The notes under the pieces are model-generated. The model had not been told where the DNA came from. It made no database searches and saw nothing but the letters and a program-made list of their open reading frames with translations. A stretch of DNA of 48,528 bases from contig SIBQ01000017.1 of the NCBI GenBank assembly GCA_009695095.1, forward strand, positions 1 through 48,528. The letters are read 5' to 3'. The position numbers and the translations under genes were made by a program. How positions within the stretch are numbered: position 1 is the stretch's first letter; every line of letters starts with the position of its first letter. This DNA comes from Lacunisphaera sp. (GTDB lineage Bacteria; Verrucomicrobiota; Verrucomicrobiia; Opitutales; Opitutaceae). Shown here in pieces: positions 1 to 48,528 of the stretch.

Positions 1-75
1 TGGCGCCCCCACGGGGAATCGAACCCCGCTTTAAGGATTGAGAATCCCTTGTCCTAACCGATAGACGATGAGGGC
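1..75 (-). tRNA. tRNA-Glu (anticodon CTC), CCA encoded
   Basis: On the minus strand the sequence folds as a full cloverleaf. The acceptor stem GCCCTCA pairs with TGGGGGC with one G-U pair. The D arm is GTCT/GGAC. The anticodon stem AGGGA/TCCTT carries the loop TTCTCAA, giving anticodon CTC for glutamate GAG codons. The T arm is CGGGG-TTCGATT-CCCCG. The discriminator base is G and CCA is genomically encoded at the window edge (positions 3-1). Confidence 0.95.
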
Positions 76-225
76 GAATAATTGGAAGAGCAGAAAAGCG
101 CACCCGACCGGCGAGCGTCAAGTGCGCAAACTGAAAAGCCGGGAAAAGAACAATGGGGCACTCAGGAATGCAGGCCAAGGCGCTTGGCTGAACCTTGGTC
201 CTTTCATGATTTCCAGCTTTCCACA

Positions 226-645
226 TCAGATGCTGAACAATTCCTCCGGCTGGAAGAAGCGCGCCAGCTCGAGCTTGGCATTCGCCACGCTATCAGAGGC
301 GTGCACGACGTTCTTCATCATCTCGGTGCCGAAGTCGCCGCGGATGGTGCCCTTGGCGGCCTTGCGCGAGTCGGTCGGCCCGAGCAGGTCGCGCACTTTT
401 TGCACGATGTTGTCGCCCTGCAGCGCCATGATGATGACCGGTCGGGAGCCCATGAAGGCCTCGATCTCCGAATAAAACGGCAGATGGGCGACGTGCGCGT
501 AGTGCTCGCGCAGCAGTGCCGGGGTCAGGCGGACCATCTTGCAGCCCACCACGACAAAGCCGGCGCTTTCAAGGCGGTTAAGCACGTTGCCCACATGGCG
601 TTGTGCCATACAGTCGGGCTTATAAATGACCAATGTTCTTTGCAT
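226..645 (-). CDS. ndk: Nucleoside diphosphate kinase
   Basis: 139 aa, the usual length for this family, which moves the gamma phosphate of ATP onto other nucleoside diphosphates through a phosphohistidine in the cytosol. The N-terminal strand with YKPD (Lys9) and the active-site box NVVHASDS with His115 are both present, as is GDFG just before it. The start at 645 gives the standard N-terminus MQRTLVIYKPD. It is followed downstream only by the tRNA gene on the same strand; 149 bases separate them. The C-terminus PEELF is typical of the family. Confidence 0.96.
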   Translation of the reverse strand: MQRTLVIYKPDCMAQRHVGNVLNRLESAGFVVVGCKMVRLTPALLREHYAHVAHLPFYSEIEAFMGSRPVIIMALQGDNIVQKVRDLLGPTDSRKAAKGTIRGDFGTEMMKNVVHASDSVANAKLELARFFQPEELFSI

Positions 646-949
646 ATAAGCGGCTCACCATACTTTTGAAGGCCCGTTTGAAAAGAACCGATTTCAGGAG
701 TCTTTAGATCCGCCGGGCACGCAGAGTTCGCCAGGCAGCCAGCGCCATCGCCCGTGCTTCTCCATGGCCCACATATTGTTGCTATGATCAGGTGGCATCA
801 TGGTCCAGTTCCAACGGATGGTATTTACTGGTTGTAGGTCGGGGTTAATCCCCGACACCGGGCGGTTGAATGTCGGGCATCAAGCCCGACCTACGGCAAA
901 CCGCGACACGAGGGAGAAATCGCGACCGAATCAGTCACGCCCAAAAGCT
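646..949. other. Spacer between ndk and glgA
   Basis: About 300 bases without a recognised gene. It holds the palindromic element at 834-894 and a short minus-strand frame at 694-801 (35 codons, Trp-rich, no recognised family, no clear ribosome site), which may be the tail of a lost gene. Nothing else is visible. Confidence 0.5.
834..894. repeat. Palindromic spacer element, family A
   Basis: An imperfect 61-base inverted repeat bounded by GTAGGTCGGG and CCCGACCTAC, with an inner pair of CCCCGAC / GTCGGG arms. It lies between convergently read sequence ends and has the size and symmetry of REP-like elements. Only one copy is in the window. Confidence 0.75.
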
Positions 950-2392
950 TCACAGCGCTTCGGTATAAAGCAGCTCGTAGGCCGCGACGGCCTTCGTCCA
1001 CGAAAAATCCTTCAACATGCCGTTGCGTTGCACGGCGGCATAGCGCGCCTTGTCGGCGTGGAGCATCATCGCGCGCTGCAGCGCGGCAGTGAATTCGTCC
1101 TGGGTCGGCTCGAACATGATGCCGGTGCCGGTCTCGGGGCTGGTGGCAATGTCCGTCACGGTATCGACCAACCCACCCACCCGGCTGACCAGCGGCACGG
1201 TGCCATAGGCCTGGCTATACATCTGGTTCAGCCCGCAGGGCTCGAACAGCGACGGCATCAGGAAGAAATCCGAGCCCGCCTCCACCAGATGGCTCATCGC
1301 CTCGTCATGCCGGACGCAGGCCCCGACCTTGCCCGGATACGCCACGGCGAAGTCCTGGAACGATTCCTCATATTTCTTCTCGCCGCCGCCGAGCACCACC
1401 AGCCGGCAGTTTTCCTTCTCGAAGAACTCCTTCGCCCCAAACACCAGGTCCAGTCCCTTCGCGGCCGTGAACCGGGCCACCATGCCGAAGATCGGCCCCT
1501 TGAATTTGGCGCTCCAGCCGAATTCCTTGATAAGCCGGGCCCGGCAGGTGGCCTTGCCGCGCAGGTCCGCCATGCTGTAGCGCGCCGGCAGGCTTTCATC
1601 CGTCGCGGGGCTCCACACCGCGGTGTCAATGCCGTTGAGCAGTCCGTGCAGGTCCTCCAGGCGCGTGCCGATAACACCGCCCATGCCATTGCCGAACTCG
1701 GGCGTCTGGATTTCCTTCGCATACTGCGGGCTCACCGTGGTCACGCGGTCCGCGTAGACGATGCCGCCCTTGAGCATGCACATCTGGTCGTAATACTCCA
1801 AGCCGTCGATGGTCATCAGCTCCTCGGGCAGGTTTGTCAGCGCATAGGATTTTCGCGGGAAGACGCCCTGGTAGGCGATGTTGTGGATGGTAAACACGGT
1901 CTTGAGCGCCAGCGTGACATCATACCGGCGCTCCGCCTCGCGCAGGAAAACCGGCAGCAGGCCGGTCTGCCAGTCGTGGCAATGGACGATATCGGCTTTG
2001 AAATCGGTCAGGCGCAGCAGTTCGACCACCGCCTTCTGGTAGTAGATGAAGCGCGCGTCGTTGTCATCGTAGTCGCGTTCGCCGGTCCAATAGGGCAGCT
2101 TGCGGTCGAAAAACTCCTCGCGGCAGACCAGGTGGAGCGTCAGCCCCAGCCGGGGATTGAGGGTGTAGACGTCCCCAGCCAGGAACGCGTCGCCCATCTC
2201 GATCTTCAACTTATGGCTGGGCTTGGCCCCGGCCACATGGGGGCCGTCGAGCACCGAGCGGTAGCCCGGCATGAAAACGGCCAGTTCGTGCCCCTTGTCC
2301 GCCAGGGCGCCGGTCAGGGCCGCCACCGCGTCGGCCAGGCCCCCCGTCTTGAGATAGGGGAACAATTCGCTGGCCGCATGGGCAATTCGCAT
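950..2392 (-). CDS. glgA: Glycogen synthase (ADP-glucose), GT5 family
   Basis: 480 aa, full length. It extends alpha-1,4-glucan from ADP-glucose in the cytosol. The N-terminal ADP-glucose binding motif KTGGLADAV is at residues 16-24, the GT-B linker motif with HDWQTGL is near residue 140, and the C-terminal nucleotide-sugar site PSLFEPCGLNQMYSQAYG is near residue 380. The start at 2392 gives MRIAHAASELFPYLKTGG, as expected. It is divergent from rnr with only 96 bases between starts, so the two promoters must overlap or lie back to back. No other glycogen genes are in the window. Confidence 0.96.
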   Translation of the reverse strand: MRIAHAASELFPYLKTGGLADAVAALTGALADKGHELAVFMPGYRSVLDGPHVAGAKPSHKLKIEMGDAFLAGDVYTLNPRLGLTLHLVCREEFFDRKLPYWTGERDYDDNDARFIYYQKAVVELLRLTDFKADIVHCHDWQTGLLPVFLREAERRYDVTLALKTVFTIHNIAYQGVFPRKSYALTNLPEELMTIDGLEYYDQMCMLKGGIVYADRVTTVSPQYAKEIQTPEFGNGMGGVIGTRLEDLHGLLNGIDTAVWSPATDESLPARYSMADLRGKATCRARLIKEFGWSAKFKGPIFGMVARFTAAKGLDLVFGAKEFFEKENCRLVVLGGGEKKYEESFQDFAVAYPGKVGACVRHDEAMSHLVEAGSDFFLMPSLFEPCGLNQMYSQAYGTVPLVSRVGGLVDTVTDIATSPETGTGIMFEPTQDEFTAALQRAMMLHADKARYAAVQRNGMLKDFSWTKAVAAYELLYTEAL

Positions 2393-2488
2393 GTTGCAAC
2401 ACTACAGACCCCGACGCACGGTTCCACTAGAAAATCCCGGGCCCAACATTTGCAGGAGCCACTCCGGCCGCCCCGGGTCATTTTCCCT

Positions 2489-4729
2489 ATGAGTTATTCC
2501 GACCGTCTATTGTCCCATCTCAACCGCCGCGGCTATGTGCCGGCCTCCGCCGACGCCATCGCCCGCGAATGGCGCCTCAATCCCAAGGACCGCCGCAAGT
2601 TCACCGCGCAGGTCGGCGAGCTGGTCCACGCCGGCCGGATCGCGGTCATCAAGGCCGACCGCCTCTGCGTGCCCCAGGTCGCCGACCTCGTCACCGGCAA
2701 GATCAATTTCCGCCAGAAGGGCTCGGCCATGGTTTTCCCCGAGGTCAAGGTCACCGAGCCGCGCCAGCCCGCTATCTTCATCGCCGCGGAGGACACCGGC
2801 GTGGCTCTGCAGGGCGACAAGGTCGTCGTGCGGCTGCGCTCGCCCAAGGAGCGCGACTTTCCGCATTTTCTGAAACCCGGGGAACAGGCCGGCCGTGTCA
2901 TCAAGATCCTCGAGCGCGGCCACGCCACCCTCACCGGCACGCTGCAGCGCGCCCCGACTTATTTCTACGTCGTGTCCGACGACCCGCGCCTGGGCCACAA
3001 CATCATCGTCGCCGATCCCGCAAAGGCGGGACTGAAGCCGCCGGCGATGGTCGGAGACAAGGTCGTGGTCAAACTCAACGAGTGGGCGGACCGCCAACAG
3101 AATCCTGACGGCGTCATTGTCGAGCGGCTGGGCCGGGCCCTGGAGCCGCGCGCCGAGCTCGCCGCGATCTTCCACAAATACCACCTCGCCCCCGCTTTTC
3201 CAGAACCCGTCCTTCGCGAAGCCGCCGTTCTGCCCTCCGTCGTCGGCCCCGCCGACCTCGCCGGCCGGCGCGACTACCGGAAGATCCCCACCTTCACCAT
3301 CGACCCGGACGACGCGAAGGACTTCGACGACGCCCTGTCGCTCGAATACCTCGACCACGGCGACATCCGCATCGGAGTGCACATCGCCGATGTGAGCCAC
3401 TACGTGAAGCCCGGTACCGCCCTGGACCGCGAGGCGAAGAACCGCGGCAACTCCACCTACCTCGTCGGCACCGTCGTGCCGATGCTGCCGGAAAAACTTT
3501 CCAACGGTCTCTGCTCGCTGGTCGAGGCGCAGGACCGCCTGACCAAGGCCGCGCTCTTCACCTTCGCCGTCAACGGCCGGCTCAAGGAAACCGCGTTCGC
3601 CAACACCGTCATCCGCAGCGTCAAGCGCTTGACCTACAAGCAGGCGTTCGCGCTGATGTTCGAGGACGACCCCGGCAAGATCCGCGCGCTGCCCCTGCCG
3701 GCGGCCCACCAGACTGGCGCGACTGGCCGCGCGCTCAACGAACTGGCGCAGTCCGAACTCACCGACCTGCAAAAATGGGTGCGCCAGCTCTGGACCATAG
3801 GCGTTAGAATCCGGCGCGAGCGCATGGCGGCCGGCAGCCTTGACCTTGACATGCCAGAAACGAAGATATTCGTGGACGCCGAGGGCTACGCCGACCGCAT
3901 CGAACTCATCCATAACGACGAGAGCCACCAGCTGATCGAGGAATACATGCTGATGGCCAACGAGGCCGTTGCCCGGCTCACCCGCAGCCACCACCTGCCC
4001 TCACTCTACCGCGTGCACGACGATCCCGACGAGGCCAAGCTCGCCGACTTCCGCCAGTTCCTCGGCACGTTCGGCCTCAAGGTCGGCGACCTGATGAACC
4101 GCGCCGAGGTGGTCCGGCTGCTGGCGGCCCTCAAGCACCATCCGCAGGGCTACATTCTCCGCATCCAGCTGCTCCGCAGCATGCGCAAGGCCTGCTATCG
4201 CGCCTCGCCCGACGGCCACTACGGCCTGAACAAGACGGACTACACGCATTTCACCTCGCCCATCCGGCGTTACTCCGACCTCGTGGTGCATCGCGTGTTT
4301 GACGCATATCTCGCCAAGCATCAGGGTGGTCACGGCAGCCAGGTCAGCTATCTCATCGCGCAGATTGACAACCTGGCCGAGCACCTGAGCCTTGCCGAGA
4401 TCAACAGCACGGAGGCCGAGCGCGATTCCGTGAAGGTGAAGCTCGTGGAATATTTCGAGCGCGAGACGGAGAAGAAAAAGAAGACCGTCTTCACCGCCAT
4501 CATCACCGACGTGCGCAACCACGGCTTTTTCATCGAGGTCGCCGAAGCCGGCGCATTCGGCATGGTGCCGGTCTCCTCGCTCAAGGACGACTTCTACGTG
4601 CTCAACGGCGCGGGCACGGCCTTTATCGGCCGGAAGACCAAGCGCAAGTTCGTGCTCGGCCACAAGGTGCAGGTGGTGGTGGACAAGGTGGACCGCCAAA
4701 AGCGCCTGATTGATTTTACCGTGCCGTGA
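2489..4729 (+). CDS. rnr: Ribonuclease R (RNB/VacB family 3'-5' exoribonuclease)
   Basis: 746 aa. It degrades structured RNA processively from the 3' end. Order of domains: N-terminal helix-turn-helix/OB region with cold-shock-like folds (about 1-230), the RNB catalytic core with DPDDAKDFDDALSLE at about 271-285 whose acidic residues bind magnesium, HFTSPIRRYSDLVVH near residue 590, and a C-terminal S1 domain at about 665-745. The ATG at 2489 is chosen because the frame stays open far upstream only as the antisense of glgA, and the protein MSYSDRLLSHL starts at the usual place. It is a little shorter than the E. coli enzyme because the lysine-rich tail is absent. Confidence 0.95.
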   Translation: MSYSDRLLSHLNRRGYVPASADAIAREWRLNPKDRRKFTAQVGELVHAGRIAVIKADRLCVPQVADLVTGKINFRQKGSAMVFPEVKVTEPRQPAIFIAAEDTGVALQGDKVVVRLRSPKERDFPHFLKPGEQAGRVIKILERGHATLTGTLQRAPTYFYVVSDDPRLGHNIIVADPAKAGLKPPAMVGDKVVVKLNEWADRQQNPDGVIVERLGRALEPRAELAAIFHKYHLAPAFPEPVLREAAVLPSVVGPADLAGRRDYRKIPTFTIDPDDAKDFDDALSLEYLDHGDIRIGVHIADVSHYVKPGTALDREAKNRGNSTYLVGTVVPMLPEKLSNGLCSLVEAQDRLTKAALFTFAVNGRLKETAFANTVIRSVKRLTYKQAFALMFEDDPGKIRALPLPAAHQTGATGRALNELAQSELTDLQKWVRQLWTIGVRIRRERMAAGSLDLDMPETKIFVDAEGYADRIELIHNDESHQLIEEYMLMANEAVARLTRSHHLPSLYRVHDDPDEAKLADFRQFLGTFGLKVGDLMNRAEVVRLLAALKHHPQGYILRIQLLRSMRKACYRASPDGHYGLNKTDYTHFTSPIRRYSDLVVHRVFDAYLAKHQGGHGSQVSYLIAQIDNLAEHLSLAEINSTEAERDSVKVKLVEYFERETEKKKKTVFTAIITDVRNHGFFIEVAEAGAFGMVPVSSLKDDFYVLNGAGTAFIGRKTKRKFVLGHKVQVVVDKVDRQKRLIDFTVP

Positions 4730-4783
4730 CGCCTGCCGGCGGCCCCGAATTGCAAAGCTCGTGCTCCTGGCTTTCTTGAACGC

Positions 4784-4925
4784 ATGAAGCACTACGACTT
4801 CGCCGACAAATTCCGCGCGCTTTACGACAAGGCTGGGAAGCGCTACGCTGCCGGGCAGCGCGGCGCCGGCACGTATTTCACGAAGGACGAGTCGGCGTGG
4901 CTCGCGGCCAACGGCCTGACCGCGC
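4784..4925 (+). pseudogene. 5' half of an unrecognised gene, truncated at a deletion junction
   Basis: The frame opens MKHYDFADKFRALYDKA and reads as a plausible helical protein up to about residue 47 (WLAANGLTA). After that it runs into the antisense of the neighbouring minus-strand gene and ends artificially at 5062. The coding quality change coincides with the point where the convergent gene also stops making sense. I infer that the 3' parts of both genes were lost in one deletion. The family is not recognised. Confidence 0.55.
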
Positions 4926-5639
4926 GGCCGGGCAGGTCACAGCGGGGAAAATCAATCCAGCGCTCCGCGACCTTCATCCGGCTGTTGCGAAACTCGGCCG
5001 GCAGGCCGAAACGACCCCACGCGCACGGCACCTGGTGGCGCTTCGACCGGATCCGCAAGTAGTCGAGGTCGAACTTGAAGATGTTGTGGCCCTCGAGGGT
5101 GTCGGGGTCCAGTTCGCGGAGCAGCTGGCTGAACGCGAGCAGCAGCCGTTTTTCGTCCGCGTCGGTCTCCGCGGCGAGCGTGAGCATTTCGCGCCGGGCA
5201 CCGCACTGCAAGCCGATGGCGAGCACCCGGTCGTCCGGATTGCGCGCGTCGCTGAATGCGCCCGCCTCCGCTGCCCCGGTCTCAATGTCGAGTTGGCAGC
5301 GGCGCAGGTCGGCGAACTTCAGGTCGGCATACAGCCGCGGGCGCTGCTGCAGCAGCCACTGGCCTTCGTAGGGCTTGAGCACGTCCACGGGCGCGCCATC
5401 GCGCACGTTCTTGAAAAAACATCGAACACCTCCAGCGACTCGGCGAGAGCCAGCCGGCTGAACGCCCCCTCGCCCTTCAGCCGCTCGAACCGGACGCCTT
5501 CATGCGAAAACTCGCTGCCCAGCCAGGCGAAGGGCTTGAACTGCTCCATTGCCTCGCGCCGCCCGCCATCCGGCGTCACGTGGCAGGTGTGCACGTTCCC
5601 GTCATCATCAATCCAGAGACCGCAGAGGGCGTCGGTCAT
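4926..5639 (-). pseudogene. PolB-type 3'-5' exonuclease/polymerase-like protein, frameshifted and truncated
   Basis: Translation from 5639 gives MTDALCGLWIDDDGNVHTC and runs to LEVFDVF. There a run of six A on the plus strand (5414-5419) breaks the frame; adding one base restores KNVRDGAPVDVLKPYEGQWL and continues through the exonuclease motifs. LDIETG (Exo I) and LEGHNIFKFDLDYL (Exo II) mark a DnaQ/RNase H-fold domain of the family B polymerase type. The remaining family length (Exo III and any polymerase domain) is missing: sense ends at DFPRCDLPGRAV near 4930, where it abuts the truncated plus-strand gene. Either a single-base sequencing error plus a real deletion, or a true pseudogene. 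Confidence 0.75.
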
Positions 5640-5653
5640 GCGCGGAGCCGCGC

Positions 5654-6001
5654 TCAAAACGGCCGGAGATAGACCATAAACAGCGCGACTACAATCAGCC
5701 CCAGGGCAATGAGACTGAGCATGCCTCGCAGATGCGCCTTCCGATAGGCCATGCCGGAGAGCCCAGACAGACCCAACCAGCACACGAACTTCACCAAAAC
5801 CCAGCCGGTGGAGAAAGGGATATTCAGCAAATGCAGCATGCCGTAGCCGCTGACAAACATCAGCACCGCTGCGATGCCCGCGACCAGCAGGGTGCGCGGG
5901 CGGTTTTCCGGCGCGGGATTCGCGAACGCCATGAAGGTGTGCGCCGTCAGCACGATCAGGGAGAGCAGGTGCAGGATATGATAGTAGGGCAGTCGTTCCA
6001 T
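5654..6001 (-). CDS. Small integral membrane protein
   Basis: 115 aa with four strongly hydrophobic segments (about 8-26, 38-58, 66-84, 94-113) and short loops. It starts MERLPYYHILHLLSLIVLTAHT. Its stop lies 14 bases before the start of the damaged exonuclease gene on the same strand, so the two were probably cotranscribed. No catalytic or binding motif is visible. It resembles in size the four-helix inner-membrane proteins of unknown function common in Gram-negative bacteria; no function can be given. Confidence 0.75.
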   Translation of the reverse strand: MERLPYYHILHLLSLIVLTAHTFMAFANPAPENRPRTLLVAGIAAVLMFVSGYGMLHLLNIPFSTGWVLVKFVCWLGLSGLSGMAYRKAHLRGMLSLIALGLIVVALFMVYLRPF

Positions 6002-6393
6002 GGTAGTGAGTAGGGGAAATATAGTGACACCCCATTCATGCCGTGTGCCCCAAGGCTCATGTCCTTTTTAAGTTAAAGGTGGGCGCCACCCGACGGATTT
6101 CTGCCTTCCGGTTTACGGCCTGGCATCAGCCCGCCTGTCAGCGGCTCCCAAATTATAGCAAAGGCAAAGAGCGGTTTATAGAGCACCTCGAACACTACAG
6201 GGTGACGGGGATGAAGCTACTCCGCCCGTCCCCGCCGTCAAACGCGAACTTCTGCGCCGAAATCTTCTGCTTGACATAGGGCACATTTCAAAACCTCCGG
6301 CCCTAGGAAAGGCCGGCGCTTGTCGCCGGCCGCAATCTGCGGGCAGGTCACGGCCTGCGATCAATCGGCAGCCCTACAGTTTCGAAATCAACC
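6002..6393. other. Spacer upstream of the small membrane gene
   Basis: About 390 bases without a convincing gene. It carries the family B palindromic element at 6304-6377. The frames present are short, lack ribosome sites and have no recognisable protein. Confidence 0.5.
6304..6377. repeat. Palindromic spacer element, family B copy 1
   Basis: GC-rich interrupted palindrome containing GGCCGGCGCTTGTCGCCGGCC and ending CGGCAGCCCTAC. In reverse complement it aligns along its whole length with 32461-32529, sharing CGGCAGCCCTACAG, a CACGGCCTG centre and the GCCGGCGCT arm. The outer GTAGGGC arm has decayed here to CTAGGAA. Confidence 0.8.
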
Positions 6394-6852
6394 CTACTCC
6401 AGCACCGTCGGATCGAGGTGCTGCACAATGAGCTCCTGCAACGTTGCGAGAAAAACATAGGCGGCAAAAGCCTTGCGCTGCGCCTCCGGCATTTCCTCCC
6501 GTGGCACCTCGCCGCTCTCCAGTGCCTCGTCGCCGAGAGGCTCGAGATGCTTCGCGCGCAGACGCAGGCGCACCGCCGAGCAGGCGCGCAAGATCGCCTC
6601 GCTGTTTGTCGGGTCGAGCGGCACGACGCCGGTGAGGAAAAACTCGCTGCCGAACAGCGCCAGGAAAAGGCCAATGTCGCTGTTCTGCCCGTGCAGCAAC
6701 TCACTTTCCCAGCCGCCGGAAAATTCCTCCTCGTAATCCGGCACCTGCGGCGCGACCGCCAGCTTCAACTTCAGGTCGTCCGCCGCGGACTTGATGAGGT
6801 CGAGCAGCGGTGCCACGGACTCAAGGTTCAGCTTGACCTCAACGCGCTTCAT
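6394..6852 (-). CDS. DUF2017-like protein downstream of clpS
   Basis: 152 aa, soluble, largely helical and acidic. The start at 6852 (MKRVEVKLNLESVAPLLDL) overlaps the end of clpS by 14 bases, so it is probably translationally coupled to it; an upstream extension of the frame is only the antisense/other-frame reading of clpS. In Actinobacteria a DUF2017 protein sits directly after clpS, and the layout and size here match. The assignment is from context and general resemblance, not from a motif. A role in ClpAP adaptor function is inference. Confidence 0.7.
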   Translation of the reverse strand: MKRVEVKLNLESVAPLLDLIKSAADDLKLKLAVAPQVPDYEEEFSGGWESELLHGQNSDIGLFLALFGSEFFLTGVVPLDPTNSEAILRACSAVRLRLRAKHLEPLGDEALESGEVPREEMPEAQRKAFAAYVFLATLQELIVQHLDPTVLE

Positions 6853-7144
6853 CGGCCTCCAGCGCGGCAGTGAGGTGCCACTGTTGCAAGGTAAAGACAT
6901 AGGCCTCGGCCTGCTCGCGCCCCCCCGACCAGACGATGGAGCGACCCAGCTCATGCACTTCTAGCATGTGCTTGCGCGCCTTCATTTCGTCGAAGCCGAG
7001 GACTTTTTTGAAGACCATGACCACATAGGACATCAGATTCACCGGATCGTTCAAAACGACCACGTGCCAGACGTCGGTCAGCTGCAGCCGGGTCGCCGTG
7101 GCGGGGCCCGGTTTGAGACGGGTCTTGGTCTCGGCGACTATCAT
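6839..7144 (-). CDS. clpS: ATP-dependent Clp protease adaptor ClpS
   Basis: 101 aa. ClpS delivers N-degron substrates to ClpA/ClpC. The body WHVVVLNDPVNLMSYVV contains the conserved N-D-x-x-N/T-x-x-x-x-V substrate pocket, followed by KARKHMLEVHELGRSIV, the second helix that contacts the Clp ATPase. The first 20 residues are the usual flexible, proline-rich tail. The ATG overlaps the proS stop as ATGA, which fixes the start and implies coupling. Upstream is proS, downstream the DUF2017-like gene, all on the minus strand. Confidence 0.93.
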   Translation of the reverse strand: MIVAETKTRLKPGPATATRLQLTDVWHVVVLNDPVNLMSYVVMVFKKVLGFDEMKARKHMLEVHELGRSIVWSGGREQAEAYVFTLQQWHLTAALEADEAR

Positions 7145-8907
7145 GCCCGGCAGGCGGCTTCGCGCACGGCCTGGGCGATCACGCTCCCGGCTTCGGCGAT
7201 CGGCACTTTGCGCATGTCCTTCGAGGTGCGCCACTTGATTTCGAAAATGCCCTCCTTCAGGCCCCGGCCGCCCACGGTCAAACGCAGCGGCAGGCCGATG
7301 AGGTCGGCGTCCTTGAACTTTACGCCCGGGCGTTCGTCGCGGTCGTCGATCAACACCTCCGCCCCGGCTTGCTCGGCGGCGAGCGCGAGTTTCTGGCAAA
7401 GCTCACTCGCGGCGGCGTCCGTCGGGTCGAGATTTATCACCAGCACCTGCCACGGTGCGACGTTCCACGGCCAGATGATCCCGTCGGCGTCGTTGCTCTG
7501 CTCGACCACGGCCTGTAGCGTGCGGCTGATGCCGATACCGTAGCAGCCCATGACCATCAGGCGCGACTGCTTCTGGTCGTCGGTGAAGACCGCGCCGAAT
7601 TTCTCGGAGTATTTCGTGCCGAGCTTGAAGACATGACCGACTTCGATCGCCCGCGCGATCTTGAGCGGCCGGCCGGACTTGGGGTCGGGCTCGCCGGCCC
7701 GCACCGTGCGGAAGTCGCCCCACTGCGTGATCTGCAGGTCGCGGACGACATTCACATTGCGCAAATGAAAACCGTCCTTGTTGGCGCCGGTGGTCCCGTT
7801 GCCGACGAGACGGATGGCCTGGTCGGCAAAGATGCCCGCCAGAGCGCCGGGATTCCTGATCGTGCCCTTGACAGTGCCGAGACTGCCGGGCATCGCGCCC
7901 ATGACCGGCTCGATTTCCGCCGGCGTGGCCGGGCGCCAGAGTTGGAAGCCCAGCGTGCCGAGCTTGGCCTCCTCGAGGTCGTCGCAGCCGCGCAGGACAA
8001 TGAGGAACGGCTTCCCGTCGCCCATGTAGACGAGCGTCTTGAATTGTTTGTCCGGTGCCACGCCGTAGGGCACCGCGGCGAGCGCGGCGATGGTGACGGT
8101 TCCCGGCGTCGCAAACTCCTCGAGCGTGCCCGCCGGCGCCGCATCATTGAAGTCCCTCGGCACGATGCCGCTCGTGGCCTTCTGGCGATTGGCCGAGTAG
8201 CCGCTCTCGTCGCAATAAACGATGTCATTGTCGCCCACTGGCGCCAGGACCATGAACTCATGCGAATAGCTGCCGCCCATTACGCCCGAGTCGGCCTCGA
8301 CCGCGATGATCTTCAGCCCGCATCGTAGAAAGAATGCGGTGTAGGCGCGCTTCATCTTGTTATAGCTCTCAATCGCGCCTTCATCGGTCGCGTCAAAACT
8401 GTAGGCATCCTTCATGATGAATTCGCGAGCGCGCATCAGGCCGAAGCGTGGCCGGATCTCATTCCGGAACTTGGTTCCGATTTGGTAGAAATTCTTCGGC
8501 AGGTCGCGGTAGCTGGTGATCTCGTGCTTCACCAGCGTGGTGATGACCTCCTCATGGGTCGGCCCGAGCACGAACTCCGGCTCCTTGGAACGGCCTTTGC
8601 CGGCGCCGGCGTGGTCCACCCGATACATGATCTCGCGCGCCGCGGGCCAGCGCGGCCCTTCCGACCAGTTTTCCACCGGGTGCACGAACGGCATGGCGAG
8701 CTCTATCGCGCCCTCGCGGTCCATCTCCTCGCGGCAGAGCTGGCTGATTTTCTGCACAACGCGCAGGCCCGACGGCATGTAGGTGTAGAGACCGCCGCCC
8801 AGCTTGCGCACGAGGCCTGCGCGTATCAGCAGCTTGTGCGAGGCGATTTCCGCGTCCGCCGGGCTTTCCTTCAGGGTCGGAATGAATGTCTGCGACCAAT
8901 ATTTCAT
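7141..8907 (-). CDS. proS: Prolyl-tRNA synthetase, bacterial type with editing insertion
   Basis: 588 aa. It charges tRNA-Pro in the cytosol. The N-terminus MKYWSQTFIPTLKESPADAE is standard and sets the start at 8907 although the frame is open further upstream. Class II motif 1 (GLYTYMPSGLRV...EEMDREGA) is at about 45-75, motif 2 with FRNEIRPRFGLMRAREF near 155, the INS editing domain lies between about 225 and 400, and motif 3 with GCYGIGISRTLQAVVEQ near 445 precedes the anticodon-binding domain. It leads a compact run with clpS and the next gene (4-base then 14-base overlaps). Confidence 0.96.
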   Translation of the reverse strand: MKYWSQTFIPTLKESPADAEIASHKLLIRAGLVRKLGGGLYTYMPSGLRVVQKISQLCREEMDREGAIELAMPFVHPVENWSEGPRWPAAREIMYRVDHAGAGKGRSKEPEFVLGPTHEEVITTLVKHEITSYRDLPKNFYQIGTKFRNEIRPRFGLMRAREFIMKDAYSFDATDEGAIESYNKMKRAYTAFFLRCGLKIIAVEADSGVMGGSYSHEFMVLAPVGDNDIVYCDESGYSANRQKATSGIVPRDFNDAAPAGTLEEFATPGTVTIAALAAVPYGVAPDKQFKTLVYMGDGKPFLIVLRGCDDLEEAKLGTLGFQLWRPATPAEIEPVMGAMPGSLGTVKGTIRNPGALAGIFADQAIRLVGNGTTGANKDGFHLRNVNVVRDLQITQWGDFRTVRAGEPDPKSGRPLKIARAIEVGHVFKLGTKYSEKFGAVFTDDQKQSRLMVMGCYGIGISRTLQAVVEQSNDADGIIWPWNVAPWQVLVINLDPTDAAASELCQKLALAAEQAGAEVLIDDRDERPGVKFKDADLIGLPLRLTVGGRGLKEGIFEIKWRTSKDMRKVPIAEAGSVIAQAVREAACRA

Positions 8908-8989
8908 GTGAGTCTGGACGAGAACAAGTCCCCTCTGGCGGCGCAAATGTATTTGCGCTCCGCCAGTCCGCCCCGCGATAACAGGGAAA

Positions 8990-9640
8990 ATGACCGCCCT
9001 GCCCCGCCGTCCACCAACTGCCCCGGGCAAGCCAAGTGGGCCCAAACCCTGGCCCATGAAGTGGATTGTGGCGGTCATTCTGGTTTTTGTTGCCGGCTAC
9101 ACGTTGGTTAACCTCTATTTCCGCAAGCCCGGCCGCGCCTACCGACCCTACCAGGACGCGCAGGACCGGGCGACCACCGCCCGCCTGCTCGCCGCCGGCT
9201 GGCAGAAAATGCTGGTCGACACCCGGCGCCCGGTGGAGATCCCGGCCGCGGACGTCACTCCCGCCGCCGTCACCCGCGGGACCCCCGGGCTGGGCGCCGA
9301 TCTCGAGGGGAGGTTTGCCGAGAAGCCCAGGCTGCTCGCCACCATCGACCGCGTGGTCGCGCCCGCAGCGGTGGTGCGCGGCCGCGACTACAGTGCCTAC
9401 TTCAGCGCGAGCATGCTCGACCTGAAGGCGCAGGTCGGCGATCTGTCGCTTTACCGCAAAGGCCTGGAACTCGTGCTCATCCCGAGCCTCGAGTCGCTCC
9501 CAGGCCGCGAACTCAAGAGCCGCTGGAACGATTCGACCTACTGGGTGAATTTTTCCACTGTGCACCTGCCGCCCGGCCGGTATCAGGTGCGGATTGTCGC
9601 CCAGGGTCCCGCCCCCAGGTGGGCATTCACAGTGAAGTGA
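8990..9640 (+). CDS. Membrane-anchored protein of unknown function
   Basis: 216 aa. A basic, proline-rich N-terminus is followed by one hydrophobic segment at about 24-42 (WIVAVILVFVAGYTLVNLYF), then a soluble domain of about 170 residues rich in short strands, ending in a PPGRYQVRIVAQ motif typical of small beta-sandwich domains. It is probably anchored in the inner membrane with the domain outside. An internal ATG at 9056 would shorten the N-terminus to just before the membrane segment. It is divergent from proS (82 bases). No family recognised. Confidence 0.7.
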   Translation: MTALPRRPPTAPGKPSGPKPWPMKWIVAVILVFVAGYTLVNLYFRKPGRAYRPYQDAQDRATTARLLAAGWQKMLVDTRRPVEIPAADVTPAAVTRGTPGLGADLEGRFAEKPRLLATIDRVVAPAAVVRGRDYSAYFSASMLDLKAQVGDLSLYRKGLELVLIPSLESLPGRELKSRWNDSTYWVNFSTVHLPPGRYQVRIVAQGPAPRWAFTVK

Positions 9641-9652
9641 GCGCTGCTGCCT

Positions 9653-9707
9653 TGTGGGAGCGAGCAGGCTCGCGACTTCAATCATCGCGAGCAAGCTCGC
9701 TCCCACA
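9653..9707. repeat. Palindromic spacer element, family C
   Basis: TGTGGGAGCGAGCAGGCTCG and CGAGCAAGCTCGCTCCCACA form a 55-base near-perfect inverted repeat around a short spacer. The core GTGGGAGCGAGC is very similar to a REP sequence well known from Pseudomonas and other Gram-negatives. It lies directly after the stop of the preceding gene and before argA, and could also work as a hairpin terminator, though there is no T run. Confidence 0.8.
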
Positions 9708-9783
9708 TCCAAGCCACCAGTTTCCCGCATGAATCCCCATTGACGAGCGCGGCCGGATGCCTGATTAAAGCGCTCCTACGACG

Positions 9784-11082
9784 ATGAGCAATGGCTCCGA
9801 AATCAAACCCACCGACCTGCGCGGCATTCTGAAATACGTCCCTCGATTTCAGGGGCAAACCTTTGTCATCGCGGTGGACGGCATCATCGTGGCCGACGAG
9901 AATTTCTCGAACATCCTCACCGATATCGCGGTGCTCCGCAGCCTCGGCATCAAGCTCGTCATCGTGCATGGCATCGGCCACCAGCTCAAGGAACTCGCCG
10001 CGCTCCGGAAGACCGCGATCAGCGATGACGACGGCACGGGCGTGACCGACGAGGTGACGCTCGAGCTCGCCATCCGCGCCACCGGCCGGACCACCCACCC
10101 CATCATTGAGGGCCTGACCCAGAACAGTTTGAAGGCTGCCACCACCAACGCGGTCCGGGCCGTGCCGCTCGGCATCATCAAGGGCGTCGACCACCACGCC
10201 ACAGGCAAGGTCGACCGCATCGACAAGGAATTCCTCCAGCAACTGATCAACTCCCAGGTCATCCCGGTGCTCACGCCGATCGGCTTCGACCGTGACGGCC
10301 ACGCGCTGCGCATCAATTCCGACCTGCTGGCGGCCGAGGTCGCCGAGGCCCTGCAGGCCACCAAGATCATCTATTTCAGCGCCCATGCCGGGCTCGAGAT
10401 CAGGGGCGAGTTCCGCCGCGCCATCTCGGTCGATGTTGTCCGCGAGCTGCTGGCAGCCAAGCCTGAGAGCATCAACGAGCCGATGCGCAGCAAGGCCACG
10501 CACGCCGTGCACGCCATCGAGACCGGCACGCCCCGGGTCCATCTGCTCGACGGCCGGGTGCTCGACGGCCTGTTGAACGAGGTTTTCTCCAACGAGGGCA
10601 TCGGCACGCTCATCCACGGCAACGAATACCAGCAGATCCGCCAGGCCACCCGGCGCGACGTCCGCGCCATCTACAACCTCACGCGGCAGGCGATGAAGCG
10701 CGAGGAACTGCTCCACCGCACGCTGCAAGCCATCGAGAAGAACATCGAGCAGTTCTATGTGTTCGAGATCGACGAAAACATCATCGCCTGCGTCTCGGTC
10801 AATTTCTATCCCGACAAGCCCAAGTTCGCCGAGGTCGGCTCACTCTATGTCATGCCCTTCTATCATCACCGGGGCATCGGCAAGAAGATGGTGGACTACG
10901 CCTGCAAAATGGCGGCGGAGCACGGCGCCGCGTCGGTCATCGCGCTGTCGACGCAAAGCTACACTTTCTTCACCTCGGTCTGCGCCTTTGAGGAGGCCGA
11001 CAAGGAATTGCTGCCTGAGTCCCGCCTCAAGTCCTACGAGGAAGGCGGCCGCAACTCGAAGGTGTTGACGAAGAAGTTGTAG
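9784..11082 (+). CDS. argA: N-acetylglutamate synthase (amino-acid N-acetyltransferase), kinase-fold plus GNAT
   Basis: 432 aa, the length of the ArgA type. It makes N-acetylglutamate, the first step of arginine synthesis. Residues 1-275 form an amino-acid-kinase-like domain (DGIIVADENFSNILTDIAVLR, LVIVHGIG near 60) that in this family binds arginine for feedback control. Residues 285-432 are the acetyltransferase: QATRRDVRAIYNL, the EVGSLYVMPFYHHRGIGKKM acetyl-CoA loop (R/Q-x-x-G-x-G/A) and the C-terminal LSTQSYTFFTSVCAFEEAD. No other arg gene is adjacent. Confidence 0.93.
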   Translation: MSNGSEIKPTDLRGILKYVPRFQGQTFVIAVDGIIVADENFSNILTDIAVLRSLGIKLVIVHGIGHQLKELAALRKTAISDDDGTGVTDEVTLELAIRATGRTTHPIIEGLTQNSLKAATTNAVRAVPLGIIKGVDHHATGKVDRIDKEFLQQLINSQVIPVLTPIGFDRDGHALRINSDLLAAEVAEALQATKIIYFSAHAGLEIRGEFRRAISVDVVRELLAAKPESINEPMRSKATHAVHAIETGTPRVHLLDGRVLDGLLNEVFSNEGIGTLIHGNEYQQIRQATRRDVRAIYNLTRQAMKREELLHRTLQAIEKNIEQFYVFEIDENIIACVSVNFYPDKPKFAEVGSLYVMPFYHHRGIGKKMVDYACKMAAEHGAASVIALSTQSYTFFTSVCAFEEADKELLPESRLKSYEEGGRNSKVLTKKL

Positions 11083-11118
11083 TTGGCTGGGCTAGTCGTT
11101 CCGACGAGCCCAAGGCTT

Positions 11119-11601
11119 GGATCCTCGTCACCCTCAGGATGACCCGTTGATAAAGATCGTTTTCGATGCTGTCATTCCGGGCGAAGCGAAGAATCCATCC
11201 GCTCCCCCTGCCCGTCTACGCTCACGTCGAGCCAAGAGGGATTGCCCGCTTCAACCAGGGCGACCTTCCTGGCGCGCAGCCATCCTCTGATCTCCTACTC
11301 GCGAGCGATAGCTCTGTTCATACCGCGATATTCCTCAAAATGAACCAATCGATTCAGTCCGTATCGTTTGGAGAATCCTTCGATGACCTTCGCCTTGTGT
11401 TGCCACGCCCTGAGTTCCAAGGAGCTGGCTACCCCAATGTAAATGGTGCCGTTAGGCTTGTTCGCCAGGAGATTGACCCAATACGAGCGATGGGCAGCGT
11501 GCGCGCACGTGAACCAGGCATGGATTCTTCGCTTCGCGCAAAATTACACGTTCAGTGTTTATGTCATATTTGCCTGCCATCCTGAGCAACGCGAAGGATC
11601 C
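11119..11601. mobile_element. GIY-YIG element flanked by nested inverted repeats
   Basis: Two inverted-repeat pairs bracket a decayed GIY-YIG gene. The outer pair reads GGATCC...CCTCAGGATGAC at 11119-11143 and its complement ATCCTGAG...GAAGGATCC at 11577-11601. The inner pair is exact over 18 bases: GCGAAGCGAAGAATCCAT at 11181-11198 and its complement at 11520-11537. Only the nuclease frame lies between. The unit fits between argA and ridA without touching either. I infer a small mobile or mobilised unit; no target duplication was identified. Confidence 0.5.
11172..11503 (-). pseudogene. GIY-YIG single-domain nuclease, nonsense-disrupted
   Basis: The minus-strand frame reads YWVNLLANKPNGTIYIGVAS (the GIY and YIG strands), then a conserved-looking AWQHKAKVIEGFSKRYGLN and VHFEEYRGMNRAIARE, the helix with the catalytic Glu region. 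A TAG at 11297-11295 follows RE where homologues normally have Lys or Gln. Beyond it the frame continues EIRGWLRARKVALVEAGNPSW, the usual C-terminus, to a TGA at 11174. No ATG, GTG or TTG lies in frame upstream of YWVN before the inner repeat. So both the start and the middle are damaged. Confidence 0.82.
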
Positions 11602-11618
11602 ATCAAAAACTCTGAGTG

Positions 11619-12080
11619 TTAGCCCTTGAGTTCGACGATCACCTGGATCTCGACGGTCGAGCCCTTGGGCAGGCCGGCGGCGGCCACGGCGGCGCGCGCG
11701 TGCTTGCCGGCGTCACCGTAGATTTTTCCGAACAGCTCGGAGGCACCGTTGATGACTGCCGGGCTGTCGGTGAAGCCGCTGACGGCGTTGACAAAGCCCG
11801 TGACTAGCACGAACTGCTTCACGGTGTCGAGGCTGCCGGTGGCGGCCTTGATGTTGGCCAGCGTATTAAGTGCGCAAATTTTCGCCGATTCGCAGGCGGT
11901 CTGGACGGTCTGCTCCTTGCCGACCTGGCCGGTGTGCGTCATCTCGCCGTTGAACGAACTGATGGTCCCGGCGAGATAAAGCAGGTTGCCGGTGCGGACA
12001 TATGGCACGTAGCTGCCGGCGACCGCGGGCGGTTGGGGAAGTTTGAAGCCGAGTTCGGCGAGTTTGGCTTCGATGTTCAT
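11619..12080 (-). CDS. RidA/YjgF-family enamine/imine deaminase
   Basis: 153 aa of the longer RidA subgroup, which hydrolyses reactive enamines and imines to ketones plus ammonia. It forms trimers with sites between subunits. The start at 12080 gives MNIEAKLAELGFKLPQPP. Family features include YVRTGNLLYLAGTISSFNGE, the NTLANIKAATGSLD helix and the C-terminal AAAGLPKGSTVEIQVIVEL. The classic Arg of the RidA core motif is not evident where R-x-A-V is expected (HARAAVAAAGLP is the equivalent stretch and has R). It is last in the minus-strand ABC transporter run, 162 bases after the binding-protein gene. Confidence 0.9.
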   Translation of the reverse strand: MNIEAKLAELGFKLPQPPAVAGSYVPYVRTGNLLYLAGTISSFNGEMTHTGQVGKEQTVQTACESAKICALNTLANIKAATGSLDTVKQFVLVTGFVNAVSGFTDSPAVINGASELFGKIYGDAGKHARAAVAAAGLPKGSTVEIQVIVELKG

Positions 12081-12219
12081 GGGATGATAATGACCACGGA
12101 TTTCACGAATTGGAACGGATAAATGCCAAGGCAGGTAAACCACTAATCGTCACTAATGCCTCACAATCATTAGTGTCCACATAGTGTGGATCAGTGCTGC
12201 CCTCAGTTGCTTGGCTTCG

Positions 12220-12244
12220 CGTCCCTTCGTGTCCTTCGTGGTTT
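12220..12244. repeat. Short spacer repeat of the TTCGTGTCCTTCGTGG type
   Basis: CGTCCCTTCGTGTCCTTCGTGG just downstream of the binding-protein stop, preceded by CACTAATCGTCACTAATG and CATTAGTGTCCACATAGTGT (about 12140-12186). Similar phrases occur at 41085-41113. They look like simple dispersed spacer sequence of unknown role. Confidence 0.5.
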
Positions 12245-13238
12245 AATTGTTTGGTGCTTGGGGGATGAATTCAAAGGTGGCAACGTCCTTCACCGCGACT
12301 GGCCGGTCGAGCACGCCCACTTCCTGCAGCAGCGCAATCTGCTTCTGCAGCCGTGCGACAGTGAGTTGTCCGACAAATTCGCCCTTGGCCGGATCGCCCA
12401 GGACCAGCCTGTAGTCATTCATCGCCTTAATGCTGTAAGCCATGAACTCCGGCGGCAGGTCGGCGCGCTTCGCCGCCAGCAGCTGGTTGGCCGGCGCCGG
12501 GTCGCCCGTCAGGTAGTCAATCCAGCCGCGGACGCTGGCGCGAACGAATTTACCGACGATGTCGGGGTGTTTCGTGAGAAATTCATTGCCAGTGAACATG
12601 ACGCGGTAGGGCTCGTAGCTGTCGCTGGCAATGAGAAGCGCGCCGACATTCGCACCGCGCAGCCGGGCGAAAAAAGGCTCGTTGGTCACGAAGCACTGCT
12701 GGACAAATTCCTTGTTATTCATGAACCGCGCCAGGTCGCCCACGAGCGGCAGGAGATTGAACTTCACGCCCGATTTCTTTTTCAGCACTTCGAGCCACGT
12801 CGAGCCCGCGCCCGCCATCAGCGTCTTGCCTTCGAGGTCGCGCAGATCGCGGAGTGAATGCTCGGTGTGGAAGAGAATACCCTGCGGATCGCGCTGCATT
12901 TCCGCGCCAACCATCTTGATCGGCACGCCGCGTGCGACCGCCACGATCACGTCGTCGCCATTGGTCATGCCAAGGTCGGCCCGGCCGATGGCCACTGAGG
13001 TCATGACATGCGCATTCGGGCCGCCCGGCAGTATTTCCACCTCGAGTCCCTCGGCAGCGTAAAAACCCTTGGCCAGCGCCTGATAGTAGCCGCCGTGCTC
13101 TGGCTGCGGAAACCAGTCGGTCTGGAACCGGACTTTTACCGGCGCCGCGCTGGCGGCCGGCGTCGCTTGCCGCCCACAACCGGCGAAAGCGAACAGTGCA
13201 CCAACTAGCGCGGCGAGTCGAATGATGAAGTGCTTCAT
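12243..13238 (-). CDS. ABC transporter substrate-binding lipoprotein, NMT1/THI5-like (SsuA/ThiY type)
   Basis: 331 aa from ATG 13238 (MKHFIIRLAALVGALFAFAG). The hydrophobic start followed by FAGCG is a lipobox with Cys at about 20, so the mature protein is probably a periplasmic lipoprotein. The body shows the THI5-like features VRFQTDWFPQPEHGGYYQAL, AEGLEVEILPGG, TNGDDVIVAVARGVPI and DLEGKTLM. The DWFPQPEHGG stretch is characteristic of the binding proteins for pyrimidine or related N-heterocycles rather than sulfonates. The ligand cannot be fixed from sequence. It follows its permease by 134 bases on the same strand. Confidence 0.88.
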   Translation of the reverse strand: MKHFIIRLAALVGALFAFAGCGRQATPAASAAPVKVRFQTDWFPQPEHGGYYQALAKGFYAAEGLEVEILPGGPNAHVMTSVAIGRADLGMTNGDDVIVAVARGVPIKMVGAEMQRDPQGILFHTEHSLRDLRDLEGKTLMAGAGSTWLEVLKKKSGVKFNLLPLVGDLARFMNNKEFVQQCFVTNEPFFARLRGANVGALLIASDSYEPYRVMFTGNEFLTKHPDIVGKFVRASVRGWIDYLTGDPAPANQLLAAKRADLPPEFMAYSIKAMNDYRLVLGDPAKGEFVGQLTVARLQKQIALLQEVGVLDRPVAVKDVATFEFIPQAPNN

Positions 13239-13285
13239 GGCAGATGGACGCAAAATCAGTCACCGGATTCACCGGGGAGCACACT

Positions 13286-13323
13286 GAGGTCACGGAGCAT
13301 CATTTGTGATCCTCTGTGCCCTC
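13286..13323. repeat. Imperfect hairpin in the transporter operon
   Basis: GAGGTCACGGAGCATCA and TGATCCTCTGTGCCCTC can pair as an imperfect hairpin with a short loop. It lies between the permease and binding-protein genes, where a stem could protect or partly terminate the upstream message. Confidence 0.45.
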
Positions 13324-13372
13324 GCCGGTCGGGGCCTGTATTCTCTTTGTCCAATGCATCATTCAAGTTTGT

Positions 13373-14167
13373 TCAGTGGTCGTGGCGCTCGTAGGAGTCG
13401 TGCCACTTGTGCAGCACGGCCCAGTTGAGCCAGGAGACCGCAGCCACGAAGATGAAACCCAGCAGGCAACTGGTCAACGCCGTGGCGAACAGTGCGGGTA
13501 TTTTAATCTGGGTGTTGTAGCTGTAGACGAGGAAACCCAGCCCGCCGGTGCCGCCGGAGGAGTTGCCGACCATGTATTCGCCAAAGATCGCACCAATTGG
13601 TGCGAGCGTCGCGGCAATGCGCAGGCCGGCGAGGTAATACGGCATGGCCGACGGCACGCGCAGCAACAGCATCTCCTGCAGCCGGCTGGCGTTGCCCATC
13701 CGGAAAAGTGCCACGTGGTTCATATCGGTCGAAAGCAGACCCTGCGTCATGTTGGCCACTATGGGAAAATAGCTGATGAGCCACGTGACCGTGACGATGC
13801 CCGGCAAGCCCGGACCCGCCCACAGCACAATGATCGGTGTCAGTACGATGACGGGCGTCATCTGCAGCACCAGCAGCCACGGGTAGAGACTCGCCCGCAA
13901 CGAACGCGACACGCCGAGCAGCAACGCGGTGATGAAGCCGAACGCCCCGGCCAGTAGAAAACCCGCCAGGGCCCCGACGACCGTGTTGCCGGCCGCGCCC
14001 AGCAACCGGACTCGCTCGCGCCACGCCGCCTCGATGATTTCGACCGGGGTGGGCAGAATCCAGCTCTGCAAGCCGCTCAGCTTGCGCACGCCATACCAGA
14101 GGGCGACAAACACCAGGCCGCTTACGACGGGGAGAATCCAGAGCAGAACTGGCGAGGTCTTTTTCAT
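13373..14167 (-). CDS. ABC transporter permease (SsuC/ThiX type)
   Basis: 264 aa with about six membrane segments, starting at residues 8-28. The cytoplasmic EAA-type loop that docks the ATPase is present as MGNASRLQEMLLLRVPSAMPYYLAGLRIA near residue 170. The ATG overlaps the ATPase stop by four bases, so the two are translationally coupled. Together with the ATPase and the THI5-like lipoprotein it forms one importer. Confidence 0.9.
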   Translation of the reverse strand: MKKTSPVLLWILPVVSGLVFVALWYGVRKLSGLQSWILPTPVEIIEAAWRERVRLLGAAGNTVVGALAGFLLAGAFGFITALLLGVSRSLRASLYPWLLVLQMTPVIVLTPIIVLWAGPGLPGIVTVTWLISYFPIVANMTQGLLSTDMNHVALFRMGNASRLQEMLLLRVPSAMPYYLAGLRIAATLAPIGAIFGEYMVGNSSGGTGGLGFLVYSYNTQIKIPALFATALTSCLLGFIFVAAVSWLNWAVLHKWHDSYERHDH

Positions 14168-14940
14168 ACCCCGATGGTTTCCTCCACCTGGTGCAGCAGT
14201 TGCGAGACCTCGTTCACGTTGGCCTGGAATTCCGGCCGGCCGCGCAGCTCCGGCTGGCGCGGGTAGGCAAAATCAACCCGCACTTCCGCGTACCAGCGTC
14301 CTGGGTTCGCAGCCATGACGACGATCCGGTTCGAGAGAAAAACCGCCTCCGTCACCGAGTGCGTCACGAACATCGCGGTGAACCGCGAGCGTTCCCGCAA
14401 CGCCAGCAATTCCTCGTTCAGCCGGTTGCGGGTCATCTCATCAAGCGCGCCAAACGGCTCGTCGAGCAGCAGCAGTTGTGGGGCAAGCGTCAGGGCCCGG
14501 GCGATCGACACGCGCATCCTCATCCCGCCGGACAGCTGCCGCGGGAAATACGCCCGCGCCTGATCCAATCCGACGAGCGCAAGCATTTCCCGCGCCCTCG
14601 CGCGACGCTCCGGGGCCGGCACGCCGCGCAACCGCAGCGGCAGTTCGGCGTTTTTCTGGGCCGTGAGCCACGGCAGCAAGGTGGCGTCCTGAAAGATGAA
14701 GGTCTGCCGGTCGCGGGCCTGGCGCGGAGTCGTGCCGAGAACCGAAACCTCCCCTTCCGTTCCCGGGCTGAGCCCGGAAACCAGTTTCAGAACGGTGGAT
14801 TTGCCGCAGCCGCTGGGGCCGATGAAGCTGATGAAATCGCCCGGCTGCACCGCGAGATTGATCGTGTCCAGTATCAACGGACCGCCGCCGTAGCGTTTTT
14901 TCAGCGAGGTAAATTTGACGATGGGTGCGACTGCCTCCAT
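14164..14940 (-). CDS. ABC transporter ATPase (SsuB/ThiZ/TauB type)
   Basis: 258 aa, complete. Walker A GPSGCGKST at about 43-51, Q-loop FQDATLLPW near 87, signature LSGGMRMRVSIARAL near 135, Walker B LLLLDEPFGALDE near 157 and switch His in FVTHSVTEA near 190. It energises the importer whose permease and lipoprotein follow. First gene of the minus-strand run; its start is only 12 bases from the divergent amidase start, so one short control region must serve both. Confidence 0.94.
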   Translation of the reverse strand: MEAVAPIVKFTSLKKRYGGGPLILDTINLAVQPGDFISFIGPSGCGKSTVLKLVSGLSPGTEGEVSVLGTTPRQARDRQTFIFQDATLLPWLTAQKNAELPLRLRGVPAPERRARAREMLALVGLDQARAYFPRQLSGGMRMRVSIARALTLAPQLLLLDEPFGALDEMTRNRLNEELLALRERSRFTAMFVTHSVTEAVFLSNRIVVMAANPGRWYAEVRVDFAYPRQPELRGRPEFQANVNEVSQLLHQVEETIGV

Positions 14941-14952
14941 GAATGTTCACGA

Positions 14953-16302
14953 ATGGACACAAACACGCCCAAAACGCCAGCCACTTTGCCGTTTTCCGCC
15001 TGGCAGTCTATGGCGCCGGCCTCGGCAGCCCGCGAAATTTATTCGCGAATTGCCGCACTGCCGCCCGCGTTGCGCTCAGCGGCGCTGGCATGGCTGAAAC
15101 CCGAGCGGGAACTGGCCGCGGAGCTTGAAAGGAGGAACGGCCTGCTTGTCCGTCGCAGCCTTGGCGAAGCCGGAACCTCGGGACGTTCTAAACGTGTTGA
15201 GGTCAGCACGGCGGACCCGCTGCACGGTGTGCCCTATCTGCTCAAGGACCTGTTCGACCTCGCCGGAGTGCCGACCCGTGCTGGCTCGACTTTTCTGGAC
15301 AAAGTCCGCGCCGCACCGGCGCGAGACAGCCGTATCGCCCAACGATTCCACGAACTGGGTGCAAGCTGCGCGGGCAAGACACACCTGGTCGAATTTGCCT
15401 CCGGGCTTACCGGCGAGAATCCGCATTACGGCGATTGCCCCCATCCCCGTTTTCCCGACCGCCTGACCGGCGGTTCGAGCAGCGGCTCGGCGGCCTTGGT
15501 GGCGGCGGGCGTGGTGCCTCTGGCCGTTGGCACCGACACCGGCGGCTCGGTGCGGGTGCCGGCGGCCTGGTGCGGACTGTATGGCTTCCGGCTCACACCG
15601 GGAGACCCGTTGATCCGCGATGCTTTTCCCCTCGCGCCCACCATGGACACAGCGGGTTGGTTCACGGTGACGGCCGGAGACATGCTCACCTCCTGGCAAG
15701 CAGTGGTCGGCAAATCCAAAAATAAATCAAAACTTCGCGGCTGCCATCTGCCGATGGGAACACTCATTGAAAAACCGGAGGCGGAGACAGCTCGCACCTG
15801 TGATGCCGCGGCTGCAAAACTCTGCCCGCCGCCCGCCGCCGCGACCCAAGGCAAATTGCTGGACGCGTGGCGCGACGCGGTTGACGCCTACCTCACTATT
15901 GGCATGAGCGAGGCGCACACCGTGCATCGCCACTGGCTCGCACCGTATCACGAGCACTACGATCCGGTCATCTGGCAGCGGTTCACTGACGCCGGGCATT
16001 ACCCTGCGGAGCAGATTGCCCGGGCGCGCGCCACGCTGAAGGGGGTCCGCGCGGCGTGGCGGGAGTTCTTCGCCCACCATGATTACATTGTGTTGCCGGC
16101 GGTTCCCCGCCCCGCCCCAAGCAAGGCCGACTGCACTCCAGAGCTGCGCCGCAGCATTCTCGTGCTGACCGCGCCCGCCAGTCTCGGCGGCCTGTCGGTG
16201 CTGACCATTCCCGTGCCGCTGCCCTCGGGCCTGACCGCAGGACTGCAGGTAATTCTGCCGGCGGCCAACAGCCCGGTCGTGCCGTGGATTTTGCGAATGT
16301 AG
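14953..16302 (+). CDS. Amidase signature family hydrolase
   Basis: 449 aa. Start at ATG 14953 (MDTNTPKTPATLPF); the frame upstream is only antisense of the ATPase. The Ser-cisSer-Lys triad is visible: Lys98 in YLLKDLFDLAGVPT, Ser175/176 in LTGGSSSGSA and the nucleophile Ser199 in GTDTGGSVRVPAAWCG. It should cleave a C-N amide bond in the cytosol. The closest remembered forms are small-substrate amidases such as allophanate hydrolase-type enzymes, but the substrate is not determined. Adjacent importer, RidA and amidohydrolase suggest a role in breaking down an imported nitrogen compound. Confidence 0.9.
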   Translation: MDTNTPKTPATLPFSAWQSMAPASAAREIYSRIAALPPALRSAALAWLKPERELAAELERRNGLLVRRSLGEAGTSGRSKRVEVSTADPLHGVPYLLKDLFDLAGVPTRAGSTFLDKVRAAPARDSRIAQRFHELGASCAGKTHLVEFASGLTGENPHYGDCPHPRFPDRLTGGSSSGSAALVAAGVVPLAVGTDTGGSVRVPAAWCGLYGFRLTPGDPLIRDAFPLAPTMDTAGWFTVTAGDMLTSWQAVVGKSKNKSKLRGCHLPMGTLIEKPEAETARTCDAAAAKLCPPPAAATQGKLLDAWRDAVDAYLTIGMSEAHTVHRHWLAPYHEHYDPVIWQRFTDAGHYPAEQIARARATLKGVRAAWREFFAHHDYIVLPAVPRPAPSKADCTPELRRSILVLTAPASLGGLSVLTIPVPLPSGLTAGLQVILPAANSPVVPWILRM

Positions 16303-16372
16303 GGCGCATTATCCCTAACGCGCCGTTGCGACGGCGAGTGCATTAGCCTCGGTGGCTTCTGGGTAAGCCGTC

Positions 16373-17242
16373 CTACCCAAGTCCTATTAGCCCGACCACA
16401 TTGCCGCCCAGCACGGCAGAAGATGCCCCGGCCGTCTTGAACTCATTGAGAAACCCGGCAAAGCCCGGGGCAGTCTCGGTCTGCGGATAAAGAATCAACG
16501 GGTAATCCGAGCCGTAGATCACTTTGCTCGCAGGCAATGCCGTCAGCATCTGCCGGAAGACAGCCGGTTCATAAATCAACGGCGCGGCGGCTGTGTCGAA
16601 CCAGACGTTGGGAAATGCTCCCAGTATCTGCGCAAAGGTCGGCCCACCGCCGCAATGGGCGAGGATGAACCTCGTGGCCGGAAACTCCTGCACCAGCCTC
16701 ACGAAATCCTCCAGCGGCGTTTCGACCCGGCCGGGATATTTGCGACTGGCCGGGTCAGTGACGTGCAGGTTGACCGGCACTTTCAGCTCGGCGGCCAGCA
16801 CCATGATCTGCCGCCAAACGGGATCATCGATGCTGAAGTGCTGGGCATGGGGTGAGAATTCGCCGAGACCGTTCAGGCCGTCGCCCACCGCACGGCAAAC
16901 CTCCTCGAAGGCCGCGGATCCGGCCGAAGGCTGTGCCGTGGCAAAGGCGATCAGCCGGTCGGGATGGGCGCGGATGCATTCCGCATAAAATTTGTTCTGC
17001 TCGACGCAGGTCGCGTGATTTTCCCAATACCAGCCCAGCAGCACGGCCTGGCTCACACCGGCGGCATCCATGTCGCGCAGCAGCTGGTCCACCGACGGAA
17101 AACCCTGCACGGGTTTGCCATCCTTCCGCCGCCTGGTGCCTAACGCCGCCCAGTGCGGCTCGCCTCGCGCCGCGGCCCAGGCCGACGGCTCCCGCCCGGT
17201 TTCGGGCGGATAGAGGTGCACATGGGCGTCAATCACTCGCAT
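16373..17242 (-). CDS. Amidohydrolase-2 family metal-dependent hydrolase
   Basis: 289 aa TIM-barrel hydrolase. The metal motif HxH is at residues 7-9 (DAHVHLYP), the strand-5 or -6 histidines are in LHVTDP and FILAHCGGG, and the late Asp is in YGSDYPL. This subfamily includes decarboxylases and lactonases as well as amide hydrolases, so the reaction is open. It converges on the amidase gene with 70 bases between stops. Together with the importer and RidA it may be part of one catabolic set. Confidence 0.87.
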   Translation of the reverse strand: MRVIDAHVHLYPPETGREPSAWAAARGEPHWAALGTRRRKDGKPVQGFPSVDQLLRDMDAAGVSQAVLLGWYWENHATCVEQNKFYAECIRAHPDRLIAFATAQPSAGSAAFEEVCRAVGDGLNGLGEFSPHAQHFSIDDPVWRQIMVLAAELKVPVNLHVTDPASRKYPGRVETPLEDFVRLVQEFPATRFILAHCGGGPTFAQILGAFPNVWFDTAAAPLIYEPAVFRQMLTALPASKVIYGSDYPLILYPQTETAPGFAGFLNEFKTAGASSAVLGGNVVGLIGLG

Positions 17243-17307
17243 GGTAAGGTCAGTCTGGATTCAATATTTATTCCAGTTCTCAATCGCGCAAGCCGAGAAC
17301 CTGTCCC

Positions 17308-17761
17308 ATGTCGCGCCACTCACCTGCCGAGAAAATTGAACTGGGCGCCATTGCCGCTGCGACCGGCGTGGTGGCGTGGCTCGCGCCGGGACCCGGAATC
17401 AGGCTGGAGCTCGGCGAATTGGTCGCGGGCGGCGCACTGCTGATGCTTGTCGAGGGATTCTTTCGCGACCTCTGGCTGTTGCGCGAGGCCCGGCGGTGGA
17501 AATCCTCGGTTCCACCGCGGGCCGCCCGCTGCATGTGCGTGTAGTCGGCGCTTGGCCTGACGGGCATCGTGGCCGCGACCGGCCTGGTCGCCTTTGGCCT
17601 GGCCAAGTCGATTGGGGTGAGCGCGACCGGACTGACGGCGGCAGCCGGGTCCGTGATGGCCATGGGGTTTCTTCTGAAGGACTTCGTTTTCGCATGGTCG
17701 CCGTGGAAAATCTACCGGGAGAAGGAGCACGCCCAGGTCATCTTTCACTGGGGGGAAGTGA
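17308..17761 (+). pseudogene. Small membrane protein, interrupted by in-frame TAG and a G-run indel
   Basis: The frame from 17308 (MSRHSPAEKIELGAIAAATG) gives two hydrophobic segments and ends at a TAG (17542-17544) after RAARCMCV. The same frame goes straight on as SALGLTGIVAATGLVAFGLAKSIGVSA, two further hydrophobic segments, and LLKDFVFAWSPWKIYREKEHAQVIF. There is then a run of six G (17750-17755); one G fewer would give WGK and a TGA at 17759-17761, otherwise the frame runs on into the antisense of the next gene. So one nonsense codon and one probable indel break what was about a 150-residue membrane protein of unknown function. Confidence 0.7.
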
Positions 17762-17800
17762 AATCCTCGTGGCATGTCCCGAGGCATTTGACGAGCATTC

Positions 17801-17862
17801 GCGGGCGGGGTCGCCCGCGCTTCAACCAATCATTCTCTGGAGCCACGGCGACCTCGCCGTGG
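17801..17862. repeat. Double hairpin after the broken membrane gene
   Basis: Two perfect stems lie side by side: GCGGGCG-gggt-CGCCCGC at 17801-17818 and CCACGGCG-acct-CGCCGTGG at 17843-17862, just beyond the 3' ends of two converging genes. They may act as a bidirectional terminator or be a REP-like pair. Confidence 0.6.
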
Positions 17863-17897
17863 ACTGTGAGGCGGGACCAGCGATCCCACCCTGCCAT

Positions 17898-18326
17898 TCA
17901 CTTCACCTTCGTGCTCACCACCAGCAGCGGGATGGTCGTGTTGTGGCGCACCTTGTCGATCGTACTGCCGTGGACTATGTCGCCGATGAGCTTGTGGCCA
18001 TGCGAAGCCAGCGCGATGAGGTCGCATCCGCTCGACGCGGCGATGCGCACAATCTCATTGGGCGGGTTGCCGAGTGCCAGCAGCGCCTCGACTCGCAAGC
18101 CGGTGCGGCGCAGCCGCTCCGCGGCGGTTTCCAGGTAATCGCTGTCGGCCTTCATCTCGGCGGACACGGCGAGCTTGAGCTGCTCGAAATTGCGGGCTGC
18201 CCAGCCGTCGGCCACGTGCAGCAAAAGCAGCTCGGCGCCGACCTGGCGCGCGAGCAGGCTGATGTGCGGCAGCAGCCGTTCGTCGGCGGCGCCATTTTCA
18301 AGCGCGACGAGGATTTTCTTATACAT
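17898..18326 (-). CDS. Universal stress protein, UspA family
   Basis: 142 aa, single domain. Start at 18326 (MYKKILVALENGAADERLL). The ATP-binding pattern is seen in LASHGHKLIGDIVHGSTIDKVRHNTTIPLLVV, where GHKLIG and HGST replace the usual G-2x-G-9x-G(S/T) spacing closely enough to suggest nucleotide binding. It begins two bases after the mntH stop, so it is the third gene of a metal-uptake operon and may respond to metal or oxidative stress with it (inference). Confidence 0.88.
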   Translation of the reverse strand: MYKKILVALENGAADERLLPHISLLARQVGAELLLLHVADGWAARNFEQLKLAVSAEMKADSDYLETAAERLRRTGLRVEALLALGNPPNEIVRIAASSGCDLIALASHGHKLIGDIVHGSTIDKVRHNTTIPLLVVSTKVK

Positions 18327-18328
18327 AG

Positions 18329-19687
18329 TCAGTCGCCGGTCAGCCCGGCGATGCCGAGCAGCAGTTTCAAGTTGAGACCAATAATGACCAAAGTGATGGT
18401 CCAGCCGAGCAGTTTTATCCACCACGGATTGACGAATTCGCCCATTTTCGACTTCTCACCGGTGAAGCGCATCAGCGGCCAGCAGGCGAAGCCGAGCTGC
18501 ATGCTCAGACAGACCTGGCTGGCAACCAACAGTTCGGTTGATTTCGCCTCGCCGTAGATGCCGATGACGACCACCGCAGGCACGATGGCGATGGAGCGTG
18601 TGATTAGCCGCCGCAGCCACGGGCGCAGGCGGATGTTGAGGAAGCCCTCCATCACGATCTGGCCGGCGAGCGTGCCGGTCAGGGTCGAGTTCTGGCCCGA
18701 AGCGAGCAGTGCCATGGCGAAAAGGATGCCGGCAAAGGTGACGCCGAGCACGCCGTCGAGCAGTTGGTAGGCGTCCTGGATCGTCGCGACCTCCGCATGT
18801 CCGGTGCCGTGGAAGGCTGCTGCGGCCAGCACGAGGATGGCGCCGTTGATGAATAGCGCGAACATCAGCGCAAAGGTTGAATCGATAGTCGCGAACTTGA
18901 TCGCCTCGCGCTTGCCGCCGGCTGTCTGCTCGTATTTCCGCGTCTGCACGATTGAAGAGTGCAGGTAGAGGTTGTGAGGCATCACGGTGGCGCCGAGGAT
19001 GCCAATGGCGATGTAGAGCATCGCCGGGTTGCGGATGACGTCGGTGGTGGGGATGAAGCCCATCAGCACACCACCGACGTCGGGTTTGGCGAGGAACAGC
19101 TCCACCGCGAAGCAGGTGCCGATGGTCAGCATGAGCGTAATGACCACCGCCTCGAGCCAGCGGAAACCTTTGTGCTGGAGTAGCAGCACGATCATCACGT
19201 CCGCCGCGGTGATGATGCAGCCCCAGACAAGCGGGATGCCGAATAGCAGTTGCAGGGCGATGGCCGAACCAATCACCTCCGCCAGATCGCACGCGGCGAT
19301 GGCCAGCTCGCAGAGGATCCACTGGAACCACGCCACCGGCCGTGGATAATGGTCGCGGCAGGCCTGTGCCAGGTCGCGGCCGGTGGCAATGCCGAGCTTT
19401 ACGCACAGGTGCTGCAGCAGGATCGCCATCAGACTCGAGATCAGGATGACCGAGAGCAAAGTATAACCAAACTGGGCGCCGCCGGCCAGGTCGGTCGCCC
19501 AATTGCCCGGGTCCATGTAACCGACCGCGACCATGAAACCGGGACCGGAGAACGCCAGCAGCTTGCGCCAGAAGCCCGAGCCCGCCGGCACTATGACGGA
19601 GCGGTGCGATTCGGGCAGGCTCAGCGCCACACGGGCGTGCCGCCAGCCGGTGTCATAGGATTTTGTTTCTGCCAGGGTCTCGTGCAT
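18329..19687 (-). CDS. mntH: NRAMP-family Mn2+/Fe2+ transporter
   Basis: 452 aa inner-membrane protein with about eleven helices. Helix 1 carries the metal-site DPGN motif ([14 protein letters not shown], about 58-71) and helix 6 carries MPHN ([13 protein letters not shown] near 240). These are the residues that coordinate manganese in this family. The N-terminal 40 residues are hydrophilic, somewhat longer than in E. coli MntH. It lies in an operon after an outer-membrane protein gene (10-base gap) and before usp. Confidence 0.94.
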
Positions 19688-19697
19688 GTGAAAGTAT

Positions 19698-20591
19698 TCA
19701 GAAGCCGCGGCTCACGCCAGTGAAGAGCTGGTAATCCGGTGCTGACCGGGTGACGCCGAAATTGCAGCCGAAGTCGAGCTGGGTGGCGTCGGCCAGCGCA
19801 TGGGTGAATCCGAGGTCGAGCTGGCCCTGCCACTTGAAGCCTGGCGCATTGCCGGTCACTGCGACAAACTCGACGTAGCCGCCGAGCCGGGAGGTGAGGT
19901 TACGGCCGAAAGTGATGGAGTTGAACCACTCAGTGTCAGGGCCGCCAGCGCCGTCATTGACGAAATCGACCTCGGTCATCGCGCCCATGCTCCAGCCCGC
20001 TGGCAGCTCCATCGCAAAAGGGAGAATGATGCCACCCTCGGTCTTACCATTGCGCACACTCGAGGCTGGTAGCGGCCACTTGACGAAGGGCAGGATGGCC
20101 AGCGCGGTCTTGCCGCCGTCGTTGCCCCAGAAATTGATTTTCAACCGGGTGGTAAGGTCGCCAAAACCCAACCCATGGACCGTGGCACCGGTCACGCGAT
20201 CTTCCATGCGGAATCCGACATAGGGGTCGAGCATGAGCTGCAAATCCGCCCGGTTGGTGAGGCCCACCTTCAGGTTCAGGGGCGCGAGACTCCAGCCCCA
20301 CGTCCGGATATCGGCACCGCCCGCCGTGTCGTGGTCGAATGTATAATTGACTGCATCCAACTCGATCTGCCAATGCCCGGCATCCACCGTGAAGGGACTC
20401 TCCGTCTGGTCCGGCCGGTCGGTCGACAACTCCCGCAGATGTCCGCTTGGCACGGGCTGTGAAAATGTAAATCCCGACTTGTCCCCTTGTCGCTCGACTG
20501 CGGGCAGCCCCACCCCCACGGCCAGCGCAAACAGCGCGGCCATTGTCGGACGGTGGCGGCAGCCCGGAAGATTCTGGCGTTGGCGGCTCAC
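19698..20591 (-). CDS. Outer-membrane beta-barrel protein upstream of mntH
   Basis: 297 aa with a signal-like N-terminus ([19 protein letters not shown] from an internal Met at 20543, which may be the true start). The mature part starts [27 protein letters not shown], typical of the transporter/MetA-type outer-membrane family, and alternates strands ending in aromatic residues up to the C-terminal [11 protein letters not shown] with a terminal Phe, as expected for BAM-assembled barrels. Being first in the operon with mntH, it may be the outer-membrane pore for manganese (inference). Confidence 0.8.
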
Positions 20592-20936
20592 GGGTGGCTT
20601 TTCTGTTGGACGAATTCTTTTTTAGGCAAGACTAATCTTTAAATCAGGTGTTGCTAGCTTGAGGGTTGAAATATCGGGATAGCTACCGGCCTGACCGGGT
20701 CTTTAATTTCTTTCAGATTTCTACGGTTGGCCGCAGTATGCCTTATGTTCCTAGCCCCATCCCGCGTCCCCGTCAGCTGCGCCTCCTTGATCAGCTCCTC
20801 CCGACTCTCCCCCCGATTGCTCGCATCACACTCATCGCCTAGACGGACTTTCCCATGGACGACTTGACTACCATCACGGCATTGACACTAAAATGAGCTC
20901 CCGCAAAGCCACTGGCTATCACTCAGGAGATCAATA
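20592..20936. other. Left edge of the gcvP-like island
   Basis: 345 bases separating the divergent outer-membrane gene and the GcvPA-like gene. It contains the candidate metal operator (20622-20635), a change to lower GC, a possible promoter for the island (TTGACT at 20864, TAAAAT at 20889, spacing 19, weak) and a strong ribosome site AGGAGA at 20925-20930. A minus-strand frame of about 75 codons without a start codon (about 20660-20890) may be the remnant of a lost gene. No glycine riboswitch motif is seen. Confidence 0.5.
20622..20635. promoter_or_regulatory. Candidate MntR/DtxR-type operator
   Basis: TTAGGCAAGACTAA is an imperfect palindrome (TTAGnC-AA-GnCTAA) 31 bases upstream of the outer-membrane gene that heads the mntH operon. 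TTAG/CTAA half sites are characteristic of DtxR-family metal repressors. Position and symmetry support the call; no regulator gene is in the window. Confidence 0.5.
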
Positions 20937-22340
20937 ATGAAAAAGAAGCCGATCGCGTACCCTTATATTCCCAATTCCGTTCCAGCGGTCAAGGCGCAGA
21001 TGCTAAAGGAGGTCAGCGCCAGAGATATCATGGAGCTCTACAAGGAGATTCCTGAGAAGTTGAAGTTCAAGGGTCGGATGAATCTCCCGGAGCCAATTCT
21101 CGACGAGTATTCGATCCGGCGGCACGTTGAAGAGTTGTTGGACAAGAACGCCAACACCACCGACTACAACAGCTTCCTTGGAGCCGGGTGCGCTGATCAT
21201 TACGTACCCGCCGTATGTGATGAGATAAATGGGCGCGGCGAATTTCTCACCGCCTACGTCGGGGATTCATATGCGGACCACGGAAAGTGGCAGGCCCTGT
21301 TCGAGTACGCCAGTCTTATGGCCGAGTTGCTCGACATGGATATCCTGAGCTGCCCACTCTATGATGGCATGGCCGCGGCGGCCACTGCCTTGCGCATGGC
21401 GTCTCGGGCAGTTGGCCGGAAAAAGGTTCTGGTCGCCGGGAACATCAATCCAGACACCCTCTCGGTCATTCGTAATTATTTGAAGGGTATCGGTGAACCG
21501 CAGGTCGCCATCGAGCTGGTCAAATTCGATAAGAAATCAGGCCTGCTTAATCTTGCCGACCTCAAGGCAAAGATGACTCCAGGGATTGCGGCCGTGCTGA
21601 TCGAGAATCCCAACTATTTTGGTCTCATCGAAACTCAAGCGCAGCAAATCGGCAAGATTGCCAAGCAGGCTGGCGCTGCGTACGTGGTGAGCACAGATCC
21701 GATCTCGCTAGGTGTCGTTGCGCCACCCGCGCACTATGGCGCGACCATTGCATGCGGTGATCTCCACTCCCTCGGAATGCACCAAGCCTGCGGCAACGGC
21801 CAAGCTGGATTCGTCGCCACGTTCGATGATATGCGCTATGTCGCGGAGTTCAAGGATCTGATGTTCGGCCTCACCGAGACGCGCGTGGAAGGAGAATACG
21901 GGTTTGGCGAGGTGCTGTATGACCGCACCTCGTACGGTTCCCGTGAAAAGGGCAAGGAATTTACAGGCACCTCCACTGGGCTGTGGGCCATCACTGCGGG
22001 TGTTTACCTCTCGCTGATGGGCCCGAAAGGCATGGAAGAAATCGGCCAGGTTATCATGCAGAAACTCCAGTACGCCGGAAAGCTGATTGCACAAATACCC
22101 GGGGTAAAAGTAGTGCATGCCGGGCCCTCGTTTAAGGAGTTTGTGCTCAATTTCGATAATACCGGAAAGACCGTGAAGAAAATTAACAAGGCGCTGCTTA
22201 AATACAAAATTTTCGGTGGGAAAGATATTTCCACCGAGTTTCCTGAATATGGGCAGAGTGCCTTGTACTGCGTCACAGAGAAGAAGACCAAAGGCGACAT
22301 CGATAAGTTGGTGGCTGCTCTCAAAGCTGTAACCAAATAA
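20937..22340 (+). CDS. Divergent GcvPA-like PLP-fold protein (glycine dehydrogenase subunit 1 family)
   Basis: 467 aa, full length for the split P-protein N-half. Family features are FLGAGCADHYVPAV near 80, QALFEYASLMAELLDMD near 120, YDGMAAAATAL, and NPNYFGLIE. But where classic GcvPA has TAYTPYQPEISQG, this has TAYVGDSYADHGKW at about 105-118, so the loop facing the substrate site has changed. In the classic enzyme the A and B chains form one PLP unit that decarboxylates glycine and hands the aminomethyl group to lipoyl GcvH. No gcvT, gcvH or lpd is near. Strong ribosome site AGGAGA 6 bases before ATG. Base composition is lower in GC than neighbours, suggesting transfer. Confidence 0.88.
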   Translation: MKKKPIAYPYIPNSVPAVKAQMLKEVSARDIMELYKEIPEKLKFKGRMNLPEPILDEYSIRRHVEELLDKNANTTDYNSFLGAGCADHYVPAVCDEINGRGEFLTAYVGDSYADHGKWQALFEYASLMAELLDMDILSCPLYDGMAAAATALRMASRAVGRKKVLVAGNINPDTLSVIRNYLKGIGEPQVAIELVKFDKKSGLLNLADLKAKMTPGIAAVLIENPNYFGLIETQAQQIGKIAKQAGAAYVVSTDPISLGVVAPPAHYGATIACGDLHSLGMHQACGNGQAGFVATFDDMRYVAEFKDLMFGLTETRVEGEYGFGEVLYDRTSYGSREKGKEFTGTSTGLWAITAGVYLSLMGPKGMEEIGQVIMQKLQYAGKLIAQIPGVKVVHAGPSFKEFVLNFDNTGKTVKKINKALLKYKIFGGKDISTEFPEYGQSALYCVTEKKTKGDIDKLVAALKAVTK

Positions 22341-22404
22341 CTCCAGAGTCGCCGGCTAAAGAGCTGGCTCGTAGAACAAACAATAAAGGGAAGAAGCTTT
22401 CATT

Positions 22405-23967
22405 ATGGCCATGAATCAAAAAACCAAACTGCGGAAGTTTCATCAAGCGCGTTGGGACGAAGAGATCATCTTTGAAATGAGCGTGAAGGGTGAGCGGGGA
22501 ATACTTGTTCCCGCGGCCGAGTCCGATATCGTCGGCGCAATAGGCGATGGGGTGTCGGCCATCCCGGCAGGCCTCAGACGAAAGACGCCCGCGGCTTTAC
22601 CTGAAGTTAATCAGATGCGTGTCAACCGGCACTACATGAGGCTGTCGCAGGAAACTCTCGGGACGGATGTGAATATCGACATCAGCCAGGGCACATGCAC
22701 CATGAAATATAGCCCAAAGGTGCAGGAGCATCTGTGCGCGAGGAACCCGGGGATCACCGAGGTCCATCCGTTACAGGATCCCGACACCCTTCAGGGGATC
22801 TTGGAGATCTATTACAAGTTCGAGCAATTTCTCAAAGAAATCTCCGGGTTGGATTGCTTCAGCTTTCAGCCCGGCGGAGGAGCCCATGGCGTGTTTACGA
22901 ACGCCTCTATAGTACGGGCCTACCACGAATTGCGTGGCGATACTAAGCGCGACGAGGTTATCACCACCATGTTCTCGCATCCTTGTGACGCCGCCGGGCC
23001 TATGACCGCCGGATACAAAGTCATCACGCTGATGCCCGACGAAAATGGATATGCCAGCCTTGAGGCCTTGAAGGGAGCACTGTCTGAGCGCACAGCGGCG
23101 ATTTTCATCACGAACCCCGAAGATACCGGTATCTATAATCCTCGCATCGAGGAATACGTTCAGGCGGCTCATGCGGTCGGCGCGCTCTGCTCGTATGACC
23201 AGGCGAACGCTAACGGTATGCTGGGTATTGCGAGGGCAAAGGAGGCAGGCTTTGACCTATGCCATTTCAACTGCCACAAAACTTTTGCAACTCCTCATGC
23301 CTGCATGGGGCCCGCGATGGGGGCCATCGGTGTGCGTGAGGAATTGGCTCAATTTCTTCCAGTGCCCCGAGTCAAGTTCGACGGTTCTAAGTATCATCTC
23401 GACTATCACGCCCCTAACACCATTGGGCGCGTCCGCTCTTTCTACGGCAACGCCGCCATCGCCGTGCGCGGCTATGCTTGGATCATGCAACTTGGTGCCG
23501 ATGGACTCCGGGAGGTCGCCGAGATTTCTGTCCTTAACAACAATTACATGGAGAAAAAGCTTCGGGCGATCCCCGGGGTCAGCGTCTGGTATGCCGAGGG
23601 CAAACGCCGCTTGGAGCAGGTCCGGTATTCCTGGGAAAAACTCAAGGACGCCACGGGCGTGGGCACGGCAGACGTGATGCGCCGCATGGCCGATTACGGC
23701 TTGCAGCATTACTGGACCAGCCACCATCCGTGGGTGGTGCCCGAACCCTTTACTCTTGAGCCTTGCGAGTCCTATTCCAAGGACGACATTGACGAATATG
23801 TGGCGGTTCTGGCCCAGATTTCCAAGGAAGCGCACGAGAATCCAGAGTTCGTCAAGAATAGCCCCTACAATTTGCCCGTGCACAAGGTGCCCGCTCCTAG
23901 CATTGACGAGCCCGAACGGATCGCAGTCACGTGGCGCCAATATCTTAAGAAGAGAGGCAAGAGGTAA
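22405..23967 (+). CDS. Divergent GcvPB-like PLP enzyme (glycine dehydrogenase subunit 2 family)
   Basis: 520 aa, 64 bases after the GcvPA-like gene. The PLP lysine is conserved at about 292 in CHFNCHKTFATPH, and TCTMKYSPKVQEHL, PLQDPDTLQGILEI and YDQANANGMLG align with the family. Several signature loops differ from the classic form as I remember it: the AHGTNPASA loop is SHPCDAAGP (about 191-199), the glycine-rich GGGGPG after the lysine is ACMGPAMG, and NPNTLG is NPEDTG. So PLP binding looks intact but substrate handling may be new. Probably acts as a heterotetramer with the preceding protein. Confidence 0.88.
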   Translation: MAMNQKTKLRKFHQARWDEEIIFEMSVKGERGILVPAAESDIVGAIGDGVSAIPAGLRRKTPAALPEVNQMRVNRHYMRLSQETLGTDVNIDISQGTCTMKYSPKVQEHLCARNPGITEVHPLQDPDTLQGILEIYYKFEQFLKEISGLDCFSFQPGGGAHGVFTNASIVRAYHELRGDTKRDEVITTMFSHPCDAAGPMTAGYKVITLMPDENGYASLEALKGALSERTAAIFITNPEDTGIYNPRIEEYVQAAHAVGALCSYDQANANGMLGIARAKEAGFDLCHFNCHKTFATPHACMGPAMGAIGVREELAQFLPVPRVKFDGSKYHLDYHAPNTIGRVRSFYGNAAIAVRGYAWIMQLGADGLREVAEISVLNNNYMEKKLRAIPGVSVWYAEGKRRLEQVRYSWEKLKDATGVGTADVMRRMADYGLQHYWTSHHPWVVPEPFTLEPCESYSKDDIDEYVAVLAQISKEAHENPEFVKNSPYNLPVHKVPAPSIDEPERIAVTWRQYLKKRGKR

Positions 23968-24070
23968 ACACAATGCATTCGCAGATGTCATCCGAGCCTA
24001 CCCTCGCCAGGCAATGGGGAATGCCTGTGCCCTCGGTTTGTTTTAAGACTGCGGGTTTGGAGAATAACGC

Positions 24071-25189
24071 ATGATGAAACGGCTTGGGGTCATAGTGAAT
24101 CCCGTCGCGGGAATAGGTGGGCGTGTCGGGCTCAAAGGCAGTGATGGCAAAGAAATCCTGCAAAGAGCCATTGCTCTCGGCGCCAAATCTGAGTCCCCTA
24201 ATCGGGCCACTGAAGCGTTGAAAGCCGTGGCACAGATCAACGACGAAGTTGAAGTCCTGACCTACCCGGATGAAATGGGTGAGAATGAATGCAGAGCAGC
24301 TGGCATCGAACCGAGGGTGCTTGGATCCATCGTGAGTGGTCAGACATCGCCAGATGATACGATCCGTGCCGCCAAAGAATTGGTGAATAACGGCGCGAAG
24401 CTGATCATGTTCGCCGGTGGCGATGGAACCGCGCGGGACATCCACAACGCGGTTGGTGAATCGGTTCCGGTCCTCGGAATACCTGCGGGAGTCAAAATCC
24501 ACTCGGCAGTATATGCGATTACCGCACGCAGTGCCGGAGAAGTGGCGAGGATGTACCTAAGCGGCAGATTACTAAGCATAAAGATGGCCGAGGTCATGGA
24601 CATTGACGAGGACGCCTTTCGCTCTGGAGTCGTTACTTCGAAGCTCTATGGGTACTTGCGTGTGCCCGAAGAGTCACAATTGGTCCAAAATGCCAAGGCT
24701 GGCGGTATCCTTGCAGAAAAAGAAACTCTTCAGGGGATTGCTATGGAGATAGTAAACGCCATGGATGAGAGTACCTTCTATTTGATCGGACCGGGGACTA
24801 CAACCCGTACAATAATGGAAAAACTTGGATTGAAAAACACCCTCCTGGGCGTCGACATAGTTAGAAATAAGCAGTTAGTTGCGAATGATGTGACTGAGCA
24901 ACAAATACTAGAGACTATCCAATGTTTTAAGGCGCGGATTCTAGTCACTGTCATCGGTGGACAGGGGCACGTATTTGGCAGGGGAAACCAGCAACTAAGT
25001 CCTAGAGTAATTCGTTTAGTTGGAAAGCAACATATAGATATCATCGCCACGAAAGAGAAATTGGCTTCGTTGAGTGGGCGTCCGCTGTTAATGGATACTG
25101 GAGATGAAGTCTTGAATAAACTGCTGGGTGGCTATGCCAAGGTCTTGAGCGGGTATAAGGAATTCACGATGTACCCGGTTGGATCATGA
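24071..25189 (+). CDS. ATP-NAD kinase/AcoX-like protein (COG3199 type)
   Basis: 372 aa. The N-terminus RLGVIVNPVAGIGGRVGLKGSDG and the FAGGDGTARD motif near 120 are those of the NAD-kinase/diacylglycerol-kinase fold; GIPAGVKIHSAVYAITARSAGE is characteristic of the AcoX-like branch, whose true substrate is unsettled. It probably phosphorylates a nucleotide-like or small hydroxylated molecule. Ribosome site GGAG at 24059-24062; ATG 24071 or 24074. It is third in the low-GC run, 103 bases after gcvPB-like, with an imperfect hairpin (CAGGCAATGGGGAATGCCTG) between. Its linkage suggests it works in the same pathway. Confidence 0.85.
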   Translation: MMKRLGVIVNPVAGIGGRVGLKGSDGKEILQRAIALGAKSESPNRATEALKAVAQINDEVEVLTYPDEMGENECRAAGIEPRVLGSIVSGQTSPDDTIRAAKELVNNGAKLIMFAGGDGTARDIHNAVGESVPVLGIPAGVKIHSAVYAITARSAGEVARMYLSGRLLSIKMAEVMDIDEDAFRSGVVTSKLYGYLRVPEESQLVQNAKAGGILAEKETLQGIAMEIVNAMDESTFYLIGPGTTTRTIMEKLGLKNTLLGVDIVRNKQLVANDVTEQQILETIQCFKARILVTVIGGQGHVFGRGNQQLSPRVIRLVGKQHIDIIATKEKLASLSGRPLLMDTGDEVLNKLLGGYAKVLSGYKEFTMYPVGS

Positions 25190-25344
25190 GGATGGGCGCA
25201 AATTAGTAGATCCTGAATAGATCGCATCATATTGTGCTGTAAATTTTGTACTTATAGACGGGTGTTTATTTCCCCAGAATCCTTCAACTCAAGCCCTCAA
25301 ATCCGGGAAAATCACTGAAGCCAAAAGCCCTGGTCCGCCAAGCG

Positions 25345-25545
25345 CTGCGGGAACTTTTCCGCGTAGAATTATAGCAACTAGTGGATGCGGTGCATCCATT
25401 GGTGAAGCTTGGTCGGCAGATTGATTGGGCGATTTTCGCGGAGCGATTGGGGCGGACTTAGGCGGGTGCGAAAGGGGTGCCTCGGGTTGGCACGCGCTTG
25501 CTGGTGGCGTTGCATTATCTCAAATATCCGAAAACCCTATTCACA
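25345..25545 (+). pseudogene. IS5-type transposase remnant (N-terminal region)
   Basis: The frame at 25381 reads VDAVHPLVKLGRQIDWAIFA then ERLGRT, a TAG (25459-25461), and GVPRVGTRLLVALHYLKY. HPLVxLgxxIDWxxFe...G.P...TRLmVgLHYLK is the N-terminal pattern of IS5-group transposases. A second TAG is at 25372-25374, just before. Nothing of the catalytic DDE core follows; after 25545 the sequence changes to a palindromic spacer element. It marks the right edge of the low-GC island. Confidence 0.75.
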
Positions 25546-25564
25546 GCTTTCGCCGGACCGATTG

Positions 25565-25632
25565 TAGGGGCGCAGTCTTGCTACGCCTGAAGGACATTGA
25601 AATCCCTTTGACGCAACAAGACTGCGTCCCTA
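25565..25632. repeat. Palindromic spacer element, family D copy 1
   Basis: TAGGGGCGCAGTCTTGCTACG at the left and GCAACAAGACTGCGTCCCTA at the right form a long inverted repeat with about 27 bases between. The arm matches GCGCAGTCTTGCTGCGCCCC at 35288-35310. It lies directly upstream of the orphan iron-type permease. Confidence 0.75.
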
Positions 25633-25727
25633 AGAGGCAATTCGGCTTACGGGTAGCTTGTAAACATCACTAGCCCACCGCCTTCATTCTTGCGTCGGTC
25701 GGGAAGCCCGTGCATCTTAGCGGGTGC

Positions 25728-27422
25728 ATGTCGCAGAACTTCGCGCGCCTGGTCTTTGCCTTCACGCTCCTGTTCTTCTGCGCCTTCTTCCTCTGGCCGA
25801 TCCTGCAGATCCTGAAGGGCGGGTTCATCGACGCGGACGGCAAGCTGACGTTCGCCTACCTCGCCTCCCTGCTCACCGACACGATATACTTGGGCGGCCT
25901 GGCCAACTCCTTCCTGCTCGCGCTCACGACTACGACGTTCGCGCTGCTCATCGCGATGCCACTGGCGTTTGTGTCGGACAGGTTTTTGTTTCCGCTCAAG
26001 GGATTTCTCGGCTCATTCATCTTGGTGCCGATGATCCTGCCGCCGTTTGTCGGCGCCATCGGCATCAAGCAGATCCTCGGGCAATATGGCGCGCTCAACG
26101 CCTGCATCATCGACCTCGGCCTGCGGCCGGAGGGGTGGACTTTCGACTGGCTTGGCGCCAACCAGTTTCTCGGCATCGCCCTGGTCAACGCTTTCAGCCT
26201 CTACCCCATCATCTACCTGAACGCCGTCGCGGCACTCGCCAACATCGACCCAGCCATGGAGGAGGCGGCGGAAAACCTCGGCTGCACCGGATTCCGCAAA
26301 TTTTTCAAGATCACCCTGCCGCTTATCAAGTCCGGCCTCTTCGCCGGCGGCACCATCGTGTTCATCTGGGCGTTCACCGACCTCGGCGTGCCGCTCATCT
26401 TTGACTACTCACGCGTCACCTCAGTGCAGATTTTCTACGGCTTGAAGGATATCGGCGGCAACCCGTTCCCCTACGCGCTCGTCGCCGTGATGCTGTTCAG
26501 CTCGGTGCTGTTCTACGCGATCGGCAAGGGATTGTTCGGCCGCGATTCCTACGCCATGATGGCCAAGGCCACGTCGTCCGGCGGTCCGGGGGAGCTCCCG
26601 CACGGCCGCGCCTGGCTGTGCACCGCGCTGTTCGCCACGGTCACCTTCATCGCCATCCTGCCGCACATCGGCGTGGTGCTCGTGGCCTTCTCCAGCGACT
26701 GGTATGCCACCGTCCTGCCGCGCCACTTCAACCTGCACAATTTCGAGATGGCACTCGGCCACGACCTCACCCTGCCGGCCATTGCTAACAGCCTCAAATA
26801 CGCCAGCATTTCGACGGTCATCGACCTGGTTGTCGGCATCGCGCTGGCCTACGTCATTGTCCGCTCGAAGATCGTCGGCCGGCAGATCCTCGACTTTCTC
26901 GCGATGATGCCGCTCGCCGTGCCCGGCCTTGTGCTGGCCTTCGGCTATCTTGCCATGAGTCAGGATGGAAAACTTTTCTCGTTCCTCAATCCCGTGCGCG
27001 ACCCGACCGTCCTGCTCATCATCGCCTATTCCATCCGCCGGCTGCCCTACGTGGTGCGCTCGGCGGCGGCCGGCTTCCAGCAGACCAGCGAGACTCTCGA
27101 GGAGGCTGCGCAAAACCTCGGCTGCCCGCCGCTCAAGGCTGTGTTCAAGGTCACGCTACCGCTCATTATGGCCAACCTGATCGCCGGCGGGCTGCTCGCG
27201 TTCTCCTTTGCCATGCTCGAGGTGTCCGACTCGCTCGTGCTTGCGCAGAAGCAGTTCTATTACCCGATCACCAAGGCTATCTACGAACTCTTCCAACTGC
27301 TCGGCGACGGCAAGTATATCGCCTCGGCGCTCGGCGTGTGGGCGATGGCCTTCCTCGGCATCACCATCGCCGGTATGACCATCCTCCTCGGCAAGAAGCT
27401 CGGGGCGATCTTTCGCGTGTAG
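25728..27422 (+). CDS. ABC transporter permease, FbpB/AfuB-type (iron(III)-like), two fused domains
   Basis: 564 aa from ATG 25728 (MSQNFARLVFAFTLLFF). About twelve membrane segments in two homologous halves, each with an EAA loop: EEAAENLGCTGFRKFFKITL near 175 and EEAAQNLGCPPLKAVFKVTL near 460. Two-domain permeases of this form serve Fe3+ and similar periplasmic binding-protein importers. No binding protein or ATPase lies upstream or downstream; instead a dead transposase and the low-GC island are upstream. There is no clear ribosome site before the ATG. It may have lost its operon partners or its expression. Confidence 0.88.
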   Translation: MSQNFARLVFAFTLLFFCAFFLWPILQILKGGFIDADGKLTFAYLASLLTDTIYLGGLANSFLLALTTTTFALLIAMPLAFVSDRFLFPLKGFLGSFILVPMILPPFVGAIGIKQILGQYGALNACIIDLGLRPEGWTFDWLGANQFLGIALVNAFSLYPIIYLNAVAALANIDPAMEEAAENLGCTGFRKFFKITLPLIKSGLFAGGTIVFIWAFTDLGVPLIFDYSRVTSVQIFYGLKDIGGNPFPYALVAVMLFSSVLFYAIGKGLFGRDSYAMMAKATSSGGPGELPHGRAWLCTALFATVTFIAILPHIGVVLVAFSSDWYATVLPRHFNLHNFEMALGHDLTLPAIANSLKYASISTVIDLVVGIALAYVIVRSKIVGRQILDFLAMMPLAVPGLVLAFGYLAMSQDGKLFSFLNPVRDPTVLLIIAYSIRRLPYVVRSAAAGFQQTSETLEEAAQNLGCPPLKAVFKVTLPLIMANLIAGGLLAFSFAMLEVSDSLVLAQKQFYYPITKAIYELFQLLGDGKYIASALGVWAMAFLGITIAGMTILLGKKLGAIFRV

Positions 27423-27508
27423 TGCGGGACGAATCTTAGGTTTAAGCTCGATTACCCGCCGGGCTCTCTCCTCTGACTTACACCTTACGCTCTTATACCT
27501 TACACCTT

Positions 27509-28345
27509 ATGGCTTATCTGCTCACCGTCTCCCTCATCTGGGCGTTCTCCTTCGGGCTCACCAAGGGCCTGACGGCGGGACTCGACGGCACCTTCGTCGC
27601 CACCGCGCGGCTTTTTCTTGCGCTGCTGGTGTTCCTGCCGTTTCTCCGGCTGAAGGGAGTGACGTTTCGCACGGCGGCTGCACTCACCGGCATCGGCGCG
27701 GTGCAGTTCGGGCTCATGTATCTGGCCTACAACGAGAGCTTCCGCTACCTGCCCGCCTACCAGGTTGCGCTCTTCACCATCACCACGCCCATCCTGGTCA
27801 CGCTGCTCGCCGACGCGCTCGACCGCACCTTCCGGCTCCGCGCGCTGGCCGCCGCGCTGCTCGCCATGGCCGGCACTGCGGTCGTCGTGTTTCAATCCGG
27901 TGCGCTGGACGCCACGCTCCGGGGGTTTCTTTTCGTGCAGCTATCCAACATCGCCTTTGCCACCGGCCAGATCGTCTACAAACGGCTCCGCGCCGGACAA
28001 CCGGCGCTCCGTGACCGCAACATCTTCGCCCTGCTCTACGCCGGGGCATTTGTCACGGCGCTGACGGTGATGCTCCTTAAGAAAGATTTCTCCGTCATGC
28101 TGAACTCCACTCATCTCATCACGCTGCTCTATCTTGGCATCATCGCATCGGGCCTGGGATTTTTTCTCTGGAACAAGGGAGCCACGCAGGTCAACGCCGG
28201 CACGCTCGCGGTGATGAACAACGCTAAGGTGCCGCTTGGTGTCACCTGCTCGTTGCTCTTCTTCGGCGAATCCGCCGACCTCCCCCGCCTCGCCATCAGC
28301 CTCGCGCTTCTCGCCACCGCCGTCTGGCTGGCCGAAAAGCGCTGA
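27509..28345 (+). CDS. DMT-superfamily transporter, EamA domains
   Basis: 278 aa with about ten hydrophobic segments in two EamA repeats (1-135 and 145-278). LLTVSLIWAFSFGLTKGL is a typical first helix and GIIASGLGFFLWNKGATQVNAGTLAVMNN near 210 is a typical start of the last helices. Probably a metabolite exporter of the inner membrane; substrate unknown. Upstream lies the spacer repeat CTTACACCTTACGCTCTTATA / CCTTACACCTTATGG (27478-27510) whose second copy overlaps the ATG. Confidence 0.9.
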   Translation: MAYLLTVSLIWAFSFGLTKGLTAGLDGTFVATARLFLALLVFLPFLRLKGVTFRTAAALTGIGAVQFGLMYLAYNESFRYLPAYQVALFTITTPILVTLLADALDRTFRLRALAAALLAMAGTAVVVFQSGALDATLRGFLFVQLSNIAFATGQIVYKRLRAGQPALRDRNIFALLYAGAFVTALTVMLLKKDFSVMLNSTHLITLLYLGIIASGLGFFLWNKGATQVNAGTLAVMNNAKVPLGVTCSLLFFGESADLPRLAISLALLATAVWLAEKR

Positions 28346-28482
28346 GCCCGATTCTCTCACCCTCGGTTATCGCGGAGGTGAGACGAGACAACCCGACTCT
28401 AGTGGTCTATTAGACTTCAAACCGGTCACCCGCCATTTGTAGATTGATAGACTACAAACCCGCTTGGACGCCGAAGAGTTGT

Positions 28483-28569
28483 GCGATGAGCAACGCCAAG
28501 GTGGCGCTTGGTGTCGCCTGCTCGTTGCTTTTCTTCGGCGATTCCGCCGACCTTTCCCGCCCCCCATAA
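28483..28569 (+). pseudogene. Duplicated C-terminal fragment of an EamA transporter
   Basis: The frame AMSNAKVALGVACSLLFFGD then SADLSRPP* closely repeats VMNNAKVPLGVTCSLLFFGE then SADLPRL in the gene just upstream (about 28211-28290), differing at about one base in six. It has no start and no transmembrane context. It is either the leftover of a tandem paralogue or a partial duplication. Confidence 0.75.
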
Positions 28570-29093
28570 GTCTCGCCCTCCGCGCCTGATCGCTCCTACA
28601 TCGAACCCAATTTGTTCCGATTTGTTATCGAAGAAGGCACCACTGGAGAAAATCCTATCAATTCGCTCAGAAGATTCGCATGTCTTGAAAAACAGGCGAT
28701 CCGACATCATATAGCACCAAGGTGAAAACTCGGTTTGAAGAGCTTTTCAAACTGCAAGTCCGACTGCACCGGACGAAAAACTGAGGAGGCTGAACATCAC
28801 GACGTGAGCGGGGGCGATTTCTGCGTGTGTCTGGCGGACTGCTCGAGCTATGCGGCATTTTGCTCATCGCCAGTTGGCCGCGGTATTCGCCGCCCTGCCC
28901 CCACCTGCCCGGCGCCATCGTGACCGCCACCGTCGCGCTCCGTTGCAGTGTCAGGGCGTCGGCGAAGTCCGGGTTTGCGCCGGCAGCCAAGTCGCCGACG
29001 AGTTCTGCCGGAAATGCGGCTTCCCGGCCGAGGACTTGCAGACTGCATGTTTTTCCGGTTGCAAGAAAGGTTGCTGGCCCTTCGACTGGCCCC
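28570..29093. other. Spacer upstream of scpA with possible degraded zinc-ribbon frame
   Basis: About 520 bases. The left part (28600-28800) is AT-richer than its surroundings and shows nothing. The right part has two plus-strand frames in different phases. One begins with a hydrophobic stretch (GGLLELCGILLIASWPRY, from 28827); the other, to a TGA at 29110, contains VCAGSQVADEFCRKCGFPAED, which resembles a zinc-ribbon pair with one Cys lost. I suspect a frameshifted small membrane/zinc-ribbon gene that overlapped scpA by 17 bases, but this is weak. Confidence 0.35.
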
Positions 29094-29870
29094 GTGGTTG
29101 CCGAAGCTGATTACCGCATCAAACTGCCCGTCTTTGAGGGTCCGCTGGACCTGCTGCTCTTCCTCATCCGGAAGAACGAACTGGATATCTACGACATTCC
29201 GATTGCCACGGTGACGAAGCAGTATCTGGACGTCATCTACGCGATGAAGGAGCTCCAGATCGAGGTGGCGGGCGAGTTCTTTGTCATGGCGGCGACGCTC
29301 ATGGAGATCAAAAGCCGGATGCTCCTGCCCAAACACCAGCAGGCCATCGACCCCAACGCCGAGGAGGACGAACTCGACCCGCGCTGGGAGCTCATCCACC
29401 AGTTGCTCCAATACAAGAAATTCAAGGAGGCCGCCGGCAACCTCGGCGACATGTCGCTGGATACCCAAAACATGCTGGCCCGCCCCGGCTCGGCTTTCGC
29501 CCCGGTCTCGGAGCGACCCTTGAAGCACGCCGACCGGCTCGACCTGTGGAATTCCTTCAATCTCGTCCTCCGCCGCCTCGCCGAGAAACTAGTCGTGGGC
29601 GAAATCCACGCCGAACAGGTGACCGTCGCCGACCAGATGGAATACATCCTCGAGCGCATCAAGACGCAGAAATCCTTCATTTTCTCCCACTTGTTTCCCG
29701 GAAAGATTTCCCTGCGCCGGCTGGTGGCCACTTTCCTCGCCGTACTGGAACTGACGCGCCTCAAGAAGCTGCAGTTGGAGCAGACCGGGACCTTCACAGA
29801 CATTCTCTGCGCCGCGGTTGAGGAAAACACACTTGAAACACTGGCCGGGGCGAACACCTTAACGTCGTAA
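29094..29870 (+). CDS. scpA: Segregation and condensation protein A (kleisin)
   Basis: 258 aa from a GTG at 29094 (VVAEADYRIKLPVFEGPLDL). The frame is open upstream but loses sense, and no ATG lies in the correct place. ScpA bridges the SMC head domains in bacterial condensin. The N-terminal motif FEGPLDLLLFLIRKNELDIYD and the C-terminal winged-helix region FSHLFPGKISLRRLVATFLA then LELTRLKKL are both present. The middle is the expected helical acidic linker (PNAEEDELDPRWELIHQLLQY). No scpB is adjacent; a small unknown gene starts one base after its stop instead. Confidence 0.93.
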   Translation: MVAEADYRIKLPVFEGPLDLLLFLIRKNELDIYDIPIATVTKQYLDVIYAMKELQIEVAGEFFVMAATLMEIKSRMLLPKHQQAIDPNAEEDELDPRWELIHQLLQYKKFKEAAGNLGDMSLDTQNMLARPGSAFAPVSERPLKHADRLDLWNSFNLVLRRLAEKLVVGEIHAEQVTVADQMEYILERIKTQKSFIFSHLFPGKISLRRLVATFLAVLELTRLKKLQLEQTGTFTDILCAAVEENTLETLAGANTLTS

Positions 29871-29871
29871 G

Positions 29872-30126
29872 ATGAGAAAAAAAGTCTGCCGCCGCAAAGC
29901 TAAGACCGCCCACCTGCTGGGTCTCGGCTTCGATAACGAGGACGGCCATAGGCGCCTGACCTCCGCCGAGCAGTTCACCATCGTTGGGGGCTCCGACGAG
30001 ACCCACGGCCGCATGACGGAGACGGTCATCAAGACCTTCGAGCAGCTGAAGGAGCGCGGCAAGCCCCTTACCGTGGTGGAACCGCAGGAACTGGCGGAGA
30101 TCATTCATAAATCCACCCCGCGCTGA
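29872..30126 (+). CDS. Small conserved-looking protein after scpA, unknown
   Basis: 84 aa. ATG follows the scpA TAA after a single base, so it is translationally coupled. A basic start (MRKKVCRRKAKTAHLLGLG) is followed by an acidic, polar body (FDNEDGHRRLTSAEQFTIVGG) and a helix-like tail with TVIKTFEQLKERGKPLTVVE. No membrane segment, one Cys. The family is not recognised. Its coupling to scpA hints at a chromosome-related function, which is inference. Confidence 0.7.
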   Translation: MRKKVCRRKAKTAHLLGLGFDNEDGHRRLTSAEQFTIVGGSDETHGRMTETVIKTFEQLKERGKPLTVVEPQELAEIIHKSTPR

Positions 30127-30343
30127 GTAATGAGCCTGATTGGCCCTAGTCTTCTTGTCGGAGCAGCTTTCTTGTCCGCCATAGCCTTGGCGATGGAGGA
30201 ACGCCCGACATGGCAGTGATCAGCCGTAGCTTTTCGAGCTAGGGCTGAAACGTAAACTCCGACCTGCAGCAAGAATGCCCGAAACTTTACCCCCCACGCT
30301 GACCACGGCTTGCCTTTTTATTTCCGCTAAGTTTACTCATGCC

Positions 30344-30667
30344 ATGTCCGAAAAAATCGCCCAGCTCGACAACGCCACTTTCCCCGCCGCCATTGCCGGT
30401 GCGACACCCGTCCTAGTCGATTTTTGGGCTCCGTGGTGCGGCCCGTGCAAGAGCATCGCCCCCATCCTGGACGAGCTCGCCACCGAGATGGACGGCAAGC
30501 TAAAGATCGCGAAAGTCAACGTGGACGACAACGGCGAACTGGCCGCGCAATACGGCGTCCGCGCCATCCCCACCATGCTCCTCTTCAAGGGCGGCCAGCT
30601 GGCCGAGCAGTTTGTCGGCATGATGGACAAGGCCTCGCTCAAGGCGAAGCTCACCGGCAAGATCTGA
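30344..30667 (+). CDS. trxA: Thioredoxin
   Basis: 107 aa, standard length. Start at ATG 30344 ([20 protein letters not shown]); longer readings of the frame add no family sequence. Active site WCGPC at about 31-35 within [21 protein letters not shown], cis-Pro in [14 protein letters not shown] near 75. It reduces cytosolic disulfides with thioredoxin reductase. Followed directly by a strong terminator; the 217 bases upstream hold a short CGCCATAG-CCTTGGCG hairpin and no gene. Confidence 0.96.
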
Positions 30668-30694
30668 GGACGGTTTCAGCACCCCCCACTGTAG

Positions 30695-30720
30695 CGGCGC
30701 TCTTTGAGCGCCGTTTTTTT
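30695..30720 (+). terminator. Rho-independent terminator of trxA
   Basis: CGGCGCTC-TTT-GAGCGCCG perfect 8-base-pair stem with three-base loop, followed by seven T. It sits 28 bases after the trxA stop. Confidence 0.92.
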
Positions 30721-30826
30721 GGGAGGACTCACACCCGTTCGCCACAGCCTTGGCGACAGTGGATCCCCGCGAGCCGTTTGGTAATGGGTTTCCCCCAATA
30801 GCCCGGGCGCTTAGGGACCAGCGCCT

Positions 30827-31717
30827 CTACCTGCCCCACACCACCCCGGCGCTTAGCAGTACGCCGAAGGCCGCGAGAAACCTGGCTGTGTCACCCAGCA
30901 GCACAATCTGCTCCGCCGGTTCGCGCGACGCCGCCAGCCGGCGCGTCATACTCACCGCCCACGGCACCAGCACCAACGTCAGCAGCACCGGCCAGCGGCA
31001 GCCGGTCAGCAGCAGCGCCGGCGGACAGAGCAGTGCCACGGTGTTCGCCAACGCGTATTGCCACACGGCGTATTTCTTCCCGAAACGCACCACCAGGGTC
31101 TTCTTCCCGGCACGGGCATCGGTTCCGGCATCGCGATAATTGTTCACCACGAGAATATTTGACGCCAGCAGTCCAACCGCCGCCGCGCACGACGTCACAT
31201 CGGCCGTCACGTGGCCCATCTGTACGTAGAATGTCGTGTCCACTGCCACGAGGCCGAAGAAGATAAAGACAAACAGATCGCCGAGCCCGTGATAGCCGAG
31301 GGGGAACGGCCCGCCGGTGTAAGCGATGGCGCATGCGATGCTCGCGATGCCGATGGGCAGCAGAATCCACCCGTCCTCGCGCACCAGCAGCAGGCCCACC
31401 ACAAACGCCGTGCCCAGCACCAGCCAGGTGGCCCGGAGCATCCGGCGAGGCGCCACCATTCCCGCCGCCACGGCGCGACGCGGACCCACGCGCGCGGGAG
31501 TGTCCGCCCCCTGCACGAAGTCAAAGTAGTCGTTGGCGAAGTTGGCCCCGATCTGCACGAGCAGGGCGAAGAGCAGGCAGATGGCCGCCTTCGGGAAATT
31601 TGCGGCGTCATGCGCCGCCGCCAGCGCAGTGCCGACCATGACCGGAATCACCGCCGCCGGCAGTGTCCGTGGTCGCGCGGCTTCAGTCCAGATGTGCCAT
31701 GCGGTTTGTTCCGCCAT
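30827..31717 (-). CDS. menA: 1,4-dihydroxy-2-naphthoate polyprenyltransferase (UbiA family)
   Basis: 296 aa with about nine hydrophobic segments. It attaches the prenyl tail to dihydroxynaphthoate in menaquinone synthesis at the inner membrane. The first Asp-rich motif NDYFDFVQGAD is at about 62-72, the second NNYRDAGTDARAGKKTL near 193. ATG 31717 shares its first base with the stop of the upstream membrane-protein gene (TGATG), indicating coupling. Other men genes are not in the window. Confidence 0.92.
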   Translation of the reverse strand: MAEQTAWHIWTEAARPRTLPAAVIPVMVGTALAAAHDAANFPKAAICLLFALLVQIGANFANDYFDFVQGADTPARVGPRRAVAAGMVAPRRMLRATWLVLGTAFVVGLLLVREDGWILLPIGIASIACAIAYTGGPFPLGYHGLGDLFVFIFFGLVAVDTTFYVQMGHVTADVTSCAAAVGLLASNILVVNNYRDAGTDARAGKKTLVVRFGKKYAVWQYALANTVALLCPPALLLTGCRWPVLLTLVLVPWAVSMTRRLAASREPAEQIVLLGDTARFLAAFGVLLSAGVVWGR

Positions 31718-32382
31718 CAGGAGGAAATTGACGGCTTGGCCTTGCGGGAAAAGATGACCACCGGCCGTTTGGTCAGCAGGCTCAGCAACGGCAGCAGCAG
31801 GACAAGGGCCGAGTTTACGGCCAGCAGGTCAAGGTCGGTGCCGAAAACAAGACCAAACGGCAGCAACAGCAGCCCGTAAGCGGTGACAAACATCCGCGGA
31901 TTGGGGATGATCGGGTTGATGGCCAGAACGAGGGCAAAGGCAAACAGCCCAGGGTAATGTCCGCTGGCGCCCATGCTCATGCCCACGAAATAGAAAATCG
32001 GCGCAAAGAAATTCAGCCGCCCGTCGAAACGGATGGCTTGAATCAGGGTGGCGCCGAGCAGGACCGCGGCCTGGATGATGAACGACAGCCGCGCGGCTTC
32101 CTCGCTGCCGGTCTGGAAGGCGAATAGCAACAGACTATAGCTGCCGGCCAACGCGCGGAAGAGATCGACATAATTGCGGGAATTGGCGAATTCGTGCCCC
32201 AGATAGACGGACTTGTCGTCGGGATCGCGCGCCCCCATGCCGGCGAGCCGCTCCAGCGCGCCGTCGGGCTTGCGACGCTTTTTCATGACGCGGCCTCCGG
32301 AGCGCAACCACTGACGCGGGAACCAGAGCATGGCGACGGCAATGAGCAGATAGGACCAGTTAATCGTCAATTGGCCGGACAT
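31717..32382 (-). CDS. Multi-pass membrane protein coupled to menA
   Basis: 221 aa from ATG 32382 (MSGQLTINWSYLLIAVAMLW). Five or six hydrophobic segments; a basic KKRRKPDGALERLAGM stretch lies after the first helix on the presumed cytoplasmic side. Its stop overlaps the menA start by one base. No catalytic motif or family recognised. Coupling to menA suggests a membrane or quinone-related role, which is inference. Confidence 0.75.
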   Translation of the reverse strand: MSGQLTINWSYLLIAVAMLWFPRQWLRSGGRVMKKRRKPDGALERLAGMGARDPDDKSVYLGHEFANSRNYVDLFRALAGSYSLLLFAFQTGSEEAARLSFIIQAAVLLGATLIQAIRFDGRLNFFAPIFYFVGMSMGASGHYPGLFAFALVLAINPIIPNPRMFVTAYGLLLLPFGLVFGTDLDLLAVNSALVLLLPLLSLLTKRPVVIFSRKAKPSISS

Positions 32383-32460
32383 GGGTGTCGTGGGAGTCCA
32401 AGCGGCCCGGCGGGTCATGTCAAAGGCATCGTCAGGCACTTAAGAGATGAATTTAAAACT

Positions 32461-32529
32461 GTAGGGCTGCCGCTTGCCGGCAGGCCGTGTCTCGCCGCAG
32501 AACGGCCCGGCGACTAGCGCCGGCCCTAC
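32461..32529. repeat. Palindromic spacer element, family B copy 2
   Basis: A 69-base element bounded by GTAGGGCTGCCG and GCGCCGGCCCTAC with outer arms GTAGGGC/GCCCTAC... as near-perfect inverted ends. Its reverse complement aligns with 6304-6377. It lies between the menA-side operon start and the broken TPR gene. Confidence 0.8.
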
Positions 32530-32576
32530 AATTGCCAGCGGTTTCGAAATGGGTTCCAAATACGATCTAGCGCCGC

Positions 32577-33314
32577 CTACCGCCCCGCCAGCTCCTGTTC
32601 GAGCGCCTTGATCCGCTCGAGCACCACCTCGCGCCGGGCGGCGGGATCGGCGGCCGGTAATGTTGGCAGAACCTGCCGCAGCCAATGCAGGGCTTCCTGC
32701 GGACGTCCCAATTCGCGCAACAGCTCGGCATGAATGCGTGCGGCGTAGTAAGGCGCCCCCGGCTGCTCCGCCGCCAGCCGGTAGCAGCGGGCCGCGCTGG
32801 CCGGGTCATCCAGCCGACGGAGATGGATGTTGGCCATCTCCACATACAATTCGGCCGCCGGGCCGTGCCAGCGGATTCCTTTGTCCAAAAAATCCAGGGC
32901 ACGGCGCGCCTGGTCTTCACTGGCACGCTGTCTGATGGGCAAGGGCCCAGCGGCCGGCGACCATTCCGGCAGATCATAAGCGAGGATGCGGGCGCCGTTC
33001 AGCCAGAAGTAGAGCGGGCGTTCGTCGGCCGCGACCGTCAGCTCGAGCAACGCGGTTGTTGCCCCCGGGCCGTTGCGCTCCTAGGCGAGATTAACCCGCA
33101 GCCAGAAGCCGCTAGCGACCGCCGACTTCATGCCGTCCAGCACCGCCAGTATCCCGCCACGCCCGGCCAGCGAGACCAGCTGCTCCGTCACCGCTGGAGC
33201 GGCCAAGGTGGCAAGGAGATGCTCCAATGGCCTCAGCAGAAACGCCGCCGCCGCCAGTAGCGCCAGCGGCAGGGCGAGTGTCGCCGGCCTAGAATTCGCG
33301 GCGCTTGAAAACAT
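32577..33314 (-). pseudogene. TPR-like protein with in-frame TAG
   Basis: From ATG 33314 the frame reads MFSSAANSRPATLALPLALL then a membrane segment, RPLEHLLATLAAPAVTEQLV, GRGGILAVLDGMKSAVASGF and WLRVNLA, then TAG at 33083-33081, then in the same frame ERNGPGATTALLELTVAADE, RPLYFWLNGARILAYDLPEW and TPR-like helices (AELYVEMANIHLRRL, AARIHAELLRELGRPQEALH) to a C-terminus at 32577. The TAG stands where a Trp codon (TGG) would fit NLAWE. Intact it would be about 245 aa, membrane-anchored with helical repeats outside. Its start overlaps the end of the permease by 26 bases. Confidence 0.8.
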
Positions 33315-34060
33315 AGAATGCGAGCACCCCGAAAAGGAGCACATAGGCGGCCCAGTAACCAGCCAAGCTGAGCAACCAGTGATTCTGCGTCGATTGGGCC
33401 AGACGCGCACAAAGACCAGGGCGCCGTCTTCGCTGGCGAACGGCCGCAAATGCGCCACCATGGCGGCCAGCAGTCCCGCGCAACTGGCGAACAGCGCCGT
33501 GCCCGCATAACTGCAGATCAGCAGCGTCATGGCCGCGACGAGAGTGATTTTAAGCCACTGCAGGGCGCAGGCGCAGAGAAAGACCGGCAACCCCAACGGC
33601 TCGACCCCAAGCTGCGCGCCCCGCCCTAGCAGCAGGCCGGCGAGTAGCAGACCCAGCGCCGCCGTGAACAGCGCCAGCACAGCCGCCACGCCTGCGAACT
33701 GGCCGCTGACATATTCCCAACGGCGCACCGGCCGGGTCAAAACGCAGCAAACCGTCCCGCCCTCGATTTCGCCTAAAACAGTTGAGCCGTCACCAACGCC
33801 GCTAGGAACGTGCCCAGGAACCCGATCGCTCCGAGCCCAAAGTCACCGATGAATTTCAGCTCGGTCGCGCCGAAATTGAACTCCCGCAGCCTCAGCGCGG
33901 CCAGCACGAGGGCGGCCCCGGTGAGTGCCAGCAAAAGTGCCAGCCGCATCCGGAGAGCCTTGCTGAGCGCGTGCAAGGCGACGAGCCGGACGCGGCGCAG
34001 CGATGCCGCAATTCCATTGTGCCTCGACTCATTGGACGCCGTTTTTTTCGCCAGCGCCAA
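33289..34060 (-). pseudogene. ABC transporter permease with two frameshifts
   Basis: Three consecutive frames make one protein. Segment 1 (34060 to 33773) ends FLGTFLAALVTAQLF at a TAG caused by a run of four T on the coding strand (33778-33775); one more T gives LGEIEGGTVCCVLTRPVRRW and joins segment 2. Segment 2 runs to ALVFVRVWP, where a run of three C (33398-33396) is one base short; adding one gives QSTQNHWLLSLAGYWAAYVL, then LFGVLAFYVFKRREF and a TAG at 33291. Intact it would be an ABC-2-like permease of about 255 residues with six helices. It follows its ATPase, overlapping by 32 bases. Confidence 0.82.
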
Positions 34061-34943
34061 TCCCTGTTGGAATCTTCGGTGATTCCGTGCGCGGCTTGTC
34101 CGGCTCCGAAGCGGGACCGGCCGGGCGGCTTCCTAAATCCCACGGATATCGCCGCGGCATGCGGCGGGGAGTATCATTCAATTCATGCACGCCCAACCTC
34201 TCCAGATACAGTTTCTCCAATTGCGAAGGCTGGGGTGGCGCGGACATCCCGAGCAATTCGGCGGGCGTGCCCTCCGTGAGCAGCCGGCCGCGCCCGAGAA
34301 TGGCGATCCGGTCGCACAGCTCCTCGGCCTGCGCCAATAAATGGGAGCTGAACAAGACTATCTTGCCGCGCGCCGCGAGGTCGCGGATGAGCCGGCCGAG
34401 CGCCAGCCGGCCGGCGGGGTCGAGCCCGCTGGCGGGCTCGTCGAGCAGGAGAACCTGCGGGTCATGGAGGATGGTCTGGGCCAGACCAATCCGCTGCCGC
34501 ATGCCCTGGGAGTAGGTCCCGAGCTTTAGCCCGGCCGCCGAGGCCACCCCACTCCAAGTGATAACTTCATCCACCCGCAGGGCCGTAACTTCCACCGCTA
34601 GCGAACTGAGGCCGGCGCAGTAGTGCAAAAACTCGCGCCCAGTCAGGTGCGGCGAAAACTGCGGCAACTCGGGCAAAAAGCCAATCAAGGCATGGGCCGC
34701 ATCACTACCCGCCGGATGGCCGAAAACCCGACACTCACCCGCACTCGGTTCCATCAGCCCAGCGAGCGTCTTGAGGGTCGTGCTTTTGCCGGAACCATTG
34801 GGTCCGAGCAAGCCAAGCACCTGTCCGGGCGCGAGCCGCAGGTTGAGGTCACGAATCGCGTGAATCCGCGATCCCGCCCAATGCGGACGATAGGTTTTGG
34901 CAAAGCCAGTCAGCTCTACGGCCCAAGGGGCCTTAACGGACGA
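34029..34943 (-). CDS. ABC transporter ATPase, start codon unclear
   Basis: Walker A GLLGPNGSGKST, signature TYSQGMRQRIGLAQ, Walker B VLLLDEPASGLDP and switch His in LFSSHLLAQAEEL are intact, so the nucleotide-binding domain is whole. The N-terminal strands WAVELTGFAKTYRP and IHAIRDLNLRLAPGQ lie upstream of a GTG at 34820 that would cut off half of the domain. No ATG, GTG or TTG is in frame between those strands and the acyP stop at 34946, so the start is lost or non-standard; I place the likely beginning near 34943. With the broken permease and TPR gene next door the whole transporter may be dead. Exporter or importer role is unknown. Confidence 0.75.
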   Translation of the reverse strand, partial: SSVKAPWAVELTGFAKTYRPHWAGSRIHAIRDLNLRLAPGQVLGLLGPNGSGKSTTLKTLAGLMEPSAGECRVFGHPAGSDAAHALIGFLPELPQFSPHLTGREFLHYCAGLSSLAVEVTALRVDEVITWSGVASAAGLKLGTYSQGMRQRIGLAQTILHDPQVLLLDEPASGLDPAGRLALGRLIRDLAARGKIVLFSSHLLAQAEELCDRIAILGRGRLLTEGTPAELLGMSAPPQPSQLEKLYLERLGVHELNDTPRRMPRRYPWDLGSRPAGPASEPDKPRTESPKIPTGIGAGEKNGVQ

Positions 34944-34945
34944 AG

Positions 34946-35233
34946 TTAATGGATGGAAAAACCCTGAAACTGAGGCGCCCGCTGTGTGTCGGTCTGCTCG
35001 ACCCTGCGGATATACCCCTCCATCCGTTCCTGAACCGCAATGATGAAATTGCGGACCTCGTCGGGCGTCCCCTCGGCTTCAATCTGCACACGCCCGTCCA
35101 GCATGTTACGCACCTGTCCAGCTACGTCGAACTCCCGGGCGACATTCAGGGTCTGATAGCGAAAGCCCACCCCCTGCACCCTTCCGCTGAAATAAACCGT
35201 GGCATAATGCACATCAGGCATGGGAGCAGACAA
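34946..35233 (-). CDS. acyP: Acylphosphatase
   Basis: 95 aa. It hydrolyses acyl phosphates in the cytosol. The signature FSGRVQGVGFRY with catalytic Arg and the second motif GQVRNMLDGRVQIEAEG with the catalytic Asn are present. Start may be 35233 or the Met at 35221 (MPDVHYATVYFSGRV). It precedes the ABC ATPase on the same strand. Confidence 0.95.
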   Translation of the reverse strand: MSAPMPDVHYATVYFSGRVQGVGFRYQTLNVAREFDVAGQVRNMLDGRVQIEAEGTPDEVRNFIIAVQERMEGYIRRVEQTDTQRAPQFQGFSIH

Positions 35234-35287
35234 GCACCCGAGGCCCGTGACTCAACACCATCCTCGGGGGGTCAACAGGTCGAAGAA

Positions 35288-35310
35288 GCGCAGTCTTGCT
35301 GCGCCCCTAC
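35288..35310. repeat. Hairpin spacer element, family D copy 2
   Basis: GCGCAGTCTTGCTGCGCCCC then TAC forms a compact GCGCAG/CTGCGC hairpin. The sequence matches one arm of the longer family D element at 25565-25632, so it may be a solo half-copy. Confidence 0.6.
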
Positions 35311-35437
35311 ACGGCTCCCATAATCCATGGCATGTCGCAGACTGCCTCAGGTCGGGCATCCCGGGGCAGAAATATATTTGCCAGCGGCACTTGACTGCCC
35401 ACAGTTCCGGCTGACGCCGCAAGGCGCCTTCATTAAC

Positions 35438-36097
35438 ATGACGAACTCCGATTCCGACGGGTTGTTCGAAAACGACTGGGAAGACCGCGGGGAACTCGCC
35501 TGGACCGAGGCGGACTGGCAGAAATACCTCGGCGAGCAGGAGGAGGCCGTCCGCAACTACATCAAGCATTACGACCAGTTGCCCGAGGCCATGGACCGCA
35601 TCGACGAGGCCGCCCGCCTCATGGGTTGGGAGCTGGCCGAGACGCCGGAGGCAGAGGCGGAAGACGACGCCAAAGAAGTGGAGGATGAGGTCTTCGACGG
35701 CGAATGGGATCCCTACACCCTGCACCGCAACCCGGTGTATATCTCCACCCGTGCCCTTTACCTCAGCCTGCTAGCCCATTGGGAGCGCGTGGCCGCGCAG
35801 CCCGACCGGGTGCCGGCAGCCCTGGGCATCACTTTGCAAGCCCTGCTCTACCGGGGCTACGAGCAGGCCCTCCAGGCCGCGCAAGCGCTCGAGATGGGCG
35901 ACTACACCCTGGCCGTATGCCTGTTCAAGCGGGCGCTGCGTGAACTCAATCTCACCCTCGCCCGCCTCAGCCAGCCCGATGTCGCGGCTCCGCTGGCGGT
36001 GCGCTACCGCGAATACGCCCTGCCCCGGCTTTTCGACCTCCGCGAGATCTGGTTGCGCGTCATGAACGAATGTCGTACTTCCGATCCGGAGGAATAA
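35438..36097 (+). CDS. Acidic helical protein, unknown
   Basis: 219 aa. ATG 35438 (MTNSDSDGLFENDWEDRGEL) follows a spacer; earlier codons in the frame have no family sense. The first 90 residues are very acidic (EAEAEDDAKEVEDEVFDGEW); the rest is helical with regular leucines (ALYLSLLAHWERVAAQPDRV; ALEMGDYTLAVCLFKRALRE). No membrane segment or enzyme motif. The last residues overlap another frame of the next gene's upstream region. Family not recognised; it looks intact and well expressed by codon use. Confidence 0.75.
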   Translation: MTNSDSDGLFENDWEDRGELAWTEADWQKYLGEQEEAVRNYIKHYDQLPEAMDRIDEAARLMGWELAETPEAEAEDDAKEVEDEVFDGEWDPYTLHRNPVYISTRALYLSLLAHWERVAAQPDRVPAALGITLQALLYRGYEQALQAAQALEMGDYTLAVCLFKRALRELNLTLARLSQPDVAAPLAVRYREYALPRLFDLREIWLRVMNECRTSDPEE

Positions 36098-36147
36098 AGA
36101 TTGCCGGTTGGCTGTTTGATAAGACCATTCCGGCTGGAATAACATTT

Positions 36148-36402
36148 ATGACCAATCGTCCCCGCCTCTTCCTGCTCATTCTTGTCTGCTCCTTGCTGAC
36201 CGGCTGTGTCACCACGGACACGACCACCGCCGGGACCAAGACCGAAGAAAAAGACGAATACGTGGAATACACCCCCACCGGCAGCCATATCCCCATCAGG
36301 GTGAAGCAGAGTTCCACTCAGCCGACCAAGACAGAAAAAGATAAACTTGAGCGAGCCATGAGTAATATACAGGCCACCCCGGCGAAGATTCAAGGCAACT
36401 AG
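36148..36402 (+). CDS. Small lipoprotein
   Basis: 84 aa from ATG 36148 (MTNRPRLFLLILVCSLLTGC). The lipobox LLTGC puts the lipidated Cys at residue 20. The mature part is short, Thr/Lys/Glu-rich and unstructured (TTDTTTAGTKTEEKDEYVEY), with a repeated-looking PTG/PIRVKQ stretch. Likely a periplasmic or outer-membrane anchored peptide of unknown role. It lies between the acidic protein gene and the convergent uvrB. Confidence 0.8.
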   Translation: MTNRPRLFLLILVCSLLTGCVTTDTTTAGTKTEEKDEYVEYTPTGSHIPIRVKQSSTQPTKTEKDKLERAMSNIQATPAKIQGN

Positions 36403-36428
36403 CACTTCGACTTCGATCAGGGGGTTTA

Positions 36429-38444
36429 TCAGCCCCGCCGGCGCTTTTTATCTGCCGGATAGGCGGACGATGTCCGGCCAGATTTCTTGTAGTCGCCTGA
36501 TTTCAGGGAATTGATCTGGTCGCGCAGCAGCGCGGCGCGCTCGAATTCCAATTTGTTCGCCGCCTCCTGCATCTCGTCCTCCAGCTCCGCGATCACCGCC
36601 GCCACGTCCTCGTTACCGGCCTCGGCCACGGCCGCATCGTCCCGCCTAGCGCCGGTATAAACATGCAGGCTGGCCTGGACGCCGCGCTTCACGCTGCGCG
36701 GGATGATGCCGTGCGCCTGGTTGTAGGCCAGCTGCTTTTCCCGGCGGCGCGCCACCTCCTCCATCGTTCGCCGGATCGACGCAGTGACGACATCGGCATA
36801 GAAGATGACCCGACCCTTCTCGTGCCGGGCTGCCCGGCCGGCCGTTTGCATCAGGCTGGTGGCACTGCGCAGGAACCCCTCCTTGTCGGCGTCGAGGATG
36901 GCCACGAGCGCAACCTCGGGCAGATCAAGCCCCTCGCGCAGGAGGTTGATGCCGATCAGCACATCGAAATTGCCCTGCCGGAGATTGCGGAGAATTTCCA
37001 CCCGTTCCAGCGCGTCGATGTCTGAGTGCAGATACTCCACGCGGACCTTCGCCTCGCGCATATGGGTGGTCAGGTCCTCGGAGAGCCGCTTGGTCAGGGT
37101 GGTCACGAGCACACGCTCGCCCTGGCCCGCGGCCCGGCGCACCTCGCCGATCAAATTCTCCACCTGCCCCTTGGTCGGGCGCAGGGTGATCGCGGGATCG
37201 AGCAGGCCGGTCGGACGGATGACCTGCTCCGCGACCACGGCGGAGTTGGCCAATTCGAACGGGGCGAGCGTAGCCGACACATAAACGGTCTGGCCGGTGA
37301 TCTGCTGGAACTCGGCGAAGCTCTGCGGGCGGTTGTCCAGCGCCGAGGGCAGCCGGAAGCCGAAGTTCACCAGGGTCTTCTTGCGGGCAATGTCGCCGTT
37401 ATACATGCCGCCGATCTGCGGCACGGTCGCGTGGCTTTCGTCGACGAACGTCAGAAAATCCTTCGGGAAGAAATCAATCAGGCAGAACGGCCGGTCCCCG
37501 GGCTGGCGGGCGGTCAGGTGCAGCGAATAGTTCTCAATGCCGGAACAAAAGCCCATCTCCTGCAGCATCTCAAGGTCGTAGTTGGTGCGCAACCTGATGC
37601 GCTGGGCCTCGAGGTATTGCTGGTTGCGCTCGAAGAACGCGACGCGCTCCTCAAGCTCGACCTTGATACCCCGGATGGCGGACTCCAGCCGGCCCTTGTT
37701 CGTGACGTATTGATTGGCCGGGTAGAGGTCGAATTGGTCCAGCTTGCGGAGCACGGCACCGCTCACCGGCTCGAATTCCGTCAAAGCCTCAATCTCGTCG
37801 CCAAAGAATTCCACGCGGAGCCCGTGTTCGAGGTAGGCCGGCATCACGTCCACCACGTCGCCGCGCACGCGGAAGGCGCCGCGCTTCAGCTCGTAGTCGT
37901 TCCGCTCGTAAAGATTCTCCACCAGACGCTCGAGTAATTTATTGCGGTTGAACGACCCGCCCTGGCTGAGGGTGATGCGCATCGCCGAGAAATCCTCCGG
38001 CGAGCCCAGGCCGTAGATGCACGACACGCTCGCCACCACGATCACGTCACGCCGGCTCACGAGCGAGCTGGTGGTGGCGATGCGCAGCCGATCTAGCTCC
38101 TCGTTGATCGAGGAATCCTTCTCGATGAAGGTGTCGCTCGTCGGCACGTAGGCTTCTGGCTGGTAATAGTCATAGTAGCTCACGAAGTATTCGACAGCGT
38201 TCTCCGGAAAGAAACCCTTGAACTCGGAGTAAAGCTGCGCCGCGAGCGTCTTGTTGTGCGAGACGACCAGCGCCGGCCGGTCAAGCTGCGCGATGAGATT
38301 CGCCATCGTAAAGGTCTTGCCAGAGCCCGTCACGCCCAGCAGGGCCTGGCAGCGGTTGCCGGCCCGGAGGGAGCGAGCGAGCTTCTCGATCGCCTGGGGC
38401 TGGTCGCCCGTCGGCTGATAGTCCGCGTGCAGCTTGAAAAGCAT
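36429..38444 (-). CDS. uvrB: Excinuclease ABC subunit B
   Basis: 671 aa, full length. The DNA helicase-like damage-verification subunit of nucleotide excision repair. Walker [10 protein letters not shown] near 37-45, the beta-hairpin region [20 protein letters not shown] near 92-111, [17 protein letters not shown] near 336, helicase motif QTAGRAARH near 535 and the C-terminal UVR motif ([20 protein letters not shown] then LRDQI) that binds UvrC near 630. Start at 38444 is standard ([19 protein letters not shown]). Confidence 0.97.
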
Positions 38445-38487
38445 CTCCCACCCCTACCCAATTAAACGCGTTCGGCAACTCCCACGT

Positions 38488-38851
38488 TCAGAGCCCGAAG
38501 ATTCGGAGCAGGCCGCACCGGATACTGGCCCAGAATTTCCGCACCTGCTCCTGCGGGTCCTTGGCTGAGGTTTCCTGATAGAGAAACTCACCCTGACCCG
38601 CGAAGAGGTCGCCGAACAAGGGATTCATCCCGCGGAAATAAGTCCAGAAGGTCTCCGCCCGCAGCAGCCGAACGTGAGTTTTTGCAGCAACCACGGGTAA
38701 AACGTCCCACGGCTCCCATAAATCACCAAGACTACGCGTGCGATTGGATTGTTTCAATGATTTGCAGCTCTAGCCAGAAGCCAATTGCCAAAAGCGCGCC
38801 GACCGCCAAACTGAGGTAAATCAAAACCGGGCACCGGCCCTCATTTTCCAT
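38488..38851 (-). pseudogene. Fragmented gene of unknown family
   Basis: On the minus strand three frames read in turn. From ATG 38851: MENEGRCPVLIYLSLAVGAL, a membrane helix, to a TAG at 38734-38732. Next, in another phase: LVIYGSRGTFYPWLLQKL. Then in a third phase THVRLLRAETFWTYFRGMNP then LFGDLFAGQGEFLYQETSAK then DPQEQVRKFWASIRCGLLRI to a TAA-type stop near 38488. The last piece has the look of a real C-terminus. I read this as a frameshifted gene, perhaps two, but recognise no family. The first codon overlaps the divergent gdhA start. Confidence 0.4.
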
Positions 38852-40118
38852 GGCTCTTACCCAAACCATTTACCAGTCGCCTGTCTTCCAGCAAGCGTGC
38901 AACCAGTTCGACGACGCCGCCGACATCATCGGCATGGACGCCGGACTCCGCGAGCGGACCAAGCGCCCCCGGCGCTGTGTCATCGTCTCCATGCCCGTCC
39001 GGATGGATAGCGGCAACATCGAGATTTTTGAAGGCTACCGCGTGCAGCACAACCTCTCCACCGGCCCAGCTAAGGGCGGCATCCGCTTCCACCAGGACGT
39101 AACCCTTGGCGAGGTCGCCGCCCTCGCCATGTGGATGAGCTGGAAATGCTCGCTCGTCGGCCTGCCCTACGGCGGCGCCAAGGGCGGCGTGATCGTCAAC
39201 GCCCGCGACATGTCGTTGACCGAACTCGAGCGCCTCTCCCGCCGCTACATGCAGGAAATCACGCCCTTCATCGGGCCGAACATCGACATCCCCGCCCCCG
39301 ATGTCGGCACCAATGAGCAGGTGATGGCCTGGATGATGGACACCTATTCGAACCATGTCGGGCACTTCGACCCGGGCGTCATTACCGGCAAACCCATCGC
39401 GCTGGGCGGCTCGCTTGGCCGCCGCGAGGCGACCGGTGAGGGCGTGGCCTGGTTCGTGAAAGCCTACCTGCAGGACTTGGGCGTCACACCGGAAACCACC
39501 ACCGTGGTTATCCAGGGCTTCGGCAACGTCGGCAGCGAGACCGCCCTCGTCCTCTACGACTGGGGCGCCGAGGTGATCGGCATCTCGGACTTCACCGGCG
39601 GCATCTACAACCCGAAGGGGATCAATCTCAAGGAGGCCATAGCCTATTCCGCCCAGAACCGTTCGCTTCAGGGCTACACCGGCGGCCAGGCCGTGACCAA
39701 CGAGGAACTGCTGGAGTTGCCCTGCACCGTGCTCATTCCGGCGGCACTGGAGCGTGTCATCACCGAGAAGAACGCGGGCAAACTGAAGTGCCGTATGCTG
39801 GCCGAGGGCGCCAATGGCCCGACGACCAACGAGGCCGACAGGATTCTGACGGCGCGCGGCGACATCGAGCTGATCCCCGACGTGCTTTGCAACTCCGGTG
39901 GCGTGATCGTCTCCTACTTCGAGTGGCTGCAAAACCTTCAGAACTACTATTGGACCAAGGGCGAGGTGTTCGACAAATTATACCGCATGCTTGCCAAGGC
40001 GAAGGCCTCGGTGGATGAGACGCAGAAAAAATACGGCTGCAGCCGCCGTACCGCCGCCCTCGCGCTCGGCATCTCGCGCGTCGCTGAGGCCAAGGCCAAA
40101 CGCGGATTGTTCCCGTAA
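38850..40118 (+). CDS. gdhA: Glutamate dehydrogenase (Glu/Leu/Phe/Val dehydrogenase family)
   Basis: 422 aa, hexameric-type length. It interconverts glutamate with 2-oxoglutarate and ammonia. The catalytic Lys motif PYGGAKGGV is at about 107-115, substrate-site GPAKGGIRFHQDVTLGEV near 72, and the dinucleotide fold is IQGFGNVGSETA near 220. Start at 38850 gives MALTQTIYQSPVFQQACNQF. NAD versus NADP preference cannot be read with confidence. It may link nitrogen released by the amidase/RidA genes to central metabolism, though it is 20 kb away. Confidence 0.95.
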   Translation: MALTQTIYQSPVFQQACNQFDDAADIIGMDAGLRERTKRPRRCVIVSMPVRMDSGNIEIFEGYRVQHNLSTGPAKGGIRFHQDVTLGEVAALAMWMSWKCSLVGLPYGGAKGGVIVNARDMSLTELERLSRRYMQEITPFIGPNIDIPAPDVGTNEQVMAWMMDTYSNHVGHFDPGVITGKPIALGGSLGRREATGEGVAWFVKAYLQDLGVTPETTTVVIQGFGNVGSETALVLYDWGAEVIGISDFTGGIYNPKGINLKEAIAYSAQNRSLQGYTGGQAVTNEELLELPCTVLIPAALERVITEKNAGKLKCRMLAEGANGPTTNEADRILTARGDIELIPDVLCNSGGVIVSYFEWLQNLQNYYWTKGEVFDKLYRMLAKAKASVDETQKKYGCSRRTAALALGISRVAEAKAKRGLFP

Positions 40119-40184
40119 GCAGACTCACACTTGTCGGGCCGGTGCTCGTTGACGCGCCGTTGCCAGCCGACAGGCGGCAGCCCT

Positions 40185-40380
40185 TCACCCGCTTGCTCTC
40201 AGCACCATGAACGAAAGCGCCACGATGAGTGTCGGCACCAGGGCGCCGAGGAACCGCCCGAGCGGCGCGACTCCCTCCCGAAAATAGCGCTACAGGATCG
40301 ACTGGCCGGCGGGACTCGGTGCGTTGGCCATGACCGTCAGCCCCGCCGTGAATCACGAGGCAGGCGATAAAAAACCGAGC
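40185..40380 (-). pseudogene. C-terminal remnant of an ion antiporter-like membrane protein
   Basis: The frame reads FTAGLTVMANAPSPAGQSIL, TAG (40292-40290), RYFREGVAPLGRFLGALVPT then LIVALSFMVL to a TGA at 40187-40185. MANAPxPAGQSIL...LFLGALxPTL is the C-terminal pattern I associate with putative Na+/H+ antiporters of the DUF1646-like type. A further stop (TGA at 40355-40353) lies where Trp would fit (PASWF). Everything further upstream is gone: serB starts immediately on the other side. Confidence 0.6.
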
Positions 40381-40399
40381 TGCCGCGAGAGGCGGCGGT

Positions 40400-41044
40400 T
40401 CATTGGAGCAGGGCGGGGAGTTCGGCCAGACTGTAGATGAAGTGCTGCGCCCCGGCCTTCACTTTGGCGCGCTCCAGATAGCGGCCAAATCCTACAAAGT
40501 CGTCTACCACCGGACTGGTCTCCAGATCGCTCACACCGTCCCCGACCATGACGGTGCGCGCCGGTGAAGGCTCCCGTTTCAGCTCGGCAATGTACGCCGT
40601 CTTGCCGCCGGAACGAGTCGTGGGGAATTTTTCGTCAAACCCGGCAAAGTCGCCCGCCGCGTCAAAAAAAAGATCCACGGCTTCGACCCGCGCGATGCCT
40701 AGGTATTGGGCCATTGGTGCGATCGCCGGACGGAAACCACCGCTCAGGATGAGCGGGGTCCAGCCCGCGGCCTTGAGTTGGGCGATCGTGGCACGGGCCG
40801 TGGGTTCAACCTGTGCCACATAAAGCCGGCTAACCGCCGCGACATTCGCGCGGGACGGGCGGATGATGGCCAGCCGACGGGCAAAGACTTCCTCGACAGG
40901 GATTTTTCCGTCCATGGCATCGCGCGTCATGGCCTCAACCCGGGCATGAACCTCCGGGCCGCGCGTGCGCGCCAGCTCGTCGATGCCCTCGATGGCACTG
41001 AGCGTCGAATCGCAGTCGAAGATGATGAGTTTAAGGGGTCCCAT
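40400..41044 (-). CDS. serB: Phosphoserine phosphatase-like HAD hydrolase
   Basis: 214 aa. ATG 41044 (MGPLKLIIFDCDSTLSAIEG). HAD motif I is DCDST with Asp10/Asp12, motif II Ser is in LILSGGFRPAIAPMA, and motif III VGDGVSDLETSPVVDDF. This layout matches SerB, the last step of serine synthesis, without the N-terminal ACT domain. A related HAD phosphatase cannot be ruled out. Frame extensions upstream run into the spacer. Confidence 0.85.
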   Translation of the reverse strand: MGPLKLIIFDCDSTLSAIEGIDELARTRGPEVHARVEAMTRDAMDGKIPVEEVFARRLAIIRPSRANVAAVSRLYVAQVEPTARATIAQLKAAGWTPLILSGGFRPAIAPMAQYLGIARVEAVDLFFDAAGDFAGFDEKFPTTRSGGKTAYIAELKREPSPARTVMVGDGVSDLETSPVVDDFVGFGRYLERAKVKAGAQHFIYSLAELPALLQ

Positions 41045-41050
41045 TGAATA

Positions 41051-41113
41051 CACGAAACACACGAAACTGGCTGCCTGCCCAATCTTTTTCGTGTCTTCTA
41101 GCGAATTTCGTGG
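41051..41113. repeat. Hairpin of TTTCGTG phrases between rpmE2 and serB
   Basis: CACGAAACACACGAAA at 41051-41066 pairs with TTTTTCGTGTC and TTTCGTGG at 41085-41113. The phrase resembles 12220-12244. It lies after the rpmE2 stop region on the minus strand and could be a terminator-like or dispersed spacer repeat. Confidence 0.5.
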
Positions 41114-41168
41114 GCCAAAAAAATGCCCTGCACGGCGGGAGGGCATCGGCAGGTGGCCAGACCCGGAC

Positions 41169-41423
41169 TTATTTGACCTTGGTCGCGCGTTTGAACTTCG
41201 TGGTGAACTTCTCGACGCGGCCGGCAGTGTCGACAAGACGCTTCTCGCCCGTGTAGGCGGGATGCGAGTCCATGGTCACGTCGCGTAGAATCACGAAGTA
41301 GTCCTGGCCGTCGATCTTCTCGGTGCGGGCGGACTTCATCGTGGATTTGGTCAGGAATTTCCTGCCTGTTCCAATGTCGAGGAAGCAGACGTGGTTGAGG
41401 GCGGGATGGACTTCGGTCTTCAC
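41169..41423 (-). CDS. rpmE2: Ribosomal protein L31, type B (zinc-independent)
   Basis: 84 aa from a GTG at 41423 (MKTEVHPALNHVCFLDIGTG when initiated with Met). Earlier codons of the frame do not belong to the family. FLTKSTMKSARTEKIDGQDY and SHPAYTGEKRLVDTAGRVEKF are L31 hallmarks. The CxxC zinc pairs of the type A protein are absent, so this is the form used when zinc is scarce. It follows the L36 gene by 20 bases on the same strand. Confidence 0.92.
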   Translation of the reverse strand: MKTEVHPALNHVCFLDIGTGRKFLTKSTMKSARTEKIDGQDYFVILRDVTMDSHPAYTGEKRLVDTAGRVEKFTTKFKRATKVK

Positions 41424-41442
41424 GGTATAACGGATGATTGAA

Positions 41443-41568
41443 TCAGCCTTGTCGCGCCTTGTAGCGCGGCTCGACTTTGTTGATGACGTAGATCTTGCCT
41501 TTGCGGCGCACAACCTGACAGGCCGGGTGACGCATCTTGGCGGATTTGATGGAGGAAACGACTTTCAT
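41443..41568 (-). CDS. rpmJ: Ribosomal protein L36, zinc-independent type
   Basis: 41 aa: [20 protein letters not shown] then [21 protein letters not shown]. It has one Cys instead of the C-x2-C...C-x4-H zinc site of the standard L36, so it is the YkgO-like zinc-independent form. It precedes rpmE2 by 20 bases. The pairing of zinc-free L36 and L31 is the arrangement that in many bacteria is repressed by Zur; I see no clear Zur box in the 108 bases upstream. Confidence 0.93.
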
Positions 41569-41676
41569 AAAAACGAGGAAGAAGATGCTCGCTGCCATCC
41601 CTGTCAAAGCAAAAGATTTCTGCCGCCGAATCAGCAGACGGCCCGGGCCGCGCAGTAGCCTAACCCCCTGATGGGG

Positions 41677-42240
41677 CTAATTTACAGTCGGATCTTCCGG
41701 CTCGTTGGCGAGTAGTCGCAGCTCGGGGTTGATCGAGCCGAGGATTTTGCGCCAGAGGGCGACGCCGTCGGCCGAATCGAGCAGGTCGCCCCCCACCGGG
41801 GTGGCAAACCATGTGTCGTGCTTTATTTCATTTTCAAGCTGTCCCTTGCTCCAGCCCGAGTGGCCGAGGAAGGCGCGGAGGGTGACACCGGGCGCGCTCG
41901 CCAGTTCGGCGGCCGCGTCCGGCTCGAGCCCGAACTGGAGCTGGAAGGCGTGATCAGCCTCTAGCCACTGCCACGAGACAATAATAAGCTGTTCCGGTGC
42001 CACCGGGCCGCCGCAGTAAAGGGGCACACCGGCCAGCGGCCCGAGGGCGAACTCGGTGTTCAACTCGCCGAGCTGCCGGTTGAGCGGCTGGTTGAGCACC
42101 ACGCCCATCGCGCCTTCAGCGCTGTGGCTCGACAGGAGGATGACCGTGCGTTTGAAATTCGGATCGCGCAGGCCGGGGTGCGCGAGCAACAGCTGGCCCG
42201 CGAGGGTCAGGAGTTTTCGCGTAGTGCGGCGTTCGCGCAT
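41677..42240 (-). CDS. algH: YqgE/AlgH family protein
   Basis: 187 aa. Start at 42240 (MRERRTTRKLLTLAGQLLLA). Family hallmarks: HPGLRDPNFKRTVILLSSHS then EGAMGVVLNQPL, LYCGGPVAPEQLIIV and FLGHSGWSKGQLENEI near 125. The molecular role of the family is unsettled (reported links to alginate regulation and to YqgF). It begins 106 bases from the dCMP deaminase stop. Confidence 0.92.
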   Translation of the reverse strand: MRERRTTRKLLTLAGQLLLAHPGLRDPNFKRTVILLSSHSAEGAMGVVLNQPLNRQLGELNTEFALGPLAGVPLYCGGPVAPEQLIIVSWQWLEADHAFQLQFGLEPDAAAELASAPGVTLRAFLGHSGWSKGQLENEIKHDTWFATPVGGDLLDSADGVALWRKILGSINPELRLLANEPEDPTVN

Positions 42241-42346
42241 TGGGATGGAGTATTGTGAAATGGGAAACTCGGGAAATCAGGAAGGAACCGCTTGGAGTCT
42301 GGTTCATTAACTTGAGTTCCAGCTTCCCCCATTTAATCGTCTCCGC

Positions 42347-42820
42347 TTACAGTTTGGCGATTTTCACGCCTGCCTCCTCCAATATCGAGCGGACGAGCGG
42401 GTCATCGAGGTAATCCTCGTGATATTTTATCTCGGCGATGCCGGAGGCCGCGAGGATTTTGGCGCAATTGATGCACGGGTAGTGCGTCACGTAGGCCGTG
42501 CAGCCGTCCACACTGGAACCGCGGCGGGCGGCATCGGCGATGGCATTTTGCTCGGCGTGCACGGTCGCCTGCTCATGGTTGTCCCGCACCCGGGAGACAT
42601 GCGGTGTGCCCGGCAGGAAACCGTTGTAGCCGGCCGCGACGAGGCGGTTATTTCGCTCGCCGCCGGTGACAATGACGCAACCGACGTTGAGCCGCTCGCA
42701 GTTGGAGCGCGAAGCGATGAGCTTGGCCGTGGCCATAAAATACTCGTCCCAGCTCGGGCGGTGCGGAAAGGCCTCCGTGGCCTGGGTGATGAGGTCGATG
42801 GGGCTGGGGGTCGGATTCAT
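42347..42820 (-). CDS. Deoxycytidylate deaminase
   Basis: 157 aa from ATG 42820 (MNPTPSPIDLITQATEAFPH). It turns dCMP into dUMP, feeding thymidylate synthesis. The zinc site is HAEQNA (His and catalytic Glu, near 90) and THYPCINCAKILAASGI (two Cys, near 113). RPSWDEYFMATAKLIASRSN is the conserved N-terminal helix. Frame extensions upstream overlap the divergent methyltransferase remnant. It may sit next to algH in one transcript. Confidence 0.93.
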   Translation of the reverse strand: MNPTPSPIDLITQATEAFPHRPSWDEYFMATAKLIASRSNCERLNVGCVIVTGGERNNRLVAAGYNGFLPGTPHVSRVRDNHEQATVHAEQNAIADAARRGSSVDGCTAYVTHYPCINCAKILAASGIAEIKYHEDYLDDPLVRSILEEAGVKIAKL

Positions 42821-42877
42821 GCAGTTGCCGGCTATTACTGGACAACTCTTCCGGCCTGAGCAATCTTCCTCTCCGGT

Positions 42878-43102
42878 ATGCAGCGCGAGCTTAAACCCGA
42901 GCTTCTTGATTCGCTGGCACCGGAGCATCCGGATGCACTCCACAATCGGCGCGACCTGCGACTGACCAATCGCCTGCTGGGCAACTACCGGTGGTTTGTC
43001 CGCACTCTGCCGGACGAGCTGCGTCCACCCGGGAAGGTGCTCGAAATCGGCGCCGGCACGGGCGAACTGGGCGATCATCTGGCCGCCCGTGGCATCGCCA
43101 CC
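42878..43102 (+). pseudogene. 5' part of a SAM-dependent methyltransferase, fused to PKS remnant
   Basis: 75 codons: MQRELKPELLDSLAPEHPDA, LHNRRDLRLTNRLLGNYRWF, VRTLPDELRPPGKVLEIGAG then TGELGDHLAARGIAT. LEIGAGTGELG is the SAM-binding glycine-rich loop (motif I). At 43091-43102 (GGCATCGCCACC) sense passes without a gap into the type III PKS sequence RHFAVP. Everything after the first Rossmann strand and helix is missing, so this cannot be a working methyltransferase. Confidence 0.8.
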
Positions 43103-43992
43103 CGGCACTTTGCCGTGCCCAGGATCAGGGGGTTTTCGACCTTACGTCCGACCAGCTCAACGCCGCCTATCGTGCCGATGGCCCGAAGCTCGCCGCCCAG
43201 GCTCTGGCCGGCGCGCTGGAAAAATCCGGCGTCAAACCGGCCGAGCTCGACGCCCTGCTGATCTGCACCTGCACCGGTTACCTGTGCCCGGGGCTGACCA
43301 GCTATGTCGCAGAGCTGCTCGACCTCCGGCCAGATGTTTTCCTGCAGGACCTCGTGGGTCTCGGCTCCGGGGCGGCGATCCCCACGCTGCGCGCCGCCAG
43401 CCATATGCTGCACGCCCAACAGGAGGCCACCGTTGCCTGCATTGCGCTCGAAGTCTGCTCGGCGGCCTTTTATCTCGATGATGATCCGGGCGTGCTCATC
43501 AGCGCCTGCCTGTTCAGCGACGGCGCGGCGGCCACGATCTGGCGCGCGACGCCCGGGCCGTCCGGCTTGCGCTGCTTTGATTTCAACACCCTCCATTTGC
43601 CCGGCGACCAGGACAAACTGCGCTTCGAGCAGCGTGACGGCAAACTCCGCAATCTGCTGCACCGCTCCGTGCCCGGGCTGGCGGCCGACACCGTGGCGCG
43701 CCTCTGGGCCGGGCGCGGCCCGCGGCCCGTGGCCCAAGTTGTAACCCATCCGGGCGGACGTGATGTGCTGGAAGCGCTCGTGCCGGTCCTCGCGCCATAT
43801 TCGCTGGCCGCCAGCGCCCGGATGCTGCGGGACCACGGCAACATGAGCAGCCCGGCCGTGCTGTTCGCGCTGGAAGAAAGCCTTAAAACCGCCACTCTGG
43901 ATGCGACGGGTGATTATTGGCTCGTGAATTTCGGCGCGGGCTTTAGCGCACATAGTTGCCGAATCGGCCTCCCGCCCCATGCCCACCCTTAA
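43091..43992 (+). pseudogene. Type III polyketide synthase lacking its N-terminus, frameshifted and Cys-less
   Basis: Sense starts at RHFAVPRIRG and then breaks in a run of five G (43128-43132); one more G gives GVFDLTSDQLNAAYRADGP and continues to the end (SFGAGFSAHSC-type tail as NFGAGFSAHSCRIG). The chalcone/stilbene synthase fold is clear: LICTCTGYLCPGLTSYVAEL, VTHPGGRDVLEAL with catalytic His, and HGNMSSPAVLFALE with catalytic Asn. The nucleophile Cys, expected in VGLGCGAAIP, is Ser (codon TCC at 43366-43368). About the first 60 residues are absent. So the gene is inactive by three independent marks. Confidence 0.85.
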
Positions 43993-44731
43993 TGAAGTCA
44001 CCACCTATTGCGACAAGCGAACCCGGCGCACCGCTTTCAAGGATTATCCCGGGGCGGTCAACGGCCTGCAGGTCGCCAACGACGGCCGGGTGACCCGGAT
44101 CGGCGCGGCAGTGGACGCAGGCCTGCTGCCGTTTGAAAAGGCCGTCGAGCGGGGCATCGATTTCCTCATCGTGCACCACGGCCTCTTCTGGGGCGGCGTG
44201 CAACCCCTCACGGGCCCCGTTTACAGCCGGTTTGCCACGCTCCTCCGCGGCAACTGCGCCGTCTATTCCAGCCACCTGCCGCTCGATGCTCATGAGGAGA
44301 TCGGCAACAACGTGCTGCTCGCCCGCCAGCTGGGCCTCAAGCCCCGGCGCCCGTTTCTCTTTCACGAGGGCGAATTCGTCAGCTGGATCGCCCCCAACAA
44401 GCTCAAGCGCTCCCAGCTCTGCGCCCGGCTCGAGGAACTCTACCCGCGTGTGGTCGCCATCGACTGCGGCTCCGTGTCGCCCAGGCAGGTCGCGTTTTGC
44501 AGCGGCGGCGGCAACAGCGCCGTGCTGCAGCTGCTCGCGGCCGGCGTGGACACGCTCGTCACCGGCGAGCTGCGCGAGGAATGGTTCAATTACGCCCAAG
44601 AGCACAGTCTCAACCTCATCTGCTGCGGCCATTACGCGACGGAATTGCACGGTGTGAAGGCGCTTGCCGCCGAGCTGGCGAAAAAATTTCGCCTGCCCTG
44701 GGAATTCATCGAAACGGAGAATCCACTTTAA
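43979..44731 (+). CDS. Nif3-like dinuclear metal centre protein
   Basis: 250 aa. ATG 43979 overlaps the end of the PKS frame by 14 bases. YPGAVNGLQVAN near 20, VHHGLFWGG near 63 (metal-binding His pair) and the C-terminal CCGHYATELHGVKALAAELAKKF are family hallmarks. The family forms hexamers around a two-metal site; a GTP cyclohydrolase or hydrolase role is reported for some members but the function is generally open. Confidence 0.9.
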   Translation: MPTLNEVTTYCDKRTRRTAFKDYPGAVNGLQVANDGRVTRIGAAVDAGLLPFEKAVERGIDFLIVHHGLFWGGVQPLTGPVYSRFATLLRGNCAVYSSHLPLDAHEEIGNNVLLARQLGLKPRRPFLFHEGEFVSWIAPNKLKRSQLCARLEELYPRVVAIDCGSVSPRQVAFCSGGGNSAVLQLLAAGVDTLVTGELREEWFNYAQEHSLNLICCGHYATELHGVKALAAELAKKFRLPWEFIETENPL

Positions 44732-44803
44732 CCACTCGCCCATCACGTAAATCCAAGCGAATGATTTCTTGGCAATTGGCGCCAATTCGCGTGCAGTTCT
44801 CCG

Positions 44804-45235
44804 ATGAAAAAAATCGCCATCCTCCACGGTCCCAACCTCGACCGACTCGGCCGGCGCCAGCCGGAAATCTACGGCACAGCCACGCTGAAAGACCTCGAGA
44901 AATTGATCCGCACCGAGGCGCGGCGCCTCGGCTTCACCGTGACGTTTTTCCAGTCGGCCCATGAGGGTGCGCTGGTCGACCGGATCCACTCCCTGTCCGA
45001 CCGAGGCGTCGATGCCTTCATCGTCAACTTTGGCGCCTACTCGCACACCAGCATCGCGCTGCGCGACGCCCTCGAGGCCGCCAGCCGGCCGGCGGTGGAG
45101 GTGCATATTTCCGATATAAAGAAACGGGAGAAATTCCGGCGTGAGTCCATGACCGCCGGCGCGTGCCTGGCCATGATCTCCGGCAAGGGCTTTCCCGGCT
45201 ATATCGAGGCCCTGCGGCTCCTGGCGGGCATCTAA
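44804..45235 (+). CDS. aroQ: 3-dehydroquinate dehydratase, type II
   Basis: 143 aa. It dehydrates 3-dehydroquinate in the shikimate pathway, forming dodecamers. ILHGPNLDRLGRRQPEIYGT contains the catalytic Tyr; FGAYSHTSIALRDAL and EVHISDIKKREKFRRES carry the substrate-site residues and catalytic His. GPNLD has Asp where Asn is usual (GPNLN), and NFGAY replaces NPGAY; both are mild changes. The NusG-like gene starts one base after its stop. Confidence 0.92.
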   Translation: MKKIAILHGPNLDRLGRRQPEIYGTATLKDLEKLIRTEARRLGFTVTFFQSAHEGALVDRIHSLSDRGVDAFIVNFGAYSHTSIALRDALEAASRPAVEVHISDIKKREKFRRESMTAGACLAMISGKGFPGYIEALRLLAGI

Positions 45236-45236
45236 G

Positions 45237-45731
45237 ATGGGTCAGCACCTGCCTGACTTCGCCGAGCCCCGCTGGTTCGTCTGCCACACCCGACCCCGGT
45301 GCGAAAAGAAGTTCGATGACCTGATGGAGCGGGAGCAGTTCGCCCACTACCTGCCGCTGATCCAGAGCGTGCGGCGCTACGGCACCCAGAAGAAGACGTT
45401 CACCAAGCCGCTCTTCCCCGGCCATGCCTTCGCCCGCCTCGAGCCGGAGCGGAAGGACCGGATCTACCAGCAGGACCTGCGGGTGCGCGCGATGCTGGTC
45501 GAAAACGAGCCGGTGTTCCTGAGGCAGCTGGAGGACGTGAAGACGGTCTGCGCCTCCGGCTTGGAAGCGGCGCTGCATCCGTTGATAAAAAAGGGCACCC
45601 ACGTCCGGGTGAAAGGCGGACCGCTGCACGGCCTCAGTGGCTATGTGGACGATCCGGTAAACCCGCAAGGCATTGTGGTGTCAGTGGATGTGCTGCAGCA
45701 GGGCTTGCTCGTCCGGCTGCCGATGGAGTAG
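45237..45731 (+). CDS. NusG-like transcription elongation/antitermination factor
   Basis: 164 aa. The NGN domain reads WFVCHTRPRCEKKFDDLMER near 12 and FPGHAFARLEPERKD near 60; the KOW domain is KKGTHVRVKGGPLHGLSGYV near 118. It is a specialised NusG paralogue (RfaH/UpxY type in outline) rather than housekeeping NusG, judged by length and by distance from ribosomal genes. Targets are usually nearby long surface-polysaccharide operons; none is in the window. Translationally coupled to aroQ (one-base gap). Confidence 0.82.
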   Translation: MGQHLPDFAEPRWFVCHTRPRCEKKFDDLMEREQFAHYLPLIQSVRRYGTQKKTFTKPLFPGHAFARLEPERKDRIYQQDLRVRAMLVENEPVFLRQLEDVKTVCASGLEAALHPLIKKGTHVRVKGGPLHGLSGYVDDPVNPQGIVVSVDVLQQGLLVRLPME

Positions 45732-45755
45732 CCTTCAGCTACTCCCCTGAGTCTA

Positions 45756-46661
45756 ATGACCCGCTACTACCTTCTTGCCGTATTTGGTTTTGCCGTCGCC
45801 ACGGCCTTGGGCGGATCAGCACCGCCCGCCGACCTCGTAGACGACAAGGTGCTCCACAAAATCAGCGGCATCTTTGACACGGAGCTGCCCAAGACCGAAA
45901 AAAAGGGCCGGATTCGTTTCATCGTTCATCCGCATTTCGGCGATTTCACCCGGCGCAGCTATGTGCGCATCCCTCTTGGCGTGCGCTGGGGCGTCAACGA
46001 TCACGTGGAGTTCAACGCCACGGTCGAGCCGTATTTCCAGCACTACCTCCGCAGCGGCACACCGGGCAACGGTATCGGTGATGTGCAGTTCGGCGGTAAA
46101 TATGCCTTCCATGAATGGCTCAAACCCGACTACGACGCGAGTGTCGGCATCAATACCCGCATCCCGGTCGGTCATCCGCCGATCGACCTGACCGACGGCT
46201 ACAACCACTACGCACCTTACCTCGTGATTTCCAGAAAAAGCCCGGCCACCGCCGGTCTCACTTGTTTTGTAAGCACGACGCTGGACGTCATGGAAAAATC
46301 CTCGGTCGCCGGCAGTTTCCGACAGAATGACTCGCACAGCACCTCAATGATATTCGGCACGGGCTTCGTACTCGACCGCTATCCCTACCATTACACGCTC
46401 GAAGCGGGCTACCAGACCACTTCGCTCGTCGGCAAAGACAACAGACAGTTCTTCTATGTGCGCCCCGGCTTTGCTTGGGACCTGCCGCGCCGCTTGACCT
46501 TCAATTCGCACGGCCGCTGGCTGCTGGGGGGCAGGATCAAGCTCACCGAGGGGCCCGACGGCACGCGCATCGACAGCGGCGGGAAGATTCGCGGCGAATT
46601 CAGCATCAGCCGCTGGTTCCGCGGCGACAAGAGGGCGGCGCCGGAATCTGGCGCGCGCTGA
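45756..46661 (+). CDS. Predicted outer-membrane beta-barrel protein
   Basis: 301 aa with a signal peptide (MTRYYLLAVFGFAVATALGG, likely cleaved after about 20-23). The mature part alternates hydrophobic and polar residues in strand-like stretches (VRIPLGVRWGVNDHVEFNAT; FGGKYAFHEWLKPDYDASVG; FYVRPGFAWDLPRRLTF). GIGDVQFGGKYAF is typical of transporter-family barrels. The last residues (PESGAR) lack a terminal aromatic. Function unknown; it follows the NusG-like gene by 24 bases. Confidence 0.75.
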   Translation: MTRYYLLAVFGFAVATALGGSAPPADLVDDKVLHKISGIFDTELPKTEKKGRIRFIVHPHFGDFTRRSYVRIPLGVRWGVNDHVEFNATVEPYFQHYLRSGTPGNGIGDVQFGGKYAFHEWLKPDYDASVGINTRIPVGHPPIDLTDGYNHYAPYLVISRKSPATAGLTCFVSTTLDVMEKSSVAGSFRQNDSHSTSMIFGTGFVLDRYPYHYTLEAGYQTTSLVGKDNRQFFYVRPGFAWDLPRRLTFNSHGRWLLGGRIKLTEGPDGTRIDSGGKIRGEFSISRWFRGDKRAAPESGAR

Positions 46662-46662
46662 G

Positions 46663-47181
46663 TCAGCGCAGCAGGGCCCAGAGCCCGACGCCGAGGTGCA
46701 GCGTGGCGCATGTGACCAGCGCGGCCGCGAAATCGTCCGCCACGATCCCCCACCCGCCCGGCCAGCGTTGCAGCCGGGCGATGCCCAGCGGCTTCAGGAT
46801 GTCGTAGAAACGGAACAGCGCGAAGCCCGTTAGCAGCACCGCCCAGTCGGGCAGTGCAGCGAGCCAACCTGCGCGCCAGCCGAGAAACACGAGCGGCATG
46901 ACCACAAACTCATCGAGAATCACCTCACTCGGGTCGGTCTTCCCGAGGCGCCGCGCCGCATCGCCGCAAAACGCCACCGCCCCATAGCCCGCGAGCGCTG
47001 TCCACACGACTGTCACTTCCCAGCGGGCATGGCGGAAGAGCACCAGAAAATACAGCAATCCCGCCAGCGAGCCCCACGTGCCTGGCGCGGGCAACTTCCG
47101 GCCCAGGGGCCCGAGCGTGGTGACCGCGCAGACGAAGCGGGTGGAGAAAATCCTCGGCCAGCCTGGCTCGGGCAGATTCAT
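46663..47181 (-). CDS. pgpA: Phosphatidylglycerophosphatase A
   Basis: 172 aa from ATG 47181 (MNLPEPGWPRIFSTRFVCAV). It dephosphorylates phosphatidylglycerophosphate at the inner membrane. LPAPGTWGSLAG near 30 and DPSEVILDEFVVMPLVFL near 83 are family motifs, the second carrying the acidic residues for metal. Three or four membrane segments. It begins two bases after the pgsA stop, so the two steps of phosphatidylglycerol synthesis are made together. Confidence 0.92.
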   Translation of the reverse strand: MNLPEPGWPRIFSTRFVCAVTTLGPLGRKLPAPGTWGSLAGLLYFLVLFRHARWEVTVVWTALAGYGAVAFCGDAARRLGKTDPSEVILDEFVVMPLVFLGWRAGWLAALPDWAVLLTGFALFRFYDILKPLGIARLQRWPGGWGIVADDFAAALVTCATLHLGVGLWALLR

Positions 47182-47183
47182 GG

Positions 47184-47786
47184 TCAGTCCTGCACCGCGT
47201 GCCCGTGACTCCGGTAATAGGAATAGCCCGAGGTGACGGTCAGCACGACCGACAACGCATACAGCCCCATTCCGCTCCAGTGGATGCCCGTGATCCACAA
47301 CCGTTGTCCGCCTTCGAACAGATGGCCGAAATCGCGCTCGAACATCCGGGCGCCAAGCAGCCAGCCGATGGAGTTGAGTTGCACGAAGGTCTTCACCTTC
47401 CCGCCCGCGTCCGCCTCCACCACGAGGCCCTTGGTGGCGGCTGCCATGCGCAGGCCCGAGATGGTGAACTCGCGGGAGATGATCAGCAGCAGCAGGAGCA
47501 TCGCAGTGAGGCGGTAACCCTCGAAATAACCGCCGTTCACCAGTGCGATCATCAGGCCGATGACCATCACCTTGTCAATGACCGCGTCCATGAAGCGGCC
47601 GAAGGCGGAAACCTGGTTGGCCCGTCGCGCCAGCAGGCCGTCCAGCCAGTCGGTCAACGCCGAGGCGATGAACAGCCAGAACGCCCAGGTCGCGGCCCCC
47701 GCCCAGTCCGAATACATCAGCGCGACGACGACAAACATCATCGGCACGCGCGAGATCGTGAGCACGTTGGGCAGGGTGAACTTCAC
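47184..47786 (-). CDS. pgsA: CDP-diacylglycerol-glycerol-3-phosphate phosphatidyltransferase
   Basis: 200 aa from a GTG at 47786 (KFTLPNVLTISRVPMMFVVV follows). The CDP-alcohol transferase signature D-G-x2-A-R-x8-G-x3-D-x3-D reads LDGLLARRANQVSAFGRFMD then AVIDK. It makes phosphatidylglycerophosphate at the inner membrane, the substrate of the following pgpA. Longer frame starts at 47906 add a non-family N-terminus. Confidence 0.92.
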   Translation of the reverse strand: MKFTLPNVLTISRVPMMFVVVALMYSDWAGAATWAFWLFIASALTDWLDGLLARRANQVSAFGRFMDAVIDKVMVIGLMIALVNGGYFEGYRLTAMLLLLLIISREFTISGLRMAAATKGLVVEADAGGKVKTFVQLNSIGWLLGARMFERDFGHLFEGGQRLWITGIHWSGMGLYALSVVLTVTSGYSYYRSHGHAVQD

Positions 47787-47892
47787 GCGGCCAGTCGAGC
47801 GCACCGCCCCGGCCTTGGCAATCCCTTGGTTCAGCGTAAAACTTCCTCGCCATCCCCCGGCGCCCTGCAATCCTGCCCGGCGGATCCGCCGC

Positions 47893-48375
47893 ATGAAACT
47901 CTGCATCTATCCCGGGACCTTCGACCCCTTCACCAACGGCCATCTCGACGTGCTCGAGCGCGCCGCGAAGCTGTTCGGCCACGTCCGCGTCGCCATCGCC
48001 GTCGATTCGACCAAGGCCCCGCTTTTCACCCCGGCCCGGCGGGTCAAGCTGATCCAGGAAAATATGCACGGCCTGCCCAACGTCGACGTCGTCAGCTTCG
48101 AAGGTCTGCTGGTCGAGTTTGCCCGCAAGCAGAAGGCGGCCGCCATCATCCGCGGGCTCCGCGCGCTCTCCGATTACGAGTTCGAATTCAACATGGCGCT
48201 GATGAACCGCCACCTTGATCCGAACGTGGAAACGATCTTCGTCATGCCCGCCGAGGCCTACAGCTACACCAGCTCGACCCTCGTCAAGCAGATCGCCAAG
48301 CTGGGCGGCGACGTCTCGAAGTTTGTCCCCGCCAACGTCGCCAAGGCACTACGCGAGGTTTTCGCCAAAAAGTAG
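47893..48375 (+). CDS. coaD: Phosphopantetheine adenylyltransferase
   Basis: 160 aa from ATG 47893. It joins ATP to 4'-phosphopantetheine in coenzyme A synthesis. The nucleotidyltransferase motif YPGTFDPFTNGHLDVLERAA (T/HxGH type, here TNGH) is at 5-24, RGLRALSDYEFEFNMALMNR near 90 and YSYTSSTLVKQIAKLGGDVS near 123 are standard. Divergent from pgsA with 107 bases between starts. Confidence 0.96.
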   Translation: MKLCIYPGTFDPFTNGHLDVLERAAKLFGHVRVAIAVDSTKAPLFTPARRVKLIQENMHGLPNVDVVSFEGLLVEFARKQKAAAIIRGLRALSDYEFEFNMALMNRHLDPNVETIFVMPAEAYSYTSSTLVKQIAKLGGDVSKFVPANVAKALREVFAKK

Positions 48376-48462
48376 GGTTGTGACCGGCCTCAACTTTTCG
48401 AGCCACCCGGAGGGTTAGTCTGGGCGCCTGTTATGGGTTGATGTGTTGGGTTGGGTTTGCGT

Positions 48463-48505
48463 TGTCCCGACTCCGGTCGGCCTCCGGCCTCCCTCCGTCG
48501 GGACA
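48463..48505. repeat. Inverted repeat at the right edge
   Basis: TGTCCCGAC at 48463-48471 and GTCGGGACA at 48497-48505 are exact inverse copies around a CCGG-rich centre. The region 48376-48528 otherwise shows no gene before the window ends. Confidence 0.6.
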
Positions 48506-48528
48506 GCAGGAAGTTGAGCGGCGTAGTT

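Follow-up and report, generated by a model that had tools for sequence, protein, structure and literature searches.

The closest described relatives of the gene pair reported here are the GcvPA and GcvPB subunits of the glycine cleavage P-protein, as represented by the Thermus enzyme (1wyt), with which the two proteins share near full-length homology (1wyt_A, E 1e-59; 1wyt_B, E 1.5e-86), including the positions of the PLP lysine, the aspartate and the histidine; the pair differs from GcvPA/GcvPB in forming its own clade, in its loops and residues, in having a kinase as partner, and in that T and H genes are unlinked in all but one locus. The kinase shares Pfam domains and the GGDG motif with the NAD kinase/diacylglycerol kinase superfamily, to which its fold matches are weak, and it belongs to the same family, in one tree, as kinases that NCBI names 'ATP-NAD kinase family protein' and that are encoded beside EpmC genes in gammaproteobacteria or beside archaeal gcv genes; unlike the cassette kinase, these have no divergent P pair adjoining. 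The logic of a kinase gene beside a gene for a PLP decarboxylase is shared with PduX/BluE and CobD/CobC, whereas the PLP partner in the present cassette is P-protein-like; BluE and PduX are described as threonine kinases in PMC6249242. Thermacetogenium phaeum (PMC12674515) was considered and set aside, with a classic gcv operon only. Within the open-licence literature as covered by title and abstract (subscription papers lay outside this scope), no paper was recognised on this combination of P pair and kinase, nor was any title listed for AcoX, for COG3199 or for ATP-NAD kinase together with gcv relevant here.

The window, i.e. the whole stretch of 48,528 nt that was analysed, contains the cassette as three plus-strand genes (Table 1) in a low-GC island (20937-25189; GC 0.535, compared to 0.625 across the remaining window). 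The island had been noticed in a preliminary description of this DNA, along with the retained PLP lysine, the changed signature loops and the GGDG motif of the kinase, and each of these features is present as described.

Table 1. Genes and sequence motifs of the cassette in the window
Feature	Position (nt)	Strand
PA, divergent GcvPA-like subunit, 467 aa	20937..22340	+
PB, divergent GcvPB-like PLP-binding subunit, 520 aa	22405..23967	+
ATP-NAD-kinase-family protein, 372 aa, GGDG at residues 116-119	24071..25189	+
PA loop TAYVGDSYADHGKW, residues 105-118 (classic proteins: TAYTPYQPE-type loop)	21249..21290	+
PB loop SHPCDAAGP, residues 191-199 (classic proteins: AHGTNPAS)	22975..23001	+
Codon of the PLP lysine K292 of PB	23278..23280	+
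PB loop ACMGPAMG, residues 299-306 (classic proteins: glycine-rich GGGGPG loop)	23299..23322	+

The three genes are separated by gaps of 64 nt (PA to PB) and 103 nt (PB to kinase), and a purine-rich stretch lies 5' of each start. Pfam matches were obtained for PA (GDC-P, 184 bits), PB (GcvP2_C, 46 bits) and the kinase (NAD_kinase, 68.5 bits with a cut-off of 25.5; NAD_kinase_C, 56.9 bits; DAGK_cat was also matched). Both P-type proteins pass NCBIfam equivalog cut-offs (PA, 450.3 versus 364 bits for GcvPA; PB, 547.2 versus 441 bits for GcvPB); the kinase matches none of the NCBIfam families, so that its function is not named by these models. The GCV_H and GCV_T profiles had no match anywhere on the contig of the window, in agreement with the earlier claim that no T or H protein is encoded by the cassette. 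An ABC permease gene at 25710-27422 was considered as a further partner and rejected, for its product, with a score of 154.6, falls short of the PhnU2 cut-off (593), its GC content is host-like (0.619), and it has no relative among the other clustered loci. No direct repeats, as ends of a mobile element, were found flanking the island.

As to gcv genes elsewhere in the genome, about which the preliminary description had asked, the host genome (G000; 2.14 Mb, 91.5% complete) encodes one full-length classic GcvP (987 aa) on a different contig, and GCV_H was not detected in it at the cut-off. Strong GcvH matches are present in 18 of 20 same-genus relatives, hence the lack of GCV_H may reflect genome incompleteness. 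The kinase is absent from all 56 relatives searched (E 1e-3). In the PB tree, the window PB groups with Desulfospira and another member of the Desulfobacteraceae (support 100/90), with about 80% identity to the Desulfospira PB, and in the kinase tree the window kinase groups with the same Desulfobacteraceae hosts plus two more. Given the shared kin of PB and kinase, the foreign GC content, and the absence of the kinase from these 56 relatives, we read the trio as a foreign cassette, putatively acquired by horizontal transfer as one unit.

One scan of an 84,980-species genome collection yielded 36 loci, 35 of which are close relatives (56-81% identity), the odd one being a classic-type gcvPB (L039, 36% identity). 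Divergent members were found in Desulfobacterota, Bacillota, Synergistota, Nitrososphaerota, Pseudomonadota, Actinomycetota, and on one haloarchaeal plasmid. In a tree of PB sequences of 440-600 aa, the 54 divergent rows are all united in a single clade, with the 26 classic rows outside it (split 100/100). The pair is therefore neither inside the classic clade nor identical to it at the active-site positions (see below), and its description as a divergent GcvPA/GcvPB pair stands; in the profile search that had been suggested together with the tree, both proteins pass the classic cut-offs. The PF02347 scores in 34 host genomes likewise fall into two groups, i.e. classic GcvPA at about 360-610 bits and full-length divergent proteins at about 140-215 bits.

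Residues were compared in 68 divergent and 34 classic PB and in 63 divergent and 35 classic PA sequences, with three full-length P-proteins among the classic rows of each; PB below 430 aa, PA below 420 aa, duplicates, and proteins above 740 aa other than full-length classic P-proteins were dropped, and the loop alignment was confined to PB of 440-570 aa and PA of 420-510 aa. K292, D265 and H192 of PB are invariant (68/68 divergent, 34/34 classic), which we take to be the PLP lysine, the N1-type aspartate and the stacking-type histidine, respectively. Seven further PB residues are invariant in the divergent rows (each 68/68), namely T97, D240, W359, R402, R407, S439 and H440, where classic rows have S, T, Y/F, mixed letters, V/I, mixed letters and Y/S, respectively; R402 is the only one of the seven seen in classic rows at all (5/34), and D240, R407 and H440 occur in 0/34. 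Position 239 of PB is E or D in 67/68 divergent rows. In PA, D114 is found in 62/63 divergent rows (S or A in 35/35 classic rows), position 341 is E or D in 63/63 (classic, S), and G344 is found in 63/63 (classic, C/T). By homology to 1wyt, the switched positions are predicted to line the active site, where a comparison with fold-type-I PLP enzymes presumably places them as well. No divergent PB row deviates at D240, R402, R407 or H440 and no separate active-site class was seen among the 68 rows, which argues for one chemistry across the divergent clade. Ordinary GcvPA/GcvPB as a full description of the pair was rejected on account of the separate clade and the residue switches, and the NCBI naming of the pair as GcvPA/GcvPB is probably a functional misannotation; as the NCBI models label the divergent pair as glycine dehydrogenase subunits, the wrong genes may be counted in genome-based claims on glycine cleavage or on the reductive glycine pathway.

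A neighbourhood survey, as proposed earlier, confirmed that the kinase recurs with the pair, beyond what chance would give: across 49 divergent loci (the 35 scanned loci, 13 further stretches and the window) it is encoded in 41, and in 37 it lies within 400 nt on the same strand. On seven annotated plasmids the pair is labelled GcvPA/GcvPB, and the kinase gene comes first in six; on the Natronosalvus plasmid it is located away from the pair. Most of the best matches to the window kinase share 43-52% identity. The kinase extends beyond the cassette. In the Oceanimonas phylum, 38 of 398 genomes encode it, with an EpmC-like gene adjoining in 14 of 30 fetched loci (EpmC confirmed by Pfam in two examples); in the Clostridium ultunense phylum the figure is 23 of 398 genomes, with a divergent P gene adjoining in 20 of 29 loci, and in the phylum of the Nitrososphaerales genome G063 it is 97 of 250 genomes. 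In this archaeal set, GcvP is encoded in 70 of the 97 genomes with the kinase versus 21 of the 153 without it (Fisher p 6e-21, kinship ignored). Of the 20 archaeal loci sampled first, chosen from the 97 matches with their neighbours not known beforehand, 9 have the kinase at most 2.5 kb from gcv genes; the figure is 17 of 34 loci in an enlarged sample, for which part of the 15 further loci were chosen since the kinase lay near GcvPA. The gene order in L226 and L227 is GcvH, SHMT, kinase, GcvT, GcvPA, GcvPB and a lipoamide-dehydrogenase-like gene, on mixed strands, L226 being the one locus in which the identities of SHMT and of the dehydrogenase were tested. In other archaeal loci the kinase gene adjoins that for IleRS, which may be inherited synteny. 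A kinase tree built with a quick method unites the 9 rows of the EpmC group in one clade and the 3 rows encoded beside HisC/CobD-like enzymes in another, and it places the EpmC-group kinases beside the cassette kinases. The predicted kinase structure is of fair quality (pLDDT 85.4, pTM 0.62), and Foldseek returned weak matches to DgkB-type and yeast NADH kinases (best E 2.4e-4, TM-score about 0.25-0.32); these were discarded as a guide to the substrate, being weak and giving no substrate hint.

Rfam searches covered 54 stretches, 53 of which, window included, hold genes of the pair (L223 misses its pair); L005, L007, L016, L017, L023, L031, L036, L083, L084, L086 and the plasmid loci L089-L095 and L099 were left out, and 257 nt were available 5' of PA in L014. 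Glycine riboswitch aptamers are predicted on the same strand and 5' of the cassette in nine of the 54 stretches, all from Bacillota (L026, L027, L011, L013, L035, L209, L210, L217 and L218, the last four deriving from the search of the Clostridium ultunense phylum); L217 has a lone aptamer about 770 nt upstream, close to where the contig ends, and the PA frame that separates aptamer from PB in L218 is uncalled. The other 45 stretches, window included, have no glycine riboswitch at the gathering score, and five of these have none at a permissive threshold either. In a terminator scan of five loci, a terminator-like hairpin overlapping the 3' end of the last aptamer was found in L011, L026 and L035, and no match in L013 and L027; we assume that this layout is that of a glycine-ON switch, as in gcvT. 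The cassette of some Clostridia is predicted, from these elements, to be turned on by glycine. L011 holds another glycine aptamer cluster, which lies 5' of a pyridine-nucleotide oxidoreductase gene. Taken with the archaeal kinase genes beside classic gcv genes, the riboswitches link a part of the family to glycine, and they speak against the preliminary proposal of an amino acid other than glycine; the window copy itself is without a riboswitch match.

We tentatively favour the reading that PA-PB derives from the glycine cleavage P-protein and is no longer an ordinary glycine decarboxylase, its reaction being glycine-linked with another acceptor, and the kinase acting on a partner metabolite. 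PA-PB would still bind a small amino acid as an external aldimine, glycine or a directly glycine-linked compound being the likeliest, and would generate a PLP-stabilised carbanion through decarboxylation or deprotonation; the carbanion would react with, or be passed to, an acceptor other than a dedicated lipoyl-H/T chain, and the kinase would phosphorylate the partner metabolite or product, thereby pulling the reaction forward. This reading is supported by the separate clade, the fixed PB switches, the travelling kinase and the shared Desulfobacteraceae kinship, by the aptamers in 9/54 stretches, the amino-acid permease neighbours and the archaeal co-occurrence of kinase and GcvP, and by three genomes (G058, G079 and G081) without classic GcvPA or convincing GcvH; it is weakened by the 45/54 stretches without riboswitch, by a GcvH gene in Thermincola, and by GcvH elsewhere in most hosts. 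More doubtful is a second glycine-consuming pathway apart from glycine cleavage, in which a neofunctionalised P heterodimer would form a PLP carbanion from glycine and would join it or pass it to a non-lipoyl partner, with a phosphorylated intermediate made by the dedicated kinase, the same kinase family serving archaeal glycine cleavage. Should the cassette prove to be a separate glycine route, it would represent a further reaction at a core one-carbon node. The trio may stand for a so far undescribed branch of glycine metabolism; the kinase, for which NCBIfam has no named function, gains a testable tie to glycine metabolism.

It is rather unlikely, in our view, that the pair acts as an alternative isoform of the P-protein and goes on loading aminomethyl groups on the ordinary lipoyl-GcvH of the host, with altered kinetics, direction or regulation, and with the kinase as a general glycine-cleavage accessory. 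Such an isoform would fit the passed GcvPA and GcvPB cut-offs, the riboswitches, the GcvH gene with the Thermincola cassette, the archaeal kinase genes adjoining classic gcv genes, and the distribution of GcvH in a survey of 34 genomes for the 35 divergent loci (L015 and L008 share a genome): GcvH is encoded somewhere in 31/34 hosts (E < 1e-20), so that the divergent pair could use the host GcvH. Classic GcvPA is present in 31/34 hosts. A linked GcvH was found in one of the 49 loci, that of Thermincola (L026), and the remaining 48 are without linked T and H genes; in Thermincola, a lipoyl-type GcvH follows downstream in the one-strand order cassette, permease, MFS, DUF436, PdxS-like gene, small protein, GcvH, where the PdxS assignment is our assumption from the start of the protein. 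The isoform is at odds with the linkage of GcvH in 1 of 49 loci only, with positions that are fixed in classic proteins, from archaea to full-length bacterial P, and fixed otherwise here, and with hosts that have the complete classic set and retain the divergent pair too. It is also at odds with G058, G079 (the host of riboswitch locus L027) and G081, which have divergent P only, the GcvH profile giving no match in two of them and 22 bits in G058; since these are MAGs, which may be incomplete, the missing GcvH and classic P are weak evidence.

The preferred glycine-linked reading also has to be weighed against a kinase-first order, for which we see little likelihood: by analogy with PduX/BluE and CobD/CobC, the kinase would make O-phospho serine or threonine, which PA-PB would then decarboxylate. 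Besides the threonine kinase activity of BluE and PduX, this would be consistent with the new invariant Arg and His residues of PB (R402, R407, H440), with SHMT as a neighbour in two archaeal clusters (L225 and L226), with a metallophosphoesterase in seven loci, and with a HisC/CobD-like PLP enzyme encoded directly after the kinase in three Clostridia (two loci of the Clostridium ultunense phylum and Peptoclostridium, in whose stretch no cobamide gene was named). The HisC/CobD-like enzymes, however, fall below both NCBIfam cut-offs, the riboswitches sense glycine and neither threonine nor serine, and the fold matches of the kinase are weak.

The genes around the cassette, in clusters named from one or two representatives each, include APC permeases, SDR oxidoreductases (10 loci), DUF436 (9), sigma-54 regulators (8) and the above metallophosphoesterase; they point to amino-acid metabolism without fixing a single substrate, and the varied transporters and regulators could mean several substrates. 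The least likely explanation, in which a different amino acid takes the place of glycine as substrate of a decarboxylase or transferase, would accommodate these varied transporters, including the family-3 binding protein and ABC permeases adjoining the cassette in Oceanimonas, the two or three divergent pairs per genome in 10/34 hosts, and the fixed acidic positions close to the catalytic motifs (PB D240 and E239; PA 341 and D114), but it conflicts with the glycine riboswitches in nine stretches, the D240, R407 and H440 pattern in all 68 rows, and the tie of the archaeal kinase to glycine cleavage. Lysine or hydroxylysine chemistry, considered for the EpmC genes beside kinase relatives and for the Oceanimonas transporter, was retained only within that explanation, and a role of DUF436/YwlG in EF-P modification or PLP supply was set aside as suggestive only (PMC5885033, PMC9522360 and PMC6522883). 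Genes for acyl-CoA synthetase and copper amine oxidase lie near the cassette on the Gemmobacter plasmid, and one for a B12-type radical SAM protein near the cassette in three Synergistota loci.

A DUF436/TIGR01440 (YwlG-type) protein is shared by nine of the loci that carry the cassette of the GcvPA-like/GcvPB-like pair and the kinase (L004, L011, L012, L026, L029-L032 and L037); for S. aureus YwlG, PLP binding was suggested by a screen, according to PMC6522883. At the three Synergistota loci (L029-L031), a B12-type radical SAM protein is encoded between the GcvPA-like/GcvPB-like pair and the kinase and DUF436 genes. At the Bacillota locus L011, the gene for a pyridine-nucleotide oxidoreductase is preceded by a second tandem glycine riboswitch set.

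The kinase family is also found beside other enzymes. A HisC/CobD-like PLP enzyme is encoded directly 3' of the kinase-family gene in three Clostridia (L096, L154, L155), and in gammaproteobacteria the gene for EpmC (EF-P hydroxylase) adjoins the kinase-family gene at 14 of 30 loci (L098, L101-L129); EpmC was identified by a Pfam match in two examples.

Elsewhere in the host genome, a GcvT domain lies within a long open frame on contig C28 (L042), the N-terminal part of which presumably resembles an FAD oxidoreductase; the frame perhaps encodes a dimethylglycine- or sarcosine-dehydrogenase-type enzyme.

Coordinates of features in the window and at compared loci
Feature	Location	Positions	Strand	Remark
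tRNA gene	window	4-75	-	
6S RNA	window	6025-6206	-	
Fused ABC permease, 570 aa	window	25710-27422		nearest model PhnU2
Kinase-family gene, then HisC/CobD-like PLP enzyme	L096 (Clostridia)	10001-12077		
Kinase-family gene and EpmC	L098 (gammaproteobacterial)	7430-9122		
Second tandem glycine riboswitch set	L011 (Bacillota)	15463-15893		

The ABC permease of the window falls far under the PhnU2 cut-off (154.6 versus 593), and the next gene after it encodes an EamA-type transporter.
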